From NCBI GenBank assembly GCA_015492645.1, contig WGER01000022.1:1-52225 (forward strand): a stretch of DNA of 52,225 nt, given 5' to 3'. Position numbers and translations under genes: made by a program. Shown piece by piece: positions 1-52,225 of this stretch. Position 1 is the first letter of the stretch. Every line of letters begins with the position of its first letter. The notes below the pieces were generated by a model. That model did not search any database and was not told where the DNA came from. It saw only the letters and a program-made list of their open reading frames with translations. The stretch is from Nitrospirota bacterium (GTDB lineage: Bacteria; Nitrospirota; Thermodesulfovibrionia; Thermodesulfovibrionales; JdFR-85).

Positions 1-75
1 GTTCTGAGACATAGAGGCCCTTTTACCTAAAATCCCTTCATTTTAATAACTATTTTCAAAAGTTATTTCTAAATA

Positions 76-388
76 TCAATAAGTTGCACAAAAATATGGA
101 GCAATTTTGATAGTTATTAATAATAATAAGAATTTCATAACTACTTGATTTTTAAGGAAATTATCAACATCGTTATTAAAAATGCGGATTTCAGGTAAAT
201 ATACTCTTTTGCTTCTCAAAGATGTAAAGAGTATTTCAGATATCAAAAACCTGAAGAAGTTCCTGATAAATAAAGGGATTGATGCCAAAAGGGATACCAT
301 TATCCAGAACGAACTGAAACTTCCTTGTGGCTACATTATCGGCTCCTTTGAGATAGTCAATAAGGACAGAGGTGTCTACCAGGACCAT
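76..388 (-). pseudogene. VapC-type PIN-domain toxin, frameshifted remnant
   Basis: An ATG at 388 lies directly after the stop of the upstream antitoxin and opens a PIN-type frame beginning MVLVDTSVLIDYLKG, with the first conserved Asp at residue 5, and continuing to about residue 48 (FIYQELLQ). That frame then meets a TGA near 245. The sequence carries on in the next frame (FTSLRSKRVYLPE and on to about 76). A whole VapC is about 120-135 residues, and the two pieces together give about that length, so I read this as one toxin gene broken by a frameshift. The later acidic residues of the PIN site are not clearly kept. An assembly indel would look the same. Confidence 0.6.
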
Positions 389-589
389 TCAGCCTGCTCT
401 ACGCAATTTCTTGTAATCATACCCTTTCTGAAAGGCGATCTTGCCTCTAAGGTCTCTAAGATCAAGTCTTTTTCTTGAGGCGATTAGCTCTCTGAGGGCT
501 TCGTGTATCAGTTCCTTCTTGGTTTTTGCCTTTGAATATCTAAATGCCTCTTTTAAAATATCGTCATCAAGATCAATATTTGTCCTCAT
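389..589 (-). CDS. vapB: VapB-type antitoxin (ribbon-helix-helix)
   Basis: This 66-residue protein has the layout of small VapB/DUF2191 antitoxins: a short beta strand (MRTNIDLDDDILKEA), two helices with a KTKKELIHEALRELI segment, and a basic tail of the kind that binds the toxin. Its TGA abuts the ATG of the broken toxin at 388, as expected for a translationally coupled vapBC pair. A strong ribosome site (GAGGAGG) sits 6-8 nt before the start. In known pairs the antitoxin neutralises a PIN RNase and represses its own operon. Here the partner looks broken, so the antitoxin may be an orphan. Confidence 0.75.
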   Translation of the reverse strand: MRTNIDLDDDILKEAFRYSKAKTKKELIHEALRELIASRKRLDLRDLRGKIAFQKGYDYKKLRRAG

Positions 590-937
590 TTATACACCTC
601 CTCATACACATAAAATAACACATCCTATAAAATTTTTCAATCCTCTATCATCTCCGTTACATCCTCCACTATTATACTCTCCCCCTCATACTCAAAAAAT
701 CTGTATCTCTCCTCATCTTCTTAAGTCAATATCAAAAATTAATATTTACCAAAGCAACAAATTAGTTACCGTAGCAAGTAAAAGTTTGTTGCCTGGCAAG
801 TAAATAGTTGCTACCGTCTTTTACGGTAGTACGGTATGGGTCGGTCTTGCTTTTTGCTATTAGAGATTTATTTAGTGGAGTAGTGTATTAAAAAGGAAAA
901 GGCAAGACCTCACTCCTCTTATGACCAATACCACCTC
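590..937. other. AT-rich intergenic region without a convincing gene
   Basis: I find no supported gene in these 348 bases. The only clear structure is a small perfect hairpin at 811-829 (ctaccgt, 5-nt loop, acggtag) in a stretch with several variants of ACCGTA/GTTGCTAC. It lies downstream of the second vapBC pair and upstream of the first on the minus strand. It could stabilise an RNA end, but it has no T-tract. Confidence 0.4.
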
Positions 938-1294
938 TCATAAATCAACACCTAACTCCATAGCGGCCTTCTTTAATCTTTTGTCAAGAGTCCACAGATT
1001 AACACCTGTAAGAAGGGCTGAGGCCAGCAGATGAATATCAATATATCCAAGGCCCTTTCCCATCAATTTGTGCTGCTCTATAAATAGCATTACCTCCTCA
1101 TGTTCAGCCTGCACAACCATTGGAAGAGCCTCAAGAAGTGACAGAATTGACTTTCTATTTTTAATGTTCCCGCAGGCAAGTTCTCCAATTATAAAAGGAT
1201 GACACATGACACGGCCTTCTTCAAGCAGTGTTATAAGTTTTTTATTGCCTTCACGAAAATGGGATATCCAGACAGAGGTGTCCACCAGCACCAT
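938..1294 (-). CDS. vapC: VapC-type PIN-domain ribonuclease toxin
   Basis: An intact 118-residue PIN-domain protein. The acidic site is visible: D5 in MVLVDTSVW, E39 in FIIGELACG, D86 in LGYIDIHLLA, and D104 in LWTLDKRLKKAA. Length and order match VapC toxins, which cleave tRNA or rRNA when freed from VapB. The start ATG overlaps the last base of the upstream antitoxin gene, typical of coupled vapBC operons. The substrate cannot be told from sequence. Confidence 0.88.
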   Translation of the reverse strand: MVLVDTSVWISHFREGNKKLITLLEEGRVMCHPFIIGELACGNIKNRKSILSLLEALPMVVQAEHEEVMLFIEQHKLMGKGLGYIDIHLLASALLTGVNLWTLDKRLKKAAMELGVDL

Positions 1295-1485
1295 TAGGTG
1301 AGCCTTCTACGAGGTATTGGTCTGAGTTTTTTCTCAGTCCCACCTAATCTTGCAAGCCTTTTGCTGCTTTCAAGTGCAATCAAAGCCTCAAGGGCACGCT
1401 TTATAAGGGCCTTTTTCTCCTTAACCCCTGTCAGTTCCGATGCCTTCTTGAAAAGGTCATCTTCAATGACAATAGTGGTTCTCAT
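1294..1485 (-). CDS. vapB: VapB-type antitoxin
   Basis: A 63-residue protein starting MRTTIVIEDDLFKKAS, the usual ribbon-helix-helix opening of type II VapB antitoxins, with a basic C-terminal tail (LRPIPRRRLT) likely to contact the toxin. It is one base short of separation from vapC, and a GGAGGAG ribosome site precedes the start. The short inverted repeats just upstream (1499-1537) fit autoregulation by the toxin-antitoxin complex. Confidence 0.85.
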   Translation of the reverse strand: MRTTIVIEDDLFKKASELTGVKEKKALIKRALEALIALESSKRLARLGGTEKKLRPIPRRRLT

Positions 1486-1498
1486 ACACTCCTCCTTT

Positions 1499-1537
1499 TA
1501 TGCAGTTTTATATGTATATTTATGCATATTAGTATGC
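1499..1537 (-). promoter_or_regulatory. Operator-like inverted repeats upstream of vapBC
   Basis: Just upstream of the antitoxin start lies tatgca (1499-1504) and its inverse tgcata (1523-1528), plus a second small palindrome gcata-ttag-tatgc (1524-1537). Such AT-rich palindromes at the head of vapBC operons are usual binding sites of the VapBC complex. Assignment rests on position and symmetry only. Confidence 0.35.
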
Positions 1538-1676
1538 CAGATTTCAACCCGCCGCTTTTCCTCAAAAATAATCTACCTGGGGACCCTCTGCTGAAATACA
1601 GAAATCAGAGGTCAGAAGGTCCTCTGAGTTCAGACCTCTGGCTTTCGACTTCAGTTCAGCGACACCACAAGTGCCC

Positions 1677-1834
1677 TGGCAAATGTGAGAGGGTTCATCC
1701 ATTGGGTGAATAAGGTTGAAGGAGGCGGACAGTGCTACCTGTTGCCCATCGCCTATTGCCTCTTGCCTTGTCTGTCTGAATCAGTACTACCAGATTAACA
1801 AAATCCTATCACATAAATCCTGTTCTGACAGAGG
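1677..1834 (-). repeat. Dispersed repeat, copy 1 (degenerate)
   Basis: This stretch matches 12463-12620 along nearly all its length (ggcaaatgtgag, gttcatccattgg, gaataaggtt, gttgcccatcgcctattgcc, cacataaatcctgttctgac). The 12-bp inverted arms of copy 2 are here decayed (cggacagtgct / agtactaccag). A third, partly different copy lies at 35964-36145 in the opposite orientation. There is no open reading frame, so it behaves like a small non-autonomous mobile or structural repeat. Confidence 0.75.
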
Positions 1835-2101
1835 ACGGCCTGTCCACTGCAACCATAATTTCATCCCCCTGGCAGGACCACAGGGAATTCCAGATTAAAA
1901 GTGTGGGATTTTAGGTTACATCAGTAGTGTCCGGTATCCAGTAAATAAGACCATATATGAAGGGCTTGAACGAATTCTACGGAAATTCTGGGGTACCCAA
2001 CTTGGCGAGCGGAGTGTCCCAGAGGATCGAGGAATTTAAATCTGAAAAGGTTTGAGGCAACTGAGGCATCTAAATTTTACGGAATTTTGATCTAAACGAT
2101 C

Positions 2102-2818
2102 TCAGCCCTGTCTTATCCTGAGGGCCTCCCTTAATGCGAGCCGTTTTAATGCCTTAATATGATAGGTGATATCAATCTCCTTGGGGCAGACCTCAACACA
2201 GTTATAAATGGTATGACACCTCCAGAGCCCGTGCTCATGCAGTATCTTTCTGAGCCTCTCCTTAGTGGCCCTGTCACGTGAATCAAATATGAACCTGTAT
2301 GCCTTAAGAAGGGCCGATGGACCGAGATACTGTCTGTCAAGCCAGTAGGAGGGACAGGCCCCTGTACAGGAACCACACATTATACAGGTAATAGACTGGA
2401 GTATCCTCTGCTGCTCTTCAGGACTCTGGAGTCTTTCCCTGTCCGGAGGTGGTTCTGGATTGATGAGGTAGGGCATCACCTCATCGTTCTTCCTGAAGAA
2501 CTCCCCCATATCAACCACCAGGTCCCTGATCACAGGGTACCCCTGAAGGGGCTCCACCACTGTCTCCTCTGGCAGGTCCTTTGCGAGGGTCTGACAGGCG
2601 AGGGAGTTCTTGCCGTTTATCTTCATAGCACAGGAACCACAGATGCCATGGGCACAGGATCGTCTGAAGGTGAGGGTTCCGTCTATCTCGCCTTTGATCC
2701 TGATGAGACCGTCCAGGAGTCGTTCATATTCACCCATCCTGATCTGGTAGACCTGCCAGTGAGGGTTTGAGTCCTTTGAGGGGTCAAACCTCAGTATCTT
2801 CAATCTATAGGGCCTCAT
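2102..2818 (-). CDS. sdhB: Succinate dehydrogenase / fumarate reductase iron-sulfur subunit
   Basis: The 238-residue protein carries electrons between the flavin of SdhA and the membrane quinone site through three clusters. The [2Fe-2S] ligands are C55, C60, C63 and C75 (SCAHGICGSC...C). The C-terminal half has CIMCGSCTGAC (C145-C155) and CHTIYNCVEVCP (C191-C201), the [4Fe-4S] and [3Fe-4S] ligands. Length is normal. The start overlaps the sdhA stop by one base. It is the last gene of the apparent liv-sdh operon. Whether the complex works as dehydrogenase or fumarate reductase cannot be told from this subunit. Confidence 0.95.
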   Translation of the reverse strand: MRPYRLKILRFDPSKDSNPHWQVYQIRMGEYERLLDGLIRIKGEIDGTLTFRRSCAHGICGSCAMKINGKNSLACQTLAKDLPEETVVEPLQGYPVIRDLVVDMGEFFRKNDEVMPYLINPEPPPDRERLQSPEEQQRILQSITCIMCGSCTGACPSYWLDRQYLGPSALLKAYRFIFDSRDRATKERLRKILHEHGLWRCHTIYNCVEVCPKEIDITYHIKALKRLALREALRIRQG

Positions 2819-4551
2819 CAGTACCTTCTCTCCTCAGGCTGAAATCTGGTGATAGTAACATCCTTGAACCTGAATAGGATACCCCTGTCAGTACTGAAGG
2901 CGAAGGTGTGTTTAAGAAAGTTTCTATCGTCTCTTTCGGGGTGGTCCTCTCTGTAGTGGGCTCCTCTACTTTCTGTCCTCTGGAGTGCTGAGCCTGCAAC
3001 AATCTCTGCAAGGGTGATCAGATGTCCCAGTTCTATCACCTCTGTGAGTTCGGTATTAAAGACCCTCCCTTTGTCCTGGATTCCCACCTCCTGATACATC
3101 TCCCTGAGATCGCCTATCTCTTTCAGTGCCTCTTTGAGTGAAGACTCTGACCTGAAGACAGAACAGCGTTGCATCATGCATTCCTGTAGGGCCCTTCTCA
3201 GATGTGCGGTCCTTACCTTTCCCTTTCTGCTCAGGACCCTCTCGATATCTGACTCGACCTTCTTGACCTCCTCGTCCTGTATGGTTGATGGTTCAAGGTA
3301 TTTCAATTCCCTGCCTATCGCAATCCCTGCCCTCCTGCCAAAGACAACGGTGTCGAGCAGGCTGTTACAACCGAGCCTGTTTGCACCGTGCACAGAAACA
3401 CAGGCACATTCCCCGGCAGCATAGAGGCCTCTCACCACATTCCCCCTTTCATCGCTCAAGACCCTCCCATCTATGTCAGTAGGGATACCGCCCATCCCAT
3501 AATGGGCGGTAGGGACCACCGGGATGGGGCTGTCAGAGGGATCGATGCCGAGATAAACCCTGCAGAACTGTCTTATCTCAGGTAGCCTCTCCTCAATCAC
3601 TCCTTCCGGGACATGGGTGAGGTCCAGATAGACAAAGTCCCTCCCATCTATGCCTCTGCCCTCTCTTATCTCCTGAAGGATCGCCCTTGAGACCATATCC
3701 CTCGGGGCGAGGTCCTTTATGGTGGGGGCATATCTCTCCATGAACCTCTCCCCCTGTCGGTTTCTGAGGACACCCCCTTCTCCCCTGGCACCCTCTGTAA
3801 TCAGGATCCCCAGACCGTATATCCCTGTGGGATGAAACTGGAAGAACTCCATATCCTCCAGGGGGAGGCCTCTCTGAAACAGGATGCTCAGGCAGTCTCC
3901 AGTATTTGTGATCGCATTTGATGTGGTCTTGAAGAGTCTCCCGTAGCCCCCGCTCGCCACCACCACAGCCCTTGCCTGAAAGGCGTGTAGTTTGCCTGTC
4001 GCCAACTCGAGGGCGATCACGCCAGCGGCCTTTCCATCCCTCACCACTATATCAAGGACATGAAACTCAGAGAAGAACTCCACGCCTGCTAACTGGCACT
4101 GCTCGTATAATGCAAACACTATGGCGTGGCCTGTCCTGTCCGCTGAATAACAGGCCCTCCTCACAGGGGCTGCACCAAAGTCCCTGGTGTGTCCACCGAA
4201 CCTCCGTTGCGCTATTTTCCCCTCTGGCGTCCTTGAAAAGGGAACACCCATATGCTCCAGTTCTATCACTGTCCTTATCGCGTCCTCGCACATCACCTCA
4301 ATCGCATCCTGATCACCCAGAAAATCACTCCCCTTTACAGTGTCATAAAAGTGCCACTCTGGGCTGTCTGGCTCCTCGTTACCGAGGGCAGCAGCAATCC
4401 CTCCCTGCGCAGCAGTTGAATGACACCTGGTGGGATAGAGTTTCGCGAGAACAGCCACTGTACCGTGTCTCTTTGCCTCTAAGGCAGCCCTGAGGCCTGC
4501 AAGTCCTGAACCTATTACCACGATGTCATGGATATGAAACTCTGCTGCCAT
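2818..4551 (-). CDS. sdhA: Succinate dehydrogenase / fumarate reductase flavoprotein subunit
   Basis: Catalytic subunit interconverting succinate and fumarate. It shows the FAD dinucleotide fold ([17 protein letters not shown]), the covalent-FAD histidine motif [10 protein letters not shown] (H44), the substrate motifs [18 protein letters not shown] and [13 protein letters not shown], and the C-terminal [10 protein letters not shown]. Length (577) is normal. I chose the ATG at 4551 because it overlaps the malic enzyme stop as TGATG; a GTG one codon earlier is possible. It sits in a run mae-sdhA-sdhB with overlapping ends. Confidence 0.96.
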
Positions 4552-5957
4552 CACCTTCGTGAAAGACCTGCCTCCCTGGCCTTCATAGCAACACTATGGG
4601 CCACAGCCTCTGAGACCTTCTTTTCAAAGATGCCCGGAATTATGTAGTCCTCGTGGAGTTCATCGTCCTTGAGTGTATATGCAATAGCCTCCGCAGCAGC
4701 AATCTTTATCTCCTCATTTATACCCCTTGCCCTTACTTCAAGGAGTCCCCTGAAGAGTCCAGGGAAGCAGAGGACATTATTTATCTGGTTAGGATAGTCT
4801 GACCTTCCGGTAGCAAGTATCTTCACCAGTGGAAGGGCATCCTCTGGAGGTATCTCCGGTTCTGGATTTGCAAGTGCAAAGACCACAGGTTCCTTCCCCA
4901 TCCTTTTTATATCATCTGTGGTTATCACATTTGGTGCAGACAGGCCTATAAAGACATCTGCTCCTTCCATTGCCTCACTTATGCCACCCTTCAGCCCCCT
5001 TGGATTGGTGATGGATGCGAGTCTCCGCTTGTAAGGGTCCATATCTCGCCTCCTTCCCCTGTAAACTACACCCTCTCTATCACATACCGTTACATCCCTT
5101 ATCCCATAGGCAACGAGAATCCTTGCAGTTGCTGTGCCAGCGGCCCCTGCCCCAACAATTACCACCCTCATCTTTCTTATGTCTTTCCTTAACAGCCTCC
5201 CCACATTTATCATTGCAGCAAGTACCACCACTGCTGTACCGTGCTGGTCATCATGAAATACCGGAATATCGAGTCTCTTCCTCAACTCCTCTTCAATATA
5301 AAAACACCTAGGTGCACTTATGTCCTCAAGGTTAATACCACCAAAGGCAGGAGATATTAACTCCACTGTCCTGATTATCTCCTCTGCATCCCTGGTCTTG
5401 AGGACCACCGGGTAGGCATCCACTCCACCAAACTCTTTAAAGAGCATTGCTTTGCCTTCCATCACAGGCAGCGCTGCCTCAGGGCCTATCGAACCCAGAC
5501 CCAGCACAGCAGTACCATCTGAAATGATCGCTACCGAGTTCCCCTTAATGGTATATCTGTAGGCGTGCTCAGGGTGTTGTAGGATATCCCTGCATACACG
5601 GGCCACACCGGGTGTATAGACCTTTGATAGGTCTTCCCTTGTACGGACCGGATATCTCGGAGAGATCTCTATCTTTCCCCCCAGATGGGCCGTAAATGTC
5701 CTGTCAAAGACTCTTATTACATGTACACCTTCTATCGCCTTTATCGCATTTACTATCCTTTTCTCATGGGCCTCATCTGTGGCATTTACAGTAATATCTC
5801 TCACGATCCTGCCCTTTTCTACCCTTACGATGTCTATGGCCCCCAGGTCACCACCCGCCTCACTTATGGCGGTAGCAATACGGGCAAACATCCCGATCCT
5901 GTTTTCGATGGATGCCCTGATAGTGATACTGTAACTCGGACTGGGTCTCCTCTCCAT
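4551..5957 (-). CDS. Malic enzyme with N-terminal ACT domain
   Basis: NAD(P)-dependent oxidative decarboxylation of malate to pyruvate. Residues about 8-85 form an ACT domain ([19 protein letters not shown]). The malic enzyme part follows: [11 protein letters not shown], the metal and catalytic region ([25 protein letters not shown]) and a Rossmann motif [16 protein letters not shown]. The ATG at 5957 has AGAGGTG 7 nt upstream and lies just after the sdhD stop; an earlier start at 6002 would overlap sdhD by 44 bp. ACT-bearing malic enzymes are known and are probably amino-acid regulated. The unusual point is its place between sdhCD and sdhAB. Confidence 0.93.
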
Positions 5958-5958
5958 T

Positions 5959-6282
5959 CTAAACACCTCTGAGTATATAGAGCCCCACCAGAAAGGCTCC
6001 AATATAGGCGAATGTGAGCATACCCCTCAAGACCCTCAAAGGTGCTCCAGATTTTGTATGCTCAACCGCCATACCCCAGAGACCATAAAGCCCATGGAAG
6101 ATGATTGATGAGAGAAAAAACAGGTAGAAGATCCTCCAGCCGGTATGGGAGAGCCTCTCTGTGACATTCTCATAGGAGATGTTCGCTCCAGAGGGGTAGT
6201 GCATTACATAGAAGTGGACTATGAGACCCCCAAAAGCCACCACACCTGTCAGTCTATGGAAAAACCATAACAGTGCCCTCAT
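5959..6282 (-). CDS. sdhD: Succinate dehydrogenase membrane anchor subunit
   Basis: A 107-residue protein with three membrane helices (about residues 8-28, 49-68 and 84-105). It opens WFFHRLTGVVAFGG and has HGLYGLWG in the second helix, where such anchors keep a heme-ligand His and quinone-site residues. It overlaps sdhC by 4 bases. With SdhC it would anchor SdhAB and pass electrons to or from the quinone pool. Naming C versus D between the two small anchors rests on gene order and motif style. Confidence 0.85.
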   Translation of the reverse strand: MRALLWFFHRLTGVVAFGGLIVHFYVMHYPSGANISYENVTERLSHTGWRIFYLFFLSSIIFHGLYGLWGMAVEHTKSGAPLRVLRGMLTFAYIGAFLVGLYILRGV

Positions 6283-6623
6283 ATTTCACCCCAGATGATA
6301 GGTACCCCACCCATAATAAAAAGCACCATAAAAAGGAACATCCCCGTCCAGAAGGCAACCTTCTGGTACCTGGAACCGAGTCCCAGGTCGGCAAGGCTCA
6401 CCCTTATCCCATTAATCCCGTGCAGAAGCACTACTGCCAGTAGTCCCACCTCTGATATCCTGAACAGGGGTTTATGCATTAACTCCATGAGGTTCTCATA
6501 GGAGTCTGGCTCGGTCAGGTGACTGAGGACATAAAGGTGGAGAAAAATATACAGGCTCAGCAGAAGCCCTGTTACCCTCTGGATCAACCAGGCCACAAAG
6601 CCTGTATGCCATCGGTATCTCAT
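6279..6623 (-). CDS. sdhC: Succinate dehydrogenase cytochrome b subunit
   Basis: A 114-residue three-helix membrane protein. It has the SdhC-type RVTGLLLSLYIFLHLYVL in helix 1 and the LLHGINGIRV motif in helix 2, where the His is the usual heme b ligand. It starts inside the end of the upstream CBS-domain gene (4-bp overlap) and overlaps sdhD by 4 bases. It acts in the inner membrane as quinone-binding anchor with SdhD. Confidence 0.88.
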   Translation of the reverse strand: MRYRWHTGFVAWLIQRVTGLLLSLYIFLHLYVLSHLTEPDSYENLMELMHKPLFRISEVGLLAVVLLHGINGIRVSLADLGLGSRYQKVAFWTGMFLFMVLFIMGGVPIIWGEI

Positions 6624-7264
6624 CCCTTTATGACCTCAACATCTCTGTAAGTGCCCTCCAGTTCCGCCTTCATGGCCCTGAAGTTCCCCTTCCCCTTTGT
6701 CCTTATTACAACTCTCCTGTAACCACCACGAACTGACTCATAGGAGGTGAGGATGGATTGCAGGCTGAAACCGTGTTTTCTTACTATATCTGCTACCTCC
6801 TTGATTGTGCCTGGTCTGTCCTCAAGAAGGAGATAGATCCTGTGCCCACCATGTCTTACCCCTGTAATATCCACCAGCACACGGAATATGTCTCTGTCAG
6901 ATATGATACCCACGAGCGACCCCTTCTCCACAACTGGCAGACACCCTATATTTCTGTCATGCATTATCATCGCTGCCATCTCTACAGGTGTACTCGGGGT
7001 TGTGGTTATCACCTCCCTCTTCATCACCTCCTTAACCTTAGTCTTTGCAAGCAGATAGTGAAGTTCATAGACATCCAGAGAGGTGGCCTTCGACGGCAGA
7101 TACTCCTTTATGTCTCTATCCGAGAGTATCCCTTTCACCTTTCCGTTTCTGACCACTGGCAGATGCTTTATCCCCCTTTTCCTCATAATCCTGGCAGCCT
7201 CAGATACTGAATCATCAGGGCTTACCGTGAAGACCCTCTTTGTCATCCAGTCTCTTACATACAT
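6620..7264 (-). CDS. acuB: Two CBS domains plus ACT domain, AcuB-like regulator
   Basis: Residues about 1-60 and 75-135 are two CBS motifs (RDWMTKRVFTVSPDDSVSEA; KEVMKREVITTTPSTPVEMA), each followed by GxxSDRDI. Residues about 143-214 look like an ACT domain (LLLEDRPGTIKEVADIVRKHG). This is the AcuB architecture, a probable sensor of adenine nucleotides and amino acids. It lies 10 bp after livF and overlaps sdhC, so it sits at the hinge between the transport and SDH parts of the operon. Its target is not known; an energy- or amino-acid-dependent effect on the neighbouring enzymes is only a guess. Confidence 0.8.
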   Translation of the reverse strand: MYVRDWMTKRVFTVSPDDSVSEAARIMRKRGIKHLPVVRNGKVKGILSDRDIKEYLPSKATSLDVYELHYLLAKTKVKEVMKREVITTTPSTPVEMAAMIMHDRNIGCLPVVEKGSLVGIISDRDIFRVLVDITGVRHGGHRIYLLLEDRPGTIKEVADIVRKHGFSLQSILTSYESVRGGYRRVVIRTKGKGNFRAMKAELEGTYRDVEVIKG

Positions 7265-7274
7265 TTACTACCTC

Positions 7275-7979
7275 CTAAACGCCCAGGTAGGCGGTCTTTA
7301 CATGCTCGTTGTCTATCAACTGCTGGGCAGGCCCCTCAAGTACCACCCTGCCGTTTTCAAGCACATAGGCCCTGTTTGCTACAGACAGGGCCATCTTCAC
7401 ATTCTGCTCAACCAGCAGCACTGTTGTTCCTTCCTGGTTGATCCTTTCTATGATATTGAATATCTCTGCCACAAGTATTGGGGCAAGTCCGAGGGATGGT
7501 TCATCAAACATCATCATCTTTGGTCTTGACATAAGGGCCCTTCCTATTGCAAGCATCTGCTGTTCGCCACCGCTGAGGGTTCCTGCGATCTGTCTCCTCC
7601 TCTCCTTGAGCCGTGGAAACAGTTCAAATACCATCTCCTTTGACCTTTCTCTCTGCCTCTTTGCCTCTCCTCTCAGAGCACCCATCTCCAGATTCTCTTC
7701 AACGGTCATCTCAACGAAGAGCCTCCTCGCCTCAGGCACATGTACAAGACCAAGGTCAATCAGACTGTATGGAGGCAGTCTATGGATCGCCTCCCCGTTA
7801 AAGAAGATCTCGCCTCTGGATGGTCTCAACAGACCGGAAATCGTCTTCAGTATGGTGGACTTACCCGCCCCGTTAGCACCAATGATGGTTACCACCTCTG
7901 CCTCTTCCACCCTGAAGGAGACATCCCATATGACCTGGACATCCCCATAGAAGACATCTATACCTTTCACCTCAAGCAA
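7275..7979 (-). CDS. livF: Branched-chain amino-acid ABC transporter ATPase
   Basis: A 234-residue cytosolic ATPase with Walker A (GANGAGKST), signature (LSGGEQQMLAIGRAL), Walker B (MMMFDEPSLGLAP) and an H-loop replaced by Q (LLVEQNV), as is usual in LivF. It overlaps livG by 8 bases. It powers import together with LivG through the LivHM pore. Confidence 0.95.
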   Translation of the reverse strand: MLEVKGIDVFYGDVQVIWDVSFRVEEAEVVTIIGANGAGKSTILKTISGLLRPSRGEIFFNGEAIHRLPPYSLIDLGLVHVPEARRLFVEMTVEENLEMGALRGEAKRQRERSKEMVFELFPRLKERRRQIAGTLSGGEQQMLAIGRALMSRPKMMMFDEPSLGLAPILVAEIFNIIERINQEGTTVLLVEQNVKMALSVANRAYVLENGRVVLEGPAQQLIDNEHVKTAYLGV

Positions 7980-8697
7980 CCGCGGTCTCCCCCAGATATG
8001 CCTTTATCACCTCCGGGCTTGATGCCACCTCCTGAGGGCTACCCTCAGCGATCTTTTCTCCGTAGTTCAGTACCACCACCCTGTTTGATATAGACATTAT
8101 CACCCTCATATGGTGCTCTATGATCAGTATGGTCACCCCTTCTCTGTTTATCTTTTTTATGGTCTCTATCATCTCTGCCTGTTCCTTGGGGTTCAACCCG
8201 GCAAAGGACTCATCAAGCAGTAACAGTTTTGGTTCAGTTGCGAGTGCCCTTGCTATCTCGAGTTTCTTCCTCTTTCCAAGGGGCAGGTTCTTTGAAACTG
8301 TCTCCCTGTCTTCGTAGAGTCCCACAAAATGGAGAATCTTCTCTGCCCTTTCGAGGGCCTCTTGGCGAGAGGGGCTCCTGAGGAAGGCGGATGCCATCAC
8401 ATTGTCAATGACAGTGAGCCTCTGAAGGGGCTTCACCACCTGAAAGGTCCTTGCAACACCGAGCCTGCAGATCCTGTGGGGCCTAAGGCCTGAGATCCTC
8501 TTTCCATCAAAATAGACCTCACCCTTTGAGGGTTTATAAAAGCCATTTATTACATTGAAAAGAGTGGTCTTACCGGCACCATTGGGTCCAATAAGCCCGA
8601 CCACCTCACCCTCATTTACAGTGAACGAGACGTCCACAAGGGCAGCCAGCCCTCCAAAGAACTTGCTCACCCCTTTTAACTCTAAGAGCGGCCTCAA
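7972..8697 (-). CDS. livG: Branched-chain amino-acid ABC transporter ATPase
   Basis: A 241-residue ATPase with Walker A (GPNGAGKTTLF), the LivG-style VARTFQVVKPL, a signature region LPLGKRKKLEIARAL, Walker B (LLLDESFAGLNP) and H-loop (ILIIEHHM). The signature has PLGKRK where most ABC ATPases have LSGGQ/LSYGQ, as LivG-type proteins often vary here. It overlaps livM by 4 bases and livF by 8. Confidence 0.94.
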   Translation of the reverse strand: MRPLLELKGVSKFFGGLAALVDVSFTVNEGEVVGLIGPNGAGKTTLFNVINGFYKPSKGEVYFDGKRISGLRPHRICRLGVARTFQVVKPLQRLTVIDNVMASAFLRSPSRQEALERAEKILHFVGLYEDRETVSKNLPLGKRKKLEIARALATEPKLLLLDESFAGLNPKEQAEMIETIKKINREGVTILIIEHHMRVIMSISNRVVVLNYGEKIAEGSPQEVASSPEVIKAYLGETAVA

Positions 8698-9626
8698 GCC
8701 CTCCTCCTCAAGATCGTTTTCAGTTTTGGGAAATCTCCCACTATACCGTTCGGCAGAAAGATTATTATGAGAATGAGAAGTATACCGAACAGGCTCTGGT
8801 GGGCCGTGCCAATCCGTGGGAGTGACCTTATCAACTCTGCGAGGAGAACCATAATCAGTGCCCCCACTGCAGGCCCCCAGAAGGTGGCAACACCGCCCAC
8901 CATAACCACCATTATGGTAATAATAGAGATATCATGAAGGGCATATACGATCTCAGGATCGATGTATCCCATGTAGTTCATATAAAAGACACCTGCAAAT
9001 CCGGTAAGGATGGCGCTGATCAGAAGGGCCACTGTTTTGTACAGAGTGGTATTAATACCCAGGGACTCAGCGGCATCCTGATCCTCCCTGATAGCAAGAA
9101 AATAATAGCCCAGTCTTGAGTTTACCAGTCTTCGAATCAGAAGAAAAGTGAACACCGCAATGGCAAGGATGATATAGTAATACCAGGTCTTTTCAACCCA
9201 TGTCCTCTTCTGGATCAGTATACCAAGGGTCCCGTTTGTAAACCCACGGAGGTTCTCTGCAGTAACCCTCAGCACCTCACCCATGGCAAGGGTTGCAAGG
9301 GCAAAGAAGGGGCCCCTGAGCCTGAGGCAGATAAACCCTATTATCAGGGCCATCACCCCCACCACCACAATTGAGAGGGGAAATCCCCACCATGCGGAAA
9401 CACCCAACTTAAGATAAAGGATCCCAGCGGTATAGGCACCTGTTCCAAAAAAGGCAGCATGACCGAAAGAGACCTGACCACAGTAGCCTCCAAGGAGGTT
9501 CCAGGCCATTCCTATTACAGACCACATGATTACAAGTATGAGTATATGCATCATGTATGTACTGAGCCCTACAAGGGGTAATAGGGCGAGCAGTATGATA
9601 CCGGCTATCGGAACCAGACCCCTCAT
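8694..9626 (-). CDS. livM: Branched-chain amino-acid ABC transporter permease
   Basis: A polytopic permease of about 310 residues with the LivM motif WNLLGGYCGQVSFGHAAFFG near residue 45 and about nine hydrophobic segments. I chose the ATG at 9626 (MRGLVPIAG) because it overlaps the livH stop as ATGA. The longer frame up to 9722 would run about 100 bp into livH and adds a non-hydrophobic leader. It forms the inner-membrane channel with LivH. Confidence 0.92.
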   Translation of the reverse strand: MRGLVPIAGIILLALLPLVGLSTYMMHILILVIMWSVIGMAWNLLGGYCGQVSFGHAAFFGTGAYTAGILYLKLGVSAWWGFPLSIVVVGVMALIIGFICLRLRGPFFALATLAMGEVLRVTAENLRGFTNGTLGILIQKRTWVEKTWYYYIILAIAVFTFLLIRRLVNSRLGYYFLAIREDQDAAESLGINTTLYKTVALLISAILTGFAGVFYMNYMGYIDPEIVYALHDISIITIMVVMVGGVATFWGPAVGALIMVLLAELIRSLPRIGTAHQSLFGILLILIIIFLPNGIVGDFPKLKTILRRRA

Positions 9627-10552
9627 CCTCCGAGTCTCCTCCTTCTCAGTACCGAGGCTATGCCCCCTGGCAGAAACACAAGGGCGGCCACAAAGATGAT
9701 AAATCTGCCAACCGGTGCCCATCCCATACCCAGGTATGTGGCAGTCATCGACTCAAACACGCCCAGCAATACCCCACCTATGATCGCCCCCACTGTGGAA
9801 CCGAGGCCTCCAAGGATGGTGATCACAAAGGCGATGAGGGTGAATCTGCCTCCCAGTGCGGGATAGAGATAATAGAGTGGTATAAAGAGACATCCTGCGG
9901 CCCCAACAAGGGAGGCACCCAGCCCGAAGGTGAGCAGTTTCATCCTCTCCACATTCACACCCATCAGGAGGGCCGCATCCCTGTCCTGCGCAGTTGCCCT
10001 GATGGATTTTCCTGTATCTGTCCTGGTGAGGAAGTACCAGAGCAGGGCAGTTATAACAACTGCGAAGAGGAAGGAGACGACCCATGGTACTGAGAAGGAA
10101 AGTTCTATAGGTGAAGACCGCCAGAGATCACTCAGATACCATGCATCCGAGGCGTACTCAACAGGTGTGGATCTGTAGTCAGATGTGAACATAATGGTTG
10201 CCAGATTGGAAAGGACCATCCCTATCCCCACTGTCAGGATCACCTGGTTCTCTGGCAGTATTGCCTCAACCCTCAATACAGGGTTAATCAGAAACCTCTG
10301 GATCGCCATACCGAAGAAGAACATCGCCGGGGCCACTATAAACACAGCCAGATAGGGGTCTATATGAAGTAGAGTAAAGAGCCAGTATGCCATATACATG
10401 GCGACCATCATTAACTCGCCATGGGCGAGGTTGATAATCCTCATCACCCCCATAATGAGGGTCATTCCGAGTCCTATGAGGGCATAAAGACCCCCAAGCA
10501 GTATTCCTGCAATGAGGGTCTGTAGGAAGACCTCAACCTTTACTGGATCCAC
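9623..10552 (-). CDS. livH: Branched-chain amino-acid ABC transporter permease
   Basis: A 309-residue inner-membrane permease with the LivH signature LGGLYALIGLGMTLIMGVMR followed by INLAHGEL, and a late motif AFVITILGGLGSTVGAIIGG. The start is a GTG at 10552 preceded by GGAGATAAGG, which overlaps the livK stop region. It ends ATGA with livM. Confidence 0.93.
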   Translation of the reverse strand: MDPVKVEVFLQTLIAGILLGGLYALIGLGMTLIMGVMRIINLAHGELMMVAMYMAYWLFTLLHIDPYLAVFIVAPAMFFFGMAIQRFLINPVLRVEAILPENQVILTVGIGMVLSNLATIMFTSDYRSTPVEYASDAWYLSDLWRSSPIELSFSVPWVVSFLFAVVITALLWYFLTRTDTGKSIRATAQDRDAALLMGVNVERMKLLTFGLGASLVGAAGCLFIPLYYLYPALGGRFTLIAFVITILGGLGSTVGAIIGGVLLGVFESMTATYLGMGWAPVGRFIIFVAALVFLPGGIASVLRRRRLGG

Positions 10553-10561
10553 TGTGTGACC

Positions 10562-11752
10562 TTATCTCCTGTCTCTCCAGCGTGGTATCGGGAAGACATA
10601 CTTCTTGGATGCGTACTTGAGAGGCCAGATGGTCTCGTGTTTCCCATTTATCACCTGAAGCACCAAGGTATCCATAAAGTTCTGGTTCTGATAGCCCTCT
10701 CTGTCTTCAAACTTAACAGGACCGAAGGCCGTCATGAGGTTGGTCTCCTTCATAGCCTTTCTTATCTCCTCAGGTGTCCAGGCCGAAGCCCTCTCAAGGA
10801 CATCCTTTATCACATAAAGGGCTGAGTATGCCTCTGCTCCATGATATGAAGGGTACTTCCCATACCTGGATCTGTACTTCTCGGCAAACTCCTTCGCCCC
10901 AGGATAGGCAACCTGAGGGCTCCAGAGCGTGGCTGTGACCACATACTCAGCGGCATCCTTGGCGTTCTCAATAAACTCCGGGATGGCAAACCCAGCGGCA
11001 CCACCTGCAAATAGTTTCGCATCTATCCTGAGTTCCTTGATCTGCCTCATTAGAAGGGCTGCATCCATTACATAAGATACCATATAGATGAGATCAGGTC
11101 TCTTTGCCTTCACCTTTGAGAGTATCGGTTTGAAGTCCACTGCACCTGCCTCGTATTTCTCCTTCAACACGACCTTCATGCCAAGCCTCTTCGCCTCCTT
11201 TACCATCCCCTCGGCCCCCTTTGTACCGAAGTCAGAACTCTCATATATAATAGCCACTGTCTTCGGCTTGACCACCTCCCTCAGGAAGGACCTCAACCCA
11301 CTGGTATAGTAGGATGCGGTTGGGTTCATCCTGAATACATACCTGTAGTTCTGCTGGGTGATATTGTCAGCGGCACCAGTAACCACAAGATAAGGGACCT
11401 TTCTCTCCTCTGCCACGGCAGCAATCGCCTTTGAACAGGAGGAACTGTATTCGCCAAAGAGCACCGGTTGCTTCTTCACATCGATCAGTTTCTCTGCGAT
11501 AGCCCTGGATATCTCAGGCTTCCCCTGGGAGTCCTCAAACTCAAGTACCACCTTCTTCCCTTTGATCCCGCCAGAGGCGTTTATCTCCTCTGCTGCTATC
11601 TGGTAGGAACGCTTCTCAATCTCGCCGAACTTTGCCTTACTGCCTGTCAGTGGGAGCGGAATCCCGAACACCACCGTATCATCTGCAATTGCCAGGCCAT
11701 AGGAGAGAACTATCAGGAGACAGAGCATCAGAACAAATACAGGCCTCTTCAT
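10562..11752 (-). CDS. livK: Periplasmic branched-chain amino-acid binding protein
   Basis: A 396-residue type I periplasmic binding protein with a clear signal peptide (MKRPVFVLMLCLLIVLSYGLAIA). The mature part begins VVFGIPLPLTGSKAKFGE and keeps GVYSSSC-like (LFGEYSSSCSKA) and NYRYVFRMNPT segments of the family. It is the first gene of the operon, with AAGGAGG 6 nt before ATG and a promoter at 11791-11820. Ligand could be leucine-type amino acids or another small amide; the family is broad. Confidence 0.92.
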   Translation of the reverse strand: MKRPVFVLMLCLLIVLSYGLAIADDTVVFGIPLPLTGSKAKFGEIEKRSYQIAAEEINASGGIKGKKVVLEFEDSQGKPEISRAIAEKLIDVKKQPVLFGEYSSSCSKAIAAVAEERKVPYLVVTGAADNITQQNYRYVFRMNPTASYYTSGLRSFLREVVKPKTVAIIYESSDFGTKGAEGMVKEAKRLGMKVVLKEKYEAGAVDFKPILSKVKAKRPDLIYMVSYVMDAALLMRQIKELRIDAKLFAGGAAGFAIPEFIENAKDAAEYVVTATLWSPQVAYPGAKEFAEKYRSRYGKYPSYHGAEAYSALYVIKDVLERASAWTPEEIRKAMKETNLMTAFGPVKFEDREGYQNQNFMDTLVLQVINGKHETIWPLKYASKKYVFPIPRWRDRR

Positions 11753-11769
11753 AATACACCTCCTTAAAA

Positions 11770-11806
11770 ATGGATTAAACTACTCCATGTATTATAGGTA
11801 ATCCAT
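11770..11806. promoter_or_regulatory. Operator-like inverted repeat in the livK promoter
   Basis: Perfect 8-bp arms atggatta (11770-11777) and taatccat (11799-11806), centre-to-centre 29 bp, bracket the -10 element of the liv promoter and its start region. The symmetry and position suit a dimeric repressor. No regulator gene is next door. Confidence 0.4.
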
Positions 11807-11820
11807 CCTCTTTTTTACAA
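11791..11820 (-). promoter_or_regulatory. Promoter of the liv-acuB-sdh-mae operon
   Basis: On the minus strand TTGTAA (11820-11815), an 18-bp spacer and a perfect TATAAT (11796-11791) lie about 40 bp before the livK ATG. This leaves a leader of about 31 nt with an AAGGAGG ribosome site. The -35 shares bases with the T-tract of the upstream terminator. Confidence 0.6.
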
Positions 11821-11824
11821 AAAA

Positions 11825-11848
11825 CTGAGCACCAACTCTGGTGCTCAG
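11825..11848 (-). terminator. Rho-independent terminator after the FmdB-like gene
   Basis: A perfect 10-bp stem (ctgagcacca / tggtgctcag) with loop actc is followed on the minus strand by TTTTTTG. It ends the small zinc-ribbon transcript coming from 12039 and insulates the liv operon. Confidence 0.85.
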
Positions 11849-11874
11849 CCTTACAGTTATGGAGACAATCCTAC

Positions 11875-12039
11875 TCAGGACTTCTTGGAGGTGACGGCAT
11901 AAAACGGTGACAGTACCGGTTTCACCTTGTCTTCATTGCATTTTGGACATACCACCTTCGTTTCTTCCCTCTCCTTTACTGACATAACCCTTGTGAAGGT
12001 CTCCCCACACTTTTCACACCTAAACTCATATACAGGCAT
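11875..12039 (-). CDS. FmdB-family zinc ribbon protein
   Basis: A 54-residue protein beginning MPVYEFRCEKCGETFTRVM and with a second CPKC pair, the CxxC...CxxC zinc ribbon of the FmdB/putative regulatory family. I chose the ATG at 12039, which has AGGAGGTG 5 nt upstream; a longer frame to 12123 adds an unlikely leader. Function of this family is unproven. A paralogue lies at 12685-12888. Confidence 0.8.
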   Translation of the reverse strand: MPVYEFRCEKCGETFTRVMSVKEREETKVVCPKCNEDKVKPVLSPFYAVTSKKS

Positions 12040-12143
12040 CTCACACCTCCTCACCGGTGTCTGGAATGGACCTGCAATGAGTCTATCTCTATTATAATCC
12101 AAAGACCTTTCAGGAGTCTCCATAATCTCCGTAGATTGCCGAT

Positions 12144-12225
12144 ATAAATGGGTACTTTTACGGCAGGGATTCTCTGAAAAATCAGAGATTTTGTGGAGAC
12201 ATCTGCCGTAAAAAACCTCATTTAT
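12144..12225. repeat. 82-bp nested palindromic element
   Basis: Left arm 12144-12166 (ataaatgggtacttttacggcag) and right arm 12203-12225 are inverted copies with about 19 of 23 matching bases, including the perfect core ttttacggcag. Inside is a second hairpin (tctctga, aaaa, tcagaga; 12171-12188). No coding potential. It lies between the FmdB-like start and tRNA-Val. It could be a small inverted-repeat element or a structured leader of the FmdB-like gene, which begins 105 bp away. Confidence 0.6.
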
Positions 12226-12253
12226 AACGGTAAATTTGCATGATCCATCTCCT

Positions 12254-12284
12254 TTGGAAAAAGGGCAGAGGATTTTATTATAAT
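12254..12284 (+). promoter_or_regulatory. Promoter of tRNA-Val
   Basis: TATAAT at 12279-12284 lies 8 nt before the mature tRNA 5' end, with TTGGAA at 12254-12259 (19-bp spacer). Placement is right for a stable RNA promoter; the -35 is only a partial match. Confidence 0.5.
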
Positions 12285-12292
12285 AACACTGC

Positions 12293-12368
12293 GGGCGGAT
12301 AGCTCAGGTGGGAGAGCGCTGCCCTTACAAGGCAGAGGTCACAGGTTCGAGTCCTGTTCCGCCCACCA
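12293..12368 (+). tRNA. tRNA-Val (anticodon UAC)
   Basis: A 76-nt cloverleaf: acceptor GGGCGGA pairs with TCCGCCC, the D-arm has AGCTCAGGTGGGAGAGC, the anticodon stem CTGCC/GGCAG encloses CTTACAA (anticodon TAC), and the T-arm ACAGG TTCGAGT CCTGT is perfect. The 3' CCA is encoded. Confidence 0.96.
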
Positions 12369-12374
12369 ATCACC

Positions 12375-12399
12375 TACCCCGTGGTAAGATCACGGGGTA
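12375..12399 (+). terminator. Hairpin after tRNA-Val
   Basis: A perfect 9-bp stem (taccccgtg / cacggggta) with a 7-nt loop begins 6 nt after the tRNA CCA. No T-run follows, so it may be a processing or stabilising hairpin and not a strong intrinsic terminator. Confidence 0.5.
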
Positions 12400-12462
12400 T
12401 CTATGAAAATATTCGGAACAGAGCGACCACTGGAAGAACCACGGATTTCACCTACACCTCCA

Positions 12463-12620
12463 GTGGCAAATGTGAGGGGTTCATCCATTGGTGAATAAGG
12501 TTAAAGGAGGCGGGCAGTGCTGTCTGTTGCCCATCGCCTATTGCCTCTTGCTTTCTCTGTCCGAACCAGCACTGCCCGTCTGACAAATCTGTTCACATAA
12601 ATCCTGTTCTGACAGAGGAA
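12463..12620 (-). repeat. Dispersed repeat, copy 2 (best preserved)
   Basis: This copy has clean inverted arms cgggcagtgctg (12511-12522) and cagcactgcccg (12567-12578) within about 158 bp shared with copy 1 (1677-1834). Its right part, read in reverse complement (aacaggatttatg, tgtcag-cgggcagtgctggttcgga), matches copy 3 at 35967-36017. It lies about 95 bp after tRNA-Val. No coding capacity is seen. Confidence 0.8.
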
Positions 12621-12684
12621 ATATTAAGTCCTTTCTTGATTTTATAGGGGCTACTGAGCAGACCGCTCAGCAGGAGGAAGGACC

Positions 12685-12888
12685 TCATGTTGGGCCAGCA
12701 ATACCACTGCCGGAGGAGTAGTTGCCCTGAACGGTTGGCCCAAAGGAACAGGCAAAGGCAGACAGCATCTTCTTCACCTTACTTGAACCGCAGTGGGGAC
12801 ATGTGGTATCCTTTTCTGTGGCTCCCATCTTCTGCAATAGGGTAAACTCACGGTTGCATTCTTCACATCTATACTCATATATCGGCAT
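12685..12888 (-). CDS. FmdB-family zinc ribbon protein
   Basis: A 67-residue protein starting MPIYEYRCEECNREFTLLQ with a second pair CPHC, then a Gly/Ser-rich tail (NYSSGSGIAGPT). Same family as the gene ending at 11875. An AAAGGAGG site precedes the start. It is divergent from the response regulator gene at 12957, with 68 bp between them. Function unknown. Confidence 0.82.
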   Translation of the reverse strand: MPIYEYRCEECNREFTLLQKMGATEKDTTCPHCGSSKVKKMLSAFACSFGPTVQGNYSSGSGIAGPT

Positions 12889-12956
12889 GAGATACCTCCT
12901 TTTTGGAAAGTTTCTATACTTTTAAACTATAATACAGGGGAGGAGATTTTTTCAAG

Positions 12957-13565
12957 ATGGACTTATTGCTTGTCAGCAGTGACCCCAAAACAGTGGAGTT
13001 CTTCAGGGATCTACTCCAGCAGGATGGACATACACTCCTTGTGAAGTCTGATATAGGCAGTTCCCTGAGGGCATCAAAGGACGGGCAGACTGTGATTATA
13101 GACTGCCACCTGAGTGATGGCACCAACCTCGATTGCTTAGAAGACATCCAGAGCCTCAACAATGACATCATAGCAATAGTAATCACTGAAGAGGGGGATG
13201 TGAAGGGACGGAAAGAGGCTTACAGGAGAGGCGCTTTTTTTTGTCTTGAGAGGCCTCTTGACAGGGAGGAGGCCTCAAGGGTCCTTTATAACTCCCTTTT
13301 ACTCAGGCACCTGAAGGAAGAACTGACGAAACTTGAGAACCTCACCATTGAAGGACTCCTGAGACGGAGGCTTGGGCGTCACTTGGAGAGGATAAAGGAA
13401 CTGCCACAGGTCTCGCTGTATGAGACCGTGATGTCGGAGGTGGAAAAGGCCCTGATGAGGATCGCGCTTGAGAGCACGAAAGGGAACAAGTCTGAGGCGT
13501 CAAAACTGCTGGGCATGAACAGGAACACCCTCAGAAATAAATTAAAAAGGTACAGGATGAACTGA
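12957..13565 (+). CDS. Response regulator: receiver plus Fis-type HTH
   Basis: A 202-residue protein. Residues 1-115 are receiver-like: one acidic residue (D9) where most have two, phosphoacceptor D49 in VIIDCHLSDG, and ERP at about residue 94 where a KP is normal. Residues about 150-202 are a Fis-family helix-turn-helix (SEASKLLGMNRNTLRNKLKR). The layout resembles RegA/ActR-type regulators. It has a GGGGAGGAG ribosome site and a TATAAT at 12928-12933. The missing Lys and acidic partner make normal phosphorylation doubtful. No kinase is adjacent. Confidence 0.85.
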   Translation: MDLLLVSSDPKTVEFFRDLLQQDGHTLLVKSDIGSSLRASKDGQTVIIDCHLSDGTNLDCLEDIQSLNNDIIAIVITEEGDVKGRKEAYRRGAFFCLERPLDREEASRVLYNSLLLRHLKEELTKLENLTIEGLLRRRLGRHLERIKELPQVSLYETVMSEVEKALMRIALESTKGNKSEASKLLGMNRNTLRNKLKRYRMN

Positions 13566-13566
13566 A

Positions 13567-14595
13567 ATGGGGTTTCAGTATCTGAGGAAACTGCCCGACC
13601 CAGAAGAGGTGATCCACCAGATGCCCCTGGAAGGGCATCTGAAGGCCCTGAAGGCAGAAAGAGACAGGCAGATCAAGGCTGTATTTGAGAGACGGTCTGA
13701 CAGATTCCTCCTCCTCATAGGACCCTGTTCTGCCCATGATGAGGATGCGGTCTGTGAGTATGTGAACCGTCTCGCCAGGCTTCAGGAAGAAGTGAAAGAT
13801 CGCCTGATACTGGTGCCCAGGATTTACACAAACAAGCCAAGGACGACAGGGCTCGGCTACAAGGGGATGCTTCATCAGCCCAACCCTCTTGAGGAGCCCA
13901 AGATCCTTGAAGGGGTCTACGCAATAAGGAGACTCCACCTGAGGGCTCTCAGGGAGTCTCACCTCACAGCAGCAGACGAGATGCTCTATCCCAGCAATTA
14001 CCCATACTTAGAGGACCTCCTCAGTTATGTGGCCGTTGGGGCGAGGTCAGTGGAAAATCAGGAACACAGGCTCACTGCCAGTGGGTTTGATGTGCCGGTG
14101 GGAATGAAGAATCCCACAAGTGGTGACATAGAGGTGATGTTGAACTCGATCCAGGCCGCACAGTCACCCCATGTCTTCAGTTACAAGGGCTGGGAGGTGA
14201 AGACCACCGGGAACCCCTATGCCCACGGTATACTCCGTGGAGCGGTAAACCAGTATGGGCAGAACATACCCAACTATCACTATGAAGACCTGGTGCGGGT
14301 CTCAGAGGCGTATCTCAAAAGGAACCTCGCCAACCCCACCATTGTTGTGGATACAAACCATGCCAATTCCAACAAGGACTATCTCCAGCAGCCCAGGATT
14401 GCGATGGAGGTACTCCGGAGCAGGCAATACAACCCCACACTCAAGGAACTCGTGAGGGCTCTCATGATCGAGAGTTTCCTTGAAGACGGCTCACAGCCAC
14501 CCGACGGTGGCAGGTTCGGCTGCTCCATTACTGACCCCTGTCTTGGGTGGCAGAAGACAGAGGCCCTGGTCAGAGAGATCGCCGAAAGGGTGTGA
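13567..14595 (+). CDS. aroG: 3-deoxy-D-arabino-heptulosonate 7-phosphate (DAHP) synthase, class I
   Basis: First step of the shikimate pathway: phosphoenolpyruvate plus erythrose 4-phosphate to DAHP. The 342-residue protein matches AroF/G/H: LLIGPCSAHDEDAV, PRTTGLGYKGML, VGARSVENQEHR, KNPTSGDIEV, VDTNHANSNKD and the late GCSITDPCLGW. It follows the response regulator by one base and so is probably co-transcribed. Its stop abuts the stop of the convergent kinase with no spacer. Which amino acid inhibits it cannot be read. Confidence 0.95.
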   Translation: MGFQYLRKLPDPEEVIHQMPLEGHLKALKAERDRQIKAVFERRSDRFLLLIGPCSAHDEDAVCEYVNRLARLQEEVKDRLILVPRIYTNKPRTTGLGYKGMLHQPNPLEEPKILEGVYAIRRLHLRALRESHLTAADEMLYPSNYPYLEDLLSYVAVGARSVENQEHRLTASGFDVPVGMKNPTSGDIEVMLNSIQAAQSPHVFSYKGWEVKTTGNPYAHGILRGAVNQYGQNIPNYHYEDLVRVSEAYLKRNLANPTIVVDTNHANSNKDYLQQPRIAMEVLRSRQYNPTLKELVRALMIESFLEDGSQPPDGGRFGCSITDPCLGWQKTEALVREIAERV

Positions 14596-17277
14596 TCACC
14601 ACCCCTTGATCAACTCTAAGATGTCCTCCTTTTTGAAGGGCTTTCTCAGGACCCTCACATTTGGCCTCTGCTGAAGACGGAATATCTCCTCACCTTCTGC
14701 ATAACCGGTACAGATCACAATCCTCTGGGATGGGTTGGCCTCCAGGATCCCGGTTACCATAGCCTCTCCTGAGATATCGGGCATCACCCAGTCCACGACC
14801 AGAAGGTCATACCCCTGTGGATTCATTCTGTACTCCTGGAGGGCATCAGATGGTCTGGAGAACTCCTTCACCTGCCAGCCTTCCTCTCTGAAATAAAACC
14901 CGAGTATATCCCTCACCACTTCCTCGTCTTCCACTATCATCACAGAGCCTGTCCTGAGAATCCTCTGAACCTCACCTGCGGGGCCTGAATCAGTGGTCCG
15001 CTCCTCAGAGTGTGGAAGGAGGATCACTATCTCGGTACCCCTGCCTTCTTCTGTCCAGAGGTCAATACAGCCTCCATGGGCCTGCACTATGGAGTGGACC
15101 ACCGCGAGTCCAAGGCCTGTCCCCTCAGGCTCCTTGGTGGTGAAGAACGGGTCAAACAAACGTGGCAGGGCCTCTGCAGGGATACCGGTACCGTTGTCTT
15201 CCACAGAAAACCACACATACCCTTCTGAACGGCCCTCCGACTCAAGCACACACCTGTAGGGCCTGCCAGTAAGACAGGGCCTCTCTGACCGCCCCGTCTT
15301 TATCAGTATTCTGCCACCTTCTCTCGGAACCGCATCCCTCGCGTTCACCACTAAGTTCAGCAGTACCTGATATAACTGGCCCCTGTCTGCCATGCACCAG
15401 AGGTGTTCCTCTGCAAGCGCGGTCTCAATTTCTATGTTCTCCTCCACCATCCTCCTGATGGTGGAAAGGGACTCCCTCACAAAACCGTTCAATTCAACTG
15501 GGCTCATTGAGATGGTGGACCTCCTGCCGAGGATGAGTATCTGGTTGGTGAGGTCCCTCGCCCTCTCGGTCACAGCGATGATCCTATCGACATAGGGCCT
15601 CAGGGGGTCATCCACCCTCTTCTGGAGGAGTTCGGCAAACCCCATTATCCCCTGCAGCATGTTGTTGAAGTCATGGGCGATACCTGCTGCAAGGGTGCCC
15701 AGTGCCTCCATCTTCTGGGCCTGAAATAGTTGCTCTCTCAGGGCCTCTCTTTCCCTCTGGAGCCTCCTCAACTCTGTTATGTCCGTCATGGTGATGTTCA
15801 CCTTCAGTGGTATCCCTTTTTCATCCCTCAGCAGCACAGCCTTCACAAGGGCAACCACCTCTCCTCCCCCACTCCGCCTCAGACGGAGTTCTGTCTTACA
15901 GTGGCCCCTCTGAAGGAGTTCACCACACCTGGATTCATATACCTCGCTGGACTCACCAGAGAGTAGGTCTACAAAGGCCCTGCCCAGCAACTCAGGGGCC
16001 TCGAGGCCAAGGACCTTCAGTGTCGTCTCGTTACACTCTATCACCTTGCCCTCCATACTGAGCGACAGCATCATTGTGGGTGCACTGTGGTAAAGGAGCC
16101 TGTACCTCCTCTCTGACTCCTCAAGTCTCTTCTGGAGTTTCACCTTCTCGGTCACATCCGATATCGTCTCCACCACGGCCTTCACCTCACCCTCTTCGTC
16201 CTTTAATGGATAGGCGTTCGTCTCCACATAGATAGGGGTTCCGTTCTTCTGTCTGTGGATGTGAAGACTGCTGTGGTGCCGGCCGTCCTGGTATGCCTTT
16301 CTTACGGTACAGTCCTCGCCCTTCTCATAGCATGGCCTGGTGAACTGATGGGAGACCTCGTAGCAGGGGCTGCCTATCACATCCTGAAGAGGCATCTTTA
16401 CCTGTCTGAGGAACCCCCTGTTTGCCATTAATATCCTCATCTTGGGGTCAATCACGAGTACGGCATCACCTATCCCCTCCAGCACGGATCGGAGAAATGC
16501 CTCTGACTCCTTCAGTTTCCTCTCCTTTTCCTTCAACTCTGTCACATCCTTGATCACCTCCACCACCGCCTCCACCTCACCTTCAGCGTCCAGCACGGGG
16601 TAGAAGACCCTTTCTATGTACCGATCCTTACCGTCACGACCCATGACCCTCTTCTCCTCCCACACAGGTGATCTGTTACGGATCGCCTCCCCGAGCCTGC
16701 ACCCCTCGCAGACATCCCCCCTCTGGTGTACCACCTCGTAGCAGTGTCTGCCTGCAGCCTCCGAAGAACTCACACCAACCAGTCTCTCTGCCTCGGGATT
16801 CAGGTACCTGAAGGTGTAGTCCCTGTTCAGGACCAGTATGGGAAAGGGACTGAACTGAAGCACCCCTTTCAAGGTCTTCCTGCTGTTTCTGTATCGTCGT
16901 TCAAGGTCCTTGTTCTTGGTGACATCACAGACGGTGTGGAGATAATAACCATCTCCTTCTCCACTTAAAGGGACCACCGTGACGGAGAGGTGTCTCTTCA
17001 GGAAGGGCTCATAAAACACAGCCTTTGCCTCGGTCTCACCGGCCCTGGTGAAAGGGCAGTACTCAGGGGGGGTCTCGGTGCCGTGGAAGAGTTCATAACA
17101 GGGCCTGCCGACCATCTGTCCGGACTCAAGCCCCAGAAGGCCCGCCGCAGGCCTGTTGGCCCTCAGTATCCTCTGATTACTGTCTAAGAGAAGGACCCCC
17201 TCTTTGAGGTTGTCAATGATCAGCCTCCACTCATCAGCAACCCTCTGGAGGCATTCTGGTTGCCCTTCATCAGCCAT
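14596..17277 (-). CDS. Hybrid sensor histidine kinase, four PAS domains and receiver
   Basis: An 893-residue protein with no membrane segment, so probably cytosolic. PAS-like units lie at about 13-125, 132-250, 258-378 and 388-505. The H-box is AGIAHDFNNML (H535). The ATPase part shows LLNLVVNARDAV, DNGTGIP and GTGLGLAVV. A receiver at about 778-893 has LLVVDWVMPD (D829) and RKPF. The first three PAS units carry Cys/His strings (CYEVVHQRGDVCEGC; CYEVSH...CYEKGEDC) that could bind metal or sense redox. Promoter at 17284-17312 places transcription start on or next to the ATG. Confidence 0.93.
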   Translation of the reverse strand: MADEGQPECLQRVADEWRLIIDNLKEGVLLLDSNQRILRANRPAAGLLGLESGQMVGRPCYELFHGTETPPEYCPFTRAGETEAKAVFYEPFLKRHLSVTVVPLSGEGDGYYLHTVCDVTKNKDLERRYRNSRKTLKGVLQFSPFPILVLNRDYTFRYLNPEAERLVGVSSSEAAGRHCYEVVHQRGDVCEGCRLGEAIRNRSPVWEEKRVMGRDGKDRYIERVFYPVLDAEGEVEAVVEVIKDVTELKEKERKLKESEAFLRSVLEGIGDAVLVIDPKMRILMANRGFLRQVKMPLQDVIGSPCYEVSHQFTRPCYEKGEDCTVRKAYQDGRHHSSLHIHRQKNGTPIYVETNAYPLKDEEGEVKAVVETISDVTEKVKLQKRLEESERRYRLLYHSAPTMMLSLSMEGKVIECNETTLKVLGLEAPELLGRAFVDLLSGESSEVYESRCGELLQRGHCKTELRLRRSGGGEVVALVKAVLLRDEKGIPLKVNITMTDITELRRLQREREALREQLFQAQKMEALGTLAAGIAHDFNNMLQGIMGFAELLQKRVDDPLRPYVDRIIAVTERARDLTNQILILGRRSTISMSPVELNGFVRESLSTIRRMVEENIEIETALAEEHLWCMADRGQLYQVLLNLVVNARDAVPREGGRILIKTGRSERPCLTGRPYRCVLESEGRSEGYVWFSVEDNGTGIPAEALPRLFDPFFTTKEPEGTGLGLAVVHSIVQAHGGCIDLWTEEGRGTEIVILLPHSEERTTDSGPAGEVQRILRTGSVMIVEDEEVVRDILGFYFREEGWQVKEFSRPSDALQEYRMNPQGYDLLVVDWVMPDISGEAMVTGILEANPSQRIVICTGYAEGEEIFRLQQRPNVRVLRKPFKKEDILELIKGW

Positions 17278-17283
17278 GTTTAA

Positions 17284-17312
17284 ATTATATCAAAAAAGTT
17301 TAATTATATCAA
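17284..17312 (-). promoter_or_regulatory. Strong promoter of the hybrid kinase, within a tandem repeat
   Basis: On the minus strand TTGATA (17312-17307), a 17-bp spacer and TATAAT (17289-17284) end 6 nt before the ATG, so the message should begin at or within a base or two of the start codon. The promoter is made of two near-identical 20-nt units (TTTTTTGATATAATT...AAAC) in tandem, the distal one supplying the -35. No Shine-Dalgarno is present. Confidence 0.7.
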
Positions 17313-17330
17313 AAAAATTTACACAAAAAA

Positions 17331-17360
17331 AATCTTTATACTTCGGAAAGTGTAAAGATT
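17331..17360 (-). terminator. Rho-independent terminator after the pseudouridine synthase gene
   Basis: Arms aatctttatac (17331-17341) and gtgtaaagatt (17350-17360) pair along 11 bp with one wobble and are followed on the minus strand by TTTTTTTTG. The stem overlaps the stop codon of the gene upstream. Confidence 0.8.
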
Positions 17361-18330
17361 AACCGCCCTCCTTACGGAGGAGTTCCAGGACCTCCTTCAT
17401 GTCCTCGAAGAGGGGGGCATGAAAAATGAGAGGCTCACCTGTAATGGGATGTCTGAAGCCGAGGGTCTCTGCGTGGAGCATCTGCCGTGGTATCCTCACC
17501 TTCCTTCCACCTACTGTGAGGGAGGTCTTCCTGCCATAGAGGCTGTCACCCAGGACAGGATGGCCTATGGAGGACATGTGGACCCTGATCTGGTGGGTCC
17601 TTCCAGTGGCGAGGGTCACCTTCAGGAGGCTCGCCTCACTGAAGACCTCAATCACCTGCCAGTAGGTCTTCGCCTCCCTTGGCGATGATGTAAGGGTGGA
17701 AAACTTCTTTCTGTGAGTCCTTGACCTCCCCAAGGGCTTATCTATAACCCCGGAGTCCCTTCCCATCCTGCCATGGACAAGGGCGAGGTAGTGGCGGGTG
17801 ATGCTCCTCTGTTTGAACTGGGCCACAAGACCGTAGTATGCCCTGTCATCAAGGGCGACCACCACCGCACCTGAGGTATCCCTGTCAAGCCTGTGGACTA
17901 CCCCGGGCCTGAGGGGACCGCCCACTGTGGCCACCCTGCCCGTGATATACAGTATGGCGTTCATGAGGGTTCCGTCTCTGTGTCCAAAGGAGGGGTACAT
18001 CACGAGTCCGGGCGGTTTGTTCACCACTATCAGGTACTCGTCCTGGTAGAGGACCTCCAGGGGTATCTGCTGCGGAAGGAGGGTGTCCTGCTGTTCTGGT
18101 GGTAGATAGACCTCTACGGTGTCTGCAGGTCTCAACCTGTGGCCTGCCTTTACCAACTGTCCGTTCACCTTGACATACCCATCCCTGATTAGTTTCTGGA
18201 CAGAGGAACGGGTCCTGCCGAGCAGTTCGGTGAGGAAGAGGTCAAGTCTTCTGCCACTGTGCCTTGAAATCACATCACCCTCAAAGGAAAGACGTTCAGC
18301 CATCCCGTAGATATTATACCTCTTCTTCAT
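17359..18330 (-). CDS. rluD: RluD-family large-subunit pseudouridine synthase
   Basis: A 323-residue enzyme that isomerises uridine to pseudouridine in rRNA. An S4 domain covers about residues 25-85 (RLDLFLTELLGRTRSSVQKL), followed by the catalytic domain with the RluA-family motif HRLDRDTSG (catalytic Asp) and ATGRTHQIRVHM. The start may be the second Met (18303), since neither site has a strong ribosome site. It stands alone and ends in a terminator. Confidence 0.92.
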   Translation of the reverse strand: MKKRYNIYGMAERLSFEGDVISRHSGRRLDLFLTELLGRTRSSVQKLIRDGYVKVNGQLVKAGHRLRPADTVEVYLPPEQQDTLLPQQIPLEVLYQDEYLIVVNKPPGLVMYPSFGHRDGTLMNAILYITGRVATVGGPLRPGVVHRLDRDTSGAVVVALDDRAYYGLVAQFKQRSITRHYLALVHGRMGRDSGVIDKPLGRSRTHRKKFSTLTSSPREAKTYWQVIEVFSEASLLKVTLATGRTHQIRVHMSSIGHPVLGDSLYGRKTSLTVGGRKVRIPRQMLHAETLGFRHPITGEPLIFHAPLFEDMKEVLELLRKEGG

Positions 18331-18376
18331 TCAGGTCTGTCCCCATTCACTGGCAACAATGGTTGAAGAGAGATGG

Positions 18377-18410
18377 CAGTTATGCAAAGGATTTTGCAGT
18401 TCTGCAAAGG
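18377..18410 (+). promoter_or_regulatory. Direct repeat upstream of the nucleotidyltransferase gene
   Basis: cagttatgcaaagg (18377-18390) and cagttctgcaaagg (18397-18410) match at 13 of 14 bases and are exactly 20 bp apart, two helical turns. They fall about 66-99 bp before the start predicted from the sigma-54-like element, where enhancer sites often lie. Confidence 0.45.
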
Positions 18411-18448
18411 CCATTGAAAAAATATCCTTTAAAGCCAGCAAGTTGTTT

Positions 18449-18465
18449 CTGGAACAATTTTTGCT
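18449..18465 (+). promoter_or_regulatory. Sigma-54-like -24/-12 promoter
   Basis: CTGGAACAATTTTTGCT keeps the GG and GC doublets with the required 10 bp between them and matches the YTGGCACrNNNTTGCW style consensus closely. Transcription would begin near 18476, only about two bases before the ATG, which is odd and lowers my trust. Confidence 0.45.
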
Positions 18466-18477
18466 AATAAGAGGGTG

Positions 18478-19686
18478 ATGAACAGGACTGAACATGATAA
18501 ACTCAGACTGGGGGTAAGGTGGGGGGCTCTGGGTGGCCTCTTCCTCTTCTTCTTTTTCGGTCTGATACCAGGGTTTTACTTTGGCAGTTATACGACCCTG
18601 GTGATCCTGACCAGATTATCGGGTGTACCTGTTGAGCCAACCCCCCTCGTAAGGGTCATTATCATTATAGGCTCTGCACTTGGTATCCTGAGCATGGCCT
18701 CTTTATTTGTTGTTGTTGGCTCACTAACAGGTCTCGTTATAACAAGGCTGTACCTCTTCTTAAAGGTCCTGAGGCCTGTCGAGCCAAAGGTACTGAAGAG
18801 AGACATCACGCTGACGGAAAGGGAAAGAGAGGAGATACTGAACAGGCTCTCCTTCCTTGAACCTCGTCTGTCAGATATCCATTCCATAGTCCTAGTCGGA
18901 AGCAGGATATATGGCCTCTCGGAGGATAACTCAGACACAGATGTGGTGGTGATCTGTAAGGAGGGCAGGTGTGACGAGGTGAGAGAACTGATATTCGGAC
19001 ACGAGATAGACAAAAGACTCAGAGGCGAAAAGGATGATATGGAGTTCACCATAATAGGCCCCAAGTATACAGAATCGCTCTTCAGGATGGGGTCTCCCTT
19101 CTCCCACTCACTCAGATATGGTCTTGTATTGAGAGACGATGGATATCTGAGGGGATTACTGCAGGAGAAACACCCTGCCACACCGACACGGCAGTATCTT
19201 TTAAAGGTTATATACGAGTATATATCTGTACAATACTACGGTTCTATTACGGAGATAGAGAGAGGGATAAGAAAGAGGCACTGTAGTACTCAGTGCTGCG
19301 AGCAGAGGCCTGAAGGGTGTGATGGTCTGCCCTCAGCAGATGCGTTCAGGAGGACTCTCCTGAGAATGCTCTATGCGACTGTCCCCAGAAGGGGGTACAT
19401 CCCGCTCTGCAAGAGGGACCTCCTTGAATGTGTCCGTATACTCTATGGTGAGAGGGCCTTCAGGGTGGTACAGGAGCATATAAGGGCGATGAAGCAGGAC
19501 TCCAAGCCTCTGTATTATAATGAATATATGGAGGCAAAGCCATTCTACACTTCACTATTCCGTGAGGTTATCACCTTGGCAGGCCCTGACAGGGCTGTCA
19601 CCTCTGTCCTGAAAGATGCTGTAAGGATGGTCAGGGGTGATTACGAGGGCATCCAGGACAGGGCATTCAGAGAGTGTGTTATCTAA
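18478..19686 (+). CDS. Membrane-anchored nucleotidyltransferase-fold protein
   Basis: A 402-residue protein. Two membrane helices (about residues 16-45 and 58-90) precede a cytosolic domain with the polymerase-beta nucleotidyltransferase motif GSRIYGLSEDNSDTDVVVI (about 141-159), where the SDTD pair binds metal. A further acidic site may be DDMEFTIIG. A Cys cluster (HCSTQCCEQRPEGC, about 276-289) and a helical C-terminus follow. I do not recognise a named family. It is joined with no gap to a phosphatase gene, suggesting opposed transfer and removal of a group. The ATG at 18478 is preferred to the GTG one codon earlier. Confidence 0.75.
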   Translation: MNRTEHDKLRLGVRWGALGGLFLFFFFGLIPGFYFGSYTTLVILTRLSGVPVEPTPLVRVIIIIGSALGILSMASLFVVVGSLTGLVITRLYLFLKVLRPVEPKVLKRDITLTEREREEILNRLSFLEPRLSDIHSIVLVGSRIYGLSEDNSDTDVVVICKEGRCDEVRELIFGHEIDKRLRGEKDDMEFTIIGPKYTESLFRMGSPFSHSLRYGLVLRDDGYLRGLLQEKHPATPTRQYLLKVIYEYISVQYYGSITEIERGIRKRHCSTQCCEQRPEGCDGLPSADAFRRTLLRMLYATVPRRGYIPLCKRDLLECVRILYGERAFRVVQEHIRAMKQDSKPLYYNEYMEAKPFYTSLFREVITLAGPDRAVTSVLKDAVRMVRGDYEGIQDRAFRECVI

Positions 19687-20445
19687 ATGTCGCGCAGGAC
19701 CCTGGTGATAGGTGACATCCACGGTCAATACAACGAGTTAATAAGACTGTTAGAGGAAGTCAGATTCTCTCCATCTGACAGACTGGTATTTCTCGGAGAC
19801 TACATAAACAGGGGACCGGGATCAAGGGATGTTATAGACCTCCTCCTCAGTCTTGAGGGTGAACATGTATTTCTGAGGGGGAACCACGAAGAGGTTGTAT
19901 TGAGACTCCTTTCAGGAGAGCCGGAGTACTGGTATACCTGGCTTGAGTACGGAGGCAGAGAGTGCCTGAAATCTTATGGTGTAAACCCCGATGGGATATA
20001 CTTCAATCACAATGGTTACTACCTTTACGATGACGGCACCACCGTGAGAGTCCTCACTCCTGAGGAGACAATCTCCCTCATGCACCGGATATTTCCTCCG
20101 GAGCACATAAGATTCTTCAACCGCACACTACCCTTTTACCATGAAGGGGGATTCTTCTTCTGTCATGCAGGGGTTGAAACAGGTCTTCCCCTCTCGGAGC
20201 AGGCGATCTATACGGATTACTTCCTCATCTGGGGGGATGAGGAGTTTCTCGGTGACGAGACAGACTATGGTGCCAGGATAATCTTCGGCCATTACCACTC
20301 AGAGGTCCCCCTTATTTCAGACAACAAGATAGGGCTTGCCCTTAATCGAGGTGTTGCGGCACTGGACCTTCAGGAGATGTTAATCATTGACTCTGACCGG
20401 AGGAGGGTGAAGATTGACTCCACTCTACCTTCAGGAAGACGCTAA
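19687..20445 (+). CDS. PPP-family metallophosphoesterase (serine/threonine or diadenosine phosphatase type)
   Basis: A 252-residue protein with the three PPP motifs: GDIHGQYNEL, LGDYINRGPGS (usual GDYVDRG) and LRGNHEE, then late histidines in FFCHAGV and IFGHYHSE. Such enzymes hydrolyse phosphoproteins or dinucleoside polyphosphates with two metals. Its ATG is the base after the stop of the nucleotidyltransferase gene. The 3' end overlaps the convergent kinase gene by 15 bp. Substrate unknown. Confidence 0.85.
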   Translation: MSRRTLVIGDIHGQYNELIRLLEEVRFSPSDRLVFLGDYINRGPGSRDVIDLLLSLEGEHVFLRGNHEEVVLRLLSGEPEYWYTWLEYGGRECLKSYGVNPDGIYFNHNGYYLYDDGTTVRVLTPEETISLMHRIFPPEHIRFFNRTLPFYHEGGFFFCHAGVETGLPLSEQAIYTDYFLIWGDEEFLGDETDYGARIIFGHYHSEVPLISDNKIGLALNRGVAALDLQEMLIIDSDRRRVKIDSTLPSGRR

Positions 20446-22032
20446 CGGTATTCTCACTTCAAATAGTGTCCCACCTGATGGGCCGTTTCTGACATCTATC
20501 TGACCACCGTGGACCTTTACTATTGTGTGAACAAGGGTAAGCCCCAGGCCCATACCCTTACCCACCTCCTTGGTGGTGAAGAAGGGCTCAAATATGTGGG
20601 GTATATGGGCCTCAGGAATACCTGGACCTGAGTCAGAAACCGTGAGGAATGCGTCTGCCCCCTCCTTGCTGAGAGTGATCCAAATCTCTCCCCTCTGTCC
20701 TACAGCATCCCTGGCATTTCTGAGCAGATGGAGTGTCATCTGTCTGAGGTGGCCCCTGTCACCCATAATCTGGGCGGTCCGCAGATCTCTATGCAGGATC
20801 ACCCCGGCTGGTAGCCCCTCTATCCTTATCTCCCTGATCGCCTCCTCCACCACATCCCTCAGGTCTAACCTCTCCATCACCATCTCTGCACTCACCGTGG
20901 TCTGGAACAGCCTCCTGATCACCTGTCCCGTCCTCATCGCTGCCATGTATATCCTTTCCAGTTTCTCCTTCACCCCTTCAGAAAGGTCCTCACCCCTCAG
21001 CATCTCTGCATACCCAACCACCACAGAGAGGGGATTGTTCAATTCATGGGCGATCCCTGAGAGCATCCTGTTCAGGGCAAGGAGTTTCTCTGTCTGTGCC
21101 CTCCTCTGCTCCAGTTCCCTCAGGGGCGTAATGTCTCTTGCAACCACCACAGTACCCACCACCTCCATATCAGCACCCATCACCGGGTAACTGGATACCC
21201 TGTACTCCTTGTCACCCCTGAGTATCACATTTTCGGAGAGCGTCTCCTTCACCCCATTCTCACCAAACACCTCTCTAAACCTCCTGTTTGCCACCAGTAC
21301 TCTTCCGGTGGTATCAATCAGGGCTATCGGGTCCTCTATCACATCAAAGGTCCTCTGCCACTGTTCGGCCCAGTTTCTCAGTTTCTCCTCCCTTATCCTC
21401 ACCTCTCTCTGGAGCATTAGAAGGGCCTCGCCAACCTGTCTGAACTCGTCCTTAAAGGCAGAGAGGTCCAGGTCTTCTCCCTGCAGGACCTTTCTGGTGG
21501 ACTCAACTGTCATATCTATGCTCTGCATCGCCCTTCTGAATATGATTGCACTGAAAAGTAACAGGACGAGAAGCAGAAGGAAGAGCCAACCGAGGAAGAC
21601 CCACTCCGTTCGTCTTATTCTGTAATTCACCTGTCTTGAGACTGAGGAAAAGAAGCCGGTGCCAGACAGTGCAACCCTCGCCACCTCCTCCTGTAGTTGT
21701 TGCAATGGGTCACCTCCACCTGCATCCTCCACCCTTTTCAGCAGATCCCTTATCTCTTCGATCCTCGCCTTGTGTTCGCCACCCACATGGCAGCCCTCGC
21801 ATCTCTGGAGCAACTGTCTGATCTGAGCGAGACCATCGGACAGGGGCACCTCAGACTTTATGATTGAATCGGTGAGTTTATAGATCTGGCCTCTCAACAT
21901 CAGGCTCTCTGATGCCCTGTCAATCATATCGAGCGAGGTTGCTGCCCTGTTCAGAAAGTAGATGCTCACCAGAAAGCCCGCAGTTGAGACGACAAACACG
22001 AGCAGCAACATATAATACAGATATCGCCTCAT
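20431..22032 (-). CDS. Sensor histidine kinase with c-type heme motif in the periplasmic domain
   Basis: A 533-residue membrane kinase. TM1 at about 7-27 and TM2 at about 144-166 bound a periplasmic stretch containing CEGCH (C78, C81, H82), the covalent heme attachment motif. Then come a HAMP-like linker, a PAS unit (about 222-300), the H-box SGIAHELNNPL (H329) and an ATPase with LLRNARDAV, DSGPGIP and GMGLGL. A c-heme there suggests sensing of redox state, O2, NO or CO. No response regulator is adjacent; the orphan receiver-HTH at 12957 is a possible but untested partner. Confidence 0.9.
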   Translation of the reverse strand: MRRYLYYMLLLVFVVSTAGFLVSIYFLNRAATSLDMIDRASESLMLRGQIYKLTDSIIKSEVPLSDGLAQIRQLLQRCEGCHVGGEHKARIEEIRDLLKRVEDAGGGDPLQQLQEEVARVALSGTGFFSSVSRQVNYRIRRTEWVFLGWLFLLLLVLLLFSAIIFRRAMQSIDMTVESTRKVLQGEDLDLSAFKDEFRQVGEALLMLQREVRIREEKLRNWAEQWQRTFDVIEDPIALIDTTGRVLVANRRFREVFGENGVKETLSENVILRGDKEYRVSSYPVMGADMEVVGTVVVARDITPLRELEQRRAQTEKLLALNRMLSGIAHELNNPLSVVVGYAEMLRGEDLSEGVKEKLERIYMAAMRTGQVIRRLFQTTVSAEMVMERLDLRDVVEEAIREIRIEGLPAGVILHRDLRTAQIMGDRGHLRQMTLHLLRNARDAVGQRGEIWITLSKEGADAFLTVSDSGPGIPEAHIPHIFEPFFTTKEVGKGMGLGLTLVHTIVKVHGGQIDVRNGPSGGTLFEVRIPLASS

Positions 22033-22207
22033 AATTAATTATAACAGACGCATCTATCCATAATAGGGTTAATTCCGAATTTACCGTTAGACTTTCGGTC
22101 ACATCTGTCCAAAATAGGATTGAGGCACAGGCGGTATGCCTCAGAGACAAAATTAGACTGACCTGTTTCAGCTAAAGTCGACACTTTTAGGCATCGATGA
22201 CAGGTAA
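22033..22207. other. Intergenic region between heme kinase and nucleotidyltransferase remnant
   Basis: No gene. It holds the kinase promoter and a perfect 7-bp hairpin (tgaggca 22121-22127, tgcctca 22137-22143). Confidence 0.4.
22038..22046 (-). promoter_or_regulatory. Extended -10 element of the heme kinase gene
   Basis: TGTTATAAT on the minus strand ends 5 nt before the ATG at 22032. There is no Shine-Dalgarno, so the transcript is probably leaderless. Confidence 0.5.
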
Positions 22208-22448
22208 TTAATTGTTGAAAATAGGCACATAGATGTTTATGTCACTCACCCTGTCTGTCTGAAAGGAGTGAGAAAACATTGCACGAAGTTGTATCATTTC
22301 TTCTTCTGAGAGTGGATGTCCACCGAAAAGGCCAATGTCATAATCGCTTGAGGCGACTGCATGGCCTTTCGCCTTTGGCCCTTGAACCAAATAGAACGAT
22401 CAGTTTGAGGTCAAACCTTTTGGCCAGTTTTTCTCACTCCTCCTTCAT
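22208..22448 (-). pseudogene. MNT-type nucleotidyltransferase remnant
   Basis: From ATG 22448 the frame reads MKEE, stop, EKLAKRFDLKLIVLFGSRAKG, then shifts frame into HAVASSDYDIGLFGGHPLS and on to 22208. Joined up, this is the start of a minimal nucleotidyltransferase (GSxxxG...SDxD), the kind paired with HEPN toxins. The early TGA replaces a probable Trp codon, and an extra stretch in the active-site loop causes the frameshift. Two separate lesions make a true pseudogene likelier than a sequencing slip. Confidence 0.75.
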
Positions 22449-22474
22449 CTTAAAATTTTACCATAACGAGGGGT

Positions 22475-22480
22475 TATAAT
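22475..22480 (+). promoter_or_regulatory. -10 element directly upstream of the 22490 gene
   Basis: A perfect TATAAT ends 9 nt before the ATG at 22490. There is no Shine-Dalgarno, so a nearly leaderless message is expected. No good -35 is seen. Confidence 0.45.
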
Positions 22481-22489
22481 ATAAAAACA

Positions 22490-22939
22490 ATGGGGATAAA
22501 CTTAGTGGTTATCATTGAAAATTCCAAAAAGATAAGCCTTGAGGAATTCAAGGAGGGTCTCCTTAATGACCAGTGGGGTAAATACGGATGGGCCTGGCCT
22601 GAAGACGACGATGTATGGGAAGAGTTCAGGTGGAAGAAAAAGAGATACTTTACATGGATATTCTCTCCAAGAGCACCCTATATAGATATCTATGGCACCG
22701 ATTCTGATAGTGCCGAGGAAAACCCCTATCGGTTGCTGTTTTTTAAGGTTATGAGGATTGCAGAAAAACTGGCAGGTGGACCTGTATATGTCGGCATAGA
22801 TATGTTCCACTGTAGGTTACCTGATGATTGTCCCCATGGGAAATTCTCCCTTCCTCCTGAACTTGACTTTTACTGGGAAGAATGGCGAGAAGTTGCTGAC
22901 CGATTTGACCCACCTGAAGGGACGAACTTTGTTTATTAG
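22490..22939 (+). CDS. Hypothetical protein, 149 residues
   Basis: I do not recognise it. The protein is soluble and acidic, with many aromatic residues (WGKYGWAWPEDDDVWEEF; FYWEEWREVADRF) and a mixed alpha/beta pattern. Codon use (ATA, AGG/AGA) is like its neighbours. It sits in a region of decayed genes between a nucleotidyltransferase remnant and frameshifted unknown genes. TATAAT close to the ATG supports expression. Confidence 0.6.
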   Translation: MGINLVVIIENSKKISLEEFKEGLLNDQWGKYGWAWPEDDDVWEEFRWKKKRYFTWIFSPRAPYIDIYGTDSDSAEENPYRLLFFKVMRIAEKLAGGPVYVGIDMFHCRLPDDCPHGKFSLPPELDFYWEEWREVADRFDPPEGTNFVY

Positions 22940-22965
22940 GCCCTAAGCCATTTACTGGGGCTCCA

Positions 22966-23097
22966 TCATATGCCCAGCACGGCTTTCCTCTGGCTCTTGA
23001 AATCAATCACCCTGTGAAGCGTCATTGCCTCGTATTCAATTCTTTCTGCAGGGGCGCTTATCCTCAAAAATAATCTACCCGAAATGGGATTGTTTCC
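22966..23097 (-). pseudogene. C-terminal fragment of an unknown gene
   Basis: An open stretch without a usable start reads GRLFLRISAPAERIEYEA then MTLHRVIDFKSQRKAVLGI and a stop. It looks protein-like, and its first 20-odd bases (tcctcaaaaataatctaccYg on the plus strand) recur at 1557-1580. It may be the tail of a lost gene. I cannot name the family. Confidence 0.25.
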
Positions 23098-23103
23098 TCA
23101 AAA

Positions 23104-23528
23104 TTGACAAAAAAGAGCAACCATCCTGTATCACATGTAGTGTTTACCCAAAAACACAAAGAAATTGTCCCCCCAGGACAATCCTTACAGTTCATCATTG
23201 AAGAAGTCCATAAAGGTGGAGGTGTGGTCCGAGAATTAGATAGAGCCTGGGTATGTAGAGAGGAGCTTTTATACACCTTAATGGCCACAGAGAGAATAAG
23301 AGAGGAGGGCAGTGTAAAGAGGAGATATGAGGTTGAGATATCGCTTCAGAGGGTGTTGAGGCTTGATGCTGTGCCAGAGGAGACGAAGGCTGCTCTGGTA
23401 TCCCTGAACAGAAAATTGACCTTGTTGAGTTGACTTATGAGATATGGTCCTTAGAGGCTGCCTTAGAGGAAATCTATGAGAAAAACTCAGAAAGAGGAAC
23501 TCCTATTAATAATTTCTGGCAATTCTAA
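23104..23528 (+). pseudogene. Unknown gene with a frameshift
   Basis: The first frame (TTG start) runs about 100 residues, to ...RVLRLDAVPEETKAAL, and stops at 23433. A shifted frame continues without a break as EQKIDLVELTYEIWSLEAAL and ends NNFWQF at 23528. The join at about 23395-23410 looks like one protein of about 140 residues. It could be a pseudogene or an assembly indel. No family recognised. Confidence 0.45.
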
Positions 23529-23554
23529 TTTTGAGGAAAGACGGAGAAGCCACC

Positions 23555-24790
23555 TCATAAACCCTCTTGAACCACACAATCTACAGGTATTGCATGCACA
23601 TTGTTCTTTAAAGGCAGGATGTCACTGCAAAGACATATCAGGCAGCCTGCCTCTGTCTTCAGGTTCAACCTCTTCAATGAGTCAAAGGTCTTTACCATAT
23701 CCCTGTTTGGTGAGGCGGTCTTCTTGATCTCCACTGGATATACCCTGCCGTCTTTAAAAATGAGCAGGTCAATTTCTTTTCTGTCTCTGTCGTGATAATA
23801 ATAAAAAGAGGGTTCAATGCCGTTATGAAGATAGCTCTTAAGGATTTCTGTAAATACCCATGTCTCAAACACTGCCCCTGAAAGTGCCCCTGCCTCAAGG
23901 GTTTCCGGACTGCTCCATTCAGTAAGCCAGGCACACAAGCCTGTATCAAGAAAGTATAGTTTCGGGGTTTTTACAAGTCTCTTACTAAGATTTGTATGAA
24001 ATGGCTGAAGAAGATACACCAACCCAGATGCCTGAAGAACTGAAAGCCACTTCTTTGCAGTATTTGGTGAAATGTCAGCGTCTCTTGCCAGTTCTGATAG
24101 GTTCAGCAACTGGGCTGTTCGGGCTGCAGTAGCCTTCAAAAACCTCATAAAACTCATCCTGTTAACTACATTTATTATCTCTGCCACATCTCTCTGAAGA
24201 TAGGTCTGCACATAGGACGAATAAAAAAGACCCCAATCCGTTTCAGGCTCTGCATGAAGAGCCGGAAAAGAACCTCTAAAAATATAAGTGTAAATGTCCA
24301 TAAGGGAAAGTCTGTTCTTAGCAGAATATCTGGAGGTGATTTTCTGAGGTGGCAAAAAGGGTTTTACCTTAGCACCCTCGCCCTTTGATTCCATGAAAGA
24401 GAATCCCATAAGATTAAGTATGGCTACTCTGCCTGCAAGAGATTCTGTAATGCCCTTCATGATAAGGAAATGCTGAGACCCTGTAAGCCAGAACAGGTTC
24501 TTTTTCCGGGTCCTGTCAACTATCATCTTAATGTAGGGCAGCAGTTCTGGTGCATATTGTATCTCATCAATTATAAGAGGGGGACGGTATCGCTGTAGAA
24601 ACAATGCAGGCTCAGTCTTTGCAAGTTGAAGCACCACAGGGTCATCAAGCGTAATGTATTGTCTTTCTGGCTCGGCAATATTCTTAAGAAGTGTGGTCTT
24701 TCCGACCTGTCTGGCACCGGTTAGAAGTATAACAGGAAAGTGTCTTGCCGCCTTCCCTATAAACTTTTCTATGGTTCTTGGCAGATACAT
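23555..24790 (-). CDS. AAA ATPase with DUF4143 C-terminal domain
   Basis: A 411-residue protein of a common family of unknown role. Residues about 20-130 are an AAA unit with Walker A (LTGARQVGKTTLL), Walker B (PPLIIDEIQY) and sensor-like LFWLTGSQHF. Residues about 200-400 hold the DUF4143 part with a PD-(D/E)xK-like pattern: EIDLLIF then VYPVEIKKT. The family spreads horizontally and fits this accessory stretch. A -10 and an inverted repeat lie just upstream. Confidence 0.88.
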   Translation of the reverse strand: MYLPRTIEKFIGKAARHFPVILLTGARQVGKTTLLKNIAEPERQYITLDDPVVLQLAKTEPALFLQRYRPPLIIDEIQYAPELLPYIKMIVDRTRKKNLFWLTGSQHFLIMKGITESLAGRVAILNLMGFSFMESKGEGAKVKPFLPPQKITSRYSAKNRLSLMDIYTYIFRGSFPALHAEPETDWGLFYSSYVQTYLQRDVAEIINVVNRMSFMRFLKATAARTAQLLNLSELARDADISPNTAKKWLSVLQASGLVYLLQPFHTNLSKRLVKTPKLYFLDTGLCAWLTEWSSPETLEAGALSGAVFETWVFTEILKSYLHNGIEPSFYYYHDRDRKEIDLLIFKDGRVYPVEIKKTASPNRDMVKTFDSLKRLNLKTEAGCLICLCSDILPLKNNVHAIPVDCVVQEGL

Positions 24791-24792
24791 AT

Positions 24793-24825
24793 CGGCTATT
24801 TTGCATTATAATTTAAAAACAGCCG
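24793..24825 (-). promoter_or_regulatory. Promoter with overlapping inverted repeat for the DUF4143 ATPase
   Basis: On the minus strand TATAAT (24810-24805) ends 14 nt before the ATG. It is enclosed by an inverted repeat, cggctatttt (24793-24802) and aaaacagccg (24816-24825), 9 of 10 bases matching. That layout suits a repressor that blocks the -10. No Shine-Dalgarno is seen. Confidence 0.45.
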
Positions 24826-25156
24826 AAAAGTAAAGCCTCGCCTTTCCTCAAAATCGAAAAAAGGTGAAAAAAACTGAGGAGAATGGCCAACGGAGGTGTA
24901 GGTTGAAGATCTTGCCTGTCTGACAAAAGATTTTTTGATAGGGACTTCCTCCTTGCCTATTTGTTATTCAACTGGCAAAAGGCAAAACCGGACCCTATTG
25001 TTTAGATACTCAAAACGATTTGAATTTACTTAGTTTTATATTTAAAATCTACATGGAGTTCTTGACATGACCAGATATGAAATTATATGTTTTATTGTGT
25101 TGTTTATTGCAGATTTTTTTCGAACTACGGCAAATCTCATTAATAGGGGAGTTATA
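24826..25156. other. Intergenic region before the frameshifted membrane-anchored gene
   Basis: About 330 bases with no supported gene. ggaggtgtaggt (about 24893-24904) resembles, in reverse, sequence flanking repeat copy 2 (12450-12461), and cttgcctgtctgac echoes the element's arm, but the match is too short to call a copy. Confidence 0.3.
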
Positions 25157-25947
25157 ATGATTAAAAGTCATGAATCTAAGAACAAAAAGAAAGGCCTCTG
25201 CAAATATATAGCAGGCGGTCTCGTGGCCTCGCCGTTGGAGGACTCCTTCTCTACAAAACCCTCTTCTCTCCCGGAGAAGCTCTTCACGAGAAGCCGGAGT
25301 ATAAGGGGGTGGAGGAGAGACCGGCGGTGACGGAGAGTGTTAAATCTACACATCAATCATCAGACCATCCTTATAAAGAGAAAAACAAACCCAAAAAACT
25401 AATAGAAGGTGTTAATGCATTAAGATGGTTTGATGGCAGTTTAGTTGAGGGAGAGTTTGGTGATTTCTACGGAGTAGCAAAGACATTCAGAGAAAAAGGA
25501 CACAAATCCATAATGATACTTCTTGACGAAGTGAACAGAAACCCTGATGGAAGCCTTGCATATGATATGAAAAACCCTAATCATGTGGTAGTGGCATATT
25601 ACGAAGCAGCAATAAACAAAGATTACGATGCTTTGAAACAATTGATACCGAAAGATGTTTTTGAGATAGTTAAAGAGCATGGCTGGACAAGCGTGGATAC
25701 ATATGATGAATTTATTCAAAAAGCAAGTTTCTATTATACACCACGCGGCGGTCCTCTGCATCGTCTTGAGATTAATGCTGTAAGAAAGTGGACAGAAAGA
25801 GCAGATGAAATAGTAAAATATTTTAGACAGGCTGGTTATACAGATTTAAGGGTATATGATACTGATGTTAATGAACTTCCTTTAGGAGATATAGCAATAG
25901 GCAAGGACAGTAAAACCGGAGAATACAAGGTTTTATATTATGCGTAA
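25157..25947 (+). pseudogene. Membrane-anchored unknown protein, frameshifted
   Basis: ATG 25157 (GGGGAG 7 nt upstream) opens MIKSHESKNKKKGLCKYIAG, then the frame leaves a hydrophobic helix. The helix continues in another frame as LAVGGLLLYKTLFSPGEALH and runs unbroken to 25947. The joined product is about 262 residues: a short basic N-tail, one membrane helix, a charged linker and a soluble domain (residues about 85-260, with VNALRWFDGSLVEGEFGDFY and ILLDEVNRNPDG). The break lies near 25218-25235. The soluble part alone (GTG 25309) could still be made. Family unknown. Confidence 0.5.
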
Positions 25948-25973
25948 GGTTATAAAACAGCCACTATAAATAA

Positions 25974-26114
25974 ATGCATATACCGCGATTATCTTGTCCT
26001 ATATGTCGTTCTCGCTATAATTGGAAGATCAGACGGAACAAATTGCGTTGTAGATCATGCAAGCACGAATGGTCAAACCGTAAACTCCCACTAAGATTAA
26101 CAAATGCCCGTTAA
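25974..26114 (+). pseudogene. Transposase zinc-ribbon remnant (IS1595-like N-terminus)
   Basis: A 46-residue frame reads CPICRSRYNWKIRRNKLRCR then SCKHEWSNRKLPLRLT, the zinc ribbon (CPxC...CxxC) found at the start of IS1595-type and related transposases. The rest of the transposase is absent. It ends inside the next gene, so an insertion followed by deletion probably created the junction. Confidence 0.5.
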
Positions 26115-26352
26115 GGAGGTGTATCTTTACGGTTCCTTTGCAAAGGGTGAAATTCACGAAGGAAGTGACATTGACCTGATAATCAGAGGGGACTTCAAGG
26201 AACGATTTTTTGAAAGGATTGGCAAGGTGCTTGACCTTACGGATTTACCTGTTGAACCCTTAGTATATACAGAAGATGAGTTCAGGCAGATGATAAGAGA
26301 GGGTACCCCCTTCATTTCAGAAATCATGAAGGATGCAAAGAGGTTGCTTTGA
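26104..26352 (+). pseudogene. MNT-type nucleotidyltransferase, N-terminally truncated
   Basis: The 82-residue frame starts within the core strand (MPVKEVYLYGSFAKGEIHEGSD), with GSFAKG and SDIDLII as the nucleotide and metal site. Whole proteins have some 20-30 residues before this point; here that space is taken by the transposase zinc-ribbon remnant, and no ribosome site is present. The downstream half is intact. It may be silent or yield a short product. No HEPN partner is adjacent. Confidence 0.55.
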
Positions 26353-26359
26353 TTATGTA

Positions 26360-26390
26360 AAAAACTTGCACTTACGACGTGTAAGTTTTT
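26360..26390. terminator. Bidirectional rho-independent terminator
   Basis: Arms aaaaacttgcac (26360-26371) and gtgtaagttttt (26379-26390) pair with one wobble and end in A/T tracts on both sides. It separates the plus-strand nucleotidyltransferase from the minus-strand flavoprotein gene. Confidence 0.8.
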
Positions 26391-26393
26391 GGG

Positions 26394-26963
26394 TTAAGGG
26401 CTTAGAAGCCTCTTTGCTGCCTCATAGGTGGCCCTGAGGGCCTCAGGGTGCTTCAGTACCTCACCCTTTGCGTCAATCTTCTTGAAATAGACAAACTCAT
26501 GCTCGGGCACATCTATGGTCCTGAAAAAGGCAGTCACAGTGGCATTGGATGCCTCAAAGCCTTTCTCCCGTGCCATACCACCAACCATCACTAAAAGACC
26601 CTTTCTGCCCTGTTTGTCTGTGATGGGTTGTTTCAATAGATACTTCTTGCACCAGAGGGCCTGACACCTGTCAATAAGTGCCTTGAGTTGGGCAGGCACG
26701 CCAAAGAAAAAGACCGGACTTGCCACCACCACCCTGTCCGCCTCAGAAATTGCCTCATACACCCTGTGCATGTCGTCCTGGATGATACACTCGCCTGTCT
26801 CAACACAGCCGTCGCAGTTCAGGCAGGGGGCTATCTTCATCAGAGCGGGTTTTATGACCTCTATCTCATGGCCCTCCTCTTCAAATGCCTTTATTGCCTC
26901 TTTCATAAGTATCTCAGAATTGCCGTCTATGCGGGGGCTACCGTGTATTACAAGGATAGTCAT
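26394..26963 (-). CDS. NAD(P)H-dependent FMN reductase / flavodoxin-fold oxidoreductase
   Basis: A 189-residue flavodoxin-fold protein with the FMN phosphate loop HGSPRIDGNSEILM, then a Cys string CLNCDGCVETGEC (about 47-59) and VVVASPVFFFGVPAQLK for the isoalloxazine. The Cys pattern resembles iron-sulfur flavoproteins of anaerobes, though a full compact ISF motif is not certain. Likely a cytosolic quinone, flavin or disulfide reductase. It stands between a terminator and vapC. Confidence 0.85.
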   Translation of the reverse strand: MTILVIHGSPRIDGNSEILMKEAIKAFEEEGHEIEVIKPALMKIAPCLNCDGCVETGECIIQDDMHRVYEAISEADRVVVASPVFFFGVPAQLKALIDRCQALWCKKYLLKQPITDKQGRKGLLVMVGGMAREKGFEASNATVTAFFRTIDVPEHEFVYFKKIDAKGEVLKHPEALRATYEAAKRLLSP

Positions 26964-26978
26964 TATTGTTATCTCCTC

Positions 26979-27377
26979 TTAAAATTTATAAAGTTTGAGT
27001 TTTGAAGTTCTTGATATATGAACAAAATGTTTGTCAAAAGTAAATAGTGCAAGATTATTTTCAATACATACCTGTGCAATCAGAAGGTCTATAGTTGGTA
27101 TAGTATATCCTTTCTTCTTTAATGAAAAACCCAGGTATCCTGCCTTTACAAAGGTATCCAGAGAAGGTTCCACCACATTTAATACCCTGCAAAGGTCTTC
27201 TACTATTTTTAATTCCTTACGATCCTTTGCTCCCTGTATGAGTTCCTGAACAATTACTCCAGTAGTACATGCATTATCAGATAGCAAAAGATCTTCCAGT
27301 TTTTCCTTTAAATTGCTTTGAGGATTTTTCAAAAATTCAATCCATACACAGGTATCAACCAGAACCCTATCTTCCAT
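26979..27377 (-). CDS. vapC: VapC-type PIN-domain ribonuclease toxin
   Basis: A 132-residue PIN protein with acidic residues D8 (RVLVDTCVW), E45 (VIVQELIQG), D97 (IPTIDLLIA) and D114 (LFTFDKHF). It overlaps the upstream antitoxin by 11 bp. Third vapBC pair of the window and intact. Confidence 0.88.
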   Translation of the reverse strand: MEDRVLVDTCVWIEFLKNPQSNLKEKLEDLLLSDNACTTGVIVQELIQGAKDRKELKIVEDLCRVLNVVEPSLDTFVKAGYLGFSLKKKGYTIPTIDLLIAQVCIENNLALFTFDKHFVHISRTSKLKLYKF

Positions 27378-27561
27378 GCCTTATTTTATCCCAATCCTCT
27401 GTCATCTGGAGTTTCCCTGCATGGGAAAGTATTTTCTCAATCCTCAATCTCCTTACATACTCATTAAGAGCCTTCACAACTGTCTCTGTTTTGGTTTTAC
27501 ATTTTGAGAGTCTCTGGGCTTCTCTTAAAAGTTCTTCAGGTATGTTTAATGTGGTCTTCAT
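27367..27561 (-). CDS. vapB: VapB-type antitoxin
   Basis: A 64-residue ribbon-helix-helix antitoxin (MKTTLNIPEELLREAQRLS) with a KTKTETVVKALNEYV helix and a C-tail (MTEDWDKIRHGR). It overlaps vapC by 11 bp. AAAGGAGATG supplies the ribosome site and a palindromic operator lies immediately upstream. Confidence 0.85.
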   Translation of the reverse strand: MKTTLNIPEELLREAQRLSKCKTKTETVVKALNEYVRRLRIEKILSHAGKLQMTEDWDKIRHGR

Positions 27562-27603
27562 TAGACATCTCCTTTTTAGATTATTGGATGTCTAATTATA
27601 ACA
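27561..27603 (-). promoter_or_regulatory. vapBC promoter and operator
   Basis: Perfect 9-bp arms ttagacatc (27561-27569) and gatgtctaa (27587-27595) flank the leader, next to an extended -10 TGTTATAAT on the minus strand (27603-27595). This is the usual arrangement for VapBC autorepression. Confidence 0.6.
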
Positions 27604-27612
27604 TATTAATAT

Positions 27613-27646
27613 TTCCCAGGGCAGGCATCTTTGCCTGCCCTGGGAA
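27613..27646 (-). terminator. Hairpin terminator after rubrerythrin
   Basis: A perfect 14-bp stem (ttcccagggcaggc / gcctgccctgggaa) with a 6-nt loop lies 7 bp after the rubrerythrin stop. It is followed on the minus strand by ATATTAATATG instead of a T-run. It closes the oxygen-defence cluster. Confidence 0.65.
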
Positions 27647-27652
27647 TGGTCA

Positions 27653-28147
27653 TTAATCAATCTTTTTAAACATCTCCTTCTTTGCACCACAGATGGGGCA
27701 TGTGTCAGGTGCTGAGCCCTCAACGGTGTTACCACAGACCTGGCATACATAGTAGTCAACCTCTTCGTTTTTACCGAGGTTTTCAAGGGCCTTTCTGTAG
27801 AGTTCTGCATGGATCTTTTCCACCTCATTGGCAAAGACAAAGGTCCTCCTTGCCTCGTCGTTTCCCTCTGCCTCTGCATCTTCGATCATCTGGGGATACA
27901 TATTCTGAAACTCGTAGGACTCCCCTGAGATTGCGGCCTCAAGGTTCTCCTTTGTGGATTTAATACCGCCGAGGACCCTCAGGTGGTTATGGGCATGCAC
28001 TGTCTCTGCCTCTGCTGCAGCACGGAAGAGTTTTGCCACCTGCGGGTAACCCTCCTCCTCGGCCTTCTTTGCAAAGGCCAGGTATTTCCTGTTTGCCTGA
28101 GACTCACCAGCAAATGCCTCCTGCAGGTTCTTCTCAGTCCTTGACAT
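27653..28147 (-). CDS. rbr: Rubrerythrin
   Basis: A 164-residue peroxide reductase of anaerobes. The N-terminal four-helix bundle has the diiron motifs FAGESQANRKY, EAETVHAHNHL and NEVEKIHAEL. The C-terminal rubredoxin domain has CQVCG and CPICGA. It takes electrons from rubredoxin-type partners and turns H2O2 into water in the cytosol. Last gene of the perR-led cluster. Confidence 0.96.
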   Translation of the reverse strand: MSRTEKNLQEAFAGESQANRKYLAFAKKAEEEGYPQVAKLFRAAAEAETVHAHNHLRVLGGIKSTKENLEAAISGESYEFQNMYPQMIEDAEAEGNDEARRTFVFANEVEKIHAELYRKALENLGKNEEVDYYVCQVCGNTVEGSAPDTCPICGAKKEMFKKID

Positions 28148-28200
28148 CTAACACCTCCTTCCAAATTATTAACGATGCAATGCATCCCTGTTATTGAAGT

Positions 28201-28329
28201 CTATTCTTCCCCGATCAACTCCATCGGCTGGCCACAGCAGACCAGTTCTCCACCTCCGACCTTTGTTACCACCACCTCATTGCCACAGACATTACAGCGA
28301 TACTTTTCACCAGCCTTCTTTACTGCCAT
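28201..28329 (-). CDS. dsr: Desulforedoxin-like protein
   Basis: A 42-residue protein reading MAVKKAGEKYRCNVCGNEVV then VTKVGGGELVCCGQPMELIGEE. The CxxC and CC cysteines are those of desulforedoxin and the N-terminal domain of desulfoferrodoxin, which bind one Fe(SCys)4. GAGGTGAGAGG precedes the ATG. As a separate gene beside a one-domain superoxide reductase it probably acts as small electron carrier. Confidence 0.88.
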   Translation of the reverse strand: MAVKKAGEKYRCNVCGNEVVVTKVGGGELVCCGQPMELIGEE

Positions 28330-28390
28330 CCTCTCACCTCCTCTAATAAAATATTCTTTTGAGATCACATAGTCAGTGATACTACTGAGA

Positions 28391-28798
28391 CTATCTCATC
28401 TTCTCCTTCAAGAACCTGCCGAGTGCTTTGTCCACTTTACTGATATGATCCATCCACCATTTACCAAGGAAGGCATTGGTTTCTATAAATATCAAAAGCC
28501 TCTGCCCCGAGTCATGGAGATCTTTCTTTAATTTTTGATAGGATTCTATGAAATATCTATGTTGCCTTATATGTACATCTGCTTCAGGATATTCGTATTG
28601 CTGCATCAATTTCTCCTCTGAAGAAAAATGTTCAATAACGTACTGACCAAGGAAGTCAAAGATCTCGTCAATCGCGTCTCTCCCCTTACCCTCCTTCGCA
28701 GCATCTCTGAGCATATTTATTCTTCTGAATAGTTCTTTGTGTTGATTATCAATCTCTGCTACACCTGTTTCTAATTCCTCAGTCCATTCAAGGGGCAT
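28391..28798 (-). CDS. Bacteriohemerythrin
   Basis: A 135-residue diiron O2-binding protein with the family ligands: H20 (IDNQHKELF), H57/E61 region (VIEHFSSEEKLM), HIRQHRYF and WWMDHIS. Single-domain hemerythrins of anaerobes bind O2 in the cytosol. Its place in the cluster suggests O2 capture or delivery to FprA. Confidence 0.92.
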   Translation of the reverse strand: MPLEWTEELETGVAEIDNQHKELFRRINMLRDAAKEGKGRDAIDEIFDFLGQYVIEHFSSEEKLMQQYEYPEADVHIRQHRYFIESYQKLKKDLHDSGQRLLIFIETNAFLGKWWMDHISKVDKALGRFLKEKMR

Positions 28799-28845
28799 AA
28801 TCTCCTCCTCTGTTTATTCACTTTAACAAAATAAAGATCTGTTTT

Positions 28846-28871
28846 ATCCCGGGGGCTCCTGCCCCCGGGAT
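28846..28871 (-). terminator. GC-rich hairpin after the selenoprotein peroxiredoxin gene
   Basis: An 11-bp perfect stem (atcccgggggc / gcccccgggat) with loop tcct begins 7 bp past the stop. No T-run follows on the minus strand, so it may act as partial terminator or RNA stabiliser between cluster genes. Confidence 0.55.
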
Positions 28872-28878
28872 TACATTG

Positions 28879-29502
28879 TTAATCCTGAAGGGCCTCATAG
28901 ACCCTGCCCACGAGGTCAGCCGCTGGCTTTAAGGTCCTGTCTCCTTCATCACGCCACTGGGCCGGGCATGCCTCCTCTGGGTGTTTTGACATGTAGATAT
29001 TTGCCTTTATCTTCCTCAGGATCTCATCCACACTCCTTCCCAGGTTGTAAAAGTTCACCTCTGAGTTCATTATAACCCCCTCAGGATTAATAATAAATGT
29101 ACCTCTCAGGGCGAGCCCTGTCTCCTCATCATAGACCCCAAACAACCGTGAGACCCTGCCCGTTGGATCTGCAGCCATACTAAAACGGACCCCCTCAAGT
29201 AACTTCTCATCCCTCTGCCATGCAAGGTGGACAAACTGGGTGTCAGTACTCACTGTGACTATATCCGCATTCAGTTTCTTAAACTCCTCCTGCTGCTCTG
29301 CCAGAGCAGCCATCTCTGTGGCTCACACAAAGGTGAAATCAGCAGGATAGAAAAACAACACCGTCCAGCGATTCTTCTTTTTCTGTTCAGCCATCGAGAA
29401 CTTTCCAAAATCGCCCTTCTCTGGCTCATAGGTATCCATCTCAAAATCAGGCACGCTCTGCCCTACCCGCAGGCCACAACATACCTCTTCAAATGTGGTC
29501 AT
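28879..29502 (-). CDS. Peroxiredoxin, probable selenoprotein (UGA at peroxidatic position)
   Basis: Read through one in-frame TGA (29325-29323), the gene gives a 207-residue AhpC/Prx-type peroxidase: MTTFEEVCCGLRVGQSVPDF, then FFYPADFTFVUATEMAALA, with U60 exactly where the peroxidatic Cys of PADFTFVCPTE lies, then GTFIINPEGVI and a resolving-side Cys in EEACPAQW. A SECIS-like hairpin follows the UGA at the right distance. It reduces peroxides, here presumably with rubredoxin or thioredoxin-type donors. Annotators that read TGA as stop will call only 28879-29313 and lose the active site. It lies between superoxide reductase and bacteriohemerythrin. Confidence 0.88.
29292..29310 (-). promoter_or_regulatory. 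Bacterial SECIS-like hairpin within the peroxiredoxin gene
   Basis: On the minus strand GCTGCTCT-GGC-AGAGCAGC is a perfect 8-bp stem with a 3-nt loop starting with G. The loop begins 20 nt after the UGA. Known bacterial SECIS elements have a small apical loop with a G in its first two bases some 16-37 nt after the UGA. Confidence 0.75.
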
Positions 29503-29565
29503 ACTTTACCTCCCGAAAATTTTTTCTCTGGGTCAAAGACCCCTTCATGCTGTAAAAAGACTCTA

Positions 29566-29940
29566 CTACTCCGTAATGGTTATCTCCTTTGTGGCCTCCC
29601 ATGTGCCGTGGAGATTACACCTCTCAAGGACCCTGAGGGTCGATGTCCTGTGTTTTCCTCCCTTAACTACAGTTATTGTCACCTCAGGTTGTACAAAGAC
29701 AGGTGTAAGGTCCACCCTTGCATAGAGATTCTGTCCTGAATAGAGTTCAACCCACTGGATGTGGTGTCCTTCCTCATTTGGGTGAGGAATCTCTCCCACC
29801 TTGATCTTCACCTGAAAGGGCTCTCCTGCCTTCACCGTGTCAGGACACTCAATCACAGGGGTGTGCTTCTTTTCAAGTTCGGTCTTGTTTGCCGGGTCCG
29901 CCGGCCTGTTGATGCCACAGAATAGACTCTTTTCTGCCAT
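29566..29940 (-). CDS. sor: Superoxide reductase (neelaredoxin type)
   Basis: A 124-residue class II superoxide reductase, converting superoxide to peroxide at a His4Cys iron. Visible ligands are H-containing KKHTPVIECP, GEIPHPNEEGHHIQW and RCNLHGTWE (Cys then His). It lacks the N-terminal desulforedoxin domain, which is supplied by the separate gene at 28201. The ATG at 29940 follows AGAGGAGG; a longer frame to 29976 adds only basic residues. The peroxide it makes would be removed by the neighbouring peroxiredoxin and rubrerythrin. Confidence 0.92.
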   Translation of the reverse strand: MAEKSLFCGINRPADPANKTELEKKHTPVIECPDTVKAGEPFQVKIKVGEIPHPNEEGHHIQWVELYSGQNLYARVDLTPVFVQPEVTITVVKGGKHRTSTLRVLERCNLHGTWEATKEITITE

Positions 29941-30203
29941 GATAAACCTCCTCTTCCTGGTTTTTTTAGCCTGCAAATACAGGCACTATCAAAGATTATA
30001 TCCCTGCCACGTTCTTTCACTTTTGACCATGAGTAACAGCAGTTGGTAATAGGGGTGCAATCGCATTCTCCGTTTTTCAACTCAAGGCCATTCACCCTGA
30101 AGCCTCCTGGTATCTTCTCTACCACAACTGCCATCTCGGACTCCTTATCTGGACCTAACCAGGCTTGTTTTCTGTCCCGAAACAGGACAGACACTTTAAC
30201 CAT
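29853..30203 (-). CDS. Small Cys-rich protein of unknown function
   Basis: The first 80-odd residues look real: MVKVSVLFRDRKQAWLGPDK..., then GECDCTPITNCCYSWSKVKE and FDSACICRL, with six cysteines that could bind metal. The tail after about residue 88 runs 88 bp into the superoxide reductase gene and looks like out-of-frame noise. The true end may be near 29955, with an indel in the A7 run at about 29963-29969, or the overlap may be genuine. It sits between rubredoxin and superoxide reductase, so a redox role is plausible. Confidence 0.5.
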   Translation of the reverse strand: MVKVSVLFRDRKQAWLGPDKESEMAVVVEKIPGGFRVNGLELKNGECDCTPITNCCYSWSKVKERGRDIIFDSACICRLKKPGRGGLSWQKRVYSVASTGRRTRQTRPNLKRSTPL

Positions 30204-30217
30204 TGTCTGTCTTTTGA

Positions 30218-30349
30218 CTAAACAGGCTCAAAGGCCTCCTTTGGTGCATTACATACCGGGCACGTCCAGTCATCAGGCAACTCAGAAAAAGGTGTACCTT
30301 CCTTCGCCTCATCATATACATATCCACAGACAGTGCAACGGTACTGCAT
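30218..30349 (-). CDS. rub: Rubredoxin, short-loop form
   Basis: A 43-residue protein: [20 protein letters not shown] then [26 protein letters not shown] and CPVCNA bind one iron. Most rubredoxins have 52-54 residues; this one lacks part of the loop before LPDDW, like rubredoxin domains of other oxygen-defence proteins. It lies 14 bp after FprA, its usual redox partner. Confidence 0.93.
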
Positions 30350-30363
30350 CTTTAAGACCTCCC

Positions 30364-31581
30364 TTATTGAAAGTTTTTATGGTATTCCTTTACAGCCCTA
30401 GCAAACTGTCTCCCAAACTCATATGCCTGGTCCATGTCTTCCATCTGTGGGCGGTACTGAACCTGAAAACCTGGTTCAACCACCTCGAGTTTCATCGCCT
30501 TAAACTGTTCATAGAGCCATTTAACGGCACCACCACCCCAGCCGTAACTGCCAAAGGCGGCAGCAATACGGTTCGTGGGCCTCAAACCCCGCAGATGGGT
30601 TATAAATTCAGCCACCGAGGGAAAGACCTCATTGTTCAGGGTTGGTGAGCCCACCAGAAGTCCCCTGGACTTCCAGAACTCTGTTATAGCCACTGACATC
30701 GGTGTGGCCCTCAGTTTTATCACCTGACAGTCCACACCTTCATCTCTCACACCCTGCATAATAGGCTGGGTGAGTATCTCTGTGCTGTGCCACATGGTGT
30801 CATAGATTATCGCAACCCTGAGGTTGGTCTTTCCTTCAGCCATATCTAAGTACATCTCCACGGGCCTCATCGGCTCTTTACGCCATATTACACCGTGATC
30901 AGGGGCTATCATTTCTATATCAAGTTCCATCTCCTGTAATTGTTTGATCTTTGACTTTATCAATTTCCCGAAGGGCATCAGGATATTTGCATAGTAGTCT
31001 ATTACTGCGTTCTCCAGTTCCGCATGGGAGGCACACTCCACAAACTCATCGTCAAATCTTGCCGTGGTGGCGAGATGCTGTCCAAAGGCATCCTGAGAGA
31101 TGAGGAGTCTGGCCTCCTTCACATAGGTCATCATGCTGTCGGGCCAGTGTAGCATCGGTGTCTCAATAAACATCAATGTATGTTTGCCGATGTTCAATTC
31201 ATCACCTGTCTTCACCTCTCTCACTTTCCAGCGAGATGTATCAAAGAACCTCTGCATCCCCTGATGTCCCCTCTTTGTGGTGTAAATGGTTGCATCAGGA
31301 CAGAGTTCCATATAGGCACCGAGTGCACCCATGTGGTCGTTCTCGATATGGTTCACAATGATGTTCTTGATCTCCTTGGGGTCAATCACTGACTTAAGCG
31401 TGGCTATCCCCACCTCTGCAAAGTCGTACTTAACAGTGTCAAGGAGAGTCACGTCCCTGTCAATAATCAGATAGTTGTTGTAGGTAGTACCATGAGGAGT
31501 AACATACCCATGAAAGTCTCTTACTGCCCAGTCAATTGCACCCACCCAATAGATATCAGGTTTGATCTGTACAGCCTTCAT
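30364..31581 (-). CDS. fprA: A-type flavoprotein FprA (rubredoxin:oxygen oxidoreductase)
   Basis: A 405-residue flavodiiron protein that reduces O2 (or NO) to water with electrons from rubredoxin. The metallo-beta-lactamase half has the diiron ligands [25 protein letters not shown] and APDHGVIW. The flavodoxin half starts near residue 255 with [12 protein letters not shown] and holds [11 protein letters not shown] and [10 protein letters not shown] for FMN. Cytosolic. It is followed at once by the rubredoxin gene. Confidence 0.96.
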
Positions 31582-31613
31582 CTCTTCACCTCCCTCTCGG
31601 TTTTGCGCCTCTC

Positions 31614-32108
31614 TTATCCTCCCTCAACAATGCTCAATTCTTCCCACATGAACCAGTTACCGGTGTCCTCAAGAAAGTTGTAGGTGTTGTTAAGTAATTG
31701 ATAGTGTCTCTCTTCCTCCTTGGTGAGGACCTCAAAGAGTCTCTTCTCCTTTTCATCCTCTGCCTCCCGGGCCGCCTTCTGATAGTACTCATATCCCTGT
31801 TTCTCCATCTCAAGGGCCACCCTGATAGCCTCTTTCTCGTCGGTAGTAGCAGTTATCCTCTGCATCATCTGGTCCTTCAGATCTGAAAAGACCGTCCTCA
31901 CATCACCGAGGCACTGTACACGGGGATCGATATCAAGCCCCTTCAATATCTCCTCAAGCATCCTCAGGTGTCTTGCCTCATCCCTGATAAATCCCTCAAA
32001 CATCCTTCTTCCAAGGGGATGGGATGTCTTCTGGGCCGCCTTCTTGTAAAACTTCATGGCATCCGTCTCCATCCGGATTGCCACCTCAACTGCCTTGGTA
32101 AGTGCCAT
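31614..32108 (-). CDS. Ferritin-like diiron protein (rubrerythrin-type bundle)
   Basis: A 164-residue four-helix bundle with two ExxH-type sites: METDAMKFYKKA...DEARHLRML and MEKQGYEYYQKA...EEERHYQLL. There is no rubredoxin domain. Related proteins act as peroxidases or iron-handling ferritin-like proteins. The ATG at 32108 has GGGAGG 6 nt upstream and overlaps the stop of the disrupted small gene as TGATG. Part of the perR-led cluster. Confidence 0.85.
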   Translation of the reverse strand: MALTKAVEVAIRMETDAMKFYKKAAQKTSHPLGRRMFEGFIRDEARHLRMLEEILKGLDIDPRVQCLGDVRTVFSDLKDQMMQRITATTDEKEAIRVALEMEKQGYEYYQKAAREAEDEKEKRLFEVLTKEEERHYQLLNNTYNFLEDTGNWFMWEELSIVEGG

Positions 32109-32242
32109 CACAAACCTCCCGATGCCTCTTTTACCTCAAAAACATATGCCTCGTCCACTTCGCCCATCACAATCATCTGCTTCCCTTAACAGATCGGTAC
32201 GGTATCGCCCTCGTTCAACATCCATACCTTCTTCTTTGCCAT
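32108..32242 (-). pseudogene. Small conserved-looking gene with an internal stop
   Basis: The frame MAKKKVWMLNEGDTVPIC meets TAA (32188-32186) and continues GKQMIVMGEVDEAYVFEVKE to a TGA that overlaps the next ATG as TGATG. GGAGA precedes the first ATG. The tight coupling shows that the whole 44-residue frame was once translated. Restart at an internal Met (MIVMGEV) could still serve coupling. TAA excludes selenocysteine. Confidence 0.55.
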
Positions 32243-32280
32243 TCTCCTTTTGATTTACTTATTGTTTTAGTTGTCAAGAC

Positions 32281-32697
32281 TCAGCCCTCAAGCAGACCTG
32301 AGAAGTCCCCGTGGTGCTCCTCCTCGTCTGCCAGTATCTGCTCAAAGAGCCTCTTTGTGGTGTAGTCCTTCTCTGAGTCTGCCATCTCTATTATCTGCCT
32401 GTAAAGTTCAATCGCCTCTTCTTCCGCCTGTTTATCTATCTCGATCATCTCCTTGAGGTTTTCTCCTACTGCTATAGGAGTTGGTTTTGTTGTGGGTCTT
32501 CCACCTAAGTAGGCAAGCCTTTCGGCGATCTCCTCTGCGTGCTTCATCTCAACTATAGCAATCTTCTTAAAAATACCCTTCACAGGTTCCGCATTCAGAC
32601 CTGTTGCAAGGACATGCTGCCACATATACTGCACTGAGACCTGAAGTTCCCTCGCTATCGCCTGGTTGAGCATCTCCTTCAACTTATCTGATGCCAT
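32281..32697 (-). CDS. Bacterioferritin-like ferritin
   Basis: A 138-residue ferritin-like protein: ARELQVSVQYMWQHVLATG, VEMKHAEEIAERLAYLGG, EEEAIELYRQIIEMA and ADEEEHHGDF give the Glu and His diiron ligands of the bacterioferritin family. It is slightly shorter than typical bacterioferritin (about 155). It likely oxidises or stores Fe2+ and so limits Fenton chemistry. AAAAAGGAGG precedes the start. Confidence 0.9.
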   Translation of the reverse strand: MASDKLKEMLNQAIARELQVSVQYMWQHVLATGLNAEPVKGIFKKIAIVEMKHAEEIAERLAYLGGRPTTKPTPIAVGENLKEMIEIDKQAEEEAIELYRQIIEMADSEKDYTTKRLFEQILADEEEHHGDFSGLLEG

Positions 32698-32711
32698 ATC
32701 GGACCTCCTTT

Positions 32712-32876
32712 TTAGTTGATATATCTTTCATGTGAAAATACCACATAACCACAGAGTTTACAGTGTGTCTCTGAGTCCTCTGCCTCAAGCAGGTCTATCT
32801 CGGCACCACAGCGAGGGCAGGTCAACTCATAGGGGAAGACTTCCTCACATCCTATCACACACCGGGCCTTCTGCAT
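32712..32876 (-). CDS. Small zinc-ribbon protein
   Basis: A 54-residue protein with C6/C10, CPRC (C20, C23) and CKLC (C41, C44), reading MQKARCVIGCEEVFPYELTC and so on. It probably binds zinc or iron. The ATG lies 1 bp after the stop of the gene upstream, with AAGGAGG as ribosome site. No named family recognised. Confidence 0.7.
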   Translation of the reverse strand: MQKARCVIGCEEVFPYELTCPRCGAEIDLLEAEDSETHCKLCGYVVFSHERYIN

Positions 32877-32877
32877 C

Positions 32878-33042
32878 TCATGCCTCCTTTTTCAGTTCTG
32901 CCCCACAGCCAGGGCAATGAGGCTCCTCTTCATCAGACCAGACCTCCACCTCAGCACCACAGACCTCACATACCAGATCCATAGGCACTGGCCTCTTCAC
33001 CTCAGCACAGGCTGGCCTTATGATTTCCCTATCAGTCTGCAT
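32878..33042 (-). CDS. Small zinc-ribbon protein
   Basis: A 54-residue protein with a ribbon CEVCGAEVEVWSDEEEPHCP then GCGAEL and one earlier Cys (RPACAEVKRP). It overlaps the preceding gene by 11 bp and the next start follows one base after its stop. Likely metal-binding; function unknown. Confidence 0.7.
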   Translation of the reverse strand: MQTDREIIRPACAEVKRPVPMDLVCEVCGAEVEVWSDEEEPHCPGCGAELKKEA

Positions 33043-33475
33043 TTGCCTTCCTCCAGCCTTCTCTTTTAAGACGCTCCATCCTCTCTATACCCCATGTCTT
33101 TATCCTCTCAAGATATGCCTTGGGGTCCACCCTCGCCATGGCCACAATCTCTTCCCTTTCTCTGGCGCTGTCTATATGATCACCAGGATAGATCCCACGC
33201 CATGTGGCATAGCCCTCATCAAAAAGGACCTCTGGGGTCAGGTTTTTGGTTAAAAGATGAGGTGTCTTGGTGGCTGAAAATCTCACCACATCCATATCAT
33301 ACTCAATCACCCATCCATTGTCAGAAATCATCGTCTCAGGGTCAAACTTAATCTCTCTTGAACACTCAGGACAGTATAGTCTTGAGATTACCTCAGGAGG
33401 CATTATATCGTCCCTGAAGTTAAAACTCGCCTCCTTCTGGCCACACTCACACCTCTTGGAATACTCCATACACAT
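33032..33475 (-). CDS. Unknown Cys-rich protein of the oxygen-defence cluster
   Basis: A 147-residue soluble protein. The N-terminus has CECGQKEASFNFRDDIMP then VISRLYCPECSRE, a CxC...CxxC metal site, followed by an alpha/beta domain (GWVIEYDMDVVRF; YATWRGIYPGDH). ATG 33475 is chosen for its AGGAGG at 7 nt; a GTG at 33481 is less likely. Fixed between an RCKP rubredoxin-like peptide and two zinc ribbons, so probably co-regulated by PerR. No family recognised. Confidence 0.7.
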   Translation of the reverse strand: MCMEYSKRCECGQKEASFNFRDDIMPPEVISRLYCPECSREIKFDPETMISDNGWVIEYDMDVVRFSATKTPHLLTKNLTPEVLFDEGYATWRGIYPGDHIDSAREREEIVAMARVDPKAYLERIKTWGIERMERLKREGWRKANAD

Positions 33476-33487
33476 CCTCACACCTCC

Positions 33488-33595
33488 TCATGATTCCTTC
33501 TTCATCGTACCGGTAGCACCACAACTCGGGCACTTCTTGGGCTTACACCTGCCCTCTTTTGTGGCACCGCACTTCTCACACTTAAAGACCGCCAT
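33488..33595 (-). CDS. RCKP-type rubredoxin-like peptide
   Basis: A 35-residue protein, MAVFKCEKCGATKEGRCKPK then KCPSCGATGTMKKES, with four-plus cysteines in a CxxC...CxxC ribbon. The RCKP string is the hallmark of a rubredoxin-like domain found in anaerobes. GGGAGG precedes the start. It is the second gene of the perR cluster. Confidence 0.82.
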   Translation of the reverse strand: MAVFKCEKCGATKEGRCKPKKCPSCGATGTMKKES

Positions 33596-33610
33596 TTCTG
33601 ACCTCCCTCT

Positions 33611-34054
33611 TCATGCCTCTTTATTCCGGGCCTCTCCATGAGAGGCATTTCTACACTTACTGCAGAGTCCGTAGAACTCTATATGATTACCAAGGATAAC
33701 AAAATCCTTCCTTGCCTCTTCTGGCACAGAGACATCAAACTCCATAAAGACATCAAGGACATTTCTACACCTGAGACATATCAGATGATGATGGGGCTCT
33801 ATGTTCGGGTCATACCTCTTCTTCATCGGGTCGATGCTGAGTTCCATTATCAGGCCCCTCTTTCTGAGTGTCTCAAGGGTGTTGTAGACCGTCGCACGAG
33901 ACATGGTAGGAAACCTCTTCTTCACATGCCTGTAGATATCCTCTGCCGAGGGGTGCTCCCGATTACCATCCAGGTACTCGAGAATTGCGAGCCTCTGAGG
34001 GGTCATCTTCAAACCTATCGCCTTGTATCTGTCTATCATCTTTTTTAGAACCAT
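33611..34054 (-). CDS. perR: PerR/Fur-family peroxide-responsive repressor
   Basis: A 147-residue Fur-family regulator. The winged helix holds RATVYNTLETLRKRGLI. The structural zinc site is CLRC (C93, C96) and CSKC (C131, C134). The regulatory metal ligands H34, D82, H88/H90 and D101 match PerR, where Asp at the last position replaces Fur's Glu. Iron-bound PerR is oxidised at His by peroxide and lets go of DNA. It heads the minus-strand cluster, and two operator-like palindromes lie at its promoter. Confidence 0.9.
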   Translation of the reverse strand: MVLKKMIDRYKAIGLKMTPQRLAILEYLDGNREHPSAEDIYRHVKKRFPTMSRATVYNTLETLRKRGLIMELSIDPMKKRYDPNIEPHHHLICLRCRNVLDVFMEFDVSVPEEARKDFVILGNHIEFYGLCSKCRNASHGEARNKEA

Positions 34055-34097
34055 TCTAATTTAATTATTTTTATCACTTTAGAATAATTCTTGTCAA
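34045..34097 (-). promoter_or_regulatory. perR promoter with two PerR/Fur-like boxes
   Basis: On the minus strand TTGACA (34097-34092), an 18-bp spacer and TAAAAA (34073-34068) lie 13 nt before the ATG. One box, TTAGAATAATTCTTG (34079-34093), fills the spacer; the other, TTAGAACCATTCTAA (34045-34059), covers the start codon. Both resemble the 7-1-7 PerR box TTATAATNATTATAA. There is no Shine-Dalgarno. Confidence 0.65.
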
Positions 34098-34168
34098 GAC
34101 AAAAATATTTATAGATTTATAAAAATTAATTATACAACTATTCGGTTTTAACCCTGACACTGCTGAGG

Positions 34169-34177
34169 TGTTATAAT
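34169..34177 (+). promoter_or_regulatory. Extended -10 element of mutL
   Basis: TGTTATAAT ends 12 nt before the mutL ATG. No -35 or Shine-Dalgarno is evident, so a very short leader is expected. Confidence 0.45.
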
Positions 34178-34189
34178 AAATCAACAGAT

Positions 34190-35824
34190 ATGGGAAGAAT
34201 CGCGATCCTGCCCGAGAATGTGACAGAGAAGATAGCCGCTGGTGAGGTGATAGAGAGACCCGCCTCCGTGGTTAAGGAACTCATAGAAAACGCCCTCGAT
34301 GCCTCGGCAACAGAGATAGAGATTGAGATTCTGGGTGCAGGCAAGAGGTTTATCTCCGTCAGGGACAACGGGACAGGGATATTGAGGGAGGACCTCAGAG
34401 TTGCTGTGCAGAGGCATGCCACAAGCAAGGTCTCCTCAGAAGAGGACCTCTACAGACTCAGGACCCTCGGCTTCAGGGGCGAAGCCCTTGCATCGGTTGC
34501 AGCAGTCTCAAGGTTGAGGATTCTCTCAAGGGCTAAGGAAGAAGAGACAGGAGGGGTTCTGGAGATCCATGGTGGAAGACTGATAGAGGAGGGACCTGCT
34601 GTCACTGTTGGCACCACTGTGGAGGTGAGAGACCTCTTCTACAATACCCCTGCAAGGAGGAAGTTCCTCAAGTCTGACAGGACAGAGTTCTACCACATCT
34701 TTAACACCGTCACAGAAGTGGCCCTCTGTTATCCTGAGATAAGGTTCATTCTGAAGGCAGACCGCCAGGAGGTGCTTAACCTCTCTCCTGTAGAGACCCC
34801 TCAGGAGAGGATCCTCCAGGTCTTCGGCAGTGAGTTGGTGGAGTCCCTCCTTGAGGTCCAGAAGGGCTCTCTACACCTGTTCACCTCAAAGGTGGAATCT
34901 TTGAAAAGGGGAAGGACAAACCAGTTCATATTCGTAAACAGGAGACCCGTGAGGGACCCATTCCTCAGGTCTGCCATCTACAGGGGATACGAGGAACTAC
35001 TCCCCAAGGACAGGGCACCTGATTTCTTCCTGTATCTGAATCTTCCACCCGAGGCTGTGGACTTCAATGTCCATCCAGCAAAAAGGGAGGTGAGGTTCAG
35101 AGACCCACAGCCCCTTTATACCACCATTTATCACACCGTAAAGGAAGTGTTAAGACCCAAAAGACAGAGGACCTTCAGTCCACAGGTAAGATCATATGAG
35201 ACAGCAGTGCCTTCCTCTGGGGAGCCAGAACAGATAGGACTGAAGGAGCCTCAGGCATCCTATACCCCCACAGACCTGCTCTATATAGGGGAGTCCTTTT
35301 TTGCATACAGAGACGGCGATGGGCTAACCCTTGTGGACCAGCATGCAGCCCACGAAAGGGTGCTCTACGAGAGGTTAAGGAAGGGAGAGCCGAAGAGGGT
35401 TGACCTCCTGTTCCCCAGGCAGGTCCAACTACCACAGAGAGAGTTCCTCCTGTTGAGCCAGTGCCTTCAGGACCTTTCAGAGATGGGACTGGAGATGGAG
35501 GTCTTTGGGGAGAGGACACTTCTTATAAAGGCACTACCTGAGTTCCTTGTTGATCTCCCTATTGAAGAGATACTTATAGACCTCGCCCATAGCATCTCTG
35601 ATACTACAGCACCTTCCAGGACAGAAGAACTGAGGGATAAACTCTCCAGGACCCTTGCCTGTCACCGTTCTGTTCGGGGCAGAACAAGACTCTCCCATGA
35701 GGAGATGGATAGACTCCTTCGAGACCTTCAGGAATGCGAGGACCCTGAACACTGTCCCCACGGAAGACCCACCAGGGTCCGCCTCAGTTTCTCTGATCTC
35801 AGGAGGCTCTTTAAACGGCAGTAG
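34190..35824 (+). CDS. mutL: DNA mismatch repair protein MutL
   Basis: A 544-residue GHKL ATPase that couples MutS mismatch recognition to strand removal. The N-terminal domain has KIAAGEVIERPASVVKELIE, DNGTGI, RHATSKV and GFRGEALASVAAVS. The C-terminal dimer domain has LVDQHAAHERVLYERL and ends ECEDPEHCPHGRPT, with ACHRSVRG before it: the zinc-site motifs of MutL endonuclease forms. The usual endonuclease DQHAxxER motif is present (DQHAAHER). It is divergent from perR. Confidence 0.96.
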   Translation: MGRIAILPENVTEKIAAGEVIERPASVVKELIENALDASATEIEIEILGAGKRFISVRDNGTGILREDLRVAVQRHATSKVSSEEDLYRLRTLGFRGEALASVAAVSRLRILSRAKEEETGGVLEIHGGRLIEEGPAVTVGTTVEVRDLFYNTPARRKFLKSDRTEFYHIFNTVTEVALCYPEIRFILKADRQEVLNLSPVETPQERILQVFGSELVESLLEVQKGSLHLFTSKVESLKRGRTNQFIFVNRRPVRDPFLRSAIYRGYEELLPKDRAPDFFLYLNLPPEAVDFNVHPAKREVRFRDPQPLYTTIYHTVKEVLRPKRQRTFSPQVRSYETAVPSSGEPEQIGLKEPQASYTPTDLLYIGESFFAYRDGDGLTLVDQHAAHERVLYERLRKGEPKRVDLLFPRQVQLPQREFLLLSQCLQDLSEMGLEMEVFGERTLLIKALPEFLVDLPIEEILIDLAHSISDTTAPSRTEELRDKLSRTLACHRSVRGRTRLSHEEMDRLLRDLQECEDPEHCPHGRPTRVRLSFSDLRRLFKRQ

Positions 35825-35963
35825 TTCGGTCCTGAGGGTCACCTGAGCCGTAGTCCACACCTCTCAAAAAAACCGAGAGCGGCAGTGTCCCCTGCAGGAC
35901 AGGGCGGGAAATTCGCCCGAATATACTGTTAGACAGGGGACTGTCTTCCGACCGGAACTGCTT

Positions 35964-36145
35964 TAAAACAGGATTTATGCGATATGTCTTTGTCAGGCGG
36001 GCAGTGCTGGTTCGGACACAAATTATGCGATGAGTTTTATTACATTAGGTTGTAACCTTCTTCAGACACAGAGGTTGTGACACTGGTCTTCTGCACTTAA
36101 GGTATCGCTGAATTTGATGCCTCACCAGCACTGCCCGTCTTAAAT
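35964..36145 (+). repeat. Dispersed repeat, copy 3 (variant interior)
   Basis: aacaggatttatgcgata...tgtcaggcgggcagtgctggttcggaca matches copy 2 in reverse complement. Here the inverted arms cgggcagtgctgg (35998-36010) and ccagcactgcccg (36125-36137) are perfect over 13 bp but enclose 114 bp of unrelated sequence, against 44 bp in copy 2. The ends, not the interior, are what is conserved. Confidence 0.7.
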
Positions 36146-36223
36146 ATGGTTCTTCTCCAATTTGGCTGGCAAGTATTATTAACCTGGCAACTTAAAATAG
36201 AAAACAAACTCCTTAGGGGAACC

Positions 36224-36245
36224 CCCTCTCCCTTGAGGGAGAGGG
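36224..36245. repeat. Short palindrome ccctctccc-ttga-gggagaggg
   Basis: A perfect 9-bp stem with a 4-nt loop, followed by a purine-rich tail (tagaggtgagggtgaa). Similar strings are common as dispersed intergenic palindromes in many bacterial genomes. No T-tract. Confidence 0.5.
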
Positions 36246-36462
36246 TAGAGGTGAGGGTGAATTATGAAGGGAAGGGGGATGTTTTTATCTCTGATTTTGA
36301 GCCCCTGTCGCCTTCCAGAGTTTTGATTGAAATTCTATCAACAAATTCGGGTGGGTTTGACCTTTTGACTGAAGAATTGATAAAGTATTATAACCAGTTT
36401 TCTATGGAAGGCTGACGCTATATAAGCAGTAGAAGGGCGACAGACTGTTGCGGAATCTGGAT

Positions 36463-36491
36463 ACAAAGGAGTGGTCAAACCACTCCTTTGT
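36463..36491 (+). promoter_or_regulatory. Perfect hairpin in the rimP-nusA leader
   Basis: acaaaggagtggt / accactcctttgt forms a 13-bp perfect stem with a 3-nt loop, ending 11 nt before the rimP ATG. The left arm contains AAGGAG. No T-run follows, so it could control translation or processing of the operon instead of ending transcription. Confidence 0.55.
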
Positions 36492-36502
36492 ATTGATTGG
36501 AG

Positions 36503-36967
36503 ATGAAGAGAGAGATAAGGGATAGGGTCTTAAGACTCGCAAAGGAGGCCACTGAGGGCATGCCCGTAGATGTGGAAGATGTGGAGATACTCGGTCAGAG
36601 GGGCAGACTCCTGGTGAGGGTGGTGATAGACTCACCAGAGGGAGTCACAATAAACGACTGCGAAAGGGTGAGCAGGCAGTTGGAGGCACTGCTGGATGTG
36701 GAGGACCCCATACCGTGCAGTTACACCTTGGAGGTCTCCTCTCCGGGGCTGGACAGACCCCTCAGAGACCTTGAGGACTTCAGGAGGTTTACAGGCAGGC
36801 CCGTAAGGGTGGTGACAAAGGAGAAGGTGGAGAATCAAAACTTTATTGTGGGATGGCTGAGGGGAGTCGATGGAGAGGAGATAATTCTCCAGACAAAGAA
36901 GAAGACCTTGAGGATACCTTACAATATTGTAAAGAGGGCCAACTTAGAGGTGAGCCTGGATGAATAG
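36503..36967 (+). CDS. rimP: Ribosome maturation factor RimP
   Basis: A 154-residue factor for 30S subunit assembly. It has the RimP core LLVRVVIDSPEGVTINDCERVSR (in pieces) and the conserved TLEVSSPGLDRPL. I take the ATG at 36503; a TTG two codons earlier is possible because the GGAG lies too close to the ATG. It overlaps nusA by 8 bp, the conserved rimP-nusA pairing. Confidence 0.93.
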   Translation: MKREIRDRVLRLAKEATEGMPVDVEDVEILGQRGRLLVRVVIDSPEGVTINDCERVSRQLEALLDVEDPIPCSYTLEVSSPGLDRPLRDLEDFRRFTGRPVRVVTKEKVENQNFIVGWLRGVDGEEIILQTKKKTLRIPYNIVKRANLEVSLDE

Positions 36968-38042
36968 GGACTTCTGTTTTTACATTGAACAGATATGCAG
37001 GGAGAAGGGACTCTCCAGGGAGGATGTGATAAAGTCCCTGGAGTCAGCACTCCTCAGTGCGGCCAAGAAACTGATTGGTACCAAGAGGAATGTGAATCTG
37101 ACGATAGACCCCGACAGTTGTGAGATCACCATAACGGTAAGGAAGAAGGTGGTTGAGGTTGTGAAGAACCCCCAGACAGAGATATCCCTTCAGGAGGCGA
37201 AGACAGTGGTGCCCGATGTGAAGATCTCGGACGAGATAGATGTGCCTGTGGAGTTAAAGGACTTCGGGAGGATATCTGCACAGACGGCGAAGCAGGTGAT
37301 TTTCCAGAAGATAAGAGAGGCGGAGAGGGCGGCTGTCTATAATGAGTTCAAGGACAAGGTGGGCAAGATAGTCTCGGGCACCATAACCAGGAAGGAGAGA
37401 GGGATCTTATTCGTTAACCTCGGCAGGACAGAGGGGATACTCCCGATAAAGGAGACCCTGCCCACAGAGAGGCTGAAGGTGGGGGATGCCATAAAGGCAC
37501 TGGTGAAGGAGGTGAAGACAGGGCCGAAGGGTCCTGAGATTGTCCTGTCAAGGACCGCCCCCGAGTTTGTGGCAGAACTCTTCAAGATGGAGGTTCCCGA
37601 AATAGAGGACAATGTGGTCCAGATAAAGAGGATCGCCCGCGAGCCTGGAGAGAGGACCAAGATAGCAGTGGTGAGCACTGATCCTGCCGTTGACCCCGTG
37701 GGTGCCTGTGTCGGGATGAAGGGCACCAGGGTACAGGCCATAGTGAGGGAACTGAAGGGAGAGAGGATAGACATCATACACTGGACAGACGACCCGCGGC
37801 TCCTGATCGCCAGGGCCCTGACGCCGGCAGTGGTAGACAGGGTTGGGGTGAATGAAGAGGACAAGACGGCCATGGTGGTGGTCACCGATGACCAACTCTC
37901 ACAGGCGATAGGCAGAAGGGGACAGAATGTAAAACTCGCCATGAAACTCACGGGCTGGGAGATAGATATCATCAGTGAATCGGAGTTTGCCCGTCTGAAG
38001 CAACAAGAGGCTGAGAAGGTCTTCAGATCTGAAGAGGAATGA
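36960..38042 (+). CDS. nusA: Transcription termination/antitermination factor NusA
   Basis: A 360-residue RNA-polymerase-binding factor: N-terminal domain, S1 domain at about 135-200 (VGKIVSGTITRKERGILFVN), then two KH domains with DPVGACVGMKGTRVQAI and LSQAIGRRGQNVKLA. It lacks the C-terminal acidic repeats of E. coli NusA, as most non-enterobacterial forms do. It overlaps recG by 4 bp. Confidence 0.95.
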   Translation: MNRDFCFYIEQICREKGLSREDVIKSLESALLSAAKKLIGTKRNVNLTIDPDSCEITITVRKKVVEVVKNPQTEISLQEAKTVVPDVKISDEIDVPVELKDFGRISAQTAKQVIFQKIREAERAAVYNEFKDKVGKIVSGTITRKERGILFVNLGRTEGILPIKETLPTERLKVGDAIKALVKEVKTGPKGPEIVLSRTAPEFVAELFKMEVPEIEDNVVQIKRIAREPGERTKIAVVSTDPAVDPVGACVGMKGTRVQAIVRELKGERIDIIHWTDDPRLLIARALTPAVVDRVGVNEEDKTAMVVVTDDQLSQAIGRRGQNVKLAMKLTGWEIDIISESEFARLKQQEAEKVFRSEEE

Positions 38043-40129
38043 CCCAGGCCCTTCAGGACACCCCTGTTCAGTACATTAAGGGGATAGGTCCTAAGAGGGC
38101 GAAATCGCTGGCACGCCTCGGTATAAATACCCTCTGGGACGCCCTCCTCTACCTGCCATTCAGGTATGAAGACCGGAGGGTCTCTGGCAGGATCTCAGAC
38201 CTCAGATATGACACCTTCCAGGCGGTAAGTGGCAGGGTACTTTCCGCAGAGGTGAAGGAGACACCGAGGGGAAAGATGAAGATCTTTGAACTCGTAATCA
38301 CAGACGGCTCAGGTGTTCTCACAGGCAAGTGGTTTAATCAGCCCTATCTGAAGAGGCTCTTCAGGGTGGGTGACAGGGTGATCCTGTCAGGCGTGGTGAA
38401 GAGGAACAGTTACTGGGGTGTGGGGTATGAGATGCACTCCCCAGAGTTTGAGGTCCTTGAGGACGAAGATACGGAACAGATACACTCCTCGAGGATAGTG
38501 CCTGTATACAGGTCCACGGGAGGACTCACCACGCGACAGTTGCGGAGCATGATGTACGCAATCCTGAGCCATGCCCTGAATGGCCTGAGTGAATACATGC
38601 CTGAGGAGATCCTCAGCCGTTACAGACTCCCCCCTCTGAGAGAGGCGATCCAGAACATCCATTTCCCCTCTGACAGGGTGAGCCTTGAGGAACTGAATGA
38701 ATTGAGGAGTCCCTATCACCAGAGGCTTGCCTTTGACGAACTCTTCTTCCTTCAGGCAGGCCTTGCTGCCCTGCGAAGGAAGATGACCCTGAGGAGGGGT
38801 GTTTCCTCTGATGCACCTGGAAGACTCAGGAGTGCCCTCCTTGGAATGCTCCCATTCAGCCTCACAGGGGCACAGAAGAGGGTGGTAGATGAGATCATAG
38901 AGGATATGAGGAGGCCCTATCCGATGAACAGGCTCCTGCAGGGCGATGTGGGGTCAGGCAAGACGGTGGTTGCCCTGCTGGCGATGCTCCAGGCAGTCGA
39001 GTCAGGATACCAGGCAGCGCTGATGGCTCCCACCGAGATACTTGCTGAACAGCACTACCTGAACATCCACCCCCTGCTGAAGGAATTGGGACTCAGGGTT
39101 GCCCTCCTTACGGGCAGCACAAGACAGAGGCCCTTAGATGAGATCTCTTCAGGACAGACAAATATAGTGGTCGGTACCCATGCCCTCATACAGGGTGAAG
39201 TGAAGTTCAAACACCTCGGACTGGTGGTGATAGATGAGCAACACAGATTCGGGGTACTTCAGAGGGCTGCCCTCAGGAGGAAAGGTGCAAACCCTGATGT
39301 GCTCGTGATGACAGCAACCCCCATCCCGAGGACCCTCTCCCTCACCATGTACGGTGACCTCAACTACTCTGTGATTGATGAACTGCCTCCAAACCGGCGG
39401 CCGATTGTGACAAAGCACTTCAGACATACCGAAAGGGGGCTTCTCAGGGGTGTACTCAGGGGTGAGTTGAGAAAGGGCAGGCAGGTCTACATGGTCTACC
39501 CGGCGATAGAGGACTCCGAGAGGTTTGACCTCAAGTCAGTGCTGGCCGGAGAGAGGGAGGTGAGGGCAGAGTTTCCGGAATACAGGGTGGGTGTCCTCCA
39601 CGGCAGGATGAGACCACAGGAGAGGGAGGAGACGATGAGGGCATTTAAGGAGGGGGAGATCGATATCCTGGTCTGCACCACTGTGGTTGAGGTTGGTGTT
39701 GATGTGCCCAATGCCTCTGTGATGGTGATTGAACATGCCGAGAGGTTCGGGCTTGCCCAGTTGCACCAGTTGAGGGGAAGGGTGGGAAGAGGCCCCTACC
39801 AGTCCTACTGCTTTCTGGTTACCTATGGCAGGCTCACCGAGGAGGCAAGAAGGAGGGTGGAGGTTATGGTAAAATATCAAGATGGTTTCAGGATCGCAGA
39901 GGAGGACTTCAGACTGAGGGGGCCTGGCGAACTCTTCGGGACGAAGCAGTCAGGGATGCCTGACCTGAAGGTGGCTGATCTTCTGAGGCACTCCAGACTC
40001 CTTGCCGCAGCACGGCAGGAGGCATTCAAACTGGTAGAGGAAGACGGTGAGTTGAGGAACTGGCCCCTCCTGAGACAGATGGTGGAGAGGTTCTGGAAGG
40101 GCAAGGTGGAGATCTTCAGGACATCCTGA
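38039..40129 (+). CDS. recG: ATP-dependent DNA helicase RecG
   Basis: A 696-residue superfamily 2 helicase that remodels forks and Holliday junctions. The wedge domain covers about 60-155. Helicase motifs follow: LLQGDVGSGKTVVALLAM (Walker A), MAPTEILAEQH, VVIDEQHRFGV (DEQH box), MTATPIPRTLSLTMYGDL, and QLRGRVGRG. The C-terminal KLRGPGELFGTKQSG-like region is present (RLRGPGELFGTKQSG). One-base overlap with pilD. Confidence 0.96.
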   Translation: MTQALQDTPVQYIKGIGPKRAKSLARLGINTLWDALLYLPFRYEDRRVSGRISDLRYDTFQAVSGRVLSAEVKETPRGKMKIFELVITDGSGVLTGKWFNQPYLKRLFRVGDRVILSGVVKRNSYWGVGYEMHSPEFEVLEDEDTEQIHSSRIVPVYRSTGGLTTRQLRSMMYAILSHALNGLSEYMPEEILSRYRLPPLREAIQNIHFPSDRVSLEELNELRSPYHQRLAFDELFFLQAGLAALRRKMTLRRGVSSDAPGRLRSALLGMLPFSLTGAQKRVVDEIIEDMRRPYPMNRLLQGDVGSGKTVVALLAMLQAVESGYQAALMAPTEILAEQHYLNIHPLLKELGLRVALLTGSTRQRPLDEISSGQTNIVVGTHALIQGEVKFKHLGLVVIDEQHRFGVLQRAALRRKGANPDVLVMTATPIPRTLSLTMYGDLNYSVIDELPPNRRPIVTKHFRHTERGLLRGVLRGELRKGRQVYMVYPAIEDSERFDLKSVLAGEREVRAEFPEYRVGVLHGRMRPQEREETMRAFKEGEIDILVCTTVVEVGVDVPNASVMVIEHAERFGLAQLHQLRGRVGRGPYQSYCFLVTYGRLTEEARRRVEVMVKYQDGFRIAEEDFRLRGPGELFGTKQSGMPDLKVADLLRHSRLLAAARQEAFKLVEEDGELRNWPLLRQMVERFWKGKVEIFRTS

Positions 40130-40893
40130 TGCTTACCATCTTCTTCTTTCTGCTGGGCACAGTGGTGGGCTCCTTCGCCAATGTCTGCATTTACAGGATG
40201 CCGAGGAACCTCTCCATACTGCTGCCCTCCTCAAGGTGTCCCTCCTGTGGTACCCCTATCAGGTTTTATGATAATATCCCCATCCTGAGTTACCTCATCC
40301 TGAGGGGCAGATGTAGAAACTGCGGATGGAGGATACCCATCAGATACCCGCTGGTTGAGTTTCTTAATGGTGTCTGTTTTGTGGCGGTGTTTATGAGATA
40401 TGGACTGACCCCTGAGGGCCTATTCTTTATGGCCTTCTTTACCGCACTTATTGTGATCACCTTCATAGACCTGGACTTCCAGATCATCCCTGACAGGATA
40501 ACCCTTCCCGGCACTGCAGTGGGGCTGCTGGCAGGGGGGCTCTTTCTGCCTGACTGCTTTCAGAGGGGGTTACCACTGGGGTGGGTCCAGTCCCTTGTTG
40601 GGGCCCTGGTGGGTTTCGGGGTGTTTTACCTGATTGCGGTGGTCAGCCGGGGTGGTATGGGCGGAGGGGATATAAAGATGATGGCGATGGTTGGAGCTGT
40701 TACAGGGTTCAAGGGGGTGTTTCTTACCACCTTTCTTGGTAGCCTCACGGGTTCCTTCGTGGGGATTGGCCTTATGGCCTTCAAGGGCAAGGGAAGGAAG
40801 ACAAAGATCCCCTTCGGCCCCTTTCTTGCCCTTGGCGCAGCAGTGACCATCCTCTTTGGGGAAGAGATACTGAGGTGGTACTTCGGGGCTTAG
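40129..40893 (+). CDS. pilD: Type IV prepilin peptidase
   Basis: A 254-residue inner-membrane aspartyl protease that cuts prepilin leaders and methylates the new N-terminus. The zinc-binding insert has CPSC and CRNC (about 38-66). The catalytic Asp motifs are FIDLDFQIIPD (D112 region) and GMGGGDIKMM. About eight membrane helices. Pilin genes are not in the window. Embedded between recG and a methyltransferase gene, probably in the same transcript. Confidence 0.93.
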   Translation: MLTIFFFLLGTVVGSFANVCIYRMPRNLSILLPSSRCPSCGTPIRFYDNIPILSYLILRGRCRNCGWRIPIRYPLVEFLNGVCFVAVFMRYGLTPEGLFFMAFFTALIVITFIDLDFQIIPDRITLPGTAVGLLAGGLFLPDCFQRGLPLGWVQSLVGALVGFGVFYLIAVVSRGGMGGGDIKMMAMVGAVTGFKGVFLTTFLGSLTGSFVGIGLMAFKGKGRKTKIPFGPFLALGAAVTILFGEEILRWYFGA

Positions 40894-40894
40894 T

Positions 40895-42010
40895 ATGACC
40901 CTTGAGGATGTGATAAGGGAGAGGATACAGAGGGAGGGGCCGATCACCTTTGAGGATTTCATGGATATGGCCCTTTACTGGCCCGGAATGGGTTATTACA
41001 CCCGTGAGAGGATACCCTTTGGCCCTGAAGGTGACTACTACACATCGGCCCATCTACACCCCTTTTTTGGTCGGTGTATAGGGGTTCAGGTGGAGGAGTG
41101 CTGGGAACTGATGGGCAGGCCTGACGACCTTGTGGTGGTGGAGGTAGGACCCGGAATGGGCTACCTCGCAGAGGGGCTGCTCGGATACCTCTCTGAAGAG
41201 AGCCCACTGAAAGGGGTGAAGTACATCCTCGTGGAGAGAAACCCCTTTCTCCGTCAGACACAGGCAGAAACACTCAAGGCATACGCGGGGAGGCTCCACT
41301 GGGTCAGCGGACTGGAGGAACTGGAGGAACTCAGAGGTGTCATAGTAATGAACGAGGTGGTGGATGCACTGCCTGTTCACCTTCTGGAATTCTCAGGGGG
41401 AGAGTACAGGGAGGTATATGTGGGAACCTCAGGGGATGCCCTTGTAGAACACCTCGGCCCCATCAGTAGCGATGAGATCACGAATTATATAAAGAGATAC
41501 GGATTACCGGAAGTGGAGGGATACAGGACCGAGGTGAACCTGAGGGCCAGGGAACTGGTGAGGGAACTGGAGGAGGTGCTCCGCGAGGGATTCCTGATTG
41601 TTATTGACTATGGTTATACTGCAAGAGAGTACTATACAGAGGAGAGGCAGAGGGGCACCCTACTCTGCTACTGGAGGCATCAGTTGAATGAAGACCCCTA
41701 CAGACACATCGGGGATCAGGACATCACTGCCCATGTGAACTTCACGGCCTTAAGGGACTGGGCCGAAGAACTCGGTCTTATGCCCGTAGGGTTCTGCAAC
41801 CAGGGGGCCTTTCTCGTCTCCCTCGGGATTGACCGGTTTATAGAGAAGGCACTGCAGGGCTCAGAGGGGTTCTGGATGGAGGTGCCAAAGATAAAGGGGC
41901 TGCTCTTTGGTATGGGAGACTCTCACAGGGTCCTGATTCTATACAAGGGAAGAAGAGATATAGGGGGGCTCAGGGGGTTCACCCTGAAGAATAGTCTTCA
42001 CCTGCTTTAG
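40895..42010 (+). CDS. MidA-like SAM-dependent methyltransferase
   Basis: A 371-residue protein of the COG1565/NDUFAF7 family: ITFEDFMDMALYWPGMGYYT, GDYYTSAHLHPFFG, VVEVGPGMGYLAEGLL (SAM site), VMNEVVDALPVH and VIDYGYTAREYY. In mitochondria NDUFAF7 methylates a complex I arginine; the bacterial role is not settled. It ends 32 bp inside the convergent membrane protein gene. Confidence 0.9.
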   Translation: MTLEDVIRERIQREGPITFEDFMDMALYWPGMGYYTRERIPFGPEGDYYTSAHLHPFFGRCIGVQVEECWELMGRPDDLVVVEVGPGMGYLAEGLLGYLSEESPLKGVKYILVERNPFLRQTQAETLKAYAGRLHWVSGLEELEELRGVIVMNEVVDALPVHLLEFSGGEYREVYVGTSGDALVEHLGPISSDEITNYIKRYGLPEVEGYRTEVNLRARELVRELEEVLREGFLIVIDYGYTAREYYTEERQRGTLLCYWRHQLNEDPYRHIGDQDITAHVNFTALRDWAEELGLMPVGFCNQGAFLVSLGIDRFIEKALQGSEGFWMEVPKIKGLLFGMGDSHRVLILYKGRRDIGGLRGFTLKNSLHLL

Positions 42011-42872
42011 TGCCCAGCACTATCGCTACAGACAGGAGCCAGTATGTCAGGTATATCTGCACCGCTGTGGCGAGTATCTGGTAGGGGACTGAAAGGATCA
42101 TCCCGTAGGGGATAAATCTGAAGGGAAGCCCCAAGAGGTTCAGGACAAACAGGACAACCATAGAGACCCCTGTGCCCACTAAGTAGCCCCAGAAGCAGAC
42201 CGGTCTTTTAAGCAGAAGCGATTTTGCCTCCCTGAGTGCCTGAAACCCTCTCCTTCCCCTTGCCTTAACCTGCACACTGCCATAGACAGAAAGGACCAGA
42301 AATACCAGCCCTCCTGCAAGGGCAACCACTGTGCCGCCGATACAGAGCAGTGAGATCAATACCGAGGCGGCCACGGTGGATAGGGGCCTGAGTAGGGTGG
42401 CAAGGAGTGCAGAAACCCCAAAGAAGGCACCCAGTAAGAGCAGTCCACCGATACCTATGAGGCCAACCACAAGGAAGTATCCAAGGAGGGGGAAGAAGAG
42501 GTGATTCGCCTCTGAAAAGAACTCTCTCAGAGAAAAATCCCTCCCCTCCTTTACTGAGTTGTACAGGACTCCCAGGGCACCGGCATAAACATAAAATCCA
42601 CCTGTGGCAACAAGGATGAGATAAAACAGCCCCACGCATAGCAGAAGGACCTTCACTTCAAGGCTTTCAGAGATGAGAGTCTGAATGCTATGGATGTCTC
42701 CTAAATCAGATGGCCCCAGCCCCTTCAGAGTTAAGAATACAACGGTTGGCAGGAGGACAAACCCAAAGAGGGCAAATATGCTGAGAACACAGAAGCCAAG
42801 ATTGACCAATAGCAGGGGCCAGTTGCGGTTGGCAACCGAGAGCGCCTCTTTCAGGGCATCAGAGATACCCAC
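41979..42872 (-). CDS. Polytopic membrane protein of unknown function
   Basis: A 297-residue protein with about six long hydrophobic helices and Gly-rich turns (LVVGLIGIGGLLLLGAFFGV). A soluble KEGRDFSLREFFSEA loop follows helix 2. It resembles DUF4013/DUF975-type membrane proteins, but I am not sure of the family. It starts inside the helicase gene (14-bp overlap), so it is the last gene of the pst-helicase run. Confidence 0.7.
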   Translation of the reverse strand: MGISDALKEALSVANRNWPLLLVNLGFCVLSIFALFGFVLLPTVVFLTLKGLGPSDLGDIHSIQTLISESLEVKVLLLCVGLFYLILVATGGFYVYAGALGVLYNSVKEGRDFSLREFFSEANHLFFPLLGYFLVVGLIGIGGLLLLGAFFGVSALLATLLRPLSTVAASVLISLLCIGGTVVALAGGLVFLVLSVYGSVQVKARGRRGFQALREAKSLLLKRPVCFWGYLVGTGVSMVVLFVLNLLGLPFRFIPYGMILSVPYQILATAVQIYLTYWLLSVAIVLGTKAGEDYSSG

Positions 42873-44808
42873 CCTGCACCTCCGCGGTCTCGTAAAGATC
42901 CGGGGAGAGTTCCCTCAGGAACCTGGATGGCTGGAGTTCCCTGTAGCCATCAAACCGGCAGTACAGCAGATACAGTCCCTCCATCGCCCTGGTGCAGGCG
43001 ACATAAAAGAGCCTCCTTTCCTCCTCTTCACCCTCTACATGGAGTGCCTTTTTGGACGGGAACCTCCCCTCGTTCAGCCCTATCACTATCACCCTCCTCC
43101 ACTCCAGCCCCTTCGCCTGATGCACCGAACTCAGGGTCACCCCACCCCTGTGGTTCTGCTCGGGTTCGGTCCTGTCCAGACTCAGGTCACTAAGAAGCAG
43201 TTCCAGTTTGGTATGGGGAGTGGCATAGGGGGTCTGATACGCCCTTGCATAGTTTATTAACTGGAGTATGTCCTCATACCTGCTCTCTGCATTGGGATAG
43301 GTGTTATGGAGGTACTCCCTGTAGGCACTCTCCAGTACAAACTGTATCACCTCTTCGGGGCTATTCAGGTAGTCCATACGGGTGATCCCGTCAATCAATG
43401 CACAGAGCAGGCGGAAGGAGGCCCTCGCCTTCGGCAGGACCTGGGTCTCTGCCTCTCGCAGACCTCTTAAGGGGTCTGTAGCATCCCTCAGATGGTTCCA
43501 CACCCTCTCAGCAGTCACCTGGCCTATACCCGGCACCATCTTGAGCAGTCTCTTCCAACTCAGTTCGTCGTAGGGGTTGATGAGGACCCTGAGGTAAGAG
43601 AGGATGTCCTTTATATGGGCCTGTTCAAAGAACCTGAGACCTGAGCGGACCTCAAAGGGGATGCCACGCCGCTGAAGTTCTATCTGGCATTCCATTGACT
43701 GGTAATGGGACCTGTACAGCACAGCAATATCATCCAGAGGGACTCCCTCATTCACACACCCCTCTATCAGGTCGGCCACCACCTCTGCCTGCTGGAGATT
43801 GTCATGGACCGAGACCACCAGTGGTTTAAGACCAGAGGGCCTCACCGTCCTGAGGACCTTCTGGAACTGGTGTCTGTTGTGACTTATGCTATGGTTTGCG
43901 AGGTCCAGTATCTGGGGAGTGCTCCTGTAGTTGATGGTGAGTTTGAAGACAGTGGCATCAGGGTACCTCTCCGGAAAGGTGAGGATGTTCCTTATGCTGG
44001 CCCCCCTGAAGGAGTAGATGGACTGGGCATCATCACCAACCACCATCACATTCCTGTGCACTGAGGAGAGGAGGTCTATCAACTGGACCTGGGGCAGGTT
44101 GGTATCCTGGTACTCATCCACAAGGATGTGTTCAAACCTGGAGGCATAGAACTGTCGGAGTTCGTCCTGTTGCTCGAAGAGCCTCAGGGTATTAAGAAGG
44201 AGGTCATCAAAGTCCATCAGGTTCTGCTGTCTCTTCTTCGTCTCATAGAGGATAAATGACCTCTTTATCTCACCTGTCAGTTCAAGGAACTGGTGGAACC
44301 TCCTCTCAATCACCTCCTCCACCTCCATTAGCAGACTGTTCATCAGGCTGTACATCTCTGCAAGTACAGGTCCCCTCGGATGTGATGACTCCTCACCCAT
44401 CACCTCTGTTATGCATGACTCCAGGAGTTCCTTCTGGTCTTCCCTGTCTATTATGGTGAAGTCCGTCCTGTAACCCAGGAGGGTGGCGTGGCGGCGGAGG
44501 ATGAGGTGGCCTATATGGTGGAATGTGCCCCCCCAGAGCCCTGAGAGGTCCTCACCGAGGAGGGTCTCCACCCGATGGAGCATCTCCCTTGCGGCCCTGT
44601 TTGTGAAGGTGAGCAGGAGTATGGACTGCCTCGGCACACCCCTCTCCAGCAGCCTGAGGACCCTGTAAGTGAGGGTTCGGGTCTTGCCTGTACCCGCACC
44701 GGCTATGACCAGCATGGGGCCTCCAGGGTGCATCACCACCTGGAGTTGCTCAGGATTGAGGTGTTCCTCGTAGGTTACAGTACTCCTGAAGAGATGGGCC
44801 CCTGACAT
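42859..44808 (-). CDS. UvrD/PcrA/Rep-type superfamily 1 DNA helicase
   Basis: A 649-residue 3'-5' helicase: Q-motif LNPEQLQVV, Walker A AGAGTGKTRTL, LTFTNRAAREML, DEYQDTN, GDDAQSIYSFRGA, NYRST, VHQAKGLEW and VACTRAMEGLYLL. It is somewhat shorter than UvrD/PcrA (about 720), lacking most of the C-terminal extension, so Rep- or UvrD2-like function is possible. It follows phoU after 1 bp, which is an unusual neighbour. Confidence 0.93.
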   Translation of the reverse strand: MSGAHLFRSTVTYEEHLNPEQLQVVMHPGGPMLVIAGAGTGKTRTLTYRVLRLLERGVPRQSILLLTFTNRAAREMLHRVETLLGEDLSGLWGGTFHHIGHLILRRHATLLGYRTDFTIIDREDQKELLESCITEVMGEESSHPRGPVLAEMYSLMNSLLMEVEEVIERRFHQFLELTGEIKRSFILYETKKRQQNLMDFDDLLLNTLRLFEQQDELRQFYASRFEHILVDEYQDTNLPQVQLIDLLSSVHRNVMVVGDDAQSIYSFRGASIRNILTFPERYPDATVFKLTINYRSTPQILDLANHSISHNRHQFQKVLRTVRPSGLKPLVVSVHDNLQQAEVVADLIEGCVNEGVPLDDIAVLYRSHYQSMECQIELQRRGIPFEVRSGLRFFEQAHIKDILSYLRVLINPYDELSWKRLLKMVPGIGQVTAERVWNHLRDATDPLRGLREAETQVLPKARASFRLLCALIDGITRMDYLNSPEEVIQFVLESAYREYLHNTYPNAESRYEDILQLINYARAYQTPYATPHTKLELLLSDLSLDRTEPEQNHRGGVTLSSVHQAKGLEWRRVIVIGLNEGRFPSKKALHVEGEEEERRLFYVACTRAMEGLYLLYCRFDGYRELQPSRFLRELSPDLYETAEVQGGYL

Positions 44809-44809
44809 G

Positions 44810-45478
44810 TCAGATGTCTATCTCTTCTGGAAGCATATGCCTGATGATCTTCCCTTCCACCATGTATATCACCATTTCTGCGATATTGGTGGCATGATCG
44901 CCAATCCTCTCTAAGTACTTTGATACATAACTTATCTTCATCGCCCTGGAGACGGTGCTGGGGTCCTGGGTCATGATGAACATCAACTCCTGCAGAACCA
45001 TCTCATTCAGGTCGTCCACCTCGTCGTCCCTCATTATCACATCCATCGCCAGGTGTTTGTCCTCCTCAACAAATGCCTTTATTGCGTCTCTCACCATACC
45101 CTGGGCTATCTCCCTCATCCTGGGTATGTCTATGTAGGGCTTCAGGAGGGGCTCTTCATTCAACTCCAAGGCCCTTTCTGCGATGTTGACCGCGTTGTCG
45201 GCAATCCTTTCAAGGTCTGTGGTGATCTTCATTGCGGTGGTGATGAACCTGAGGTCCTTGCCCATCGGCTGCTTGAGGGCAAGGAGCCTTATACATTCCT
45301 CGTCAATCTTCACATCGTAGGTGTTTATGACCTGGTCCTCGTTTATCACCTGATGCGCAAGGGTGGAGTCCCTGTCAGTGAGACTCTTGACCGCCTTCTT
45401 TATGGATTGCTCCACGAGGGACGCCATCTTCAGTAGCATGTCCTTCAGACGCCTCAGTTCCTCCTCTCTTACGGGCAT
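44810..45478 (-). CDS. phoU: Phosphate-specific transport accessory protein PhoU
   Basis: A 222-residue double three-helix bundle with the repeated PhoU metal motifs: ITTDLERIADNAVNIAER and YLERIGDHATNIAEM. PhoU damps the Pst transporter and the PhoR kinase when phosphate is ample. Its start shares a base with the pstB stop. Confidence 0.95.
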   Translation of the reverse strand: MPVREEELRRLKDMLLKMASLVEQSIKKAVKSLTDRDSTLAHQVINEDQVINTYDVKIDEECIRLLALKQPMGKDLRFITTAMKITTDLERIADNAVNIAERALELNEEPLLKPYIDIPRMREIAQGMVRDAIKAFVEEDKHLAMDVIMRDDEVDDLNEMVLQELMFIMTQDPSTVSRAMKISYVSKYLERIGDHATNIAEMVIYMVEGKIIRHMLPEEIDI

Positions 45479-46239
45479 CAGCCGAACCTCCCGGTGATGT
45501 AGTCCTCGGTGAGTTTCTTGGAGGGGTTGGTGAATATCTTCTCGGTCCTGTCGTACTCTATCAACTCACCGAGCATCAGGAACCCTGTCCAGTCTGAAAT
45601 CCTTGCCGCCTGTTGCATGTTATGAGTTACTATTATAACCGTTACATCCTTCTTTAATGCTACTGCAAGTTCCTCTATCTTTGCCGTAGAGATGGGATCA
45701 AGGGCAGAGGTGGGCTCATCAAACAGAAGCACCTCGGGTTCAACGGCTAATGCCCTTGCTATCACGAGCCTCTGTTGCTGGCCTCCAGAGAGTTCATAGG
45801 CAGAGGCATGGAGTTTGTCCTTCACCTCATCCCAGAGGGCAGCCTGTCGGAGTGCCCTTTCAACCCTCTCGCTCAGTTCTGTCCTCTTCTTTATTCCCCT
45901 GAGCCTCAACCCGTAGGCTATATTGTCAAAGATGCTCATCGGGAATGGGGTGGGTTTCTGGAAGACCATACCTATCCGGCTCCTGAGGTCAATCAGGTCC
46001 ACATCCTTTCCGAGTATGTCTCTCCCCTTGAAGATGATCTGGCCAGTGTAACGGTTGCCATGGTAGAGGTCATGCATCCTGTTAAAGCACCTCAGCAGCG
46101 TGGTCTTACCACAGCCAGATGGGCCGATGAGGGCAGTGACGGTGTTCCTGTAGACCTTCAGGTTTATATCCTTCAGGGCATGTACCCCTCCTGCGTAATA
46201 GAAATTCAGGTCCTTCACCTCTATTTCTACCTCCATCAT
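45478..46239 (-). CDS. pstB: Phosphate ABC transporter ATPase PstB
   Basis: A 253-residue ATPase: Walker [18 protein letters not shown] (typical PstB), [13 protein letters not shown], signature [15 protein letters not shown], Walker [14 protein letters not shown] and H-loop IVTHNMQQ. Overlaps pstA by 4 bp. Drives phosphate import with PstSCA. Confidence 0.97.
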
Positions 46240-47078
46240 CTCTTACCGTACCTCCACCGGATGATCATTCTTCCCACTATGGTCAGGAGGAGAATGAAGA
46301 GGGTGATCACAAGGGATGCACCCCATGCCTGCTGGTGCCAGTTCTCATAAGGCCCCATCGCATACTGGAAGATGGTCACTGTCAGGGATGCTATCGGCTC
46401 GTTCATGTTGACACTGAAGAAGGAGTTGTTAAAGGATGTGAATAAGAGGGGTGCGGTCTCACCTGCCACCCTGGCTATTGACAGCAGTATCCCGGTGAGT
46501 ATCCCTGTCGCACCTGCCCTGTATACGATCTGCAGTATCACCCTGTAGTAAGGGGCGCCCAGGGCAAAGGCGGCCTCCCTGAGGGTCCAGGGCACCAAGG
46601 TGAGCACCTCCTCGGTGGTCCTCAGCACCACGGGGATCATAATTATTGCCAGTGATACAGCCCCTGCCCACCCGCTGAAGTGCCCGAGGGGTTTGACCAT
46701 CAGGGCATACACGAATGTGCCCACCACGATGGAGGGCACGCTCACAATGATGTCTGCCAGGATGCTTATAAACCTCGCCAGGGGCTTACCCCTCGCATAC
46801 TCGGCCAGGAAGGTGCCTCCAAGCACCCCCAGAGGTACACCTATCAGGGCGGCCACCGATGTTATCAGGAGTTGGCCCACAAAGGCATTCCTGAGACCAC
46901 CGCCCGGAAGCCCTGCTGGTACAGGGTCCTGCAGAAAGAGTTCAGGACTGAGTGCCCTCACACCATGCACCAGCACATCTACCAGTATAAAGAAGAGCCA
47001 GAATAGTCCCAGTACGGCGGCCAGACAACTGAGCCCGAGGGCCGTAAAACCCTTCAGTCTCCTCCACCTTGCTATCAT
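46236..47078 (-). CDS. pstA: Phosphate ABC transporter permease PstA
   Basis: A 280-residue permease with six helices and the binding-protein-dependent loop ([20 protein letters not shown]). [14 protein letters not shown] is PstA-like. It overlaps pstC and pstB by 4 bp each. Confidence 0.95.
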
Positions 47079-48019
47079 CTGTTAACCCCTTTCTCCTGTG
47101 GCTTCAGGAGTAAGAACTTGGCCACAGCGAGGAGGACAAAACTGAAGGCAAAGAGTATCAGGGCAAGGTAGAAGAGGGAGGCGAGATAGATATCACTGTC
47201 TGCCTCTGTGAACTCATTGGCCAGGGTGACGGTTATGGTGGCTGCTGCATCAAAGAGAGAGGTGGTTATCTGGTGGTTGTTGCCGAGCACAAAGGCGACC
47301 GCCATGGTCTCACCAAGTGCCCTGCCCAAGGAGAGCACCACCCCACCGAAGACCGCCTTCTTGCTGTAAGGCAGAACCACATCCTTGATCACCTCCCACT
47401 TGGTTGCACCCACGGCATAGGCCGACTCCTTCACAATAGGTGGGGTGAGGTTAAAGGCGTCCCTTGCAATGCTCGCGGTGAAGGGGATGATCATTATGCT
47501 CAGCACGAGACCTGCTGTGAGGAGGTCTATCCCCATGGGAGTCCCCTCAAAGAGGACCCCCAGGATTGGCAGTCTGCCGAGGGTTGACTGCAGAAAGGGC
47601 TCTATATACTCTGCCATTATGGGGGCAACGGTAAAGAGCCCCCACATACCGTAGATTATACTCGGGATTGCAGCAAGGAGTTCTATGGCCACACCTATCG
47701 GTCCCCTCAGGAAACCGGGGGCGACCTCTGTCACAAACACTGCTATACCAAGGGCCACGGGTATCGCAAACAGAAGGGCCAGGATGGTGGTTACAGCAGT
47801 GCCATACAGGGAGGTGAGGGCACCAAAGGACTCCCTTACAGGGTCCCAGTCTGTGGATGTCAGGAATCCCACCACCCCAAACCTCTCAATAGCGGGGTAT
47901 GACTCGAGGAGGAGGACCACAAAGAGCCCCATCACAATGACCACCACCGTGAGTGATGCAAGGCCCGTCAGGGCTGAAAAGATGAGGTCTACCGGGTCCC
48001 TCTTCAGTTCAGGTAGCAT
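47075..48019 (-). CDS. pstC: Phosphate ABC transporter permease PstC
   Basis: A 314-residue permease: LLAAIPSIIYGMWGLF near residue 110, the coupling loop KESAYAVGATKWEVIKDVVL and RALGETMAVAFVLGN are all typical of PstC. Forms the inner-membrane pore with PstA. A DUF3108 gene separates it from pstS. Confidence 0.95.
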   Translation of the reverse strand: MLPELKRDPVDLIFSALTGLASLTVVVIVMGLFVVLLLESYPAIERFGVVGFLTSTDWDPVRESFGALTSLYGTAVTTILALLFAIPVALGIAVFVTEVAPGFLRGPIGVAIELLAAIPSIIYGMWGLFTVAPIMAEYIEPFLQSTLGRLPILGVLFEGTPMGIDLLTAGLVLSIMIIPFTASIARDAFNLTPPIVKESAYAVGATKWEVIKDVVLPYSKKAVFGGVVLSLGRALGETMAVAFVLGNNHQITTSLFDAAATITVTLANEFTEADSDIYLASLFYLALILFAFSFVLLAVAKFLLLKPQEKGVNR

Positions 48020-48057
48020 ACCAACAGCCTCTTTTAGACAGATATATTAGCAGAAAA

Positions 48058-48816
48058 CTATCTCTCAATTCTTACCAGTTCTGCCACCACATGACCAACC
48101 ACCACCTTCGTCTTCACCATTACAGGGATGTGTTGGGGGTCATCCGACAGATAGATGTACACATCCCCCTTTCTCTGGAATATCCCCTCTGAGCGGAGTT
48201 CTGGCTTCACCACAATGGTGTCAAACTCCCCTGCCTTAGTCTTAACCCTCTCCCTTCTGAGGACCTCCACCCTCACGTCCCAGAGTCTCTTGCTGTCAAA
48301 GACCTTTATGGTTACAGGTTGGCCCACTCTCAGACGTTGCTGTCTCAGGTAGAAGAAGCCACCCAAGGGGTCAAAGACCCCTGAAGGGACATCATAAAGT
48401 GCCTCGAACCCCTTCAGATGGTCGATGTATCGGGCCTTGCCCTCAGGCAGGAATATCACCTCTTTGTCCCTCCTGTGACGGCCCTCTCTCACCTTTAGCC
48501 TGTAGTGCAGGGAGGAGGGAGGCCTGTCTTCCGAGACACTGACAAGGCTCTCTGCCCTGTCCTCCACTCTGTAAAAGAGGGAGACCCAGTCTGCGGAGTA
48601 TGCCTCTGAGACTACCCTTACAGTGTCCTCTGCCTGGATGAAACTGAGGGTTGCCCTGCCCGCCTTTATCCCGAGCCACTTCAGGTCATACTGGAAGACC
48701 TCGTCAGCCCCCGCAACCTTTAAGGATACCGTCAGAAAGAGAACAAGGGAGAAAAAAAGGATTAGTCCCCCGCCTGGAGGTCCTGTTTTTGAGAGCAGTG
48801 TCTCAGTAGATTCCAT
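48058..48816 (-). CDS. DUF3108 periplasmic or outer-envelope protein
   Basis: A 252-residue protein with an N-terminal membrane/signal segment (LILFFSLVLFLTVSLKVAGA) and a beta-rich body typical of DUF3108 (YDLKWLGIKAGRATLSF; GVFDPLGGFFYLRQ; VYIYLSDDPQHIPVMVKTKV). Its start lies 14 bp inside the end of pstS, so it is made from the same mRNA. Function unknown; family members are exported envelope proteins. Its place inside a pst operon is not usual. Confidence 0.82.
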   Translation of the reverse strand: MESTETLLSKTGPPGGGLILFFSLVLFLTVSLKVAGADEVFQYDLKWLGIKAGRATLSFIQAEDTVRVVSEAYSADWVSLFYRVEDRAESLVSVSEDRPPSSLHYRLKVREGRHRRDKEVIFLPEGKARYIDHLKGFEALYDVPSGVFDPLGGFFYLRQQRLRVGQPVTIKVFDSKRLWDVRVEVLRRERVKTKAGEFDTIVVKPELRSEGIFQRKGDVYIYLSDDPQHIPVMVKTKVVVGHVVAELVRIER

Positions 48817-49816
48817 GCCTCTTCCAGTACTGCCTCACCTTCTCCTTGACCGGTGCCGGCAGTGGTGCATAATGGAGCCTCAGGGCTGTCTCGTCCGCCT
48901 CAGGGGAGAAGGCCCAATCAAAGAACCTGATCACCTTCCTGTTAGTCTCCACCTTCTCCCTTGCAAGCAGTATGTTGGTGGCTGCGACAATCGGCCAGGC
49001 ACCTTCAGCCTTTGTGTTTGTGAGCCAGGTGTAAAAATGGCGGTCAGGGTCAAAGTCGGCCCCGGAGGCCGCCTCCTTGAATGACTCTATGGAGGGCTTC
49101 ACCACTCTGCCTGCCGGGTTCTTCAGACTCACAAAGGTGAGACGGTTCTGCACCGCGTAGGCAAACTCCACATATCCGATGGAGTATCTCAGCCTCTTTA
49201 CGTAGTTCGCAACCCCCTCGTTACCCTTTGCCCCGATGCCTGTAGGCCACTTTACCGCCTTACCTGTGCCGACCCTCTCATGCCAGGCAGGACATGCCTC
49301 GTCTAAGTAATGTGTAAAAACCGCTGTGGTCCCGGAGCCGTCTGAGCGGTAGACCACCTTTATCGGCCTGTCTGGCAGTTTAAGGGAGGGGTTCAATGCC
49401 TTGATCCCGGGGTCAGACCAGTTGGTGATTTCACCGAGAAAGATACCACAGAGGGTTGGGGCATCAAGTGCCATCTGAGAGGCCTTCACCCCTGGTAGGT
49501 TCACAACCGGCACCACTGCTCCGATCACCTGTGGCCACTGAAGGAGTTTGTTCTTTTCGATCTCTTCTGGTGGAAGGGCATCGTCAGAGGCGCCGAAGTC
49601 AATGGTCCTGTTTACTATCTGACGGACACCGCCTCCAGAGCCTATGGATTGATAGTTCACCCTCACACCTGTCTTTTTCTGGTACTGATAGGCCCAGGCA
49701 GAGTAAAGGGGGTATGGGAAGGTGGCACCTGCTCCATTCAGGGTCTCTCCTGCGTAGGTGAGATTCATCGGGAACAGAAGCGCAATGGTCAGGAGCACCA
49801 ATATTGCTCTTTTCAT
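48803..49816 (-). CDS. pstS: Periplasmic phosphate-binding protein PstS
   Basis: A 337-residue binding protein with signal peptide (MKRAILVLLTIALLFPMNLTYA), then LNGAGATFPYPLYSAW, NYQSIGSGGGVRQI, DFGASDDAL, YRSDGSGTTAVFTHYL and GNEGVANYVK, which are the phosphate-binding loops. Ribosome site GGAGG. Head of the pst operon; a Pho-box-like array lies about 100 bp upstream. Confidence 0.97.
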   Translation of the reverse strand: MKRAILVLLTIALLFPMNLTYAGETLNGAGATFPYPLYSAWAYQYQKKTGVRVNYQSIGSGGGVRQIVNRTIDFGASDDALPPEEIEKNKLLQWPQVIGAVVPVVNLPGVKASQMALDAPTLCGIFLGEITNWSDPGIKALNPSLKLPDRPIKVVYRSDGSGTTAVFTHYLDEACPAWHERVGTGKAVKWPTGIGAKGNEGVANYVKRLRYSIGYVEFAYAVQNRLTFVSLKNPAGRVVKPSIESFKEAASGADFDPDRHFYTWLTNTKAEGAWPIVAATNILLAREKVETNRKVIRFFDWAFSPEADETALRLHYAPLPAPVKEKVRQYWKRHGIY

Positions 49817-49915
49817 CTCAGTTCCTCCATACTCATAGATTTTAACACAGTCATACGGACCATGTTGACCGGCCCCTTGCAGGCCTGCATATTCTGGACC
49901 CTCTTGCTATTAATG

Positions 49916-49946
49916 ATAACAGAGAAATGTTACAGGAATATTACAG
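49916..49946 (-). promoter_or_regulatory. Pho-box-like repeats upstream of pstS
   Basis: On the minus strand CTGTAAT-ATTC-CTGTAAC (49946-49929) are two 7-mers exactly 11 bp apart, as in the PhoB box CTGTCAT-N4-CTGTCAT. A third CTGTTAT (49922-49916) follows 13 bp on. This suggests induction of the pst operon at low phosphate by a PhoB-type regulator. Confidence 0.65.
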
Positions 49947-49998
49947 AAAGATTAAGTCTCTGTTAAGCCCCTCATTGGTGGACCGTTCTGATTTATGA

Positions 49999-50298
49999 TT
50001 ATCTACTTCTAAGCCTTTTGATCTCTTGTCTTATTTCTTCGATAACTTCTGGATTATAGATTTCCTTCTTGTTGTCTTTCTTGATTGAAAATACAACAAA
50101 TACCTTTCCACCGAAATCTTCCCCAAACTTTTTGTGAGTCCTGCCAAGCCATTCTTTCCATCTGTAAATCTCTGGTGTCTGCTCGTAAGTTATGGGCTTT
50201 ATTTGTAAACCAATATACTTCTCTCTGATCTGAATATAGAAATCCACATTGTAAAGTCTATCCCACTCATCAGGAGCAGGTTTTATCATTATGCCCAA
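49999..50298 (-). pseudogene. C-terminal fragment of a type II restriction endonuclease
   Basis: The 95-odd residues IMIKPAPDEWDRLYNVDFYI, then KYIGLQIKPITYEQTP and FGGKVFVVFSIK have the D...xQIKP pattern of a PD-(D/E)xK nuclease core (D, then QxK). The only ATG with a ribosome site upstream (ATGATGGCCAAGGATTGG at about 50315) is in another frame, so the N-terminal part seems deleted. Resemblance to MjaI-type enzymes is a guess. The cognate methyltransferase lies upstream. Confidence 0.45.
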
Positions 50299-50308
50299 TC
50301 CTTGGCCA

Positions 50309-50686
50309 TCATTTCACCTCATCTTCAATCTCTGTGAATTTTGTCTTATATTTGTACTCTTTTGTTTTATCGGCTATCGCGATACCAGATCTGATTAAAT
50401 ATGCATTTACAAAGATTTTGTTTTTCAGGTAAACATAGGCTTCAACAGAGTTCTCATTCAAGACAGAGCCATTATCAAATTTGAGAAAGATGTCCTTTTT
50501 CAGGATGTACTTTCTTAAATATCTTAATGCATCCTCTTTTTTACTTACTTTCACACCTAAAAACTTTACTATTAACCCTGTATCCAGTCTGATTGCTTGC
50601 TCATCTATGATATCCACAACTTTATAAAGTCTGTCGTTCTTAAAATTGAATTTTTTGGGGTCTATTCGTGGCTTAGCATCTTTAAT
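50309..50686 (-). pseudogene. SNase-like C-terminal domain split from the methyltransferase
   Basis: The frame IKDAKPRIDPKKFNFKNDRL...AIRLDTGLIVKFLGV...ALRYLRKYILKKDIFLKFD...YVYLKNKIFVNAYLIRSG...ADKTKEYKYKTKF (in pieces) resembles the thermonuclease fold: LRKYILKK, VYL, NAYLIRSG. It is open back to a 10-bp tandem duplication at 50686-50705. Removing one copy joins it in frame to the methyltransferase. A GTG at 50617 could allow separate translation. Confidence 0.55.
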
Positions 50687-51560
50687 TCTTGGAATTTCTT
50701 GGAATATAACCTACTTCTTCAATTCTTATTGAAGTTTCTCGCTTTAATATTTTGATATTTTCATCTAATCTGAATAAGGGATGCTTCAGGATGAGTTTAT
50801 CTTTTATTACATCCAGGAATCTTTCGTTTACTTCATAACCTATGCCATTTCTACTCAACTCTAAGGCTGCTTTTATCGTGGTTCCGCTCCCCAAAAAGGG
50901 GTCAAGAACAGTTTCTCCTACAAAGGTATACATCTTAATCAATCTTTTTGGTAGTTCTTCAGGGAACATGGCTTCGTGTTCGATCTGTTTTGCTCCACCA
51001 AAATACCAGTGTCCATAGAAGTATTCCTTCCATTCTTCTTTTGTGAGTCTGGATTTTTCTTTAATATCTCTTGACACTTTTGTGGGCTTCCCTGGCTTTT
51101 TAAAAATGAGGATGAATTCATAATCTATCTCTACCATTCCGTTTGGAGGATAAGGATATGAACCCATCACATTTGCTCCACCAGAAGTATTCATTGTCGT
51201 CTTCTTCTGCCAGATTATTGAGCCCATGTAGTCAAAGCCTATATCTTCACATTGGGCTATGAATTCGGCATGTAGTGGAATAACCTTATATCTTCCATAG
51301 ATTATAGAACGGGCAAATTGATCACCTATGTTTATACATAACCTCCTACCAGGCCTTAGAATTCTGTAACACTCCTTCCATACACGATAAAGGTCTTTTA
51401 AATATTCATGTAATGATTGTCCGTATCCTATCTGGCCTGGAAGACCATAATCTTTAATATGCCAGTAGGGGGGAGAAGTTACAACTAAATCTATACTGCT
51501 GTCTTCAATTTCAATCATTCTCCGACAGTCACCTATGATTATCTTTGCCCTGGCTTCCAT
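50682..51560 (-). CDS. Site-specific DNA methyltransferase (N4-cytosine/N6-adenine, beta class)
   Basis: A 292-residue enzyme with motif IV TSPPYWHIKDYG near residue 28, then RILRPGRRLCINIGD, and motif I at the C-terminal side in VLDPFLGSGTTIKAALEL, followed by GIGYEVNE. The order IV...I marks the beta class; SPPY favours N4-methylcytosine. The target sequence cannot be read. The C-terminus ends early because of a 10-bp duplication (see the SNase-like piece). With the endonuclease broken it may now be an orphan methylase. Confidence 0.88.
   Translation of the reverse strand: MEARAKIIIGDCRRMIEIEDSSIDLVVTSPPYWHIKDYGLPGQIGYGQSLHEYLKDLYRVWKECYRILRPGRRLCINIGDQFARSIIYGRYKVIPLHAEFIAQCEDIGFDYMGSIIWQKKTTMNTSGGANVMGSYPYPPNGMVEIDYEFILIFKKPGKPTKVSRDIKEKSRLTKEEWKEYFYGHWYFGGAKQIEHEAMFPEELPKRLIKMYTFVGETVLDPFLGSGTTIKAALELSRNGIGYEVNERFLDVIKDKLILKHPLFRLDENIKILKRETSIRIEEVGYIPRNSKN
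50686..50705. repeat. Perfect 10-bp tandem duplication at the methyltransferase end
   Basis: ttcttggaat occurs twice in a row (50686-50695, 50696-50705). The unit is not a multiple of three, so it switches the reading frame and ends the methyltransferase 13 bp later. Confidence 0.9.
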
Positions 51561-51600
51561 TCATTCACCTTATTCTCAACTCATTATAGTTATATGGAAT

Positions 51601-51736
51601 GGCGCACACTCTTCGGCGGGTATCTGAAGTTTGCCGAAGGCGATTGGGTGAGGGCTGAAAGCCCGAACTAGATAACCGCTTGTTAGTGGACCCGAAGGGC
51701 GAGCCTGCGAAAGCGGGCGAAGAGTTCCACACGCCG
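51601..51736. repeat. 136-bp palindromic element with multiple hairpins
   Basis: The ends are imperfect inverted copies (ggcgcacactcttcgg at the left; ggcgtgtggaactcttcg as reverse complement at the right). Inside are cttcggc/gccgaag (51611-51639), gggct-gaa-agccc (51652-51664) and gcctgc-gaaa-gcgggc (about 51703-51718). It fills the gap between the methyltransferase and specificity-subunit genes. GC content is well above the AT-rich flanks. The open frame across it is a by-product. Confidence 0.65.
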
Positions 51737-51755
51737 CCAAGATTCTTAATCATTT

Positions 51756-52225
51756 TTAGTTTCCTCCCAAAATTGCTTTTTCAATCATGTTATCTATCTC
51801 CTGTTTTAGTCTCTCTATTTGCTCAGTAATTTTTTTCTGTTCGTTAAGTTTACTCTCTATTTCTTTAACCATTTGATCTTGTGCGGTTGTGTTAGGAAGC
51901 GAAATTTCAAACTTTTCTATATCCTCGGGATATATTTCTATCTGATTAGACATACCACTAAAATTGGCTTCTACTTGAGAATATCCAAATATACTCCTCA
52001 AGTAATAGGCCAAATAATAGGGATTCACTTTGTCTTGATTAACTCTTACAATAGATATATGTCCATCAGCTAAAGCTTCTTCATCATTCTCCCAAATATC
52101 AACTTTACCTATTGATCCCGTTCCCGTAGATGCTATTAAGATGTCTAAATATTTTATTCCTGCTTTTTTTCTTTTTCTCTTAAAAAATTCATTATTAACA
52201 TATTCGGCTTCGGATAGGTTTATAT
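51756..52225 (-). CDS. hsdS: Type I restriction specificity subunit HsdS, C-terminal part (runs off the window)
   Basis: About 156 residues are visible, entering at the window edge: ILIASTGTGSIGKVDIWEN, ADGHISIVRVN, NPYYLAYYLRS, SGMSNQIEIYPEDIEKFEI and a coiled coil EIESKLNEQKKITEQIERLK that ends EKAILGGN. This is the second target-recognition domain and spacer helix of HsdS or a related DNA-recognition subunit. hsdM/hsdR would lie beyond the window. The 5' end is not seen. Confidence 0.8.
   Translation of the reverse strand, partial: INLSEAEYVNNEFFKRKRKKAGIKYLDILIASTGTGSIGKVDIWENDEEALADGHISIVRVNQDKVNPYYLAYYLRSIFGYSQVEANFSGMSNQIEIYPEDIEKFEISLPNTTAQDQMVKEIESKLNEQKKITEQIERLKQEIDNMIEKAILGGN

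Follow-up and report, generated by a model that had tools for sequence, protein, structure and literature searches.

An AhpC-type peroxiredoxin gene with a conserved in-frame UGA and a SECIS hairpin in a Nitrospirota bacterium

Introduction

On the reverse strand of a contig from a Nitrospirota bacterium (GenBank assembly GCA_015492645.1, contig WGER01000022.1), a frame that resembles a peroxiredoxin gene carries a TGA where the catalytic cysteine codon is expected. Does this codon end translation, or is it read as selenocysteine (Sec)? We analysed the whole 52,225-nt stretch of DNA, called the window below, together with the rest of the host genome and relatives of the gene. The observation made in the initial annotation of the window was confirmed as real, and its interpretation as a Sec-containing peroxiredoxin was supported. 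The gene almost certainly encodes an AhpC-type, typical 2-Cys peroxiredoxin with a peroxidatic Sec, which, judging from the sequence, would be inserted by means of a SECIS hairpin within the coding sequence.

Results and Discussion

Reading frame and protein

The initial annotation had described a frame open on both sides of one TGA at codon 60, and translation of the window showed its coordinates and motif to be correct: UGA60 was the sole internal stop of the 207-codon frame. With the UGA taken as a residue, the active-site motif was PADFTFV-U-ATE (U60). This had been presented as a replacement of the sequence PADFTFVCPTE. The exchange of Cys for Sec held, with the correction that Pro was also changed to Ala (CPTE to UATE).

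The protein with the UGA read through matched Pfam AhpC-TSA (E = 4e-37). Solved bacterial AhpC structures aligned with it at E of about 1e-50, placing UGA60 on their peroxidatic Cys. An AlphaFold2 model had the AhpC fold (pLDDT 83.6), and Salmonella AhpC was superposed on the model by Foldseek with an rmsd of about 1.6 Å. The pair Cys8-Cys9 was present in 34 of the 50 Sec rows of the alignment and in most Cys rows, and in none of the rows of PrxU, a Sec-containing peroxiredoxin considered below. When the host genome, a draft assembly of 91 contigs with an estimated completeness of 100%, was searched family by family, this was the sole AhpC-type gene found. The coordinates of the gene, of its elements and of the surrounding genes are listed in Table 1.

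Table 1. Features of the peroxiredoxin locus, in coordinates of the window.
Feature	Position	Strand	Evidence or remark
Predicted Sec-containing AhpC-type peroxiredoxin gene	28879..29502	(-)	207 codons + stop, ATG at 29502; translation
In-frame UGA, codon 60, peroxidatic position, read here as Sec	29325-29323	(-)	Conserved UGA; alignment to AhpC peroxidatic Cys
SECIS hairpin GCUGCUCU-GGC-AGAGCAGC, inside coding sequence	29292..29310	(-)	Fold, covariation, frozen silent sites
Cys179, resolving cysteine	28966..28968	(-)	Invariant in AhpC-type Sec and Cys rows covering the position
Cys8-Cys9 pair, near N-terminus	29476..29481	(-)	Conserved in many relatives
Ribosome binding site GGGAGG, 6 nt 5′ of ATG	29509..29514	(-)	Read directly from sequence
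Fur-family regulator (PerR-like), first cluster gene	33611..34054	(-)	Pfam PF01475, E 6e-29
Two ferritin-like/rubrerythrin genes	31614-32111, 32281-32697	(-)	Pfam PF02915, PF00210
FprA/ROO-type flavodiiron protein	30364..31581	(-)	Pfam ODP + Flavodoxin_1
Superoxide reductase (desulfoferrodoxin domain), adjoining gene upstream	29566..29940	(-)	Pfam PF01880, E 6e-32
Hemerythrin-domain protein	28391..28798	(-)	Pfam PF01814
Desulforedoxin-like protein	28201..28338	(-)	Pfam PF06397
Rubrerythrin with rubredoxin domain	27653..28147	(-)	Pfam PF02915 + RUBY_RBDX

Hairpin downstream of the UGA

The perfect 8-bp stem with a GGC loop reported in the initial annotation was confirmed as eight Watson-Crick pairs. 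The stem begins 12 nt and the loop 20 nt after UGA60, so the distance of 20 nt given there fits the loop. Bacterial SECIS elements are described as having an apical loop of 3-9 nt, an upper stem of 4-16 bp, a G within the first two loop positions, a UGA-to-loop distance of 16-37 nt and an energy of at most -7.5 kcal/mol (PMC13188914). The hairpin falls within every one of these ranges, with a loop of 3 nt (GGC), a stem of 8 bp, a distance of 20 nt and a free energy of -13.1 kcal/mol for the 30-nt stretch around it.

Stems of at least 8 pairs at SECIS spacing were found for 12 of the 2251 TGA triplets of the window. Of the 16 long two-part frames around a TGA, none but the peroxiredoxin frame had at least 7 pairs. 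Compared with shuffles of the single sequence, the fold of the hairpin was moderately unusual (z = -1.73). As this single-sequence test is weak, comparative tests, described below, were used in its place.

Selenocysteine machinery of the host

The search for Sec machinery suggested in the initial annotation yielded all of its components: selA (633 bits), selB (386 bits), selD (317 bits, with an in-frame UGA of its own) and a tRNA-Sec with anticodon UCA, G73 and an encoded CCA. Two fdhA-type genes with an in-frame UGA were also present. One of them has a hairpin that shares its CTCTGGCAGAG core and GGC loop with that of the peroxiredoxin; the loop is GGUCU in the other fdhA-type hairpin and GUU in the selD hairpin.

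The host also has a tRNA-Cys with anticodon GCA and U73 (L073 1501-1592; G000:C19:14446-14537) that is selC*-like, scoring 63 bits against the tRNA-Sec model. A class of selC*-like tRNA-Cys was previously reported in Nitrospirae (PMC7609411). Its occurrence here lends something to the idea, put forward for some Desulfobacterales, that a tRNA-Sec-like selC* tRNA-Cys reads UGA as Cys, but for UGA60 we regard such decoding as very improbable. Cys insertion by this tRNA was rejected on its anticodon, which is GCA and not UCA. Among the above-threshold tRNA-Sec matches, which were scanned with ARAGORN, the only UCA tRNA has G73 and the full set of tRNA-Sec features, and selA and selD are present in the genome. 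For decoding as Sec, SelB carrying Sec-tRNA-Sec(UCA) would bind the hairpin loop, resulting in Sec at UGA60 instead of termination.

Conservation of the UGA and the hairpin

Relatives were taken from genome contigs and from the genomes of the host's class. The AhpC-type branch comprised 73 distinct genes with TGA at codon 60 and 46 with TGC or TGT, so the alignment of homologues proposed earlier did recover Cys at this codon. An Ala codon directly followed the UGA in all 73 UGA genes. The stem kept 7-8 of its 8 pairs in 73 of 73 UGA genes and had 6 or fewer in 46 of 46 Cys genes, which lack the hairpin; CUGGCAG was found at the hairpin loop in 69 of the 73 UGA genes. In an analysis of 47 distinct TGA sequences, 97.9% of cells were paired, two-sided compensatory changes were seen at 4 of the 8 stem pairs, and none of 500 shuffles matched the observed pairing.

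Silent sites within the hairpin were nearly fixed in Sec genes (Leu CTG in 50 of 50, Ala GCA in 46 of 47, Ala GCT in 43 of 47), whereas the same codons varied freely in Cys genes, with entropies of 2.2, 1.9 and 1.5 bits. The constraint is therefore on the RNA and not on the protein.

Two Cys genes with the motif CATE (L095 1134 (-) and L130 2126 (-)) had decayed hairpins with 6 of 8 pairs, which are probably SECIS relics. The source genome of the former (G017) gave no selA match and no tRNA-Sec above the cut-off.

These comparisons bear on whether UGA60 mostly terminates translation, so that the product is a fragment of 59 residues or an independent protein of 144 residues beginning at the ATG at 29313. 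Sec insertion is generally inefficient, and exactly these two ORFs are expected from gene callers, in agreement with the earlier statement that the gene would be truncated in standard annotation. The ATG at 29313, however, is not conserved, nearly all relatives having Phe (TTT or TTC) there; each half would be an incomplete fold, and both the UGA and the hairpin are conserved. Predominant termination thus has very little probability. Less credible still, to a practically negligible degree, is the idea that a Cys-type ahpC owes its TGA to a sequencing error or to a nonsense mutation of recent origin. TGA does differ from TGC or TGT by a single base, and the assembly is a draft of 91 contigs. 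However, a further 72 distinct genes from independent assemblies share UGA60, the downstream frame is conserved and the hairpin is under RNA-level constraint, which refutes this reading and removes the objection of sequencing error named in the initial annotation.

The Sec reading also agrees with the distribution of selA. Among 230 genomes of the class, 93 had the peroxiredoxin UGA and 31 a Cys gene; selA was present in 91 of the former and 23 of the latter (Fisher p = 2e-4), and both selA-less genomes with the UGA contained tRNA-Sec. The Sec trait was found in 203 of the 230 genomes, and tRNA-Sec also in some selA-less drafts. With the trait so widespread in the class, this co-occurrence is supportive but not decisive.

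Probable switching between selenocysteine and cysteine

Cys homologues were of two kinds: those with CPTE form a sister group, and those with CATE lie inside the Sec group. A first tree of 87 rows (AU p = 0.07 for a single Sec clade) left the number of reversions open. Another 40 loci were then added and the active-site/SECIS segment was omitted, resulting in a tree of 109 genes. In this larger tree, the CPTE group was cleanly separate (support 99/96). The Sec label required six state changes, all forced by well-supported branches; with CPTE as the outgroup, these were one gain and five losses of Sec. A single Sec clade, a group defined after inspection of a tree, was rejected in the larger tree (AU p = 0.0024). 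For example, the CATE gene of genome G158 and the Sec gene of G160, two genomes of the same genus, were sisters (100/95).

In the same-genus genome G057 (L122, G057:C1:115000-126000; L105), a CPTE Cys AhpC occupied the same cluster position. It is likely to be a replacement of the Sec form.

On balance, we favour a history in which the Sec-AhpC branch, which is uncurated in NCBIfam, arose once from CPTE Cys AhpC as the UATE Sec form, spread among Nitrospirota related to Thermodesulfovibrio, reached Planctomycetota and delta-proteobacterial lineages, and went back from UATE to CATE Cys on at least five occasions, keeping the Sec-associated Ala. A survey in 2006 counted zero Sec-to-Cys and five Cys-to-Sec events for Prx (PMC1794560), and a 2026 review describes Sec-to-Cys changes as rare and mostly confined to FdhA and SelD (PMC13188914). 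If the history is true, the return of a bacterial thiol peroxidase from Sec to Cys would be unusually well resolved in this branch, and such reversals would run against the view of their rarity and restriction to FdhA and SelD. Most PrxU members of the class show the change of Pro to Ala beside Sec in parallel, a hint that the residue following Sec is constrained.

Close Sec and Cys relatives of one enzyme, sometimes in the same neighbourhood and with the SECIS decaying after Sec loss, represent a natural experiment that would permit measuring the benefit of Sec to the peroxidase of an anaerobe.

Gene neighbourhood and proposed function

The gene lies in a same-strand cluster in the order Fur/PerR-family regulator, small zinc-ribbon proteins, two ferritin-like proteins, flavodiiron protein, superoxide reductase, peroxiredoxin, hemerythrin, desulforedoxin and rubrerythrin. 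Among the flanked loci, 38 had the Fur-family regulator in synteny, a superoxide reductase gene was beside the peroxiredoxin in many relatives, and the order superoxide reductase-peroxiredoxin-desulforedoxin-rubrerythrin recurred among them. The cluster probably serves an anaerobe's defence against oxygen and peroxide under the control of the Fur/PerR-family regulator. It had been described as led by PerR: a Fur-family regulator does lead it, and Pfam does not distinguish PerR from Fur. The further suggestion that the gene may encode the main cytosolic peroxidase is only partly supported: the search of the genome gave no second AhpC-type gene, but rubrerythrins are encoded next to it.

Other elements were noted in and near the cluster. 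A 149-aa protein (33032-33481 (-)) had no Pfam match and was in the cluster in at least 21 relatives' loci. Directly past the peroxiredoxin stop is a 9-bp perfect G+C inverted repeat (28848-28869) with no clear T run, possibly a terminator; scans for promoters and terminators gave consensus matches only. A pair of VapB antitoxin and PIN-domain toxin genes (26979-27561 (-)) lies just downstream of the cluster.

By analogy with AhpC, the Sec60 selenolate would attack a hydroperoxide and become selenenic acid, which Cys179 of the partner subunit would resolve to a selenenylsulfide; a flavin disulfide reductase would then regenerate Sec60. A good candidate for this reductase is an AhpF-like protein of 543 aa, whose N-terminus is PDO/glutaredoxin-like (CPYC) and whose C-terminus is that of a thioredoxin reductase. 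It scored 300 bits with the AhpF model, below the cut-off, and 365 bits with TRX_reduct, above the cut-off. Its gene and selD, whose UGA has a hairpin, are divergent neighbours (L081/L149; G000:C82:106424-108986).

Comparison with known selenoprotein peroxiredoxins

Sec-containing peroxiredoxins have been known since PrxU of Eubacterium acidaminophilum (Sohling 2001, as cited in PMC13188914), and 43 Prx selenoprotein genes were found in Sargasso Sea data (PMC1088965). Our literature search, which misses most subscription papers, found nothing specific on the Sec-AhpC branch in Nitrospirota. Standard annotation would split or discard the gene, so the AhpC-type peroxidase of the entire class is likely to be overlooked or labelled as a pseudogene. 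With a curated model that reads through the UGA, the annotation of dozens of genomes would be put right.

The gene shares with PrxU (NF040737) the TxxU motif, the in-frame UGA, anaerobic hosts and an AhpC/Prx1-type fold. PrxU genes differ in that they are longer (about 244 aa), are 42-46% identical to it, lack an aligned resolving Cys and have another hairpin. PrxU is represented in the host's class too: PrxU-like genes (L115-L119) contain a UGA, mostly within UATE and not UPTE, and a hairpin, for example UUUCAGC-AGUU-GCUGAAA. With AhpC (TIGR03137), the gene shares the fold, the invariant peroxidatic and resolving positions and the motif PxxxTxxC/U; it differs in having Sec for Cys, followed by Ala for Pro. 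It scored 189.5 bits with NF040737 (cut-off 270), for which a genuine PrxU of the class scored 424, and 202.7 bits with TIGR03137 (cut-off 272), for which the Cys relative L105 was also below, at 218.8. Falling below both cut-offs while a class PrxU passes, the gene represents a distinct, uncurated branch.

The hairpin resembles the bacterial SECIS element in its early loop G, 8-bp stem, 20-nt spacing and low free energy, and has no important difference from it within the published constraints. Compared by motif and SECIS type, the gene agrees with the Prx family (TxxU) of the surveys by Zhang and Gladyshev (PMC1088965, PMC1794560, PMC13188914), of which the 2006 survey has no Sec-to-Cys reversion for Prx. 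The kinship to Sec peroxiredoxins proposed in the initial annotation therefore stood, but the label Prx-like did not, since the literature separates Prx (TxxU), to which this gene belongs, from Prx-like (UxxC). As Sec peroxiredoxins have been known since 2001, what is new in Sec-AhpC is the branch, uncurated and separate from PrxU, and not the kind of protein.
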